Assembly (NCBI RefSeq): GCF_964355755.1 | Contig: NC_092676.1 | Location: 8,104,288-8,168,287, forward strand | Direction: 5' to 3' | Source of the DNA: Antedon mediterranea | Lineage: Eukaryota > Echinodermata > Crinoidea > Comatulida > Antedonidae | DNA: 64,000 nt | Shown: positions 1 through 64,000 of the stretch, piece after piece | How positions within the stretch are numbered: position 1 is the first letter of the stretch | Layout: each line of letters starts with the position of its first letter | Made by a program: the position numbers and the translations under genes | Notes under the pieces: generated by a model | Seen by the model: the letters and a program-made list of their open reading frames with translations, nothing else | The model's database searches: none | What the model was told of the DNA's origin: nothing

Positions 1-1289
1 CATTAATATCAGACTAAGCTTGCTTATCTTATCCAAATACCATCAACGCCTGTCCTGATATGTTGATTTTTAGGATTTTTTACACTATTTTGTTTTTACT
101 TCTCATTTTAGGCTGAAGATTCAAATTGATGAACTGCCAAGTCTTGTTTTCATACCTCTATTAGCTTTCATGTCATGGATACTTGAGAGAGTGTAATTAT
201 ACTGTAGGCCTACATGTACAGTATACATAATATGATAAGAAGATAATAAGATAAAAGAAATCTTTATCTTTGAAAGAGTGTACATATAAGATGCTTGTGT
301 TACTAAAAATCTGATTTTTTTATGATAATGTTTGAACCTTTTATATTAATGTAAAAAAATGTTTACAAAAATTGTTAATTTGTTTTTACTGAAAGCGTTA
401 TGTACAGTATTTATCAGTAAAAGTACTTTAAAAATACATACACAGTTTTATTTTGTTTTCTTTTTCAGGCATAAGCATAAATTAAAACAAGTTTTCAAAT
501 CCGCGCAACTAACATAATTTATAGCCCTACACTTAATATACATGTACAGTATATGCATATATTAAAAAATGTAAAAGACAGTAGAACTCGTAATTTTGGA
601 CACTCCTATTAAGAGGATACCACGATTAGAAGTAAGAGTTTCCCATGAAACGAATGAATTTTTTTTTAACGCTATAGTCAACCCCTATTCTGGGGACATC
701 CTTATTTATGGGACATTTTGGTGGGTCCCAAAGGTGACCTAATAATATAGGGTACACTTTCTATGTGTTTGTGAACATAGCCCTAAACAATGCGTTGAGC
801 ATCGATTAGATCATTTGACGTCACTGCGGTTCCCTAAAAATATTAGGCCTAACGATCTGTATTTCATCATATGTACGTATTTCGTGTATGTATAATCATA
901 TAAGCCTACAGTATACTGTATATATCTTTACAAATACTAATAAGCATTCGTTACAGAAATATCATTGATATATCACGTACGTGATATAGGAAACATTAAA
1001 TAAATATCCGCCTACGAAACGATGCTTCATTAGCTTCTCGCAAAATACCAGCACAGATGTAATTCACATGATAGTGAAATAAATTAAAAAGATATTAAAA
1101 CATATTGAAAGATGCGTGGTGTGTGTATTAGATGTAAAGAATCGATTGAAAGGAAAGAAGAAACACTTCCCATCAATAAGCTGATTATAGGCCTACGTCA
1201 GGCCTGGCTTTAAACGAAAATCTGAGGTTAAAATAAATCGAGGTGTCTAGAAAACTAGATTATGAAAACCAACTTATGAATTCCTTATA

Positions 1290-1440
1290 AGACATGGGCG
1301 CATTTAGAGGGGCCGGGGCGGATTTCCCCTCTAAATTTCACAAGTTGTAATGCAAAAGATGGGACATTAAATTCAGAACTTCATTTCGCTACTTTTAGGC
1401 CCCCACCCTTATTTCAAAATCCCGGATCCGTCTGTAAGAT
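1290..1440. repeat. dispersed repeat, family R1, copy 1
   Basis: This block shares ordered words with 27410-27580 and with a shorter piece at 30660-30790: a G-rich start, 'cacaa.ttgtaatgcaaaagat.ggacat.aaatt', a C-rich middle and the end 'atttcaaaatccnggatc'. No coding potential is visible. It is probably a fragment of a non-autonomous mobile element. Confidence 0.5.
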
Positions 1441-2504
1441 ACCCTCGTTTTCCACACACCTTTAAATTGGCCCAAATATATGAAAGATGAATTTTTTGGG
1501 TGATTTAATATTTGGTTATATAGCCTGGAGGCGAGGTTTTGAGGATATCAAATCAATTGAACTTTGGGTTGGGTAGCCTGAAGGCGATAAAAGAAAGTTT
1601 TAAGGATATCAAATCGAGTAGATAGAATATACCAACCCTTTTGTTTTGATTAATGATTCTTTGTCAAAATCACTTAAACCATTTCCATCTTTGTTTATTA
1701 TAGAAGCTACGTATAATCAATACCAATTTCGTTTCGAGACATTAAGTTCTAGAATTAAGACTCCATAATATCTAAAACTGAACTCGTGCGATGAGGTTCT
1801 TCAATGTATTGCAGCTGCATATGATTATTTATTCATGGCAAAATTCTTTATGATTTTCACAACGATTACAAATGAATCGTTTTTACTCATGGGGCAGCAA
1901 ACATACCAACACGTGCAGCTAGGCTACTTCTCGATCGACCGCCGGTGATCCCAGAGTAATCGATTGATTAAGGCGTTTAGGAGCTAAATCAGCCGGAAAA
2001 TGAATCAATTACACAAAATATAAAACCACTTAACATTTTATTAACCGACGTGTTAAATGATAATTGTAAGAAAGAGTCGATTTTTACGGTACACTTAATC
2101 AATGGAAAACGTATCGGCCTATCCTTTAATGCACGGAGAAAAACTACTTAAAAAAATCGTCTAGGTTCTTGAATATATCTACCATGTCTTATAAGAAAGG
2201 ACCAGTTTTATGGATGAGGGACAGACAGACAAACTGATTATATTTGTAAACAGTTGGACAGAGAATAGAATAAATGTGAATAATAAAGAAATGTATTGGC
2301 CGGGATGATGGATGCGAGTTAGAATGGATGGACATTTAGAAACAGACGGGTAGACAGACAAACATAGAATCAACGAAATCAAAGAAAGAAGAATGGGTAG
2401 ATGATCCAATGCACGGAGATGGGTGACGAAATGATAATATTAATAGATACATATCTCTGGATTATTTAGTGACTGGCAGAGAGGTGGGATTGCCTTATAA
2501 ATAG

Positions 2505-2588
2505 GCGGCGCGTGTGTGTGTAAAAGTATAGATGGGTACGTGGATGGCGCGCGTGTGTGTAAAAGTATAGATGGGTACGTGGATGAAT
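2505..2588. repeat. two-unit tandem duplication
   Basis: A unit of about 42 bp containing a GT run, 'aaaagtatagatgggtacg' and 'tggatg' is present twice in a row, at the edge of a region of degenerate GGAT repeats. Short open frames reading through it on the minus strand are products of the repeat. Confidence 0.7.
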
Positions 2589-2949
2589 AAATGAATGAAC
2601 GACCTAAGAGACATTCTCTAACATATACTTGCATTTTAAATTGCATGCATCGTTTAAAATTGCAATTTCCCTAATACCTCGTAGTAATTTGTAGATTGTT
2701 AGCTACATGTCGAAAATGCGTACACTTGACAGATATATAACGTTGTAATCTATCCAGATTATCCGTTTACGCATGCTCAACAAATAATAAAAAGAAAACC
2801 TTACGAGTGACCTAATATGAGCATATGAAGATGTATGAGTAGTCATTGAAATTGCTCCAGCGCGCGTCTTACTTTTCTGTCGGCAAGATAAAAGTCAGAC
2901 CATATAGGCTCTGGATGTTACACGACGGTAAACACCTAATCGACACTTT

Positions 2950-3315
2950 TATGCGTCGTTAAAAAGCAATATAGTAATTCGACTTTCTGCGCTATCTATT
3001 AATGACGTCATTCAATTTATCGATCTTTCGAGCTGTGCATCTTGTGTTGATCAATCACTTCGGAACATGAGAGGCGCGCGTAAGTGATTGAATATCGATT
3101 GGGTGATGCAGCAGACTTTTTGAGTACAAACAGTGAACAGGTTTTTGTATAAATCTAACCATCTGTCATCAGCTCATCTAAACCTATTGTGTTCCTGGCT
3201 TTCATATGCAAAACGGATTTATTATACTCCCGTGCCCGACATAAACTGACTAATTATTTCAATACAGATTGTTATGGAGCACCGACACCACTGGAATTAA
3301 ATACCGTACTGAAAG
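2950..3315 (+). promoter_or_regulatory. possible promoter and non-coding 5' exons of gene 1
   Basis: A perfect CRE word TGACGTCA lies at 3003-3010. A strong donor (GTAAGTG) follows at 3080, and a small candidate exon at 3268-3314 is bounded by an acceptor (aatacag) and a donor (GTGAGC). The coding exon of gene 1 has its own acceptor at 9636-9637, 40 bp before the ATG, so upstream non-coding exons must exist; these fit in orientation and order. No transcript evidence is available, so the link is inference. Confidence 0.3.
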
Positions 3316-3920
3316 GTGAGCATAAACATAAAGGTTAACTATATTTACATGTATTATATGCAAGATGTATTTTTAATTTTTATAACTAATTATTTATATT
3401 CACCAGTTGTTTTAAACAAAATTATGTATGTTTAATTTAACAGTCAAACGGGCCAACTAATGCATTATATATATTTGAATGTTGTATGTTGATTAAATTG
3501 ATATATCGTCAAAAAACGTTTGACACGCGAGTCAGACGTTGATAAAACATACACGACTTTTGTACGTGCGCGTCCTGCGGTGTTTTGCATTATTTTACCT
3601 TATATGACTCGATAACGATATAAAACAACATAAATATGTACATTATATATACCTCCTTTAATGATATCATACCGTATTAGATAATAACATCTTTTCGTTT
3701 ACCTTTATATAAATATGTATATTACCTAATGTAGATGTACACGATTACAGTGTTGACAGTGCGAGACTTAACCGTATTTGATTTGAGTATCTTGGGGGAT
3801 ACTTAACCGACATTGGAAAGTGTCTTGGGGTTATTCAGCTGATAGTATGTACACGTAATATGAGAATCTGATCATCATCATAACATCCTTTAATACAAAA
3901 TGAAGTAATGTTGAAAGGAT

Positions 3921-3990
3921 GACATCATCATGTCCATATAAGGGCACATCAGATTTGTTGTCACATAAAGTTTGATAGTGTAGACAAGGC
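3921..3990. repeat. MITE family A, half copy
   Basis: Only the right arm is present: 'gacatcatcatgtccatat', 'gggcacatca' and the terminal 'gtttgatagtgtagacaagg'. The matching left arm is missing. Confidence 0.75.
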
Positions 3991-4734
3991 ATGCTATACA
4001 TTATAGATTAGTAGACTGAATTATGAAGTCTTAATTATCGTCATTAAGTCTCTATCTGGTTATTGACCAATCACCAATCACCTTTCAAATAACCCTTTGC
4101 CATCCTATCTTAGATTACACGTCTCTCTTCTTTGCATGTCAAATTTCCCAACAAATTGGGTCGAATATTTTTTAATATTTTACACAACTAAATGATTAAA
4201 TTGGCCTACCGCATGCGTTTGTTTGATTAATAATAATAATTAAGAACTTGCAACAATATTTAAATTTGCCTCTTAATTAAAAATTGTTTGAGGATCTGGG
4301 AATTAATTCACTGCTTGTTTTAGTACAGTACAAGTGTCTCTAGGCAGTTTATTATATTATCTTTATTGTAAAGCATGCATGTTATTAATATTCATAAAGT
4401 GTCGGTCGGTACATTTGATATTACAATATCAATAATGCAATATAGCAGTATAGGTTCTTATCATATTATTAGAACAGTACACGTGTGATAGGCCTACAGC
4501 ATGTTGTGAAAGTACGTCTGAACCAGCTTTTATAATTGTTTGTATTTTCACATTGGTGAAACCTCAATCTATATAATTAGACAAAAATGGTTGAACATTT
4601 AACTCTGCTCCACTTACTATCTGTCAGCTGTTAACTTAAGTTACTTCCAACACTAGGCAAATTACTAAAGGAGATCTTCTTATCCCTCGTCCTTACCTTG
4701 AAATCTTTAAACTTTCTTTTACTGTAGTTTCAAT

Positions 4735-4830
4735 TCAATTCAACTTTATTTCAGACAAACTGTCCATATGAAACATATAAATACAATAAAAAATAATACA
4801 AAGCATTATGTGACAACCGTCATGGAGAGA
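4735..4830 (-). repeat. possible 3' end of a retroposon
   Basis: The run 'ttcaattcaattcaacttta' reads on the minus strand as an AATAAAGTTGAATTGAA tail, the kind of short-unit 3' end left by LINE or SINE copies. No coding part remains, so the call is weak. Confidence 0.25.
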
Positions 4831-5446
4831 GGACTAATAATTATTTGTTGACATATAGTGCCTCTTAAAATACATGTGGATTATGTTTTGGGATTTATTG
4901 GATGTAGACTGTAGACATTATTATATTATTGATTACTATAGTTTAAAAACAACACATTATTATGGCTATACTGATACTAGTTAACACACGTAAAAGTATA
5001 CATGAGATTATATATACAAAAGTTCTATCCATTTTCTATGCAACTTTTAATCTTTTAGAATACGAGAAAAAATACATGTAATTAAAGTATTACAGCTTTT
5101 TTCAATTTTTGTTTTGAAACAAAAAATTGATTTCCGAATGTACTCATAGAAGGAGGGAACATGGTTATCAACAAACATAGCACTAGCACTACAGCTCCTT
5201 GAGCGTCTTAAAATCTTTCTTTAATACTCTCTACCCATAAGAATTCGTAACTCTTACAATTTCTTCTCCTTTAAATCTCTTTTGACAAAATACATCTTTC
5301 TTTCTCTCTCTCTGATAGCCTACTATGTATATTTAGGCATATATATATATAGGCATAGAACATTAATTCTAAACCGCCCGGTAATATACTGAAATTTAAT
5401 TAATTAATTTGAAACGATAAAGATGAGGAAATCTGTGAGAATGAGA

Positions 5447-5522
5447 AAAAGTCGCCCCAACCGAGACTCGAACTCGGACCGCCTGCTTGATATGCAGATG
5501 TCCTAACCGTTAGACCACATAT
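5447..5522 (-). repeat. tRNA-derived sequence, degenerate
   Basis: On the minus strand there is an A-box-like 'TGGTCTAACGGTTAGGAC', an anticodon-like stem-loop (CTGC/GCAG) and a B-box 'GAGTTCGAGTCTC' inside a good T-arm. The 5' acceptor strand does not pair with the 3' strand and is replaced by a TATA run, and the loop has A at position 32. It is better read as a SINE head or tRNA pseudogene than a working tRNA. Confidence 0.5.
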
Positions 5523-5589
5523 ATATATTTTTTATATATTTGTTAATTTTGTATTTTTATAGTTTATTTTGTATTTACTGTTTGTATTG

Positions 5590-5640
5590 TTTGAGGGTCC
5601 ATAATGATCAGCATGTTGGATGGATCAGAGATCTGACATT
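5590..5640 (+). repeat. SINE S3 tail fragment
   Basis: The words 'gagggtcc.taatgatcagca' and 'ttggatggatca' also occur in the same order at 62792-62828, in the 3' part of the tRNA-headed SINE there. Only this tail part is present. Confidence 0.55.
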
Positions 5641-5933
5641 TTGGATGCATTTAAACAATTTTTTCTTCAATTATACAAATACATTATAATCAAGTTTTCT
5701 ATTTCACCTGATGAGTGTGTCAACTCTTCTGGAATAAAAAAAAAACCAGATTTGGTGTGAAACCAAATACCAAGTAACCAAATTATATTTTTAATTGTGA
5801 TTATCATAGCTCTTCCAATCGACGACTGTAATCAGATGATCTAGTAGGCATAATCTCCTCTCATTTATAATAAAAGTATAAGTAATAATTATCACCGGGA
5901 TAGAAAAAGAATCAAAACAAAACAGTAATTATA

Positions 5934-6081
5934 AAGCCTTGTCTGCACTGACAAAAAATGTGATGTGCCCATATATGGACATTATGATGGCATATCACTA
6001 CCATATTTGGGCATATCACCACCATATTTGAATACATACACTTTTTTTTCCAAACTAGTTTGATAGTGTAGACAGGGCTTA
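5934..6081. repeat. MITE family A copy
   Basis: Both arms are present, from 'aaagccttgtctgcact' to 'gatagtgtagacagggctt', with the central 'gtgcccatatatggacat' and a duplicated 'catatcaccaccatatttg'. Confidence 0.85.
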
Positions 6082-6377
6082 AGAATACATTTTCTTTGTT
6101 CGTAAAAGGTTAATTGAGGTTTTTCAGTCTGGGCTTCATAACATGTAAACATTCTAGATGAACATTACAATCGTCAGAAATCAAACCATAACTTAATTTT
6201 ATAGCGAGATTGCAATCTATGGCATTTTTGTTCAGTTAATGACTTGCGAGCCTTCAGGTGTTATCAGGCAAAATCGCAATATCACTATAGTTTATACTAG
6301 AATAATATTATTCGATGCATTGTACTTATATGGTACTATAAATTCTCCTATTATACAACGTTTCATCATCAGTCTAC

Positions 6378-6530
6378 AAGCTCTGTCTACACTATTAAAC
6401 TAAAAAGTATGATGTGCCCAAATATGGTAGTGATATACCCAAATATGGTAGTGATATGACATCATCATGTCCATATATGCGCACATCTCATGTTTTGGTC
6501 ACCTAAACATTGATAGTGTAGACAGGGCTT
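6378..6530. repeat. MITE family A copy with internal duplication
   Basis: The arms are 'aagctctgtctacactatt' and 'gatagtgtagacagggctt'. The inner 'cccaaatatggtagtgata' unit is present twice, a small version of the expansion seen at 38.1 kb. Confidence 0.85.
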
Positions 6531-6999
6531 TACTTTGTGTTCGCCACCGTTTTTTAGCAAGGATGTGTATGTCCGCATGTAAAAAGACATCGATTTCATG
6601 CTGTAGTGATACTGTCTTGTTCATTGTTCACTATTATACAAAAATATTACAGTTATTATTTATGTATAGTATGTATTATATAAAACTATTATTAGAGTAG
6701 AAGTCTTAAAGTGAGTACATTTATACCAATCTTAATACCGTATAGCCAGTCTGTCTCAAATATGCATATGTTTACAGTTCTAAACAGTGCCTTACCACAA
6801 TTAATATTCTTACTATAGCGTCATACAAGATTATTCACTGTTTAAATGTACATTACTGCAGTAAGTACACCTGTTTCGTTACACAAATAGACAAATACTG
6901 ACGTATATCATCTCTCGTTTCCTTTAGTTTAATGATAGTAATTTATTTATATTTATTGTCCAATAAATGAGAAAAATTACCCTATAAACAGTATAAACG

Positions 7000-7152
7000 A
7001 TTGGTTCCCGGAGACGTAACGCAATTACGTATAGACGCAATGCAAGTTAGTTGACCAATTGACAAGCGCCATTTCGAATAATCCGTCGCTCGTGATTGGT
7101 CAAACCATTTACGTCCTTGCGATGCGTCTTTAGCGCAGTGCCAACCAAGCAT
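7000..7152. repeat. MITE family B copy, degenerate
   Basis: Recognisable by 'ttggttccc', 'gacgtaacgcaa', 'gttgaccaattgacaagcg', 'gtgattggtcaaa' and 'tttacgtccttgcgatgcgt' in the family order, but diverged from the near-identical copies at 47.5 and 57.5 kb. Confidence 0.7.
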
Positions 7153-9677
7153 TGACAAGTCCTGGGAAGTAAGAATATGTAAAAATATGTAAATTATTAT
7201 TTGATTATTATATTATTTTTAACAGATGGTATATAGCCAACACAGTCCCCCTCCCCCATCCGTCGACATACATAAACAATGTGTGTTATTAACACTATCA
7301 TTTCTTCCTATTTAAGAAATCGTCAAATAATGTGTAAACAAAAAATTAATATGATATTGTCAAATGTTATATTGATTTTTCACTGTGTAAATTTACCAAA
7401 CAACCATATAATCTAAAATCAAAATTACATTTTGAATATGCATCATTTTATAACTCCCTTGATATCATATTAATTTCATAAAACTCAGTATGATATTATT
7501 TTGGTATATTAAAAACAATTTTCGTTTTCTCGACATCCATAGATTATACTCCTTTACTGCATGTCCACACTGAGAATGTAAACACGCTGAGTAAGGAGTA
7601 TATTAGAGTAAAAACTAAATATTACAATCACAGCCGTGACTTAATACCGCTATTCTACACGCACCTGGTTATAGACTACATTATATAATTGCACTCCAAA
7701 TAATGTAAAAACACGTAGACCAATTACCAAACTCATGAGAATAATTTGTTCAGCAATCATGAAGTTGTAAGTCTAAAAGGACATCTCGTTTACAGATTCT
7801 CTATATTGCTTACAAATCACGTACATACAATTCTATATCGGCTTTCATGTTTTTATTACCTATAGCTTATCACAAATTATGTTTATTGTTTGAATAATGT
7901 TTATTACCAATCTGTCTATTTGTACGAATGAAGCTTGATAGAAAAAAAACGGCAATATTTAATTTAAGATTTCATTTTCCTGTTTACAGATAATTGTTTA
8001 TATTGTTACAAATCACGTCCACATAATTTATTTTATCTCATATTTATCTATTTTTACGAATATAAGAAAACTACTGTATAATATACTTTTTTTGTCTTGT
8101 GTGGGTTCGTCCCTATTACGTCATGAGGTAATTTCCCGATTGATCGTAATCAAAACGGTACTGGGTTTGGTCTACTAGCGTTCCTGCTCCCAACCAGTAC
8201 ATCCATTCATAGAAGCCTTAATGAAGTAAGCCTACCTGGTGGTGGCCATAGAACGGTCCCGAGATAACGACTATACTTCGGCTTTAGTCGATAGAAGATT
8301 GAATAAATTGTTAGAGATAGAGTATACGATGTTATGATTATGTGTAGATATGTGATTTGTTCTTTTTATTCCAATGATGTTATGTATTTAATAAATTTGT
8401 TATATCAATTAATTAAATTATCGTAGATTGCATATTATGCGATGAATATTATTTAATAAATTTTTGATATATTATTATTATTATATTAATAAAAAAGATA
8501 TTTGTTAGTATAAATTAAAAAATATAGATATAAGGAAGAAAAGCAAAGAGATTATGGAGCGGCTGTACCAGAATATACAATACTAAGTATTGTAAAGTTA
8601 ATATATTAAAAATTTAGGCGATCTTGTCAAAGGTCAAGCGCCTTCAGCCTGCCACGTTTCGATATTCAATATTGAACTTGACCTATAAGCTTATAGTTCT
8701 CTGTTATAAATATAATAATATATATATGCACATTTATATATTTCTCTTATTTATAAGGTACATTGCTAAAAAATACATATCTTTTAAACAGTATATACAT
8801 AGGCTAAGATTATTTTGATGTTAAAAAGAAACCACAATTACATTTATTTACATTTTTAAAAATACAATTAGTTAAAATATATAGATTGCAATAAAATGAG
8901 GATAAAAATTGATTTTTAAAAAAACGTACTTATGAAAAAGTGGTTATTGTTGTTTTATTCTGTTCGTGTCCTTGTCTGGGTAGAGAGTCTATAAACTCAG
9001 GGGAGGAATATAAAGTATCTTCCCTCTTCACCTAGACAAAAATGGATGATAATACTGTAATTATAATAATCATTTTTATATCGTTAATGAACACCCGATT
9101 CGCCGTACAGAGACCCCTGCTGTATCTCCATAATGACATCATGTTACCGTATATTCAGCCAAATTCTGTAATCAGTGTAACATTATCATATATGGTGCAT
9201 GTATTAATTTTATGGTTAGGTTAGGCGTATGGCATATGATACAGGCTACTCATGTGATACATGCACTGTATCACAGAATGTGCCTGTGATACTGTTTTAC
9301 AGTACCGAGGATCGGTTATTTATTATATTGAAGTATAGGCTGATAAAGATTATCATAATTATCATGCCAATGTTTTGTATCATTATCAGTGTCTAAACTA
9401 TCACCACAAAACCAATTCACGTTGTATTGATGTTAACACTATAATAAATCGATGATGAAAAGATAAGAAGATTAAGGATAATTATATGAAAATGGTTATT
9501 GCTCGTAACAAAAGCTATAATAGGCAATTCACAATGCAATAATACAATGGCCATGTACAGGCTACATGGGTGCAATTTACAATGACAAATATTGGAAAAT
9601 GCTTATGAATAACGCTCATATTTAATGATCTTTACAGGTGACAGAAACTAATAGGCTACCTTTTAGATTGTGAAGGC

Positions 9678-12600
9678 ATGGCTCCACATATCCGTGCTGT
9701 TGAGGAAGGCTATGTAAAACTAGATAGGAATAAAAACGCAGCGAAGTCACTAAGGAATAAGAAGATGAAGTTTAGATGTCGAAGATGTTTCTGCAGCCCG
9801 TATACTATGGCCACTGCGATCATTGTCTGCTGGGTAATCTGGTTCGTGTTGTGGATATACGCAATAAGTGACGTCGAGAAGCACGGGGAGCTGGTGACGT
9901 TGCCGATGGAAGTGGCCAATCGTCGAGGTGCTTTCTGTCTTGATGGATCTCCGCCTGGTTACTATATAAGAAAAGGTATTAAGCCTACTCATTATTACGT
10001 TAGGAAGCTTTTAATTTGCGACAGGACATATGACCTATTGTGCCGTTGGTCACGCCCGGACAGAACTGCGCTGGGGTGATGGTAGAACAAGACTTCTAGA
10101 GGATAAAGACTATAAACCGTCGGTCCAGTGTACAAATCTAGCTCATGTGCACTTTAAAGAACCTAGTATATCTTTCGAGACGAGTAGGGGGTTTTCCCCG
10201 GTGTAGGCATACTATATACAGCCACTGTCACACACATACAATTGTCATAACTCATCATGAGGGCCCCTTGATTGTCAGCATACACTGTTCAGGGTCACCC
10301 TCTATAAATAGGGTTGAATAAAATAAATGACGTATTCGTTCTTAATTTCAAGTTTGTCGCAAATTGAAACCTCCCAATTAATTCATCTTTTTCATCTTAA
10401 TTCTTCAGTTATTGCCAATTATAATCATTTTGGCGAAATTTATACCTCTCACGGTTTTCTCACATTGTCTCATCTGATTACAATTGTCAGTTTGTACATG
10501 ATCTTGAGATATCACACCCATCACTTTGTAACTGAACTTGTACAAGAATTCCATAAGATAGCAAGTGTACTTATCCAATATTGATGGATAGTACTCTTAA
10601 TAAACTAAGTGACGTTCGTTTTAATTAGCTGACTTCTAATTGACCATGATTTATTAGTGTTTGCGTCCGTCCACTCTTCTCTTGACAACTGATGTCTCTA
10701 TTTACATCATTATAATTAGAGAGCTGTTCTGCTGGACACGATGGTTTAACCATGAAAATGTTTCTGTTAATGTTTTTAAAAATGTTTTATTAAAAGCAGT
10801 CCTAACATGTTAAAATATTGAATTTCGAGACTCCATAAAACACACAGAGAATGATAAAGAAAATAATTAAAGTACATAACTTTCAACGGCCAATGAAATA
10901 AAAATAATACTATTAAACAGGAAAGAGTGAAATGATATTCAATTAAATTCATTCTTCCCTGCTAAAGTATTAGGAGCGCTCCTATAAGAGACACTCAAAT
11001 ATCCATGTTAACACCATGATAAATGTACTTTCAAGGGTAGACCTACACCTCTACCTGCTTTAGAACCTTAGATCATCCGTGAGCAAAAGAACCTTTATCT
11101 AAATTCGTTTGTCTATTGACCAGACAATTGTACCTAACACCCCTTACACCAAAAACACCGGGGCGTCAACTCGGGAGTGTCTCCGGAGTTTTTCTTTTGG
11201 TGTGAAAGGGTATTAGTTAATATGCTATCATCTAATTTCAGCTGGAGAAGAAGACGAAAAATCGTGGGTGATCATTTTAGAAGGTGGTGACTGGTGTTGG
11301 AATGTTACAGACTGCTATGAAAGAAGTCTCACTACATTAGGCTCCACTACCTACGGTCCTGATAAAGTGGACTTTAACGGTATACTGTCGAATGATAGAC
11401 TTGTAAATCCAGATTTTTACAACTGGAATGCTGTATTGATAAAATATTGTGATGGTGGTTCATTTTCTGGTAAGTGCAGTCTAATAGTACTTTCCTATTA
11501 GTTTGTAAGAATGTTCCAAGTACACTTACAATGATGGTTGTTGCTGATGTTTGTTAGCACGACATCGTCCACTGTTTTTTATCCTGGTTGCTTTTAAACT
11601 ATAGGCCTTAACCAACAGACCATGCTTATTGATTTCCATAAATATCGATATATTGCTGACGTTAAAAAAGCTTAATAAAATCTCGAGTTATCTGTATCTC
11701 ATAAGAGAAAGCGTTTGTACGGATTTGTTTTCCCAGGGAAGGGTGAAATTAATTTCACTTTTTCCTGGTTTTCCAAATGTTTGCTATTACTGCCCGTATC
11801 CAACACACAGGGTATTCTGGGAAGACTTTTTGAAACCTGCCCCGTGTTGATATTTTTCTAAAGTTCTGTCTGTACTATCATACTTTATGTGACCAGAAAT
11901 GTGATGCGGCCAAATATGGACATGATGATATTTTAGCCCTACCATACCACATATCATATGGCATACCACTACCATATTTGAGTACATCACACTTTTTTGT
12001 CGAACTAGTTTGGTAGTGTAGACAAAAAATGTGATGGGGCCATATATGGACATGGTGATATCTTAGCACTACCATATTTTGGCATATCATTACGATATTG
12101 AGCACATCCCACTTTTTTGTCGAACTAGTTTGATAGTGTAGACAAAAAATGCGATGTGCCCATATATGGACATGATGATGTCATATCACTACCATTATTA
12201 TTTAAACATATTACTTACCGTATTTGGGCAAATCACACTTTTTTTGTCAAACTAGTTTGTAGACTAGCGTAGACAGAGCTTAAGTCGTCAACAAAATATT
12301 AAATAGCTCTCTGAATTTGTATTTCGCTTAGTTTCTGAGCGTTTGATTTATTATATTCTGATTTATGAATATAACAGTACGTGTCATCATATCCTATCAC
12401 TAATCTTTGTCACTTATGCTTTACCTTCACTAACACAATATGTATTTTTTCCTTAGGCAATCTATCATTTCCAGTAAATTACAAAAATAAGAACTTGTAC
12501 TTACGAGGAATAAGGATACTAGATACTGTAATGAAGCACCTGAAGGACACGGAAGGTCTTGACTCGGCAACAAGGGTGATATTCGGCGGTGCATCAAGTA

Positions 12601-15205
12601 ATTTATTTTATAATTAATACCTGTATCAGTGTTCTCCCACTAATAATAATAATAATAATAATAATAGTACGTCGATCTTATAAGCCTCTTAGCGCTTCAA
12701 TTACCACTTGTTTGTATCAAACCCGCCTGGAAACATACTACCATGATGTTGCAGTTGTGTTTTTACCTATACTAGAAATGAATTCCGGCAATTATTATTG
12801 CTATTGATACTATATTAAGCTCTGTCTACACTATCAAACTTTATGTGACAAACAAATGTGAAGTGCCAATATATGGATATGATAATGTCATATCACTACC
12901 ATATTTAAGCATATCATTAACATGGGCACATCATACGTTTTTTTGTCAAACTAGTTTTATAGTGTGGACAGAGCTTAAACCAGATAATATTGTACTTTGT
13001 CCATCCGATTGACAAAATATAACCGTTGCATGCTCTATGGCTATGTTTTAATGGCTAGGCCTAACCAATGCAACCATGGCATAACCTACCACTAGATAAT
13101 CTTTTATTTGAATGTTGAATTAATTTAATTAAGAATAATTAAATCAACAGCAATATAAAGAAAAATGCATTATCGTCGTGTGGTGTAATATTCCATCCTT
13201 CCACTGTGTCTGCTTTTATAGAATTTTGGATCGGTTAATTCAATTTCGAAATAAATAATAATCTCGGAGAATAGGACCTGAAATTTTAATTATTCCATAC
13301 TGAATTTAATTTTCATATTGATTTATTTATCATTATGCATGTCATTTCTTATTCAAAATGTAATTATTTTAAATATTATTACCATTATATTATCATATTA
13401 TTTATATTAGGTGGCGGCTTAGCAGTATTTGCCCATTCGGATCACGTTCGGAACATGTTCGACCCGAGTGTTAAGTTCCATGCTCTTGCAGATGGTGGAT
13501 TCCTACCAATGATACGTAACACATCAAACTACCAGAACTTTATGGTTTCTTTACAACGAGTTTACAATTTACATCAAGTTTTAACAGGTAATTAGGCCAA
13601 GCTTAAAGATGTATTGTCCTCCTCAAAAAAACAATTCTTTAAAAATGTTTTGTTGAATATGCAATTTTAATGTCACATAATATTTATCCATTTTGACCAA
13701 AAAATTGTATCGAAAAAAAATATTTACCTGAAAAAAATTGTAATTTAAAGCAAAAAATAGTCAAATTGGCTGCCAGCCATTATTTTTTTTCATTTTATAA
13801 GTGTAAACATGATTTATTTTTCGTTCTTTTTCTACGGAAGTGATTAACTTTATTAAATACAAAATAACCTATTCAAAGTCTGATTTAATTAATCATGTTT
13901 TTGGGGGATGATACATCTTTAAGGGAAACAACTTTTCGATTTGTACGTCGGCTATTTGGAATTACTAATTTACTCGGCTAGCACGTCAGGCAATACGTCA
14001 TAGACATAGTTATGTTACTGAATTGGCTCGTTTCATCAACATTTTCAGCAAGATTACCTTACCAAGTAATGCATCATAGTTAGGGCTTACAGCAGTTACG
14101 TGCACGACCTCTCGTTAAACCGATGCTGTTGTTTTATCCAATTAAACATAATATAAATATTCATTTTTTAAAACATCTTAATTAGCAAAATCTTTCGAAA
14201 GTGCGTCAATAATACTAAAAGAAATATTTTAAAGTTTTTCCATAATTCAAGTAATTAGGTTACGCCATCAATCAATCAATCGTTCGATTAATAGGCCTAT
14301 AATATCAGAAAATGTGAGTTTTGAATAGTGATTTACATGTGCTCAATAATGATGTTTGTTCAAATGGAGGTGGATCCAGAGCCTGGGTCCAGCAATAGGC
14401 CTACTAAAACTATGTTTGCAATTTAAACAAAGGAAAATAGAATAGTCAATCAAGTGACGAATTAGGTCTTTTTAAAAATGTCATACGCATCCAACAAAGA
14501 AATTCGCTAATTACAGGATGGCAAATATTACTATTATGCTTATAAACTATATTAGTCTTATTTGAGCCTAAAGGAGTAGAGTGGAATTAGTCCGACTGAT
14601 GAGTTACAATCCGGGACCTTGAAAGCCTGGCATAACCACAAAGACTATTTTTATTTTATTTTATGACAACATTATAAAACCTTTATGTTTTCACAGGATC
14701 ACTTAACAAGGCTTGTCTTGCGTCAAAGGTTCAAAGTGAAGCACAGTGGCAATGCTTCTTCCCAGAGTTCGTCTACCCTCACATAAAATCAAAGATATTC
14801 ATTCTCGATTCGATGCATAACGCCTGGTCTCTGTGGTACATTCTAAACACAAGATGTCATCCGTCCAAATGCAAGGCAGAGCAGGCGAATATCAATCGAT
14901 ATCAAAGCGAATTCATTAACCTCATTTCACCAGTACAGGCGTCAAAGAAAGACGGCATGTATGTGACGTCTTGCTTTGTGGAAGATCAGTCTCAATGTGA
15001 CCATAAATGGAATAAAGCAGTATTTAACGATCAGTCTCCTCAAGAGGCGTTCCACGATTGGTATTTTGCGGCTAATGTTAACCCTCATGCCAGGCAAATA
15101 GACTGCCAAGACAAATATGATTGTAATGCACAATGTGACTGGAGCACTTACGCTTATGACAAAATTACACGGGAGTATGAAAAGAAGGATTTCTTTGTTG
15201 TTTAA
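9678..15205 (+). CDS. pectinacetylesterase/Notum-family protein, membrane-anchored, probably catalytically inactive
   Basis: Five coding exons: 9678-9975, 11242-11469, 12457-12597, 13411-13587, 14697-15205, all with GT/AG ends and phase 1 junctions, giving 450 residues. Residues 44-64 form one hydrophobic helix after a basic, Cys-rich segment, so a type II membrane anchor is likely. The rest follows the PAE fold: EGGDWCW (cf. EGGWYCF in Notum), NPDFYNWN, KYCDGGSFSG, GGASSGG around Ser222, and a Cys-rich end. The order and wording resemble plant and protist pectinacetylesterases more than secreted Notum. The family triad is Ser-Asp-His. Here the Asp position in the (Y/F)D.W motif is Asn323 and the His position in SC.AHCQ is Glu377, so hydrolysis is doubtful. 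Introns hold MITE copies. A polyadenylation signal lies at 15316-15321. Family assignment is firm; the substrate is unknown. Confidence 0.88.
10100..10320 (+). repeat. SINE S1, 5'-truncated
   Basis: Body of the S1 family in intron 1 of gene 1: 'aaccgtcggtccagtgtaca', 'ctttaaagaacctagta', 'gacgagtagggggtt', 'cccggtgta' and the end 'agggtcaccctctataaata'. The tRNA-like head seen at 28.7 kb is absent. Confidence 0.75.
11128..11222. repeat. short foldback element
   Basis: Inverted arms 'ctaacaccccttacaccaaa' and 'tttggtgtgaaagggtatta' flank an inner stem around 'ctccgga'. The hairpin ends about 20 bp before the acceptor of exon 2 of gene 1. Confidence 0.6.
11860..12281. repeat. MITE family A, three units fused
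   Basis: The terminal sequence 'gtcgaactagtttgatagtg' runs straight into a new left arm twice ('tagacaaaaaatgtgat'), giving three linked units in intron 2 of gene 1. The outer ends are 'aagttctgtctgtacta' and 'gtagacagagctta'. Confidence 0.85.
12641..12665. repeat. (TAA)n microsatellite
   Basis: A run of about eight TAA units just after exon 3 of gene 1. Confidence 0.9.
12816..12977. repeat. MITE family A copy
   Basis: Complete copy flanked by TTAA at both ends: left arm 'gctctgtctacactatcaaa', right arm 'tatagtgtggacagagc'. It lies in intron 3 of gene 1. Confidence 0.88.
13603..13922. repeat. MITE family E copy 1
   Basis: Ends are inverted: 'ttaaagatgtattgtcc' and 'ggatgatacatctttaa'. The inside shares 'gttgaatatgcaattttaat', 'gtcaaattggctgccagcca' and 'ttgggggat' with copies at 17953, 24723 and 36810. 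It starts 15 bp after exon 4 of gene 1. Confidence 0.85.
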
Positions 15206-16045
15206 TATCATTTTCCGTGTGTATCTCTATTCATACGACGACCGTCCTATTTTGTTGAAGAAAATATCGCTGTATCTTTTTGCGTTTGCCCTAAGTATAA
15301 TAAGCAGGGCCATGGAATAAACATTTTTCTCCATGGTATAGAGATACAGTTTCAACAGACTGCAGTATCTTCGTTTGGCGAGTTTCTCTTTTTTTTCGGA
15401 TAGGCTTAACTTATAGACTTGTTTTTAATAATAGCTAGCTTACTTAAGATCAGAAATAGGCCTTAGATGTTATTAGTACGAGCTTTATTTGGATTGTAGA
15501 TATTTAAATATAAAATATCGAATTAGATGATAAAACCAAAGAAAGGCAAAAGTGGTAATTGTAATATTGAAATAATATTTAGTGTTTTTTTTTTTAATTT
15601 TCAATACATTTTTTATGATCAATATTTTTCTCTTTTTACATTTCAATTTATTAACATTTTATTTGATTTGAAAATGTAATTTGCACTCTACTAAGAAATC
15701 CAAAACAAATATTGATAAATACCGAATATTATCTTATTACGAGTCAGGTTTATGGAGAATCAGGTAATTATTATGCCAAACCATGCGTATCTAAAAGCAA
15801 TTAACATTGAATTAGCTCACGCTCTTGAGCTTAACGTGAAATTCATTCAATCATAACATTACGTATCGCCACAGGCACTATAACATTTAGCTTAACTTTA
15901 AATCCTTTATTAGATTATCCAGTATTCGATTATTTAATAATGAAGTTTGTATATAGAGTGAGTTAAAGCAACAATGCTGTCAAAGGTCTTTTTATACAAC
16001 TCTCTGTTCTAACGTAGTAAATTGATGATGGTTATGTTTATCCTT

Positions 16046-16224
16046 AAACTCTGTGTACACTATCAAACTAGTTCGACAAAAACAAACTCTGTGTACACTA
16101 TCAAACTAGTTTGACAAAAACAAGAATGTGATGTACCCATATGGTAGTGATGACGCCATTATGTCCATATGGGCACATCACATTTTTATCCCATAAAGTT
16201 TGATAGTGTTGTTGACTGAGCTAA
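16046..16224. repeat. MITE family A copy with duplicated left end
   Basis: The left arm 'ctctgtgtacactatcaaac' occurs twice, 36 bp apart, before a single inner part and right arm. Confidence 0.8.
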
Positions 16225-16405
16225 AGCTTGGTTATTACTTGGACGCAAATCAGCAACGCCGTAAGCGCAACGTGAGTTGACCAATCACAAGCGACAGTTT
16301 TGATGATCCATCAAGTCATGATTGGTCAAATTATTTAAAAGCCTGGTTCCTATTTGGACGTAGCGCAACGACGAAAATCACAAGGCGACAGTTCGGACGA
16401 TCCTC
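16225..16405. repeat. MITE family B, degenerate
   Basis: Follows the family A copy directly. Words such as 'gttgaccaatcacaagcgac', 'tgattggtcaaat' and a second 'gcctggttcctatttggacg' suggest two overlapping or rearranged family B pieces. Confidence 0.6.
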
Positions 16406-17035
16406 TCGTAAATATTTTTTAAATAAATTATTCTCATTTTTTATTACCAGCTTTAGAAAGGTAAACAAATAATTAAAGTACATAATATTATACTTATATA
16501 AAACAAGGTTCTCCTGTAAAGTAAATATTATGACAATTGTGCAAATTAAATTCATACTTGCTATGTAGGTCTAGTTTAAATTGAACACATTTATATGATC
16601 AAGTCACAAGTCAAGTTTCTCTATTATTTTGTTGAATTAATGTTTTTATATACAGTATTTCAATTTTACATTCCTTGAATTAACAATGTATGCAAGCATC
16701 ATTTCATATTTTTATTCTGAATTTATAATTATTTTTATTTTAAGTTTCCATTTTATGAAATAGTGTTCCTTCAAATGTTACATTCCGTTATTTAATTAAA
16801 ATGTTCAATTTTAAAATCATGTTTTCAAACCTCAATTTGTTTGAGTAAGTTAGAAATTTGTTAAAAAAGACAGAAAACAATATGCCAGTTTACTTTCCAG
16901 AAGCAATAGCTTTCCCTTTTTATTCGTATTTTATCACTTTTTACAACCATAGAGTAACACACAACCTCACTAAATACAGTGGCCGTCGAACCCTCACTGT
17001 ATTCGATACACAACTACAACGCTTCTCACTACAAT

Positions 17036-17218
17036 CAAGGCAATCTAACAGGACGCTGAGCTCCGGAGATCAAAGGGGTTATATGTGGCTGCGATACGAT
17101 CAGTTTCCAAGCGCGCCGCGGAGAAAACTGTTAGTATTTGTCACAGCCAGACATAAGATCAAAAAACTGTTCCTATCTTGGGAAGGCGAGTTCAGTGTCC
17201 GGTTGTTAGATTGCCTTG
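17036..17218. repeat. MITE family D copy 1
   Basis: The ends are inverted: 'caaggcaatctaaca' and 'tgttagattgccttg'. The inner part has 'gagctccggagatcaaaggg' and 'gatcaaaaaactgttcctat', which match copies at 18788 and 20056. Confidence 0.85.
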
Positions 17219-17952
17219 CTACAGTCATACAATGGTCATTCCCACCTACTCCAAAACATAACACCCCAGATCAAATTATATGTACAAAATATGTCTAAAT
17301 CATCTAAAAATACAAAAAAAAAAAGGTATGACAAGACTACAGGCGTTGTCCAGCAATGTATGCTGTAGCTAAAAATAAACACAAAACCATTCTAAGTAAT
17401 ACAGTACTAAAAATAACAAAACAAACAAAATATCATTGCTTAGAACAAACAAACATGCGTGATATTTGAAATAAAAAAATGTATTTACAAGCAGTCATCT
17501 GCTATAATAACTAAAACACACAATCATTTAACAGAATCAACAATAAATCATAACAATAATGAATATTATAATAACACACACACACATTAATAATTATAAA
17601 ACTGAGTTAACACCACCTTATGGAAACCGTTCCAATGCTTGTAATTTAAGTCTAATAACATGAATTAGTATAACATTAATCATTTTTTTCTCTTTGCATT
17701 GTTGAGCACGTATGAAATTACTTTTATGGTTTTATATTAACTAAATCACATTTTAGTTTCAAAATAAAACATATAATCACATCTTAAATACATAACATAA
17801 AATAGGTTTATAACCTAAGGGAAAACATAATCACAATTCTTTTGTATTTCTTAAACGTAAATCAAGGTAAGAATAATGAGACCTAACCAATAACTCTTTA
17901 CAGTTATACAAACTAGTAATGTCTTATAAAATAATTATTTGAAAATATTTTT

Positions 17953-18275
17953 TTAAAGAAGTATTGTCCCCCTGAAAAATTATTTTTACATTTTTTTTTT
18001 TTTAAATATGCTATGTAAATGTCACATGATAGTTATTCACAAAAAAAAAATTGGATTGAAAAAAAATTATTTACCTGAAAAAACTGTAATTTAAAGCAAA
18101 AAAATTGTTCAAATTGGCTGCCAGCCAAAGGGTTTGACCATTTATTTTGTCATTTTAGATGAGAAAACATTATTTTTTACAGAAATTTATGAAAACTACA
18201 AAATAACCTATTCAAAGTTTGATTTAATTAATCTTAATTTTTTTTAAATGTTTTTGGGGGACAATACATCTTTAA
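17953..18275. repeat. MITE family E copy 2
   Basis: Ends 'ttaaagaagtattgtcccc' and 'gggggacaatacatctttaa' with the family inner words including 'aaattggctgccagccaa'. Confidence 0.85.
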
Positions 18276-18787
18276 CAGCAGAAAATATATCTCAGGCTGT
18301 TGTTTTTACGATGACCTCTGAGAGTTTTAAAATTCTTTATGAATGAAATTATGCAGCAATGTGTTAATAGTCATACAAAATATTTTGTAAAAAAACACCA
18401 TAAAATTGAAAAAAAAAATTATCATAATATGTAAATGTATTTTTTTTTTCACAATATGGAATTATATAATAGTATCCGACATGTTTTTTCTTTTTTTTTT
18501 TACAAATTACAATTGTACTCAATACTGTACCTATGTGTCCAGAATACCATAGATACATTATGTAATACAGTGTCATTCCAACTGACTTCTTTTAAACATT
18601 CAATCTCTTTACACTTACAGTATTTATTCTTTACATTTTTTAACAGATAAAGTAATTTTGTTCTACACACACAATCAAAGTAATGTGTTGTAATTGAGGT
18701 AGCCAAAGTAATTACAGAATATTGAACTGAGACAATTGCACTCACATGCAACAGAGCACACACGCATTATCATTTCTGACGTGTGAT

Positions 18788-18994
18788 CAAGGCAATCTAA
18801 CAACAGTTAGTGCGCCCACCTTGCCAAGATAGGAACTTGTAACAGTCCTTTGATCTGGCATGCGACAAATAGCAACAGTACTTGCTCTCTGTGATGCGCA
18901 GTATCCGTTATGGGAGTGGGAACTGATTGTGTCGCAGCCACAGAAAACCCTTTTTATCTCCGGAGCTCAACGTCCTGTTATTAGATTGCCTTTG
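18788..18994. repeat. MITE family D copy 2
   Basis: Begins 'caaggcaatctaaca', ends 'ttagattgcctttg', with 'cttgccaagataggaacttg' and 'gtgtcgcagccacag' shared with copy 3. Confidence 0.85.
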
Positions 18995-19571
18995 TGTGAT
19001 AGACTCAGAGCAAACAATTTTCTACATTTCAAAAAGGGGAACTCTCTGGCTCCACATAAAAGGCTCGCAACAATAAACAAATAATTTAATACTTTGAAAT
19101 ATCATCAAATGTAGCAGTTTTGATTCATGACGCCCTCCCACGTTGGTTTGCAGTAGCACCGTACTTTGGTTCTAACATCATATCTAAAAAAAAAACAATT
19201 TAGAATATTTATGTGAAGGTATCAAAACTATAAAATAAATATGTAAAAGTTTTTTTGTTTTTTTAAATTTTGTATCATTTTTGTAACATATACATAACAA
19301 AATAACAAGTGATTTAAAAAAACAAAAAAACATAAACTATTGCATAAATTATATTGCAAGTGATGATGGTTGATAAAATAAAATTGCAAAATTGAAAAAA
19401 ATGTAAAAGTTAGATTATAGTACCAATCATAACATAATTCATTTCTCAAACAGTTTTAATAATTACTCATTCTATCCTATAAATTAAAAAAAAAAACACT
19501 GTATACTATAATGTGCTTTTCTTAAAAACGTTGTGCCCTAAAGGGTTTTAAGACAATGAGATAGATCGCCC

Positions 19572-21308
19572 TTACCCCATCATTGGCAGTGTATCTGGTC
19601 CAGCTTGGCTATACTGATATGGGTCAGGGGCAAAGTCTGATTCCATCTGTATCCTGGCTTGTTCTAATTCATCTTGCATTGTAAGTTGACTATCAGATGG
19701 TGCCGCCCAATAATCATTACTCTCTACCTCTTGTTCCTGCAAAAAAAATGGTATGAATAATTTAGCCTTTTCAATCAAGTAAGTAGATTACTATTATATT
19801 AAAGTATAATAAGTAATTGTTTTATTTTACTTTATGTTGGAAATTGATAGACAGTTTAATGCAGTAGTACTGTAATACTATCGATTTCTTCATGACAGAA
19901 TAGAGGGCGCTATACTGATTTTTAAAGTCATCATAACACAAATTGTACAACAAAATACAGTATGACAAAAAGAGTAACAGCCTGGCCCCTGGAGAGATTG
20001 TAATACTAACAATAATAGTAAAATGACATTCAAATACATACTGCGATAACAAAACCAAGATAATCTAACAGGACACTAAGCTCGCCTTGCCAAGATAGGA
20101 ACTCGTAACAGTCCTTTGATCTTATGTCTGGCTGCGACAAATACCAACAATACTGTACTATGTACATATCCTCCATGGCGTGTCTGTTAAAGGTTGTGGA
20201 TGATCTAATCGTGTCACAGCCACAGATAAACCCTTTGATCTCCAGAGCTCAGCATTATGTTGTTAGATTGCCTTGCAATAAATTACTAGTAACTAAAGTT
20301 GAAGTGAAGAAAATAAACTAAACATGAACGTTGTAGTTATAAACAAGGAAGTCGTACTTGTATAAATTTCAGTTGTTCTTCTAACTTTTCTGTACGTTTG
20401 ATGAGAAGTTCTCTTTGTCGTCCAAATTCCTGAGATTCTAATTTTTTTTGTGGACACATTTCAAATTGTTGAAAACTTGGTTGTTGATGTTCTATTGAAG
20501 TTGCTTCCATATCTACTGTATTATCCATCATTTCTAGGTTATTTGTGAATGACGTGTCTGTATTTACTTCCTGTTGATTTTGGTTTGGTAAAAAGCACCT
20601 TCTTTTAGCAAATGGAAACACCTGCAATTTTAAAACATAATTTATAATTTATGAATACAGTAATAATAGAAATGAATTATATATCAAATAAAAATCCAAG
20701 GGAAAATTACTAACAAAATGACAATTTTGTGGATATCAGTGGCTGGATCTCAATTGGAGATAGAAATAAAACAAGCAAAAAGTAATCAAAACGATAAAGT
20801 AATATATATATATATATCTTGCACTTATGAAGGGCTAGTGTTGCCCGAAAGCTCTGCTAATGTTTTACTTTATCGCTTTTCACTTTTTTTTTTGTATCTC
20901 CATTGAGATCCAGCCACTGATACACACAGCATTGTCATTTGTTCAGTAATTTGCCTTTGGATTTATATATATACAGTATATATGGTAATCCTGGCTTTCA
21001 GCTGGACAAATATAATCTAAATAATATTAGAGTAGAATTTATTCAATAAATTTACTAATTTTTAATTGAATTAGAATTTGTTTAAATAAACATTTGCTTT
21101 GGGTCAATTGGGCAATCATGTTATTATAGCTATACATTGTTTTTTTTAAATACCAACTTATTATGACATCACCAAATCCTACCAATGGTTCTGGTTGTAC
21201 TACTGCTGTCATTTCATCTTCGTTTTCTGTGTTTTTCCTCTTTGTACCATACACTTGGAAACATGGTTGTGATGGTAACATCCATCCTCCTAAATCTGAT
21301 ATTGGCAT
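19572..21308 (-). CDS. unrecognised coiled-coil protein
   Basis: Three coding exons on the minus strand: 21308-21183 (or to 21168 with a weaker donor), 20621-20358 and 19736-19572, all phase 0, giving 184 or 189 residues. A 5' exon must lie upstream because an acceptor (tttttatag) stands about 20 bp before the ATG. The protein is polar and low in hydrophobic stretches, with no signal peptide or membrane segment. Short basic clusters (GTKRKN and FAKRRCF) could be nuclear targeting signals. A Gln/Glu-rich middle leads into a coiled coil with RQRELLIKRTEKLEEQLKFI, and an acidic tail ends PDTLPMMG. The length, clean splice sites and composition argue for a real gene. I do not recognise the family and assign no function. 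Two family D MITEs flank or sit inside it (18788 downstream, 20056 in an intron). Confidence 0.7.
20056..20275. repeat. MITE family D copy 3
   Basis: Ends 'caagataatctaaca' and 'tgttagattgccttg'. It lies in the last intron of gene 2. Confidence 0.85.
20704..20952. repeat. inverted-repeat element, family F
   Basis: Left arm 'aaattactaacaaaatgaca' and 'atcagtggctggatctcaat' are mirrored by 'attgagatccagccactgat' and 'tgtcatttgttcagtaattt'. The middle has a TA run. It lies in the first coding intron of gene 2; partial relatives are at 26643-26740. Confidence 0.85.
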
Positions 21309-21599
21309 TATGAATTGATATATTGTCTATAAAAAGAAATAAACTGTTTATGATACTTACTGTCTGTAGTAATTAAAGTAGGAAATTATACCAACTCTAA
21401 TTGAATTAATATTCTTATTATTTTGTTCTTTCTACACTAGTGACTAGCCAGGCTAGAATCATAAAATCCTAGTTAGCCAGTTAGCATGGCATATAGGCCT
21501 TGTAGGCCTATAGCCTATATAATTAAAAAATATTGCATTAAACAGTACTGCTCTGCTGTGTGTGTGTGTTAAACCTCATTAATACTAAACTTTATTTTT

Positions 21600-22110
21600 C
21601 AGTTTAAATTATAAAGCTTAAACTTATTATATAGCTTATTGTAGGCCCACCAAATCTGAGAGACTGAATAGGAGGTTATATATAAATATAATAATGCCGA
21701 TGCGTAGGCTAGCCTAACTAGGCCTAGGCCTATACACAACTGTACAGGACATCTTACAGAGCACACAACCACCATCACTCGCCGCCGGCTAGCACAAGAA
21801 GACAAAAACAACACGAACAAAGGGGAAACACGAGGCCTAGTTAGGCCTCTAAAGCCTCGATAAAGGAAATGAATTGACAAAATAACACATTGCTACCTAT
21901 TTATCAGTTATTACTTTAAAATATAGCTCATATTTTCATAAAACAGTTATCGGTAAATTATAATCTATAATCATACAAACCTATGTTATCTAAAAAAACA
22001 TAAATAACCGACAAATTACAGTATCCTTCGCGACAGATTTGTTCATAAACGAGCGGTTTAAAATCTGTAATTGGGAAAACCGGGAATCAATCAACCAATA
22101 GGAGGAGCAA
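21600..22110 (-). promoter_or_regulatory. probable promoter and 5' exon zone of gene 2
   Basis: The coding part of gene 2 starts after an acceptor near 21330, so its first exon lies further right. This stretch has more CpG than its surroundings and a CCAAT word near 22100. No exact start site can be named. Confidence 0.3.
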
Positions 22111-22419
22111 AACGAAAGGTCAGAGTATAGGTTTAATTATGTTATGCTTCACAGAACACGAGAAAATAGAATCGCATGGAATCTTCTTTTCTTTTTTTTC
22201 GGAATTATCTTGTAAATGCTCATAAAATCTATAGCTAATAAATAACACACTTAACTCCAAAAAGAAGTAACTCGGAAACTATTAGGGGCCTACCTAGTAA
22301 AGTGGTGGAAAATCATTAATTAAATCATAATAACAACATTATATTATGGCCTATACTAATAGTACATAATAATAATATGTCTTTTTTTTATTGTGTAAAG
22401 TTTTAAATTATTGGTATTG

Positions 22420-24163
22420 CTAGGCTCGCGCTAACCGCTCGCCAATTCGCCAATGGCGACTGGAGTCTCCATTTGGCGAAAATAATTATTGCCTCGTTCG
22501 CCAAATTGGCGAAAATACATTTCCAAGCCTAGGCCTAGCCTGGTCGGCGTGACTTCTTATGGAAGCGAGAATTCGCCACACTTCGGTACTTTCTGACTCG
22601 GGTACACTTTTTACCACAACAGCATTTTATGTGACGACGTCACGATCGCCGTGTTCATTTTTTTAGTTCTGTTTAAACATGCGCAGAGCGTGCCTCGATG
22701 ACGTTTTAATGACACACAGTTAATGTGATTGGTTCGTGGCCGGTCGATCGTCGTCGACGTGATGATGAGCGAATAAAAGGGGAAGTCCCTATTCTTCGAC
22801 GTAGAAAATGAACTTCGAGAAGAAAATGTAAACAGAAACATGTGGACGAATACTTCCGTAAACGAGGCTGTTCTGTTATTTAAAAAGGGGAATTTTAAAT
22901 TTAACAAAGTAATTACCTCAATAGTATAATGTTAACATGTTTAATTTTATTTCCCTTTCGATTATTCTAACCGAAAGTTGCGCTTAATAGCTAAGAAACA
23001 ACGTATACTACAACGGCAACCCTGGCCAAAGCGCGTTTCGGCCGCCTACATAGAATGGGTTACGGCCGCTGCATAGCAAATTCAAAGTTTCTTAAATTTC
23101 TGTGGTACATTTCTTCCTAACGTACTTGTTTTATATAATAGATTGATAAATATTCCACTTATTAAATAATTTAATAAATCGGTAAAATTGACGTTTCGAA
23201 GCAAGTATTCCATGATGAGAGGCGACATTTTTCGACATGCCTCGTGTGCGGCGAATACTAGTTCAGAAAATGGAACAGTCCACTGTGCGGGGGTTATCCA
23301 ATCATTAATTAACGCGCTAATACCTAGGCGACGGTAATTTAGTAATAAGCGGAGAACTGAATCCCCCGTAAGGAAAATGGTAAACACTGATATTTATGGT
23401 AGGGATTATTTTTTTCAGTGGTTGGTCTTGTTGGCTTCTTCGCACCAGGTCCACGCAAAGTCAAATAAAACGATGTGGTTTATCAAACAGAAATATAAAT
23501 TAGCTTTAATTCATTACTAAATTAGCCAGATTTTGATGAGAAAGGCTAAAAAATTGTTATCGTTAAAATTGACATATGAGGCGGATGTACATAATAATAA
23601 TAACCGATTTACATATCAAAATAAAGAGTATTTAAAGCCTGATAACATGCAACAAAAATTACTCCACCACCTATTATGGACCTCGTGCGATCGGGTGCGA
23701 AAATGGGTAGGTGTTTTCCAAAGTTATTTTTAGCGCGCAGATTTCGGCTCGCCGGCTTTTGTACCTCATTTTTAACTCGTGTTTTCTATTAAAATATTTA
23801 ATAAACATAGATTAAAAATATATAAAAATAATCCCTTAAACAAGATCTTTCCAGGCATATAATTTTTATTCTCATGGGTTCATAAGAAATAGTATATTTT
23901 TAACTTCAAAGACACGTCACTTTTTGAAATTTCACGAACGTGTTAAAATCGCGGTAACGAAAATCAGCTTCATTGGGATAAATAATAATAATATAAATGT
24001 AAAAGAAGTAAAATAACAAATACATGCATTATTTATTTAATAAACATTTTTGCGAATTTTTATGGTTTTTTAAATTTGGCTAAAGGATTTTCAATTTGGC
24101 TAATGTTTTTCAAAACCTTTCGCCATTTTGGCGAACGAAAATTTGACCTTAGCGCGAGCGTAG
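22420..24163. mobile_element. non-autonomous DNA transposon with 5-bp target duplication
   Basis: The left end 'ctaggctcgcgctaa' is mirrored by 'ttagcgcgagcgtag' at the right, and both are directly flanked by TATTG (22415-22419 and 24164-24168). Next to each end are GCCAAT/GGCGAA palindromes such as 'ttcgccaaattggcgaa', repeated and inverted. The 1.74 kb inside has no clear transposase; frames at 22611-22907 and 23082-23387 on the minus strand have no motif I know. A 5-bp duplication is used by some hAT-type and Transib elements, but the family is not settled. Confidence 0.7.
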
Positions 24164-24253
24164 TATTGATTGTTTTAGGTTAAGCTGATGTTTATGTTTT
24201 ATGTACAGCGCTTAGAGTTTGTTTCTGTCATTATGAAGCGCTTTATAAATTAA

Positions 24254-24256
<3 letters not shown>

Positions 24257-24296
<40 letters not shown>

Positions 24297-24300
24297 ATAA
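24257..24300. repeat. (TTA)n microsatellite with retroposon-like tail
   Basis: About thirteen TTA units follow 'tgaagcgctttataaattaa', a pattern also seen at SINE ends at 42.5 and 45.7 kb. The run may be the tail of a SINE whose body is no longer recognisable. Confidence 0.6.
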
Positions 24301-24722
24301 TAATTAATATTTCGATAATATTTTAATAATGTACAAACAAATATTTAATCAATGTACAACTTACAACATGGTCTTTTATTTTCCGTTTTGATACCATGTA
24401 CCATTGGCAAATATGGGAAATTTGGTGAAGACAAAAATGAATAGGCCTCTATGAATGTTTTTTTCAAATCCTCTCGGACTTTTATAAAAGATAAAGTTGC
24501 ATAAAACATGGTTTTGGCCCTGACATATCCATGGTGGTAATGATAGCTCCATATTTGACCCATCCTGTAATTGGTGAGTTACTCGCTGGTATAATAGAGA
24601 ACAAAACTACATCACTAGGCTACATATGATAGGTAGGGGAAATAATTATGATCATGTCTGAAATCTTATAGGCCTATTATAGAGGCCCGGATCGGGAGTA
24701 GGCCTATATTATTCTAATAGTA

Positions 24723-25011
24723 AGATATATATCCCCCTAAAAAAATATTTAAAAAAAATTGTTTTGTTGAATATGCCATTTTAATGTCACATAATAGTTA
24801 TATTCACTTTGACCAAAAACTGGATCGAAATGAAACAAATGTACAGTAATTGAAATAAAAAAATACCTAAATTGTCTGTCAGACAATGGTTTTTGGTTTA
24901 AATTAACCGTTTCTTTTGTCTTCTTATGAGTGAAAATATTTATTGATTCTTTCTTCCACAGAGAAGTAAATAACTTGCTTCATGTTTTTGTTGGGGGGAC
25001 GATACATCCAT
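24723..25011. repeat. MITE family E copy 3
   Basis: Shares 'ttgttttgttgaatatgcca', 'taatgtcacataatagtta' and the right end 'ggggggacgatacatcc'. The left end is eroded. Confidence 0.75.
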
Positions 25012-25252
25012 ATACATACAATATTCTTAAAACATTATTTAAGTTCATATCTAATTGTTCTTTTGATCTATCCGATGGAACAAAGGTCTGCTTTTTATTC
25101 GTAATAATAAAGTAATACCGGAAGTATACATATATCATCAATCAATTCAACTATTATTACAAGACCCAAGTTTTTCTTTTATAATTTCCTCCCGCGCCTG
25201 CAAAAGATTGATTACACAACTCCCTGGGAGATTGAAACGTGGCTAGAATAGA

Positions 25253-25326
25253 CCAATCAAAACGCTTGAGTACACTCCGCTGTCAACCCTCCAATATCTG
25301 ACCAATAAAAACATTTTTTATATATA
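25253..25326 (+). promoter_or_regulatory. calumenin promoter: CCAAT boxes and TATA box
   Basis: CCAAT words at 25253, 25291 and 25302 precede TATATATA at 25319-25326. A transcription start near 25350 would give a first non-coding exon ending at the strong donor at 25487/25488 (GTAAGT), joined to an acceptor at 25645-25646 before the coding exon. Confidence 0.6.
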
Positions 25327-25731
25327 CATTTGGTTTCTGTTCGTCTAGAACAACAAGAATTGTAGAACCTTGCAGCTGATTTGCTATCAGTTTACACGTG
25401 GCTCAGCTTATCTCTTGTGATTAGTCAATTATTTTTCCACGCTGGCACATTGACACGAAGTATACACACACACGTATACAGAAATTGGTAAGTACGATGT
25501 TTATCTAATTCCTATATTATAAAATTAGACTGTGAAAATAAATAGCCAAGAAGGTATATACTGGCAGTTGTTCTGTAACAATCTTAAACAATATTCCAAT
25601 AGTGTAAAGACTTCCTCAAATTCGTTGACAGATACAGTTTCTGCAGGCTCACCTCAGAGAGCAAAATAATTGACATCTCAATCAAGTTGGCTCGATCGAT
25701 TTGTCCTCCTTCTTTACTACAATCAAGAAAG

Positions 25732-28700
25732 ATGAAGAGGATCATCCACCTCAGCCTAGCCTGCCTTCTAGTTTGGATGGTTTCAGCCAAGCCTGCAGAC
25801 AATCATGGTAAAGAACGTGTTAAAGACCCTAAATTAAGTCATGAAGATCATTTTGATGGTGATGGTCACAATAATGATTATGATCACGATGCATTTTTAG
25901 GAGAAGAAGAGGCAAGAACATTCGAAGATCTCAGCCCAGAAGAAAGCAAAGCCAGACTTGGGTATGTTTACTACTAGACTAATAAATATTAATAATAACT
26001 AGTATTAATATTACTAATAATAATTGATATTATACTGTAGCATGTCATATCTTAATAGCATTATTTATCACATTAACCAACCAAATGTATTTATTATTAT
26101 TATTATTATTTCTTTGTGTACTTAATGAATGAAAGCATTATAATAATCAACAATGTTGATTGCACTCTTTAACTTCATAAAGATACATTTGTTTATTGTT
26201 TATGGGTATTTAAACAATCAAAGTTCTACATTCATTCATATTCATCACTAATCATTAATTTCATTTGTTCATAATTTCTACTTAGGAATGAAGTTAAATA
26301 ATTTTGACACCAAGAAATTAATTAATAATCTTGTACACTTTCTCCACATTTAAATATTGTTGCATGGATATACAATCTATAATAATAGATTTATTATAGC
26401 ATTCATGAATTTAAATAAAAAAAACAATATAATAAGTATGTAAATGAATTGTAACTAATTTACATAATTAGACAGACAAGTTATTCTGCATGGAAAACAT
26501 ATGCTACCTGATTCTGCATTTTCATATAATGCATGTTAAACCATAAACAAAAGCTGAAATATACAACTGAACTGTATAATAATAACAAGCGCTGAACAAT
26601 CAACAGAAAATATTATATAAATATATTATTTTATAATTATTCAAAAGGCAAATTGCTGAAAAAATGTCAATACTATGGGTATCAGTGGCTGTGTATCTCA
26701 ATGGAGGAGATATAAAAATGTCAATACTGTGGGTATCAAGTTCATAAAATAAAAGAGCCAGAAAAAAAATAATTACAGAGCACTAAAGCTCTGTACTGTC
26801 TACACTACTGTATCAAACTTTCTGTGACAAAAAATATGATGTACCCATATATGGACATGATGTCACTACGATATTTGGGCACATCACACTTTTTTTGTCA
26901 AACTAAGTTTGATACTGTAGACTTAACTCTTTCACAGTGCAAGCTATTTTTTATTTAAATGGTATAAAATAATTTTAATTGCATCAATGGTTTGCTGTGA
27001 GGAAAGTACAGTATTCAGTAATAATAAACGTCTACACCCACCTATTGTATCAACCAATCAAACTATTGTTGCTATGGTTACACAGTGATCTAATTTCCCG
27101 TGGCAGGTCACTTTTAATGCCTTAAAGATTTTGCCACGTTGGCTGCTGAGGAAACAGTAGAAGGTAGTTTAATTTCTGCACAAGCAGAAGGTACTGGTAA
27201 TACAATTGTGTATAATAAGAAAAAGATAAAATTATAGTAAATAATCTTAAATAAATGAGTTAAAATTTCAAAATTATAATATTGCACACTATAGAGGTAT
27301 AAAGTTTGTGGGAAAAAGGTAATTTTATAGTCTCCATGCTACAGAATCTTTAATGATGGAATGACAATCTCTCATCCATTGTCTGCAAAATAAAGCTTTA
27401 TAAAACCAGGGGTGGATCCAGGGGGGGCGGGGGGGGGGGGGCTAATTTTTCACAAATTGTTGTAATGCAAAAGATAGGACATCAAATTAACCTCAGGCCA
27501 TCATTTCACCATTTTTTAGGCGACCAGCCCGCCCCCCCCCCCCCTTCCCTATTTCAAAATCCTAGATCCTCCACTAAAAACAGAAAGAGAATTTATTTAG
27601 TTAATTTATGCAAGCATACACTGTCACATCTTTTTTATTAATCATACATTTTTTAATGAAATTAAATATTAATAGGAATTCAAAACAAATGTGAACTGAT
27701 ACTAGCAATCTAATCTAAGTCACAGTAAGGCAGTTGAGTAAAGTACCTTAATATGACACAAAAAGAGACTGGTTATTTATGTAATTTATGCAAGCATCCA
27801 CTTGTAATAATTAATTATATATTTTTTATGAAATGAAATATGAATTCAAAACAAATTTGAACTGATAACACAAAGATAATCTTGTGTGAAAAACTACCTA
27901 CAGTAAAATAGTTGAATTAAATTTTACAGTACAGTTATGTATTATAGACTAAAAAAAAATGGTAATATATTTGTTTTTAAACATAATAAAGAATTGGTTT
28001 TTCAAAAAGAATTTCAATTTATTTAAGAATTATAATATTACATACAAAAAAAAACTATAATAATAAATATTAAAGGTAAAACCAGATTGATATAAAATAT
28101 TAAAATTTATAATTTATTTATTACTATAATCATAAAGTTGCTAATTTTATCAGTATACATCGTTTTCACTTCAGTAAAATTGTTGAAAAAATTGATAATG
28201 ATGGTGATGGCAAGTTGGATGTCCAAGAATTGAAAATATGGATTGAAAAACAACAGGTAAAATATTTAAATTATAATTAAACAGGAATTTTATCATGGGT
28301 GTGTTGCATCCTAGTGTGAACCAAACTGTAGATTTATTTGTTAGGTCCTTTTCATATTATATTCAATGAATGAATAAACATGTGATTATTTTTATCTAAC
28401 CTTATTTATAGAGGGTGACCCTAATCAGCATATGCTGACAATCAAGGGGCCCTCATGATGAGTTATGATAAGTGTCTGTGTGTGACAGTGGCTGTGTGTA
28501 TACTAGTACACCGTGGTAACCCCCTACTCTCAAAAAATGTACTAGGTTCTTTAAAATGCACATGGGCCATATGTGTACACTGGACCTACGGTTTACAGAA
28601 CGAGAAGACTCGTTTAACCATGGAGTGGGTAAAGGCTCAAACCCTTACTGATGTTATGGATAGATATTACGGTTCCTTCCACTGTCTTAACCGCTTTGCC

Positions 28701-31504
28701 ACTCACTAGTACGGTATTGTAGTGGGTTTTATATAGTCGGTTCCGAGCATATGCTTTCTCTGGCGTATTAAATCTACGAGACCGTACACTGACTGCCAAA
28801 ATGATTCCACATACAAAACTTGTATTTCTTGTAACTCAGAATTAATACAACTTTCTATCAGAATAGACCTTTCTTCTCTATTGCTTTCTACTATCATCTT
28901 ATATTCTCTTCTCCTCTTATATCTATAACATTTTACTACTTATACTTGACATGCAAATTAGGGGCTTCTGAGGAGGACCAAATGTTGCCTCCAAAAGTTT
29001 CCCACCAAAATTATACTATTCTGATTGACTCATAAATTAAGCAGACCTAGTCTGAAACATCCTTTATCTAACCACAGGAAATCAGATACATAATATTATG
29101 ACAGGTATTAATTATTATTCAATTATCATTTTATTTCAGAAATCATATGTATTTAAAGATGTTGACGCACAATGGGCAGGCCACAATGTAGATGGCGATG
29201 ATATAATTACATTTGATGAATATAACAAAACATCATACAGTGGCTTACCTGGTAAGAACAATTAATTTTAAAGCTTAAATTATTTAAATGTGTTTATTAC
29301 TATTATTAGGCCTTTTACCTGGTAAACTCAAAGTTTTCCACTTTTTAGGTAAAGTTGTGTTACTGGATAATTACATGTTCTACAGTAAAGTCATGTGATC
29401 CTCAAATGGACAGCCTCTGCCAACTTAAGACATACTGTATCAATTCTGTGTTTCGTTTTTTAAGAATTGATATAAATAGATTAATTATAATTAACAGAGG
29501 AAATACTTCAGTACACCTTTTCCTATATAGAAAATGTAATGGTTTTAAATTTATAATTATATAGGGCAAAATACAAATAGTCTCTATGCGCTGTGTAAAA
29601 AAGTGTAAAAAATGAAAATGTTGATGTATATAATAAACATGTATTCTGTGTAGTATTGACAAAGATTGTTTTACTTTTAACAGAGGAAGAACTATTGAAA
29701 CTTGATGAAGCCGAGCAGATTGACTTCAGAGAAATGATCAAAAGAGACAAAAGGAGATGGGTTGGCGCTGATACCAGTAGGGACGGAAGCTTAAACAAAG
29801 AAGAGTTTTCTGCATTCCTTCATCCTGAGGAGTTTGATCACATGCGAGATGTTGTCATTGATGAGACAATGGACGATATTGATAAAGACAATGATGGATA
29901 TGTCTCGCTTGAAGAATATATTGGTAAGACTTTCATTTCTTCCCTGATAAATGCTCTGCTACAGATTATTTTAAGCAGCCAGGTACAAATGGTCACCAAT
30001 GCCTCAAGGACTCTTCATTTTAGCTTAAAGCTCTGTCTACACTATCAAACTTTATGTGACAAAAAAATGTGATGTGCCCATGGACATGATGATGTCATAT
30101 CATTACCATATTTTGGCATATCACCACCATATTTGAGCACATTACACTTTTTTTGTCAAACTAGTTTGATAGTGTAGACAGAGCTTTTTATTTTGTGGTG
30201 TAAAAACACATTAATATATTTTATGACCTACAGGCGATATGTTTGTGTCTCAAAACGGAGAAGACGAACCAGATTGGGTAAAGACAGAACGTGAACAATT
30301 TGGAGAGTACCGTGACAAGAACAACGATGGAATCATGGACAGGGCCGAAGTTGGTGACTGGATTATGCCCAGAGACTACGACCATGCTGAAGCAGAAGCA
30401 AGGCATTTAGTACATGAGTCAGACAAAGATAATGTAAGTCATTTATTCATCACCAGTGTAGAAAATTTTCTCCAGGCCGTAGCTACCAGTACGGTTGGTA
30501 CAGTTTCCAACTGACCACTTTTTAACTCTAAGGCCCTTCACAACCCTGTGGCTCACACAAGTGCTTGTTCCCTCTCGTTGTGACCACCGCACTAATTAAT
30601 TCTCGTGGCTACGACAATGCTTATTGTTGTCTTGTCTTTTTCTTTTTGAGTATGTTATGCACACTTCATAGGCAGACATCCAACCCCCCACCCCACCACT
30701 TCCTTCACTAAATTTAGATAATTTCAATGCGAAGGCAAGACACTTTTAACAATTGTTAGGCCCTATTTCGAAATCCTGGATCTGCCAATGTACTTTATGA
30801 ATCTAAGACCAAAGGCTTAACACTCCATCTGAAGGGTGTAAAATTAAAGACAGACGACCATACTTGTAGTCAGTTGGCAGAAGTTCTATTTAGCTTTGGC
30901 TTTCAAGGCCACAGTGAGAGGTTAAAAACAGACAAGGCAAATTTACTTTGAATATAATTATAAACAAGGTTATATGAATGATAATGCATATAGCCTAAAT
31001 ATGACGATCTGTGCTGTGGATTTGGGGTGGGTGGTGAAAATTGAGTGCCTCGTCTGCCTCTTGCTGGCTATGGCCCTGGTTTTGGAATGGTTTTGCACAA
31101 TATACTGTATGTTGGAACTATACTGTACAACCCCATACATGTTTTTACTGCATACTTAAGCGTGGTTCCCACTAGCGACGCAACACAAGGACGTAACGCA
31201 ACGCTTGTTCGCTTGTGATTGCTAACGGTCTATAACTTCGCTTGTCATTGGTTAAAACGCTTGCGTTGCGTTTACGTCCTTGCGTTACGTTCTAGTGGGA
31301 ACCAAGCTTTATAGAATAAACTCAATAGTTTAACAGTCTTCACTCTCATTATTTAAACATAATCAGTGCATTTATTGGTTTACTTTTGTTTATTTCCAGG
31401 ATAAGAAACTGACCAAACAAGAAATTATGGATCAGTATGATCTTTTTGTCGGCAGCCAAGTCACAGATTTTGGAGAAGCTCTTATCAAGCACGATGAGTT
31501 TTAA
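25732..31504 (+). CDS. CALU: calumenin (CREC family EF-hand protein of the secretory pathway)
   Basis: Six coding exons: 25732-25961, 28175-28256, 29140-29251, 29684-29923, 30234-30433, 31400-31504; 322 residues against about 315 in human calumenin. Residues 1-19 are a signal peptide (cleavage after VSA). Six EF-hands follow: D84-, about H119-, D171-, D208-, D249- and D285-. Between them are family blocks [32 protein letters not shown] and [13 protein letters not shown]. The chain ends HDEF, the calumenin-type retrieval signal, so it acts in the ER/Golgi lumen as a calcium-binding regulator of folding and secretion (family knowledge). The start at 25732 is preferred because it opens the signal peptide; an in-frame ATG at 25687 would add 15 polar residues. 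The sixth loop lacks the central glycine. Possible polyadenylation signal at 32565-32570. Confidence 0.95.
26643..26740. repeat. family F fragments, duplicated
   Basis: 'atgtcaatactatgggtatc' and then 'atgtcaatactgtgggtatc' repeat within 75 bp, together with 'agtggctgtgtatctcaatg', matching the arms of the element at 20704-20952. In intron 1 of calumenin. Confidence 0.6.
26785..26935. repeat. MITE family A copy
   Basis: Full copy in intron 1 of calumenin, with 'actgta' insertions near both ends ('ctactgtatcaaact' and 'gatactgtagact'). Confidence 0.85.
27410..27580. repeat. dispersed repeat, family R1, copy 2
   Basis: 'ggggtggatccag', a long G run, 'gtaatgcaaaagataggaca', a long C run and 'atttcaaaatcctagatcc' occur in the same order as at 1290-1440. 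The G and C runs at the two ends could pair. Confidence 0.6.
28405..28715 (-). repeat. SINE S1, full-length with tRNA-like head
   Basis: Read on the minus strand: an A-box-like 'TGGCAAAGCGGTTAAGAC' and B-box-like 'GGGTTTGAGCC', then the S1 body ('aaccgtaggtccagtgtaca', 'tttaaagaacctagtaca', 'gtagggggtta', 'cacggtgtact') and the end 'gggtcaccctctataaata'. In intron 2 of calumenin. Confidence 0.8.
30026..30187. repeat. MITE family A copy
   Basis: Close to the family consensus: arms 'aagctctgtctacactatca' and 'tgatagtgtagacagagctt'. In intron 4 of calumenin. Confidence 0.9.
30660..30790. repeat. dispersed repeat, family R1, fragment
   Basis: C-rich block, 'ggcaagacactttta' and 'atttcgaaatcctggatc' resemble the R1 copies. 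In intron 5 of calumenin. Confidence 0.4.
31157..31311. repeat. MITE family B copy, internally deleted
   Basis: Matches the copy at 47548-47730, including the variants that separate that copy from the one at 57462, but lacks about 28 bp of the left half. In intron 5 of calumenin. Confidence 0.88.
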
Positions 31505-32731
31505 ATTATGTCAAACACTAAATCTTTTATTTTTTGTGGTGCTATTATTTTACAATTGTTGATAATTAGTTTAATTATATGTTATGATGTGTTTTAGTCA
31601 AATAAGTTAGCTTTTTCTGTGTAGAGATAAACAAACAAAAATGTAGTAACATCCCCGTAAAATGATTGTATTTGTGGGAGAATTCTCAGGTTTTTGTTTA
31701 TTTATTTATCCCACTTTATTCACAAAATACTGATTATTTTGTATCGGTAATTTGTTATTCTAGGACCGATTGTTTTGTGATTTTTAACTAGAGTTAGTTT
31801 AGCTTAAAAAAATTGTATTTTTGTACATTTGATATTTATATGATTTTATGATAAAACCAATAACAGCTATTACAGTGCATGTATAAAGCTTACATTAATA
31901 TTTTTGTTACAGTTGCCAAATTATGCAGTTTTTAATTTTTATGTTTAGTTCATATTTAGTAAAAAGTATCATAGATTACATAGATGATTGCATGAAATTT
32001 ATTTTTTGAGTGTAGAGTAGGAGAAAAAATGCAAATTATTATGAAAAACAATACATGTTCGAATATCGTGGATAACATTTTCTAAAACAAATTTTTCTAA
32101 GAAATTGATTTCTGACGGACATTTTTATTATGTTTTATTCAACCAAATGCCAAAGGATAGATGGCTTGTTTGGCCAGGAGGTTAGTTAGTACAAAAATTA
32201 TAGATGTGGACAAGCAAAGACCAAACATTATTTTCACAAGTAAAAATACCAGTGCCCATGTGGTCTATAATTAAAGGCTGGTGTTTACACAGTACTTTAT
32301 ACAGGAATTTAAGTCTCATGTCAAAAATAGTTTGTTTTTTGAGGGATACCTTATAACATTTTTATTATGCTAGCAACAGTTTAGTTTTAATGCTTATATT
32401 GTGAAACAAACTTTATACAAACATGCAATATATTGTACTATATAGGATAAGTATCTGGGGCGGGTTGGGAAATTGCGTTTAGTAAATGATGTTATGCAAG
32501 TAAATCATTTTGTGATTTTAATTTTATAAGTTCTAGCGACTGATGCTACGTTTTTTATTTATCAAATAAATTTGCTTAGCACAATGTTAACAATATTTCT
32601 ATATGTTTCTTCATTTTTATGTTTAACATTGTTCATCACTTAAATTAAAAAATGGTAAATAATTTTAATGCCATGGGTACTTATTTGTTAGTTTTAACAA
32701 AATTTAACAGTGTGGTGTTGGACTACTGATT

Positions 32732-32895
32732 ATGCATTGCTTGTATCCTTGCCTCTCTCCGTCCAGGTATACAAATGTGTACCTGGTAAGGTCAAAACAA
32801 AACTTCGCTGATACAAAAACAACATTATGAGAGTGTTCCATACATGTTTTATCCAAAAAAATGACCGGAGTAATAATGTGAAGCGCTATATAAGA
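32732..32895 (+). repeat. SINE S2, 5'-truncated
   Basis: Shares 'gcattgcttgtatcc', 'ccaggta', 'gtacctggt', 'taataatgtg' and 'aagcgct' in order with the SINE at 45424-45740. The tRNA-like head is missing. Confidence 0.7.
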
Positions 32896-33029
32896 ATGAT
32901 ATTAGTTAGCGGAATTGGACTTTGGTGGTTAGTTTTACAGATTACTGGTAAAACTGACAATTTATTTAACGTGTTACTCGTAGCCCTTCTGTTGGCACTC
33001 GTTTTGATATTCGTCGCTGCAGAACAGAA

Positions 33030-33237
33030 TCTTCTTTTTAATCATATCCCATGTGTTACCAGAATTTGTAATAACTTATCCGGTGAAATTTGGAACTTAG
33101 ATATATCTGTTAATACTTTTAAAACCAAATTATTAAATTATTTCAATACCTGTACTTATTTTAAAAATAATTTTGATGTTAAAAATGTTTGTAGTTGGTC
33201 GCTTTCTTGTAAATGCTTTAATTGTAAAATGTAATTA
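33030..33237 (+). mobile_element. LINE C-terminal fragment
   Basis: The frame ending TAA at 33232-33234 reads IWNLDISVNTFKTKLLNYF and then a Cys-rich end, the layout of the C-terminal tail of non-LTR retrotransposon polymerases (an IWN-like motif, then SVN.FK..L..Y). A 3' untranslated-like stretch with 'ggtgtttagcacctgtttgg' follows. The frame is open upstream only because it runs through SINE S2. A dead, 5'-truncated copy is likely. Confidence 0.45.
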
Positions 33238-33508
33238 TTTTGTTTATTTCTGTGCACTGTTCTGGGTTGACCAACTAGCATAGGTGTTTAGCACCTGTTT
33301 GGTCTTTCCTTGCCTTTTATATTTTGTTTTGTCTTTTTCTTTGTATTGTATATGGCAGAAATTTAGTTAGTTCTAATTTATAGAGAAAAAACTAAAATAC
33401 TGCATATTAAATCTTTGGGTATTGATACTTTATTCATAATCATGATTACAATACATTGTTCGTATCATCACCAAAGTATACACATTATTTACAAGATGAC
33501 AAATTAAA

Positions 33509-35894
33509 TTAATAGTATAGACTTAAATATGCTTCACGTATTGCGAATTTTCGTTTATCTTTATACGACATTAAACGACTCTTTGTTGTAGTTCCTTTAC
33601 AGTGCTCTGGCAGTAATATCGAGTCATCTGGTTGAATTTTGAGATGTTGAGGTCCGCCAAATGTCCCGTGATAAGCTACTTTCCTGTTTTTTGGAACGTC
33701 ATGTTCGTACGTTCCAGCTCTGAAAAAACAAGTATATTTATAATGTAAACCTTAGCAATTAATGATTAGGACTGAAGTTCTCTTACACTGGTTTCTAGGC
33801 GAGCCTTTTTAAACACCTTATCATGTCCATGCTTATCCAATCATATTTTGAACGTTGATAGGGTTACTGTTCATTTCTTAACCTCAAATGTCAAGGACAT
33901 TTATTGTTTCTTTTATGAATAGCATCAAAACAATATTTTAAGCTCATGGTCTACACTAACAAACTTTATGTGACAAAAAATTGTGATTTGCCTATATATG
34001 GACATGATGATGTGATGATATCACTAACATATTTTGGCACATCACACTTTTTTTGTCAAACTAGTTTGATAGGAGTAGACAGAGCTTTAAACAAACAGTA
34101 AGTATGGTATATTTATCTTACCCAGGTGTTAATTCTGGGTCTATTTGCTTGCGAAAAAACCTGTCACCACCAACATGGAATGACTTGAAAGCTGGCTTGA
34201 ACGTCCTTGGCAAGGTGGTCGACTTCTGATAAGTTGTTGGACAAGGTGTGACAGTCTAAAACATATAAATAAAATCATTTTTTTAAAAAACAACTTTCAA
34301 AGAAACACAGATAAATAAAATATAAAACGATAGTATATTCTTTTTGTTTAGGTGGCATTAGTGTAAGCAATAATCCTGTGTTTGAGTATAATCCCCGGTA
34401 TAATCCCACCCATTTATTTAGACTATTGAATACTTTGGTCAATTGCAATTCAAATATTATCCCACCCACTATTTTGTTGCCAATTTCGTAAACCCCCTGA
34501 TAGTGATATACACATTAACACCCAAATAGTTACTTATTTACATGTTTAATTAATTTCTTACCTGAAATTCTTTATTAAACCTTGGATTTGTCCTTGCACC
34601 CATTGAATACCCTTGTTTACTTGTTACTTGTTTATCAATTTCATACAGGAATGTAGTTTTCTGTGGAGAATAAGATACAATGTTACCAATTTTCAGTAAT
34701 TTTTTGTCTACAATGTATTTATTTATATGTGTCTATCATCTTGAATCTTTTCTACATTTAATTAAAAATAATGTAAAAAATGTATCAACATTTATATAAT
34801 TATTATTATATTTTTATTTTCCTCCAAAAATATAAATAAATGCATATATAAATACAAAATAAAAAGAAGAGGGTAGACAAACTGAGGACTGAGGTCCTAT
34901 AACCTTAAAGGTTTAGATGGTTTTTTTGTTTTTTTTTTGTTTTTTTTATTCAGTTGTCAACCAACAGCGATGAAACCGCCACTAACAGGTTGAATCTAAA
35001 CATAATAAACTATAAAATGTATTCAAATAAACAACACAAACATAAACAGAGATTACAGCATTAAAGAGATTTAACAATTTTACCCTAAAATACATTTAAA
35101 CTATCATAAAATAAATCAATATCCAAACAAGTAACAAGTAACCTATTAAATGTGTTAGGTAACCGCTGAAAGATACCTCGTTTTGTGCATTCAACACGAC
35201 CACAAGGAACGTGAAGCAAACACTTGCTGCGAGTACGAGTTGGTTATTCAACTTAAACAAAGCAGCAAGAGGACAATCATAAACGGAGAGGACAATCATA
35301 AACATCTAATAATATTTTTTCATTTATATAGCGCAAATTCCATTATGTTAAAATGACTGGTTGTTACCTCTGCATTGTCATAAGTCCCTGGCGCCCGATG
35401 TGGTGCTTCTTCTAACCCTAATTCAGCCCCCATACGGTTCGGTGGTAAATTTCCAGGGAACAGTGGTCTTTGTTGAGTAGTTCCAAATGATACATTGCTT
35501 TTCTTTTCTCTTCCAAGAAGAGCTGTTGATTAAAAGAAAAAAAAGTCCTTTTTTATATGACAAATATTATTAGATATTTTAAAATTTTAGATATTTATTT
35601 AAATAATATTTGTGTTCATATTGTAAAATATTTTAAGATAAAAATAATTATATAAAATAACAACATTTTTCTCAAAACATACCAGTAGGAATATTTAGTG
35701 GACTACTAAAACTACACAATAATTTAGTGTTGTAGGCCTCTATGCCTACAGGCTACTGGAAGGCCTAGACTATAGCTTATTTTTGTGTAGTTACTATAGT
35801 TATTTAATTAATTGAAACAACAAAACCAGCCTCGATAATACACGATTAAGTTACATAACTTACCCTCGAGAGATGGAAGAGTCGTTGAAGCCAT
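33509..35894 (-). CDS. CIMAP3: pitchfork, ciliary microtubule-associated protein 3
   Basis: Five coding exons on the minus strand: 35894-35864, 35522-35368, 34660-34562, 34255-34122, 33719-33509; 209 residues against about 191 in human PIFO. Conserved blocks in order: SFGTTQQRPLFP (22-33), PHRAPGTY (51-58), KQGYSMGARTNPRF (77-90), TPGAGTY (138-144) and the C-terminal YLSLYY (204-209); each has a close counterpart at the same relative place in pitchfork. The Pro-Gly-x-Tyr repeats fit proteins that lie along ciliary microtubules. In vertebrates pitchfork acts at the basal body and in cilium disassembly. An RFX X-box stands upstream. The gene is convergent with calumenin and divergent from GTF2H1. 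Family identity comes from motif recall, not a search. Confidence 0.88.
33939..34089. repeat. MITE family A copy
   Basis: Full copy in the last intron of pitchfork, with slight changes in both ends ('aagctcatggtctacacta' and 'gataggagtagacagagct'). Confidence 0.85.
34860..35340 (-). repeat. possible retroposon copy in pitchfork intron 2
   Basis: The right edge reads on the minus strand 'ggaatttgcgctatataaat', like the SINE ends elsewhere in the window. The inside has long T runs and no coding motif. Limits and family are unsure. Confidence 0.3.
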
Positions 35895-36021
35895 TAAAAA
35901 TTTAGGCCTCCTTAAAACTAAAAGATTATTGCGATTACTTTTCCTAGTTCTCTACTCCTTTATTATAACTTGTTGTTCCCTCTGTGTAAGGACTTTAAGT
36001 CGATGCTTATTATTGATGTCC

Positions 36022-36035
36022 ATTGCCATAGCGAC
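36022..36035 (-). promoter_or_regulatory. RFX X-box upstream of pitchfork
   Basis: ATTGCC-AT-AGCGAC fits the X-box consensus RYYNYY-N(1-3)-RRNRAC at every position. It lies 128 bp before the pitchfork ATG, the distance range usual for RFX control of ciliary genes. It also lies on the shared upstream side of GTF2H1. Confidence 0.65.
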
Positions 36036-36039
36036 GGCT

Positions 36040-37234
36040 TACGCTCTTATATACCTCTCTCATTTTACATAAATATACAATTAGATATAAACAAATTATC
36101 ATACTATTTATTTAAGTTTAAATCAAAATACTAAAATTATTATTTATCTATATACACAAATATTTATTTTTGAAATAAATATAGAGTTTAGTGGTTGTTG
36201 GGAATATTTTGTTGAGAAAGGGTCTAGCCTTTTAAACCACCAGACAATGAAAATGGAAATGCATGTGGCCTGGAATTGAAAGACTAGATGAAGAAAAAAA
36301 AAACATGTCAGCGCTCATAAAAGTTGTGTGACGAAAATCGATCAGGAAGGAAGGCTTAGTGATTGAAATATCCTAGGTTGCATTTATTATTCAAAACATA
36401 ATTACAGACTATCAATGTTACCTTGCTATGCGTTAAGTATTTCATCAGATAAAGGGCGATACAACCCTGTTAAATAATACTACTTTTAGGCCAGCCTTGC
36501 TAGGCTAGGCCCTACTCGTTGTGGTAGTGAGTGTTGCTTTCAAGTTTCCATCTCACTTACTCCCCCTGCCCGATTCAACTTGTTCCGTTCTCCTTTTAGG
36601 CCTATACGATAGACCTAGGTAGTAAAACGATCAAGGTTTGTGCCATATATTAATTAGCCTGAACTTAATTTTAGTTTTAGCTAATTTTTAATATTATGTT
36701 AAAATAATATTTATTGCACATTTTTGTTTTGCAAATATGTTTTAGTAAAATATTAATACAGAATGATATAGCCTACTTATATAGATAGACCTAGGCCTAG
36801 CTAGGCTTACATTTTTTTTTAACATGCCATTTTAATCTCACCTACTCCTAGGCCTAATAGTTATATTATCCAATTTGACCAAAAATTGGACCAAAAAGAA
36901 AATCTTTACCTAAAAAACTGTAATTTAAAGCGAAAAATAGTCAAATTGGCTGCCAGTCAATACAATAGGTTTTTGGTTGAATTTCACCATTTATTTTGTC
37001 ATTTTATAAGTGAAAACATTTCCGTTTTCTTCTATGACAGTGATTAACTTAAAAATACAAAATAATATTGAAAGTCTAATTTTTTATCTTTATTATTCAA
37101 GTTTTTTGGGGAAAATGCATCATTAATCTTAATTTTTTTGAGTGACAATACATCTTTAAATAAATAATTAGACCCTACATATCATTATTATTTGGATGTA
37201 AACGGAATGGTTATTCTATCTGTCACATAATAGG
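36040..37234. other. divergent intergenic region, 5' non-coding part of GTF2H1
   Basis: An acceptor (cacataatag) directly precedes the GTF2H1 ATG, so its first exon is non-coding and lies in this region; candidate donors are near 36617 and 36633. The rest is TAGGCCTA-rich sequence and a family E element. Confidence 0.4.
36810..37159. repeat. MITE family E copy 4
   Basis: Contains 'gtcaaattggctgccagtca', 'ccatttattttgtcatttta' and the right end 'tgacaatacatctttaaat', with a partly duplicated right end. The left end is eroded. Confidence 0.75.
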
Positions 37235-40200
37235 ATGACATCATCTGAAGATGTACTGTTGATTGTCGGTCAAGTGAAACACAAGAAAACTGACGGAAGT
37301 CTTTATTTAATGGCAGAACGATTAGCATGGCAAGGCCAACATGCTGATCATTTTGCTATCAGCTACCTCTATGCAGATATACGCCGTAAGTCTCAACATT
37401 CTGCATGACATGTTTTTTCTCTTTTTAACATCATTTACTTTTAAAATTATGGTCATTTTTTTTTAATGACATCATCATGTCCATATATAGGCACATCACA
37501 TTTTTTGTCACATAAAGTTTAATAGTGTAGGCAGAGCTTTAGGAAATTAATTTATTATTATTTATATTATTCTTTTTGTTTTTTTTGTGCACATTTTTGC
37601 ATCAACAAATTTATATTGAACCTATATTGTTATGCGCAGTTTTTCACAATTCAAAATACTCAATTCAAATTGAGCATAAAATTTCAAACTGTTTTTCAGT
37701 GTTATTGATGAAACCAAAGCTTGATAACCTTATATCCTTAACCATAACACGACATAAAGCTCAACCCTAAACTTTAACCCCAAAACGCTTTTCATGTGTG
37801 CCCTTTATTTCAATAGTTCTATTCTAAAATGTCTGATTTTTAAATTTATATATGAAAAATATACTTTAATGCTTTTTTGTTTCACAGAGCAAAAGATAAG
37901 CCCAGAAGGCAAGCCCAAGATTCAGTTACAGATAGTACTGCATGATGACAAGGCGGCCACGTTTCTGTTCAACAACCGAGAAGGTCAAAGTGCACAGCTA
38001 CAAGATCGAAATTCAGTCAAAGAGTTACTTCAACAAATTCTACCAAAGTTTAAGAATAAAACAAATAAAGAATTAGAAGAGAAAAACAGGTTGGTAGAAC
38101 AATTTTAATTAGGTCTTAAGATCTGTCTACACTATCTATATGACAAAAGTATGATATGCCCAAATATCACAGTGATATGTCCAAATATGGCAGTGATATG
38201 TCCAAATATGGCAGGGTTATGTCCAAATATGGCAGGGATATGTCCAAATATTGTAGTGAAATAACATCATCATGTCCATATTATTGGCACATCACATTTT
38301 TTGTGACATCAAGTTTGATAGTGTAGAGAGAGCTTTATGAAATTTAAAAAATTCTTTTCAACAGAAATTTAAGAAAAAAATTTATCTTTTGTTTATTCTC
38401 TTTTTGTTGTTTTTTATGCACATTTTTGTAAGGTAAAAAAAAATAAATCTTGATCATTTATTCCATAGAATGCTAAAAGAAGACCCTAAACTATATAATC
38501 TATACAAAGATTTAGTAGTAAGTGGCGTGATAACCGCTGAAGAGTTTTGGTCATCAAGAAAAGAAGTAGGTTCATTTACATTGATAGGAAGCAACCTAGG
38601 GCGTAAATTACGCATTACATCATTTGTCCAAGTTGTTTTCTAGCTGTGTTCAATCAATTTTCCTGTTTACCATACACCCAAAAATAGTTGGATAAGGACT
38701 ACTATATAAACCGTAGGTCCAGTGTACACATCTAGCCCATATGCACTTCCAAGATGAATAAAAGGTTACCCCGGTGTACTAGTACACACACAGCCACTGT
38801 CACACACAGCCACTGGGACCTCTGAGAGAACAGTCTTTGACTGAAGAGGCTACCCAGTATAAAGAAATATTAATAATAATAATAATAAAATAAATAAGGT
38901 ATTATATATAAAACAGTTGAACAATTTTGTTGTTATTGTAGCAAGTTGAAGGAATGAAAAATAACCAACAAGTTGGTGTATCAGCAGCGTTCTTAGCTGA
39001 CATCAAACCACAGGCGGATGGATGCAATGGGGTGAAATATAATCTAACAGTGGATGACATTCAGGCTATCTTCAAAACATACCCAGCTGGTGAGATTCCA
39101 TAGAACAGTTTATGTTTCATTTATAAAAATAGAGTTAGTAATAACCCCTCTTTTGGGACACCTAGTGGATACTTTCATTTAAGATGAACAAGAGGAAATA
39201 TATGTTCTAACACTACGTCAAGCCCCTATTCAGGGGACACCCCTATATGTGTCAACACTACACCTGTTCTAACACTACGGAAAACACCTCTATTCAGGGG
39301 GACACCCCTTTATATGTCAAACACTACACCTGTTCTAACACTACGGCAAATGTCTCTATTCAGAGGACACCCCTATATGTGTCAACAATACACCTATTCT
39401 AACACTACGGCAAATGTCTCTATTCAGAGGACACCCCTATATGTGTCAACAATACACCTATTCTAACACTACGGTAAATGTCTCTATTCAGGGGACACCC
39501 CTATATGTGTCAACAATACACCTATTCTAACACTACGGAAAACACCTCTATTCAGGGGGACACCCCTTTATATGTCAAACACTACACCTGTTTTAACACT
39601 ACGTCAAGCCCCTATTCAGGGGAAACCCCTATATGTGTCAACAATACACCTATTCTAACACTACGGAAAACACCACTATTCAAGGGACACCCCTTTATAT
39701 GTCAAACACTACACCTGTTCTAACACTACGGCAAATGTCTCTATTCAGGGGACACTCCTATATTTGTCAACACTATACAGCCACTTTGTTGGATCACAAA
39801 GTTGTCCCATAAATAATGGTCCTACTTTATTAAATAAATAGTATATATATATTAATATTACATAGCCTATGTAAATACGCTAACGTGATTGGTTGAAACT
39901 GCATCACATGACTACCGCTGCGAGGATCGTAAATCGTATATATCCTCGAGAACGATGATATTGACTGTGTAATTTTCGCGTAATTATCGTGTCCCCTGTC
40001 ATTAAACATATAGATTCTCGAGTACGATGATATTGACTGTGTAATTTTCGTGTGCCAACACTCGCGTTGCCGATAAATAAACAAAAGTCATCAACTCGAT
40101 CTTGAACTCGGGTGGAATTGTCACTCCATCGCAAGACAACGCTTCAACCGTTGCGCCACGGAAGTTGCTTGAAGAAATTAATCTTCTAAACTATTTAAAC

Positions 40201-43200
40201 TATGCATACATAGCGCCCTCATTTGTTATAAGTCCACCCTAAATGTGATGAAACACCGTTTGTGATTGGTCAATACTCACGGTAGTAACCTAGTAAGTAG
40301 TACGCGCTGAACATCCGGTGATTCGGCTCCTCGAAGATCGAGAAGAAGACGAATTGTTTATTCGGCCTACCTGATTATAATATTATTATTTTTAATAGGC
40401 TTATTGATGGAAATTCTTCTGTTAATTTAAACGACCTAGGCCTAAGTGAATATTTTATTGCCAAGGAATCATTAATTAGTAATTATCTGTATATTATTCT
40501 TCGCAAGGTAAGGTGTCTAGGCAGGCTTGTTTAAATACAATACAAATACTATAGGAGGCCTAGCCTAGCTTCACCCAACCCAGCAGACTTGTTCTTGGCT
40601 ATATAATATAACAGATATTGCCTTTTATATCGGTTAAATATAAGATTTGACATCCCCTCGGGAATGATATTAAGTTCTCGGGGAATATATATTTCCCTCA
40701 GCTGGCGCTTCGGGAAATATATATTCCCTCAAACTTAATATCATTCCCTCGGGGATGTCAAATTTTATATTTAACCTCTAAGCAGTCAATATCTGTATAA
40801 TATAAATCAAATGATATTACTAGTTGTTTTGTAGATAATTTTTTGATTTTTTTTTTTTTCGATAGTCAAAAAGACACACATGGAGAAGGTTCCAGGTGAG
40901 ATCAGTGAAGTTGAGTTCTGGAAGCGGTTCTTTCAATCACATTATTTCCACCGTGATCGGATTAACACAGGAAGCAAAGATTTGTTTGCTGAATGTGCTA
41001 AGAGTGATGAAAGAGGTTTGTTTTATTTATTTTATCTCAACTTTATTTATAGAGGGTAATTCCCTTCCAGCTGGACAAATGAATGTCAGTTGATATTCAG
41101 TTAAATGACATTTACATTGTGACAATCAAATTACAGGCTAGCTAGCACCCAAATTCTTCTAAAAGGCAGGGGATTTGAAGCCAGGACCTCAGAATTAAAA
41201 CACAACTTTTAACCATTTTATTTTAGAGATGCAACATGACATAGAGCATCAGATAAATGACCCGTTATTGAATATTGATAGAATGGAAGATATAACACAT
41301 GTGCCTGTAAGTGAAATATTGCTATTTTAAAAATTTGTATTATTTTTATTTAAATTATTTTGTTCATATTTTATTTTATGTCTTTTATGTGGCCAAGGAT
41401 TACCAATAGTAAATTAATCACTGTCCTATCAGATATGTGGTAATCCTCCTGATACAGGGGTTATTTTGTGAATTCCATCCACCGGTGTAACCCGCTACTC
41501 ATTTCGAATGATGAATTTGGTTCTTTTAACTGTACACTGTACAGTGGAACAAGGTTTCTCTTCCACCACCAGCATTAGGAGTGAGTTGGCCTCGAACCCA
41601 TGCCAATATTGTTGACTCTTTTGTACGGTAAATGGCACCCCTGCCTTTACTGCTCGACCATTTGACTCACTCGAGTCTATTCAGTGATCATAATACTTTA
41701 TTATTGTTTCAGGGCTATGGAAGTTCAGTCGATAAGCAACCCTCAACAAGCACATCTGTAGATGCCGCCCTCATCAAAAGGTTCAACCACCACAGCACCA
41801 GGGTACTAAGCGTCACAGAGTAAGCTACCTATATCTCTATTTTGCTTATATTTTATTTCTATAATGGAAATGGTAAACAATTTGACCCGAATTTTTGTCA
41901 AAACTTGACTTTTTTACTCAAAATTTTCTGCCATTTGTGTAGCAGCCATTCATATTCTGGACAGCAATTTCAGCTCCTGTTACACTTCATTTCTTGTCAG
42001 ATCCGAAAGGTCATGGTGTGTCTAAAAAAAGTTGGCTTAAGACGACCTAGGCCAAGTTTACAGCTTTTGCTCTATGCCGGTGAAATTAATTATTGCAGGC
42101 GATGATTGATTGATTGATTGATTGAAATATATATTTATACTGGGTAACCTCTTCAGTCAAAGACTGGTCTCCCAGAGGGCCCAGTTGGTGATCAGTGGCT
42201 GTGATGTACTAATACACCGGGGTAACCCCCTACTCGTCTCGAAAGATGTACTAGGTTCTTTAAAGTGCCCACGAGCAAGTTGTGTACACTGGACCTACGG
42301 TTGTACGATTGTACGATTGTACGATTGTACACTGCATAGTTCATGGGAGGTCTTTTGTTGTCCAATGAGAAGCGTTCTAATATAGACGTTGTTTTGTGTC
42401 CTGTACCATCAAAACTATGTTATATAAATCTATTTTCAGCACTAATTTGCACTTTGCAATTTCTAGTTTTACTGTTAAGCGCAGGCTTTGCAGAATGTGC
42501 TATATAAGCCTAGATTATTATTATTATTATTATAGTAAACAATACTTTTGTAAAATGTATGTATGTATGTAATGCATTTTTTTGTGTATTTCATTAGAAT
42601 CCTTTGATTTTAGGCATTTTACTCTGGTGATCTGAAGATACATTTATGTAATTTTTTTTCTATGGTATATTTATATATATGTTTTTCTATTCTGTTTCTT
42701 TTTGTTCCTACAGATCTGAAACGTCCATTTTAGCAAAACAAACCAATAAAGATAAATCAAAAGACAATAGCAATGAACCAAATCATTTCAAAAATAATTC
42801 CACTACAGATCAGTCGGCTGTTAAACGCATCCGATTAAAAGCTTCCACAACCTACGAGGACTTATCTACGCAAGAATCAGCGCGCCCTGTATCATTACGT
42901 CTTGAAAGGACGGAGCGGTATTATCATGGACCTATGCCACTTACTAATGTTAGTTATGAGACTACAGACGATGTTGTTCAAGCAACATCCGCTATGCAAG
43001 CTGAAATGGCGATGCCTCTCAGGTCTAATTTAATTGGAGTAAGTATTGCTTTGAATTCAGATCAACTGTGGATATAGGATCTGAGAAAAGGGCTGTTCAA
43101 AACAAAATTTTTTTTGTTAAATTTTGTTTGTTGATTCAAAACAACCTAGGCTGACATGAGGGCCGCAATACTAATACGATAACAATACAAACAAGAAAAA

Positions 43201-46200
43201 GAGAAGATTCACAAAAAAGAAAATAAACAGACTAATAATTATGATAAAAATATATATAAATATAAACATATTTATTACAAAAATAGGAGCATTAAAGTGG
43301 GAAAATGTTGAAACACTCCGACAGTGTCTAGCCATAACAGATTTTTGTGGTCAGATGTTGAGTTTCGGATTTCAATGGGTAGTGCATTTAGCATGAACGG
43401 TTTTTTTTTATAGAAAACTGAAGAACTGAACTGAAGAAAAGGAAACATGTTATTTCTGCTCCTTAAAACATTTCTTAAAAGCCCTTTCAAAAGAGGGACT
43501 GAGCTGACTGGGACCAACTCTGATTCCACCCAGGCACCACCTCTGAATCCACACAGACACCACCTCTGAATCCACCCAAGCACCACCTCTGAATCCACCC
43601 AGACACCACCTCCGAACCCACCCAGGTATTACCTCTGAATTCACCCAGGCACCACCTCTGCATCCACCCAGGCACCACCTCTGAATCCACCCAGGCACCA
43701 CCCCTGAATCCACCCAGGCACCACCTATGAATCCACCCAGGCACCACCTATGAATCCACCCAGGCACCACTTCTGAATCCACCCAGGCACCACCTCTGAA
43801 TCCACCCAGGCACCACCTCTGAATCCACCCAGGCACCACTTTTGAATCCACCCAGGCACCACCTCTGAATCCACCCAGGCACCACCCCTGAATCCACCCA
43901 GGCACCACCTCTGAATCCACCCAATTTCTTTTATTTTATTGTTTTGAATAGAAATTAAAAGAATATGGGACGTTTTGTAACTTGGAAAAAGAGCTGATTT
44001 TGGGACAGGGGTGTTGGTGTGGTCTTGGGGTGCTTCCTCGCTTGATTCATCTGGACAGTTTTGGCAGATTCTATATTTAGGAGTTGACCGACAGCACAAA
44101 AACTGTAGTGTATCGCAAATCAAAAGCTCTCTACTATGTCTAGTTTTGAGAAAGTAGACAGCATAGCTTATAATGTAGTAGCATTTCACCCAGGGCAATA
44201 GACAAAAATTGAATAACAATGATATTATTTATAGCTATATAACTGATACACCTAAATTCTTCAGCCTTTCCTATCGGCTCTCTACTTTCATCCAATATAG
44301 ACATTAATGATATTCAATTTATTTATTGCATTCCACGTTGAATAGCTTAAAGCACTTAACATTTTCTCTGGCCCTGTCATTCAACCTTACGTAATGTGTG
44401 GCTATTACAGTCAGTTGGGAGTATCTACACTTTATGCATAATACTCTAATGAATAGTTTATCTTCATTGTGATGTGTTCATCCAACATTTATAGGCTCCA
44501 CTAGGGTACAATATCTGTCACCATTTTAAGATAAACATTTAAATGCTTGTACTGGAAATTATTATAGTGTTTAATTGTCCTGAGAGCTGTACACAATTCT
44601 TACATAAAGGTCTTTAAAGATAGTATCTTAAGCTGGAATTTTTTATTTAATTTTAACATTTTTTCCAATGATAAAAAATATAGAAAAGCCCAAAAAATAT
44701 GAAATCACATTACTTGCACTCAATCCCATTATAGCTTCATTATGATCTGCAAAGGGATCGTTGTATTATTAACTTTTTTTGCTAATAAAATTAGAAATTT
44801 ATTTTAACAAATATTTTAAACGATTCAATTTTTAAAGTTTACTTGGAAAGAAATCTGTTGAAATTGAAGCTTCCACCTGACTGGGAAAAAGAATGTAGAA
44901 AAGAAAATAAATTTAATCATGTCATTTAATTTTTTTTATATAAGGGCTTTACCTAATTTATTTGCAATTATTTTGGTTTTATGTTTAAAATTATATTTTT
45001 ATATTAAATAATAATAATATTGTTTGGACATCACCTTTTTTATCTCATGAGATTTTTCATTTTATCAACCGTAAAACGAAATGTTGTCTTTTCAGAATAA
45101 AAATAAATAAATTACAATAAATTTTAATCTGTAAAAATTTGTAAAAGTAAAATTACTTGATTTACGATATATTCTGTTGTTGTTATTCTTATTTGCAGGT
45201 TGTTCCAAGCAATTTGTCAAGTTCAGTTATGAGTGAGCTGACCCCAGGAGGCCTGTTAATGGCATCCAGCGCACAGAAACCATTGCATTGTATGTTACTA
45301 TTATTGAAAAATTGTTTTACTTATTTTTGCCGGATGACCTCGTTTCATTCTATGGTATTTTTTTTTATTGAAAAACTCAAATAACGGCTTATTGTAACAG
45401 TACCCTTGATTAAGATTTATGTGAGGGCGTGTGGCGCAGTGTGTTGGATGCTGGATTACTGATCGTGAGATTTTGGTTCGAATCCAACTCTCGCCGCATT
45501 GCTTGTATCCATGACACTTTACTTACATTTGCCTTTATCTACCCAGGTGTATTAAATGGGTACCCGGTTAGATCAGGACACAACTTTGCGCTGATTACTA
45601 ACTGCATTGTGGGAGTATGTTTCCAAATGTGTTTGATCCTTAAAATTACCAGGGTAATAATGTGTTATGTAAAGCGCTTTTGAGTATGATTATTCATAGA
45701 AAGGGCTCTATAGAAATGTGGTATTATAATTATTATGTAGCTATTAACAAAAATTAATTTTTAGCTCTCTACACTCAAGACATCCAACGAGAGATGAAAC
45801 GTCTGTACACCAGCCTCTCAGAGCTTCTACGACACTTCTGGGCTTGTTTCCCGGTTACCAATAAAACGTTAGAAGACCGGCTATGCCGCATGAAAGCCAA
45901 TTTGGAACAATTCAAAGAGAAAAAATTAAAACCGTTTAAAATAGATTTGGCAAGACAACATATTGGTGGAAACGTAAGTGGTTTCCGATGCCATGCGGCT
46001 TTTCGTTTTGTTCCTGTGGTTTTAGTAATCCCAAAGGGAAACATCTACTTTGTGTGTTATTTGGTTGAACATTCTGTTTTATTGCCATTCAAATTTTTCT
46101 ATAAATGTAACGCCTCAAAATATCAGTTATTGCTGTGGCTCTTTTGTAATAATGTGATTTCACCAATTACTGAAACATATTCGGAATTTTGAATCCTTTC

Positions 46201-46879
46201 TATTTATACCTTTTTTACATTATTTAAATAATGATATAGGAAAAGTATAAAAGCCAATACATGAAGGAGACACCATTAGGACACAAAAAAGTGTTCCTTT
46301 AATAGAGGTGTCCCCTGAATATGTGTTGGTATTAGTGTACATATATTTTCTCTCGTTCATGTTATTGGACAGTTTCTCTTGAAATTAAGGGGAGGGATCA
46401 ATGGAAGGGTCATATTGTATATGAAAATATGTAATTATGTAAAATGTAATTTATTAAGCTCTGTCTACACTATCAAACTTTATGTGACAAAAAAATGTGA
46501 TGTGCCCATATATGGACCTGATGATGTCATATCACTACCATATTTAAGTATATCACTACCATATTTTGGGCACATCACATTTTTTTGTCAAAAAAGTTTG
46601 ATAGTGTAAACAGAGCTTTAGACAGTATTATAAGAAAATTAAATGAAACATAATGTAAACTTTTAGTAGGCTTATTAAACTCAAAATAAGAAAAAAAAAT
46701 GGTAACTAAAATAAACTAATATATAATTTAAATTTTGTTTTTTAATGTTTAATTTCTAATAAAAATATTTTTATGTTTCTTTATAGCTTACTCTACATTT
46801 AGATGCTTTATTGGAAAGGGCGTTTAGCAAGTTTAATTTGTGGCAAGCTAAAAAAATGTCTGGCGGAATGAGAAGGTGA
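37235..46879 (+). CDS. GTF2H1: TFIIH subunit p62 (GTF2H1)
   Basis: Eleven coding exons: 37235-37385, 37888-38089, 38469-38565, 38942-39089, 40866-41015, 41227-41306, 41713-41819, 42714-43038, 45199-45289, 45765-45973, 46787-46879; 550 residues against 548 in human. The N-terminal PH/PRB domain opens [14 protein letters not shown] and contains [10 protein letters not shown] and [14 protein letters not shown]. Two BSD domains follow, marked by EEFW (142-145) and [15 protein letters not shown] (216-230). Later come [14 protein letters not shown] and the helical C-terminal part with [10 protein letters not shown]. p62 is a core TFIIH subunit in transcription start and nucleotide excision repair; its PH domain binds acidic activators and XPC/XPG. 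All junctions keep frame. Possible polyadenylation signal at 47394-47399. Introns carry MITEs, SINEs and two minisatellites. Confidence 0.96.
37467..37540. repeat. MITE family A, half copy
   Basis: Right arm only: 'gacatcatcatgtccatata' to 'agtgtaggcagagcttt'. In intron 1 of GTF2H1, about 80 bp after the exon. Confidence 0.8.
38116..38336. repeat. MITE family A copy with internal tandem expansion
   Basis: Ends 'taagatctgtctacactat' and 'gatagtgtagagagagcttt'. Inside, a unit of about 21 bp ('tatgtccaaatatggcagtg') is repeated five times with small changes. In intron 2 of GTF2H1. Confidence 0.88.
38690..38890 (+). repeat. SINE S1, 5'-truncated, with (TAA)n tail
   Basis: S1 body words ('aaccgtaggtccagtgtaca', 'ttaccccggtgtactagtac', 'acagccactg') followed by 'gaagaggctacccagtataa' and a TAA run. 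In intron 3 of GTF2H1. Confidence 0.75.
39125..39835. repeat. 64-bp minisatellite
   Basis: About ten units of 60-65 bp with 'ctattcaggggacacccc', 'tatatgtgtcaacaatacac' and 'ttctaacactacgg'. It starts 36 bp after exon 4 of GTF2H1. Single units or relatives occur near 600-770 and 46260-46350, so the unit comes from a dispersed repeat. Confidence 0.85.
40080..40170 (-). repeat. tRNA-like sequence
   Basis: On the minus strand: 'TGGCGCAACGGTTGAAGCG' (A-box-like) and 'CGAGTTCAAGATCGAG' (B-box-like) about 40 bp apart. Stems are poor, so a SINE head or tRNA pseudogene is more likely than a gene. Two copies of 'gatgatattgactgtgtaat' lie just left of it. Confidence 0.4.
40611..40796. mobile_element. 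hairpin MITE with perfect 8-bp target duplication
   Basis: Nearly the whole element is one inverted repeat: 'acagatattg' ... 'gacatcccctcgggaatgat' against 'atcattccctcggggatgtc' ... 'caatatctgt'. ATAATATA flanks it directly on both sides (40603-40610 and 40797-40804). It lies in intron 4 of GTF2H1. An 8-bp duplication fits hAT- or P-type transposases. Confidence 0.85.
41400..41690 (-). repeat. SINE S1, diverged, with tRNA-like head
   Basis: On the minus strand: 'gagtgagtcaaatggtcgag' and B-box 'GGGTTCGAGGCC', then S1 body words with substitutions ('agtgtacagttaaaagaacc', 'gagtagcgggttacaccggt'). Ends just before exon 7 of GTF2H1. Confidence 0.65.
42140..42320 (-). repeat. SINE S1, truncated
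   Basis: Contains 'acaccggggtaaccccctac', 'atgtactaggttctttaaag' and 'gtacactggacctacggtt', followed by a short 'gtacgatt' run. It follows a TGAT run at 42104-42124 in intron 7 of GTF2H1. Confidence 0.75.
43483..43925. repeat. 23-bp minisatellite
   Basis: About 19 units of 'ggcaccacctctgaatcc' plus 'accca', with variants CTATGAA, CCTGAA and TTTTGAA. Because 23 is not a multiple of three and the unit has no stop on the minus strand, all three minus frames stay open and read the same 23-residue peptide period. It lies in intron 8 of GTF2H1. Confidence 0.92.
45424..45740 (+). repeat. SINE S2 with tRNA-derived head
   Basis: A-box 'TGGCGCAGTGTGTTGG' and B-box 'GGTTCGAATCC' start the element. The body has 'acccaggtgtattaaatggg', 'taataatgtgttatgtaaag' and 'cgctttt', and it ends in an ATT run, 25 bp before exon 10 of GTF2H1. 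Confidence 0.8.
46454..46619. repeat. MITE family A copy
   Basis: Near-consensus copy in the last intron of GTF2H1: 'aagctctgtctacactatca' to 'gatagtgtaaacagagcttt'. Confidence 0.9.
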
Positions 46880-47514
46880 CCCCCTGCTCCTAAAAATATC
46901 AGGAAAATTCACAGGAAACTCAAATGCAATAATGTACCATAGATATGTGTTGGAAAAATACAGGAAAGTTATAAATTAATAAAAACTGTTTCTTTGCTTA
47001 GTTCAAACTAGGTTTGGGTTCCACAGAGGACGGACTGTAATGGGTTTATATTCGTAAGCAAATAAAAAGGTCATAAAACGTCATTATTTGAGGAAAGAGG
47101 TTATCTTTAATTATAGATATATGTTTGTATTGGGATGCATTTGTCAACATGTCGTGTTCTGAAAGAGAATTATTTTGTATCTTTTTTTTGGTTAAATCCA
47201 AATTACAATTGATTTCTGTATACTACATAGCTAAAACCATTACAGCTGGTCCTACTAACTGAGTCTATCATGAAATAGAATTATTATTTCTCACAGCCTT
47301 AATTTTCTTAGATATCTGATCACATTGTATTACCATAAGCAGGGTTGAAGTTGATTTGTATGTAGACACTACAGTGTATAATGATACTTGTAAAATAAAG
47401 TATTTTATTTCTCATTTTAGTTTTTAATTACAATCACTAATGTATTGTACTGTAGTTTTTTGTTCTATATACGAACGTATTGTGTTTTCATTATTACCAA
47501 CACTTTCAACGAGT

Positions 47515-47887
47515 TAAGGCCAATTTACACAAACGAGAGGTAACGGTAAAGCGTGGTTCCCACTAGCGACGCAACACAAGGACGTAACGCAACGCAAGTG
47601 AATTGACCAATCACAAGCGATGGCTTATTCGCTTGTGATTGCTAACGGTCTATAACTTCGCTTGTCATTGGTTAAAACGCTTGCGTTGCGTTTACGTCCT
47701 TGCGTTACGTTCTAGTGGGAACCAAGCTTTAGCGGAAAACCGCGTAGCTGTTCCCGCGTAGAATCGGTAACTATCCTGAGCGGAAACCGCCCGTCCGCTC
47801 CGCGTTGGGTGTAAATGGTCATAAGGAATAACATTTGATTCTATATTTGTATTGCCGTTACCGCTCGTCTGTGTAAATTGGCCTTTA
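47515..47887. repeat. MITE family C copy interrupted by family B
   Basis: The ends 'ggccaatttacacaaacgag' and 'cgtctgtgtaaattggcc' are inverted. Removing the family B element at 47548-47730 leaves a copy of about 190 bp, the length of the whole copy at 58621-58813. Confidence 0.88.
47548..47730. repeat. MITE family B copy nested in family C
   Basis: Arms 'gcgtggttcccactagcgac' and 'acgttctagtgggaaccaag' are inverted. About three differences separate it from the reverse complement of 57462-57644. Confidence 0.9.
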
Positions 47888-48029
47888 GCTCTCTACCCGG
47901 ATTTGAAAGATGCCCAAACCTTAATTACTACAATAACTCCATAATATCAACCAAGATACATATAAATAAAACAAGTAAACGGCCAACTGTTTGCAATATG
48001 ACACGTTTCAGTGGAACTAATCGTAAAAG

Positions 48030-48355
48030 CGCATAGTTTCCGATAATGGAAACAAAAGTGTTGAATTCTGTACAGGTATAGTTTCCGATAATGGAAGCAA
48101 AAGTTTCACTGAGTGTTGAATTCTGTACAGGTATAGTTTCCGATAATGGAAGCAAAGGTTTCACTGAGTGTTGAATTCTGTACAGGAATAGTTTCCGATA
48201 ATGGAAGCAAGGTTTCACTGAGTGTTGAATTCTGTACAGGTATAGTTTCCGATAATGGAAGCAAAGGTTTCACCGAGTGTTGAATTCTGTACAGGTATAG
48301 TTTCCGATAATGGAAGCAAAGGTTTCACCGAGTGTTGAATGCTGTACAGGTATAG
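48030..48355. repeat. 55-bp tandem repeat
   Basis: Six units of about 55 bp containing 'gtatagtttccgataatgga', 'gcaaaggtttca' and 'gagtgttgaattctgtacag'. Minus-strand frames through it are repeat products. Confidence 0.92.
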
Positions 48356-48359
48356 TATT

Positions 48360-49437
48360 CTAAAGTGTAGGCGGAACAGCAAGCAGGTGAACGTTATACA
48401 ATCAGTTGATTACGTTGACGTCACATCGATGTTGACGAAAGTGACGCTCTTTATAAAGTGATAAAATACACAAGTATTATGATGTAAGTGTGACAATGTC
48501 GTTATATACACATAGTATTTACATTAAGTATTAATTCATTCTGTTACGTCGTTAATTGAGTTATTACTGCCCTAATCAAGTAATTTCATCACTGGGCACT
48601 TCACATTTATGAATAGTTTATTTTCGAATTATATTCTCTTATATTATTTGTTCTTGTCTTATTTTTAAGATATCCCTTTGGGCGTATTGTAATTAATTGA
48701 TGTCTTAATAGCTGGTAATCCGTTTAAAGGACACGAATAGCACATAGTGTAGGCCTATACAAACTCTTACAACGAGGCCCGTACAGAAGGTCTTGCGATT
48801 TAAGCTACGGTAACAACTAAAATGCATGCCATCGGATTTAAACCAGAAATTTAAAGCTTTTGTCCATAATGGTTCACTCCATCAAATCGCAAATAATAAT
48901 GTAGGCCTAAGCATCGATTTGTTTTGAAATATATTCCTATTTTTTTTGAATTTTTCATATTTTTTCATTCTAACAATGTTATTGACGGTATTCAGTTACT
49001 GATGTCATACATATATTTACAACTGTCCTGCTCTCCGGAGTATTTCATTTGACGTTTACCTTTTTAAGTGACGAAAATTTTTTTTTTTCAAACTTTTATT
49101 AGTGACTATAATTTGGTAGTATTGAAACTATTAACCAATCAGAGACGTTACATTTCTGGCCAATCACAGGAAAGTATACATACATTTAAATGTAACGCCA
49201 ACACATTTGGAAAAAGTAATAAAATCTGCCTTTTGTAAAGGCGTGGGATGGTGTTGTTGCAACTTTGCTGGTCATAAGTACTACTTAGCGGCAAATTTGG
49301 AAAAAGAGTTCCAAAAACAACGTGCTTTATCCCATTATAGAATAAAATCTTTAAAATGTTCTTTTTAATGTTGGACCGTAATTGCACCAAATATAATAGT
49401 ATACACAGCTTAGTAGTAATTTCAACATTAAATGATT
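48360..49437. other. gene-free region
   Basis: No coding signal. A TGACGTCA word (48416-48423) followed by TATAAA (48452-48457) looks like a promoter core, but the only nearby donor would leave a first exon of a few bases. Confidence 0.5.
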
Positions 49438-50098
49438 TCAGGAACCCGAACCGATACTCGGAGCAACCCGAAGCGATACTCGGAGCAACCCGAATCGATA
49501 CTCGAGGTGACCTGAATTGACACTAGGATCGACCTAAACTGATACTCGTAGCGACCAGAAGCGATTGAGTTTGATACTCGAGGTTACCTGAAACTCGGGT
49601 GACCTGAATGGAAACTCATATCGACCTTACCCGATACTCGTGGCGACCTGAACTGATACTCGTAGTGACTTTGAATCGATACTCGAGTTGTCCTGAATCG
49701 ATACCCGGCTGACCTAACTCGATACTCGGAGAGCGACCTGAATCGAGACTCGTGTCAACCTAACTCGATACTCGGGGGGACCTGAATGTGTAGCTCGGAG
49801 CGTCCAGTAGCGATACTCAGGGCGGCCTGACCCGATATTCTGTGCGGCCTGAACAGATACTCGGGGTGACCCGATTCGATACTCGGGGTGACCTGAACCG
49901 ATACTCGTAGCGATCCAAGCTGACCTTAATCGATACTCGGGTGACCAGAAGCGATACTCAGAACTGCTGACCGATACCCGGGGCGACCCTGAACAGATAC
50001 TCGTAGTGACTTTGAGTCGATACTCGAGGTTTCCTGAATCGATACCCGGCTGACCTAAATCGAAACTCGGGTCGACCTGAAAACGGTACTAGGTTTGA
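49438..50098. repeat. degenerate 22-24 bp tandem array
   Basis: Roughly 28 units of the form 'cgatactcgg.gcgacctgaa', each with different substitutions and small length changes. The spacing is irregular enough that no frame stays open. Confidence 0.88.
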
Positions 50099-50099
50099 C

Positions 50100-52730
50100 T
50101 CTCTTTTTTGGTAGAGTTTTTCTTAGTTCGTTTCAAAGTTCTTGTGAAGTTTTCCCTTTGTCTATAACAATATTGCATATTAGTGGAAAAATAGAAAACA
50201 ACGTACTATAAAATTACACAGTGCTGTTGAATGCATATTTTATACGTTTATGTGATAATAAAATGAATATATTTTTTATGAATCATAATTCTGTTGATCT
50301 TCAAAAGGTCATTTTAAATTTATTTACCATAATTCTATTTTATTTGTAAGACAGTTGTTATTCATTTGGTGATACTTAAACGATCCAATAAAATCTTTTT
50401 TTTTTGTAATGTTTCGACTCGTTTTCTGTATAGCAAAAGTAATTTTAATCTAATCTTCCTTATTGAGGAAGATTTCTTTGTAAAAATTGCAATAATGCAT
50501 CTCGTTATATTCGTCCATGATGGAATTGTTTACGTGTATGTAAAATAAAATGATATTTTCGAAGGTCTTTAGTGTATAAAATAAAACTATACATCTCAAT
50601 GCATTTGGTTATCCTTTTGTAAATAATTAGAAATGGAATATGGAAATAGATGAGTCATGCTCATTAGATTCTTGAAAATGGTCATATACAGTAAATCGAA
50701 ACATGAATTATTAATAATGTCCTTTCTTTCCTTTTCTTTCTTTCTTTCTTCTTTCTTTCCTTCCTTCCTAGGAACAGGGACTAGGACATTTATTATATAC
50801 ATAGACCCTTGGGGCGAATACAACAATATTAATAATAATTAATAAAATTACAATAAGCCTATTTTTGTCTCTTAATTTGGACCATTGTTTTGGTATCTTA
50901 AGTCCAACTATGATTTTACAAATGCGCTATTTTAGAAAATCATATTATTTGTTATTAATACGTTTGATTCATCATCAATAATTACTATTATCTTTAGAAC
51001 AATGATCACACAGTACAATCCATCTTTGTTCAGGAAATAAATATGTCCACAACTTCTCGTATTATAGATTTATAAGTTAAGACACCTTACTTGATTGAAC
51101 CATTTTTTTTTATAATGCTTTGTCTTCTGACGTAAGTCGGCAAATTGCAAAGTGTTGCTATTTACTTTCGCACGAAATTGTCTGCGTCATACTCAATTTT
51201 TGATAACTTAAACACAAAGCACTCAATCTGAACTGCTTATATGCAAAAGCATCGAAATGGTGATTTTGTGGTCAGATTATTTCATTGTTTTTCGTAAATA
51301 TTTTCTTACTATAAACTATAATTAAACTTAAAATGAATTGAATTTATTTTAAACAATTGATCCAATTTGAATCAAATTGAAACTATTCGATCTAATAATA
51401 AAATGAACCGATATTCCAATTAATATACCAAAATAAAACATCATACAGATCCAATATATTGGCTCCATCTAAATTTACAAAATTTTTATCGCGCATAATA
51501 ATATTATACTTCTAAATCTTTCGCGCTGATGTTAACCACTTAAATGCAGTCCAGTTTGCCAAGGAAGTGTGAAATTCTCTTCCCTGAGGTGACAGGGAAG
51601 ACTTAAAACGAATTTAGACTAAGCCTTTTTCCCAGGGAGTTAATAATTGCCGAATTGATATGGTACTGTACACACTTTCAGTAGCTTTTCATGCTGAACA
51701 ATAACCCACCTAAATTTAACAACTTCGCTAAAAATAAATTAAAGGATGTTAGTATTTAAAAAGAAAAAATCTCACAATACAGTACTTTTTCACTCACTTC
51801 AGTTAGGCAGTAGGGTGACGTCATTATGATTTACTGTATCTCCACATAACATGAGTTTTCCAATACTGTATCATAGCAACACATATATTTATATATGTAT
51901 TATAATGGCGCCTGGTGGTAAGGTTAATGGTAGATTATCGGCTTATGAATATCATGGACTAAATACTATTTTTAGTCCATGGAACAGTATAGTAATAGAC
52001 CACTCAAAGATACATGACCAATAATTGGCTACACCTTTTCCCGGTTAATCATCATCATCATCATCATCATCATTAAAACAAAAACATCAAATACATTGCA
52101 CCATGAGTGACAATGAGTCAACGGCTCTTTAAAGAATTAGAAAACATTAAACGCCGTTTAGCGTATAGCTGCAACGTTGCCGTAAATTAGTTTCTAACGA
52201 CTGGTGACAATAGTGTAATTGAAATTTAAGAAAATACAAAATGAAAATCCAATCATCTTTCTTCGGATTAACCAGCTGAGTTTGCAGTCACCTGGTGAAC
52301 AATCAATACACGATAAAAGGAAGCTGTTATAACGACAATAATTAGCATTGATGCCCACGTTTATCGCGCGCAAGTTATCAAAAATGTATTATGAACGGCT
52401 GCGATCGAGGGAAGAAATAGGAATATTCTGTTACACGGAGAAAATATAATATATAAACTGTCTCCCAAACTATCAATATCAAATGAAGAACGGAAAAAAC
52501 ACGCACAAAATAAAATAGCAATGAAGAAAATTATTTCATACAATAATGTTAGTAGCGCACCGCAAGTATTTTTGACCAATCAACTCACTTACGTCGTTTC
52601 GTTGCGTCCAAGTTTAAACAGACGAAATAATGAAAACAACCTATGGAAAGCGTAAGTAAATTAATCATAACTTGGCGTAGATATGCTCAAATGATCATAA
52701 TGAATTCGTCTCCGCCGCGCCGCCACTAAT
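50100..52730. other. gene-free region
   Basis: AT-rich sequence with a CTTT-rich simple run (50725-50770) and a TCA microsatellite near 52047. No exon with convincing splice signals was found on either strand. Confidence 0.55.
52047..52073. repeat. (TCA)n microsatellite
   Basis: Eight to nine ATC units. Confidence 0.9.
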
Positions 52731-52734
52731 GTAA

Positions 52735-52870
52735 CCTAATAACGTTGGCGCAACGTAAGTGCGACGACCAATCACAAGCGACAGTTGGATTGTCCATCGC
52801 GCGTCGTGAGATCAAATTACTTGCGGTGCATTGGCGTTGCGTCTACTACTACTAGGACGTGCGTCAGATT
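52735..52870. repeat. MITE family B, degenerate
   Basis: 'ggcgcaacgtaagtgcgacg', 'accaatcacaagcgacagtt' and 'ggcgttgcgtcta' follow the family order, with eroded ends. Confidence 0.6.
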
Positions 52871-53370
52871 GTTTTGTTTTGTCACACAGCACTGATTATT
52901 TGTAGACATGCGCAAATGTTCGTATGTTTTCGCCGTGCGTTGACTATCGAAAAGTCTCCGCCGCGTCACCCGTGTGATGACCTAACAAGATCTTCACAAA
53001 CACGCAGGTGTGAAATGATCGAATCCTCCTCTTTCCTCCTCCGATCAATCTGTTGGCAGCTGCTTATTAAGACGTATAATATTAATATCATTAATATATC
53101 CATGTTTCAGGAAATATCTTAGATTTATAGCTTAATACTGTAAATGCGTATTATTATTATACCGTGGAGCTAATTCAGTACAATTTAATATAATGAATGT
53201 AATTCACCGTTATAAAAGTAAAAATAATTTTTCATATCAACAGTGAGTTTACTGGATCATGGTATTTTCAAATTAAGTATAATCTTTGGAAGAAAAGGAA
53301 TGCTTCATTATGATGAAAATTTAGACCGATTATAATTACCTATGCGATTTGTAGAGCTACGGTAGCTATT

Positions 53371-53538
53371 TAAAGCGTGGTTCCCACAAAGACGCAACGC
53401 AAAGACGTACGCGCAACGCAAGCGAGTTGACCAATGACAAGCCACTGTTCAAATAATCCATCGATTGTGATTGGTCAAATCACTTACGTTGCAATACGTC
53501 CGTGCATTGCGTCGCGTCGCTAGTGAGAACCAAGTTTA
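53371..53538. repeat. MITE family B copy
   Basis: From 'taaagcgtggttcccac' to 'gctagtgagaaccaagttta', with the inner 'gttgaccaatgacaagcc' and 'gattgtgattggtcaaatca'. Confidence 0.85.
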
Positions 53539-54770
53539 AGTTGTGTTCATACGTACTATAGGCATTGGACGGATTAGAATCATATCAGAGTTACTCCGAC
53601 ACGGAAGTGCTTGCTTTATCGTTTATCTCTTTTATTTTTCCGTGTCGTTAATTTAGATATAACTCCGCATCTGTATGAATCAGACGCAGCATATGTTAAA
53701 CCAACAAGAAAAAGAACGTTGGCATGGCGTAGGCCTACGCGTTTAAGTTCTGACAATTACGTATGCGTCAACTTTACGTCACGTCGTAATTGAAATTAAT
53801 GGCGACGATGCGTCGGCAAATCAACAACTTACAGTACTAACACATTTAATCATCAAATCAAAGGTTGTTAAACATGTGTAGAAAATGTTTGAATGTTGTA
53901 TAATTCTCTTCAAGACATAATAAGGAAAGATAATAACAAAATGACATTAACTGTTTTATTTATCTGTCTGCGCTGCCAATTGATTTTGATAAATTAACTT
54001 GTAAGCTAACTTCTTTAGAAAGCAAAGTAACTCGCGGCTCACTGATACAGACCTCACGTAAACGCTGCGCCATCGACGTATTATATACTTGTATCTTGTC
54101 ACCTGTATAAATGATGGGCTTTCTAAAATAGACATGAATATAGAATTGGGATTGTTCGTCGCTTCCTAGCCCCTTGGCGGTGTTGCTGAACGACTAGGCT
54201 CTCAAAGAGAGGAGCAAACAGGAACTGTACTTATAGATATGGGTCAACGAGGAAACAATTCAACACTTTAAATTGCTTATATTATGACAGGTATTTTAAA
54301 GACTAGTATTTTATATTATTGCTTAATACAAACCAGGTGCTGGCTTAACGTACACGTACGTCGTACATCGCATGCGTGGGCACTTGTGTGCTAATCGTCT
54401 TTTTAAATGTATAATATATCAACACAAAAGTTTCTTGCCTTGAGAGAATGTTTGTTTTTTTTCAGTTAAGGACATACTTGGGTGCCGCTTCCCCCCCCCC
54501 CCCCCCCAAGCTTGCGCATTCTGATCTTCATTTTTGAAGATTAACATAGCGTATTTTTTCATTATTAGATCCTGTGTGACGTTTGTTGATGAGAATTGTT
54601 TTAATAGAAGACTGGATTCCTCGCCAGATTTCTAATAATCAGTTTAATGTCAGATAAAGAAAACAACTGATCAATCAACTTATTAATCGATTTGTATTGT
54701 TAACCAACCAACTGATTGGTAGATAATTAATCAATCAATCAATCGATTGAATTATTGTTTGATTACCACA
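53539..54770. other. gene-free region
   Basis: No supported exon. It includes a C run at 54489-54507 and an ATCA run near 54730. Short frames such as 53611-53793 lack any family resemblance. Confidence 0.5.
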
Positions 54771-55120
54771 ACTAAAACGCACCAAAGTCGGACAGCAATG
54801 TATTTCCTACAAAGGAACACATATTTGGAATAATTTAACAGATTATATAAAACAATCCCCCACTCTAAGTTTGTTTAAACAGAGATTAAAGCAACATTAT
54901 AACAATAGAAATATTTAGGTTAAGTAAATCACATTATGTTATTTTGGGTTGTTCTTTTCTTGTTTGTACAAAATAATGTTTCATCTGTTTTGTTAGGGTT
55001 ATATGCTTAAAGCACTTGTGCTTATTTTGTATCCCATTCCATTATCATATTATTTGTATTGTATTTGTATATGTTTTTATATTGATTATAGAATAAAAAT
55101 GTCGATGATTGATTGATTAC
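54771..55120 (+). mobile_element. 5'-truncated LINE, C-terminal end of the polymerase frame plus 3' UTR
   Basis: The frame that stops at 54918 reads KRTKVGQQCISYKGTHIWNN and then LTDYIKQSPTLSLFKQRLK, the typical tail of non-LTR retrotransposon polymerases. A 3' untranslated part follows, ending in a TGAT-repeat tail (55100-55118), as in many CR1/L2-like elements. Everything upstream of the tail is gone. Confidence 0.7.
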
Positions 55121-55603
55121 TAGGGATCTAATATTCGTGTAGAGACTCGCGAGTGAACGTTGTAAGTCGAGTTATTTTTTCAACAATAATTTCGTTTACT
55201 TCGTTTGTCGGTCGCGAGTGGTCCTCGCTACATAAAATGATGGGTCGATTGGTTGATAACAATAATAACCTTAAATACAATGACATGGTAGCAGTACTAT
55301 TTACGAGTCCTAACTTTCTTAGTTAGTGTCAAACTTACTTTAATTCACAACAAAATTGATTTTTTGACACATTATTGTATATAATCATATTGGTCAATTT
55401 CACAGAATTATTAAGACAAACGTAATCAGTTGACGTATTCAAACATTAAAACGGTTGATACCACAATTATCGAAAAATAGCTTGCAGCCAGCCTGTATGA
55501 TTTCCTCTATTAAAGATATCACACCACCGCCGCAGAGAGCACCGCTGCTCATCGTATTGATGATGATAATGATGATTCATACTGCGCATGTGCACCTGTG
55601 GTG

Positions 55604-55714
55604 TAATAAAAGCAATGCTCATTTGCTACCTGCAGTCACTGGTGGAATCTTTTAACCAAACTGAACATCTTTTATTTGGATTCAACTTTTTCATATTTCT
55701 ATACATTCATTATT
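55604..55714 (+). promoter_or_regulatory. candidate promoter and first non-coding exon of gene 6
   Basis: A TAATAAAA word (55604-55611) precedes about 80 bp ending at a strong donor (attag|GTAAGTG). Gene 6 has an acceptor at 59993-59994, 19 bp before its ATG, so an upstream non-coding exon is required; this is the best candidate in the 4 kb before it. Confidence 0.35.
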
Positions 55715-57461
55715 AGGTAAGTGATATTGTTTTAATGCCGCTTCAAAATGTTGTAATTTACGCGCGCGTACAAAATGCATAATTATCGATTTTAGTCAAG
55801 CGGGTTGATGCCTCTTCATTACCTCACTGATTTTAGTACATTATTTATAATTGTAAAGCCTTTACTGTGCAATTAAATAATTGTAAAATGTTTTGTTTGA
55901 AATACAAATGAAATTAGGATTATATCCAAAAATACCGGTGTTGTAGTTTAAGTAAATTTGCGATTATATAATTTTGCATTGTATTTAATTTGTTGATTAA
56001 ACCTTTCAGTAATAAATATTGATGAATCTTCTTTTATCACAATTACGAAGTTGGTACTCTTTTTGGTAGAAATACATTTTAACAATGTTATACACAAGTA
56101 TCTCGTAATCAAAGCAACCGTTTAATGTTTCATTGTCTTATTCTTTTTCTACAATTTAGTTATTTTTGTAATGCAAATTATGCTATTTCGAATATTCTAT
56201 TTCATATATTAAACGTAATGCAGTTAAGAAATATAATGTATAAAAAACATCACACACGATATACTTTCATAATTTCTACTGTAAACCGTGAAATATTTCT
56301 CTTTATGACTTTTCTAAATGTTGTATGTATTAAATTTTACTGACTTTTCACCGGGCAAAATATTCAATACACTCATATTTATAAACCATTACAAAAAATG
56401 TTTGGGATATACATTTTGTGGAATGAGGTTCATATCTAATATCAACATGATACTGTATCATGTCTAGCGATAACAAACATGAATTTCAGTTTCTTGTCTG
56501 CTCTCATACAACTTCTCCACATGGGTTACTGTTAGTTTGAGTTTTGTCAAGTCTAATAAGAATAGCATCTATGTATCACATTTTAAAACTGGTTGATGTT
56601 TTACCGTTCTCTACAATGTGTGACGCTGTTAAGATTCCCAAGTGACAATCTTCACTCTTTATACTATACTTCGGTGTATATACACGTCGTAAATTCAAAA
56701 GAAACTAACTTGAATGGAAAAATATCATGTATGACTTTTTCCGGTCTTCTCTTACGAAATCATCTTTATCTTTTGTCCGTTTGTCATTTATATTTTGTTT
56801 TTTGACTAAATAAATTTTTAAAAAGCACTTAGTAATAATCGCATAAACAGATAACAATTGTAACAAATATTCTGATATCAATATTATGTGCTTTTCTTCT
56901 TTCCGTTTCATGGAATTTATTCAATTCATTTATATGGCCCTAATACAGCAACTAATAGACCAAAACCTAAAAGAATTATTTCTTCTCTCAAAGCAAAGTA
57001 AACGTACTTTCCTAACTTATAAGTAAAGTTTGTGTTTGAAAGTTATAAACACAGCTAGTATAGAAGGATAAACATGTATAAATCTTGGAATAAATTTGTT
57101 TCTTAAATCATTATGAAATGTATAAAATAAAATGAAATTCATCCTCAACAATATTATTTTTACATACTTTACACGTTCTCTTCTAAGCCTTCCCATATTT
57201 CCTTTTCAATTTCATGCTCTATCTCTAAACGTAACTTAGTCAATAATTTTCTTTGATTAAAATTAATGGTATTAGTCAAATGATAACTTAAACATATTTT
57301 TTTTTTATAAAGAGAAAAGAACCTTAACTTATGATGTAAACTATACTTTGGAATACATTTTTGTTTTTCAATTTCAATATTCTTTCAACTTTTCTACAGC
57401 TATAACCAAATTCAGTAGAAACGAGTAACTTCTTGACCTGTTGTGACCAACAATTGTCATT
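55715..57461. other. gene-free region, possible intron of gene 6
   Basis: Strongly AT-rich, with no exon-like frame and no recognised repeat. Confidence 0.45.
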
Positions 57462-57644
57462 AAAGCTTGGTTCCCACTAGAACGTAACGCAAGGACGTAA
57501 ACGCAACGCAAGCGTTTTAACCAACGACAAGCGAAGTTATAGACAGTTAGCAATCACAAGCGAATAAGCCATCGCTTGTGATTGGTCAATTCACTTGCGT
57601 TGCGTTACGTCCTTGCGTTGCGTCGCTAGTGGGAACCACGCTTT
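57462..57644. repeat. MITE family B copy
   Basis: Complete, in the opposite orientation to the copy at 47548 and almost identical to it. A family A remnant follows within 15 bp. Confidence 0.9.
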
Positions 57645-57658
57645 AGAATAACTTTTCT

Positions 57659-57757
57659 AAAGCTAGTTTGACAAATATGGTGATATGATGTCATCATGTC
57701 CATGGACACATCACATTGTTTGGTCAGTTAAAGTTTGATAGTTTAGACAGAGCTTAA
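57659..57757. repeat. MITE family A, shortened copy
   Basis: The left arm is reduced to 'agctagtttgacaaata'; the right arm is full ('gtttgatagtttagacagag'). Confidence 0.8.
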
Positions 57758-58086
57758 GTTGAAACTCATATCACTTAAAACTTAAAATATCAAATAAATC
57801 TATCATGATCTAAAGTAATAATATGTAACCAAACAATCCAAATCGAACGCATTGAAATTGAAATGGTGGAATCATCGTATAACAATAATAATTACAAGCC
57901 AAATAGGATAATGGAGTTAATAAATGAAAAGAAACAACTCGACGAATTTGATTTATCTCCTTGATAAATTGAATGATGAATTAAGCTATGTGCATCAAAG
58001 TTAAATGGTCAATAATTTGTTTATAGCGGGCAGCAATGTCGTGATTGTAAACAAGAATGTGTAGGACTATCACAATACAATAACAT

Positions 58087-58480
58087 CAAAGAACTTATAA
58101 CACAAGAATCTCCTGTTCGTCCGAAGCGCGTAACAATTTCGAAAGGCATTGTGGGATGGAGTAGGGCGCCCGCATCAAATTAGAAAGTCAAAATCATAGA
58201 GGGGATCTGCTAATGCTCTAGGGGGGGGGGGGGGATAGAGTAATTGACTGAGGAGTAGGGCGCCCGCATCAAATTAGAAAGTCAAAATCATAGAGAGGAT
58301 CTGCTAATACTCTAGGGGGAGGGGGGGGGGTAAAAGTAATTGACTTCCTAGTTTGGAGGGGGAGCTGCTCCATGCTGTGAAATGGCGTCGCCCAGTTTGA
58401 CCTTTTAACCCTGTACTTCCGATACTGTGTTTTGAATGCAAATTGAAGAACAGGAGATTCTTGTGTTATAAGTTCTTTGA
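58087..58480. repeat. foldback element with tandem duplication and G runs
   Basis: The outer arms 'caaagaacttataacacaag' (58087) and 'cttgtgttataagttctttg' (58461-58480) are inverted, extended inward by 'aatctcctgttc'/'gaacaggagatt'. Inside, about 100 bp starting 'gtagggcgcccgcatcaaat' is duplicated, each copy ending in a G run. Confidence 0.8.
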
Positions 58481-58620
58481 TAACATCCATTGAACGTTTG
58501 CATTGCATTGCATACTTTTATTCAAAGGAAATATTTTAGTCCACAGAACACAGTTTTCTAAAGGCATCCATATATTATTAAAAATCGTTCAATCTATATA
58601 AATTATTTATAGGCCTATCG

Positions 58621-58813
58621 TTAAGATTAATTTACACAGACGAGCGGTAACGGTAATTCAAATATAAAATCTATGTTATTTCTAATGACCATTAACATAG
58701 AACGCGGAGCGGACGGGCGCTTTCCATTTAGGATAGATATTGATTCTATGTGGGACAGCTATGTGGTTTTCCACTTACCTTTACCGTAATTCGTCTGTGT
58801 ACGTTGGCCTTTA
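58621..58813. repeat. MITE family C, uninterrupted copy
   Basis: Ends 'ttaatttacacagacgagcg' and 'cgtctgtgtacgttggcc'; the inner part is the reverse complement of that in the copy at 47515. Confidence 0.85.
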
Positions 58814-58877
58814 CTAGCGTTTAGATAACATTAAAAAACAGAAGCCTACCAATATAAGTATTATTAATATGTCTACC

Positions 58878-59007
58878 AAAGCTCTGTCTACATTATCAGA
58901 CAAAAAAAAAGAGATGTGCCACTATGACGTCAATTAGCACTACCATATTTGGGCACGTCACACTTTTTTGGGGGTAAAACTAGTTTGATAGTGTAGACAG
59001 AGCTTAA
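58878..59007. repeat. MITE family A copy
   Basis: Ends 'aaagctctgtctacattatc' and 'gatagtgtagacagagctta', with a shorter middle than the consensus. Confidence 0.88.
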
Positions 59008-60013
59008 TGACCGTTAAATAAGTTTCACACAATACATAGTGCATATATTTGCGGCTTCGCATTATTGTAGACTGTGCTATTCAAAATATTTTTATAGATT
59101 CTTTGAAATCAAAACAATCTAAATAGGAATTTAGCGTTATCAATTTATCTAGAATTGTTCATTCGTCAACAGAACATAATTAGTTAAGTGATGAGTTCGA
59201 TAACTCGTTCTTGTAAACGTCTCAGGTGGCCAAAGAAATGGTAATTTAGCAATATTAAAACATACGTCATCTGAAAATAATTGTGATCAGATTCGATTAG
59301 CAAAAATTAATAAATGTTTCGACAATTGTTAGGTTCATTTAATTTTGGATGATTGTGAGAGAAATCAGTCGATGATCAGCCACCTGCTTCTATGTTATTT
59401 AATACATAATATACTTGTGTCTAACTGACTTGCGATAGTCAGTTGAGATGTAGGCCTATCTAGTAAGTGACAGCTCTCTTGACATTACACTTGTCAAATT
59501 ATTGACCGTTTAGCACGGCCATCCACTATAGGCCTAATTGTGCACCGCGTTCTATAGACTTGCCCTAAGTCTGTACTTATTGTCTTATTTATGTTAGTTC
59601 ACCAGTCGAAGTTTCGATATACATATAAATACAAGTTTACAAGCTCAATTAGTATACATATGAAACGCCATATGTGCCAAAATATTTATCTTGTTACTAA
59701 TATTAAGTCAAAACTCAGTCTAAGCATTATTCTAATTATTCCAAATGTCTTCCAACGTTTGCCATAATTGTTGCAATGTAAACACATATCAATTTTGATA
59801 CTGAACAATAACAAATTGCTGGATCTTGTATACGAAGACACAAGGTTATCGTACAGTATCATAACTCTTGTATCATGCCATTGTCTCGATTACCCTGTTA
59901 CTTTACTTGAAGCTTCCTCACTGTTTTCTGTTGTTAGGCATGACATCGTACTAGAACGAGGTGCATCACATCACTGTCCTATTTTATCTTGCAGATTTGT
60001 AAACAAATAAATC

Positions 60014-60966
60014 ATGCAGTTAGTTATTCTATGCTTGGCATTATTATGGCCATGTACAGTTCTCACAGACGAAACACCAACAGCACTGAGGAACCCAGGT
60101 AGCGCAATTGATTTGGCAAATTTTGTTACATAAAAATAACTACATTGTATAAAATCTGTCGACAGACTTTCGTAATTGCATTAGATTACTTCGTGAAAAA
60201 GTTTGCAGAAACTTTTCTTCTTAATTCAATGTTAATAAGGTATTGATCGTTATAGTTTGATAACTTTTGCATAGAAGATGTTAGCCTACCTTTATTTTAC
60301 ACTTCCCAAATTAAACCATTTTCTCAATGAATGTATATCACATATTAATCGATAATACGAGTGGAGACATTCAATAAGATGATTAAGAGTTCATCCTGAT
60401 CCATCAGTCTCCTTATAGGCTGTCATTTTTATCGTCAGACGAAGAAAATTACATTATTACAGGTTTCTTTTTTTTTTACAGATTTAGAAAACGATATTTT
60501 TCAACAAGGATTCGACCGTGCGTTATTTTTACACAATTTAAGAGAGAAGCATGTGCTGGCCTATATAATAAAAGCAGCTGCAGAGGATTTACTAGCTAAC
60601 GAGGCTTTACAGATGAAACCATACGAAGGCAATGACTCGCCGTCTGAGTCGAATGTTGCAGTTACTGAAGACGATATGGAATACGAAACGACTAGAAGCA
60701 GTGACGGAACTGATGTGTCAAAACGAGGTAACTGTCCTGGAGATCGATGTCTTCGTATCAAGAAAAAACCAAAACAGACAAGCTCGTGTTCACACAACGC
60801 GTGCTTGCGTATACTACCATTTGGAAAGCGCGCTTTGGGGTCACGTGGTGTGCAATTTAAACGACCTTCCTCAGGCAGCAAAACAAGAAGCACCAGTGGA
60901 GGCGGCGGTGGTGGAAGAACAAATCTGCGTCCATCTTTTCCATTTGGTAAAAAAGATTACGAATAA
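60014..60966 (+). CDS. neuropeptide precursor, kisspeptin-type candidate
   Basis: Two coding exons, 60014-60098 and 60482-60966, phase 1 junction, 189 residues. Residues 1-18 are a signal peptide. An acidic spacer leads to a KR site (109-110). Peptide 1 (111-142, 32 residues) has two Cys-x4-Cys pairs (C113/C118 and C131/C136), each followed by LRI, and ends ILPF-G-KR, so it would be amidated; a KKK site inside it could release a shorter form. A short segment (146-154) is bounded by KR. Peptide 2 (157-183) is Ser/Gly-rich and ends SFPF-G-KK, again amidated. Two amidated Pro-Phe peptides, the first with a disulphide, match what I recall of echinoderm kisspeptin-type precursors. The precursor call is firm; the family is probable. 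An acceptor at 59993-59994 implies a 5' non-coding exon. Confidence 0.82.
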
Positions 60967-61714
60967 ACGCTGTCTACTTCATATTTTTAGTTGTAAACAC
61001 AAGAAACATTTCACTTTTTAAATGTATATGTCTACGTGATCTTATTTTTTACTGAAGTTTATCAAGATATGCATATCAAAATTAAGATTAGGTTTTACTT
61101 TATTTAAACAGAACACAAGTTTAGGTCACTACACATTGTTATGATATAATTAAAAAAACAGCTATATTAAACCTGTTTTCTCACTAGGCGAATTTACTCT
61201 CCAAGATCGAAGGGTTTAATGTGCATGCGTGTTCATGATTCCATCGAAAAAAGAAACAACCATTTGACTATAATATTCGTCTAGTGAAAAACAGGTTTTA
61301 AAGACATTCTGCGCATATCACATTTCTTGTTTTAATAGGCCTAGGCCTAAATGGTTATTGTAGTGCCGTATTTTCTTTTATGAACATTTAATGGGCTCAA
61401 ATGAGTAGGCCTACGTATCACTTGAAATAGAATAGTTTAATGTCTTGATACGGACTAAACTAAAATTGCACTTGTCGATCAATCAACTACGGGGCTGTAT
61501 TATGTCAAGAAACGAGAAAATGCCCTGAAAATATCTAGAATACCTAAATAATAACTGAACGATAGGGCAAACCAATTGCAACTAGATTAGCGAGTAAGTT
61601 TAAATTACATATAAGTCACCATTGAATATACATCTTCAGACGATTTAGTACAAGTTGGCGTTCCATAGACTGAAGTTTACTCCATTCAGAATTGATTATG
61701 TGTTTCATAGATAA
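60967..61714. other. 3' flank of gene 6, nothing recognised
   Basis: The 3' UTR of gene 6 starts here. No clear AATAAA follows closely; an ATTAAA-like word may serve. No other gene was found. Confidence 0.4.
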
Positions 61715-62181
61715 TAGGGAGGTTTCGCAACCTTACGAATACGATAACGAAAACGGATACGTCACACATTTGTGAAACTTTTCGTAAATCACCAGTCATA
61801 TTCGTAACTACAAAACGAGTATAGTTTTTGATCTATTTTGCACATTTTTCATTTGAATCAGGAATGATTCATGACTATAATATAATTATACCCTTATTGA
61901 AAGTCATTTACTAAAGTAATTTACTAAAATGCCAGGTCAATTTAGATAAATAGCAGTTTTTAAAGTCTTCACTCGCTTTGATGTTACGCTAGGCCTAGGC
62001 AGCAAAGCACCAAGCAACACGTGCACTGCGCTTCGCTCAAATTTACCGCAGTCATATTTTGGACGCGCCTCGATATTTCGTTGCCATGCGAAACAGATTT
62101 TTACTGGCTTACGAAAACGAATACGTGTGCGTGACGTATCCGTTGTCGTTATCGTATTCGTAAGGTTGCGAAACCTCCCTA
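61715..62181. repeat. inverted-repeat element, family G
   Basis: 'tagggaggtttcgcaacctt' is mirrored by 'aaggttgcgaaacctcccta', and the arms go on with 'acgaatacgataacg' and 'gatacgtca' for about 60 bp. The inside has no coding frame. Target duplication is not clear. Confidence 0.85.
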
Positions 62182-62611
62182 TTGATAGGTTAAAATGATA
62201 TAAATAGAAAGATTAAATGTAAATAATAGTCATTTATGAACATATTATTTTTGTGAAACAAGATTTAAGAATCACCACAACATGTGAATTCTGTTTAATA
62301 ACATTTAAATGAATAAACTATAAATAGCATTATTTAGAATTAATGAACAGTGACATATTGGCAAAAAAAGTGTTTGTTAACTGGAATATATTTGTAATCA
62401 CAATTTAAGCAACATTATTGTAAGATAATTTTAGCGCCAACATTCTGAACATACAAGACTAGAGACAACAGACAAAGAAGCTAAGCAGTATAGGCTACCA
62501 AGTGAAGTAAAAACAAAATACTCAAAACATACAAAAATTCTTGTAGGCCTACTGTAAAAAGGGATTATTTTTTATTTTCCGATAAAACTTGTTAGTATGC
62601 CTCTCGATAAT

Positions 62612-62835
62612 AGTGGAGTTGTGGCTTGGTGGTTATGATGCTTGGCTATCACTCCAATGGTCCTGGGTTCAAGTCCCGTCACATGTCAGGATTTTTCTAA
62701 GGACAAAATTACAACTCCACTCCCAAAGACTTGTAATAAGACTTTGTTTATGTAAAGCATCTTGTGTATATGTTTGTCGTGTGAACCTCTGAGGGTCCCT
62801 AATGATCAGCAATTGCTGGATGGATCAACCTTATT
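62612..62835 (+). repeat. SINE S3 with tRNA-derived head
   Basis: A-box-like 'TGGCTTGGTGGTTATGATGC' and B-box 'GGGTTCAAGTCCC' open the element. The 3' part has 'gagggtccctaatgatcagc' and 'gctggatggatca', which recur at 5590-5640. Confidence 0.75.
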
Positions 62836-62839
62836 AAAT

Positions 62840-64000
62840 ATGATAAACAGAAATATATGCGCATTATAGAGCAATATTATCGCATAATAATTGACATTTT
62901 CAAATCACTATAAGCATTTTTTATCCAAAAATTTGAAAAATTTCGACCCTTTTACTTATCTACATAATTAGTTACTATGACATTATAAGGTAATGGTAAC
63001 GCAATAATATGCGCATATATGGCAATATTATCGCATAATAATTGATTTTTAAATATTTTAAAAATAGTTTGTCATTTTTTTCGAAAATATTCCTGTACTA
63101 GTAGGCCTATAGTGGTTTTTACAAATATTTGTTGACATAACTGGTTATTATCTCATACTTCAATACCAAATTTACTATATCATAATTTGACATGCGTAGA
63201 ACACGTTATGTGCGTCTGCGCATGTCAAAATATATATTATTGAGGTAACATACGTAGAACACGTTATGTGCGTCTGCGCATGTTACCTCAATAATATATA
63301 TTTTGAAAAGTCGATATTTTGTCAATTTTCGAAAAAATCCTGTACTGCAGTACAGTGATATTTATGGAAAAATAACAAAATTTCGACCGTTTTATTTTTT
63401 GATATAACTGGTTACAATAATATCATTATCACATAATGTGTTATGCGCATATTATTTCAATAAATATTTAGAAAAGTCGATATTTTTTTAATTTTCGAAA
63501 AAAAACCTGTACTTTAGTACAGGAATTTTTACGGAAAATAACCAAATGTTGACCATTTTTTTCTCTACATAACTGGTTACTCTATCATAATGTGACATGC
63601 AAGAACGCACATAACATGTTCTACGCATTTTACCTCAATATATATTTTTAAGAAGTCGATAATTGTCCATTTTTGGAAAAAAATCCCTTACAGAGATTCT
63701 TACGAAAAATTACAACCCTTATTTTCTTGCTATAACTAGTTACTATATCACAGTTTGACATGCGCAAGCGCACAGAATATGTGCTGCGCATGTTACCTCA
63801 ATACGAACTTTTTAAATTCATTTTTTCCTAAAATTGGCCAATGTCTACACTTTTATTTTTCGACATAACTGGTTACTATATCATAATTTGACATGCGCAG
63901 ACGCACAGCACATGTTCTACGCATGTTAACTTAATATATATTTTGAAATGTCTACCCTTTTATTTTTTCGACTGGTTACGGTGAGTCTATAAAGCAGAAG
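62840..64000. repeat. satellite with nested palindromes, runs off the window
   Basis: Units of roughly 110-260 bp, most near 165-180, share 'aaaagtcgatattttt', 'ttttcgaaaaaa.cctgtac', 'ttcgaccnttttatttt', 'ataactggttactatatcat' and a palindrome such as 'gacatgcgcagacgcacag' closing with 'cgcatgt'. At 63190-63305 the palindrome is doubled head to head. The array goes on past the right edge. Confidence 0.85.

Follow-up and report, generated by a model that had tools for sequence, protein, structure and literature searches.

A predicted crinoid membrane protein with a plant-type pectin acetylesterase domain and a substituted, probably inactive catalytic triad

The window analysed here is a stretch of 64,000 nucleotides from the crinoid Antedon mediterranea (NCBI RefSeq assembly GCF_964355755.1, contig NC_092676.1, positions 8,104,288 to 8,168,287 of the forward strand), and positions are counted from its first letter. 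A gene at 9678-15205 on the plus strand consists of five exons separated by GT-AG introns and encodes a protein of 450 residues in one continuous frame, as a sequence-only reading of this DNA had claimed when it described the frame as undamaged across five exons. The gene is laid out as follows.

9678-9975, plus strand: exon 1, residues 1-99, with the predicted cytosolic tail, the transmembrane segment and the start of the lumenal domain; GT donor at 9976
9804-9869, plus strand: residues 43-64, predicted to span the membrane (the 19-residue Kyte-Doolittle mean peaks at 2.36, at residue 45)
11242-11469, plus strand: exon 2, with the oxyanion glycines Gly114-Gly115 (GGDWC), NWN and YCDG
12457-12597, plus strand: exon 3, running to the nucleophile elbow
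13411-13587, plus strand: exon 4 of the spliced model
14697-15205, plus strand: exon 5, which contains the stop codon and the two triad positions that are substituted

The start codon is preceded by an in-frame stop at 9639, and 449 codons would stay free of stops by chance with a probability of about 1e-15 on base composition alone. The GC content, approximately 0.42, is coding-like, compared with 0.33 in the window. Near the N-terminus a single, strongly hydrophobic segment (approximately residues 42-64) follows a Lys/Arg-rich tail, and the positive-inside rule predicts a type II membrane protein with its N-terminus inside. What may be a small mobile element, a dispersed repeat of the form CTGTCTACACTATCAAACT...AAAAATGTGATGTGCCCATATATGG..., sits in introns of the gene (approximately 11860-12275 and 12820-12975), downstream of it (approximately 16045-16225) and near the Notum gene of the same genome (L005, approximately 520-690).

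Residues 78-407 match the Pfam family PF03283 (pectin acetylesterase, PAE) at 284.8 bits over model positions 15-352 of 355, while the curated cut-off is 26.6 bits and the crinoid's own Notum, whose triad is intact, scores 233.2 bits. All four signatures of plant-type PAEs (CE13) in a published motif list, namely CLDG, GGxWC, NWN and YCDG, are present (PMC5465549), and together with the Pfam score they bear out the earlier claim that the rest of the fold signature is intact. The likeness to the plant enzymes comprises these signatures, the Ser of a GxSxG-type elbow and a full-length Pfam match, whereas the crinoid protein differs in its predicted N-terminal membrane anchor and in the plant catalytic motifs GCSxG, NxayDxwQ and HCQ, in place of which it has GASSG, DSMHNAWS and EDQ. 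Human NOTUM and the crinoid's own Notum align with it in the PF03283 domain, the oxyanion Gly-Gly, the nucleophile Ser and a CFF stretch, but identity is about 25-27% (25% to the own Notum), and Notum is secreted and has an intact triad. Where Notum has CNDG, NAN, YCSSD and DEAQ, the window protein has CLDG, NWN, YCDGG and NAWS, and its GGxWC signature is GGWYC or GGTYC in the two Notum proteins. The earlier label of a PAE/Notum-family protein holds at the level of PF03283, while the subtype signatures are those of plant-type PAEs and not those of Notum. A ten-member tree, built without plant sequences and with long branches, placed the window protein outside a well-supported Notum pair and resolved little else; a wider clade joining it with Notum was not rejected (p-AU 0.41).

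The human NOTUM triad consists of Ser232, Asp340 and His389 (PMC8172013), and that of plant PAEs has been placed in the three catalytic motifs named above (PMC5465549). The corresponding positions of the window gene are the following.

12594-12596, plus strand: Ser222, the family nucleophile, kept (GASSGG), aligned with human Ser232
14807-14830, plus strand: DSMHNAWS, the counterpart of plant NxayDxwQ, with Asp319, Asn323 and Ser326 in place of Asn, Asp and Gln
14819-14821, plus strand: Asn323 (AAC) at the catalytic Asp position (MHNAW), aligned with human Asp340
14981-14983, plus strand: Glu377 (GAA) at the catalytic His position (SCFVEDQ), aligned with human His389

These residues and codon coordinates are exactly those given by the sequence-only reading for a broken triad, and the placement was the same in an alignment with human NOTUM, the own Notum and a Chloroflexi member as in a pairwise alignment with the own Notum. 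In a profile built from seven other members, read by eye and with low confidence, the lost positions appear to be shifted by one residue, to Ala324 and Asp378, and even this placement puts no Asp at the first position and no His at the second, so that neither residue is restored. The three residues were found together in all nine other members compared, which comprised human NOTUM, the own Notum, five proteins from bacteria (L012, Aureibacter, Burkholderia, L014 and L015) and two from viral contigs (L019 and L020, whose triads were read by eye from translations), and in the five-member bacterial alignment Ser, Asp and His are among 18 invariant columns. The His nearest to Glu377 is His384, seven residues further on, with none within six residues. 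The Cys that follows the His was also reported lost, which is true in comparison with the HCQ of plant PAEs (PMC5465549). However, human NOTUM (SHE) and the own Notum (GHM) likewise have no Cys there; its absence is for this reason not diagnostic, and we rejected it as evidence of inactivity.

A search of the genome returned two PF03283 genes, the window gene and a canonical Notum of 557 residues and 14 exons with an intact triad, located on the minus strand of the same chromosome (G000:C7:6265259-6273589, in L005 and L006) at 1.85 Mb from the window gene. The search found no second copy of the window gene and no third PF03283 or Notum-like gene, although such an absence is not proof. An intron of the own Notum splits the catalytic Ser codon (phase 2), and that of the window gene lies two bases further, in the next codon (phase 1); the two may be one shared intron that slid, or may be independent. 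Relatives were sought in bacterial, archaeal, viral and plasmid collections. A scan of genome contigs gave one relative, with 3 of 400 genomes of its phylum over the cut-off, and a scan of plasmids gave two. Viral contigs gave no relatives when scanned twice with alignments headed by the window protein and once with the protein itself, and two relatives when scanned with bacterial members; a scan of phages gave none, and NCBIfam gave no useful match. The proteins at L020 1842-2924 and L019 263-1246, both on IMG/VR viral contigs, are PAE-family members with intact Ser-Asp-His, and a neighbour of the former resembles, by eye, a phage single-stranded DNA-binding protein.

Judged from its sequence, the window protein has probably lost catalysis. 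The usual general base is absent from a Ser-Asn-Glu arrangement. The sequence-only reading had stated that all three residues are needed for hydrolysis in Notum and in plant PAEs; this stands for the Ser of human NOTUM, whose replacement (S232A) abolishes activity (PMC6323125), whereas the roles in plant PAEs were inferred from alignment, and that of the His 'remains to be formally demonstrated' (PMC5465549). No experimental test of the NOTUM Asp or His was found in the literature examined. The protein might still be an enzyme with a rebuilt site, for example one in which Asp319 works with His322 or His384, or in which Glu377 serves as the base. Ser222 and the oxyanion glycines persist, the Asn of the plant motif is Asp319 here, as if Asn and Asp had been swapped inside one motif, and His384 shares a loop region with Glu377; an unusual water-mediated triad is also described in another esterase family, CE20 (PMC12313940). 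We nevertheless consider a rebuilt site unlikely, as the standard positions are used by every other member compared, the arrangement itself offers no usual base, His384 lies seven residues beyond where the family has its His, and His322 adjoins the Asp position and not the His position. Two AlphaFold models, one covering the whole protein and run with one relative (pLDDT 42), the other covering the domain and run with three (pLDDT 47), were both weak in the C-terminal half and too weak to place Asp319, His322 and His384 relative to Ser222, so no argument on the triad is drawn from them. The first approximately 200 residues of the second model match Notum structures, which adds little to the sequence match.

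That the gene appears to be maintained rests on its open frame, its intact splice sites and a PF03283 score above that of the own Notum. A gene in early decay, whose function was lost in the lineage and in which stops have yet to gather, would also be compatible with a single copy and with the loss of two triad residues, but we consider this quite improbable given the 450-codon open frame, the intact state of every splice site, the coding-like GC content and the high profile score. The signature motifs away from the active site have persisted and the Pfam score is higher than the own Notum's, which argues that decay is not general, and several multi-base changes in the active site with the rest kept imply a long time without decay. 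That the substitutions stem from an assembly error, a faulty gene model or a single unusual allele is highly improbable: they were read from one assembly and Asn323 by itself is one base from Asp, but the Glu377 codon would need two base changes to encode His and so is not a one-base error, Ser326 (TCT) is more than one base from the Gln of the plant motif, both sites lie in one long exon, and the genome search turned up no other gene resembling Notum or matching PF03283. We also looked near the gene for an overlooked alternative exon carrying an intact motif and found none.

The reading that we favour, and hold to be rather likely, is that the gene encodes a type II membrane protein whose extracytosolic, plant-type PAE domain (PF03283, CE13-like) has lost hydrolysis and has a pocket that may bind a ligand. 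The nucleophile and oxyanion glycines are retained, while Asn replaces the charge-relay Asp and Glu replaces the general-base His. With no His to activate Ser222, an ester or glycan ligand may sit in the pocket but would not be turned over, and the domain, tethered to the membrane, could then serve as a binding module on the cell surface or within the secretory pathway. The remaining function would most simply be binding, through the emptied pocket or through another surface of the tethered domain; that the old pocket itself binds a ligand is conceivable, at somewhat less than even chances. The 'binding or decoy' role proposed by the sequence-only reading is one that we can only infer. An acetylated or otherwise substituted glycan seems a likelier ligand than the Wnt lipid, which is disfavoured because the Notum-specific signatures are absent. 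Of the residues that we take to line the Notum lipid pocket, Phe319 and Phe320 are kept as Phe302 and Phe303, while neighbours differ (Trp128 to Asp116, Ala342 to Trp325 and Phe268 to Leu254); this comparison is weak, since the choice of residues is presumed and one presumed position misfitted the sequence.

In animals, discussion of this family usually centres on Notum, an enzyme that turns Wnt signals off. If an echinoderm also has a member that is of plant type, bound to the membrane and apparently dead, this would point to reuse of the family for binding. More speculatively, and with rather low probability, a crinoid lineage, or a broader echinoderm one, has retained a dead, membrane-tethered PAE that traps acylated or acetylated ligands in the manner of a receptor, alongside a Notum whose triad is intact. 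If true, such a trap would be the first inactive protein described in the PAE/Notum family; a search of largely open-access literature found no account of a pseudoenzyme among Notum or PAE proteins. Pseudoenzymes are common across hydrolase families, so the surprise is moderate. The pectinase pseudoenzymes of herbivorous beetles are likewise catalytically dead carbohydrate-active members kept in an animal genome, but they belong to an expanded multigene family of plant cell wall-degrading enzymes (PMC6549527), whereas the crinoid gene is a single copy of the PAE family.

Other features lie elsewhere in the window.

37758-38108, plus strand: an exon of the TFIIH p62 subunit (GTF2H1), with a PF08567 match and PDB matches to TFIIH subunit 1
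43275-44228, minus strand: a tandem repeat, probably a minisatellite, open in more than one frame
60400-60966, plus strand: a probable neuropeptide precursor of the kisspeptin type, with SSCSHNACLRILPF-GKR (the first) and RTNLRPSFPF-GKK as its two PF-amide peptides

The KP1.1 peptides of three crinoids have two Cys and a C-terminal RxLPFamide, and the disulphide was speculated by the authors of that study to be uniquely retained in crinoids (PMC9793003); the two Cys of SSCSHNACLRILPF suggest that the genome is most likely a crinoid's, since they match this KP1.1 type.
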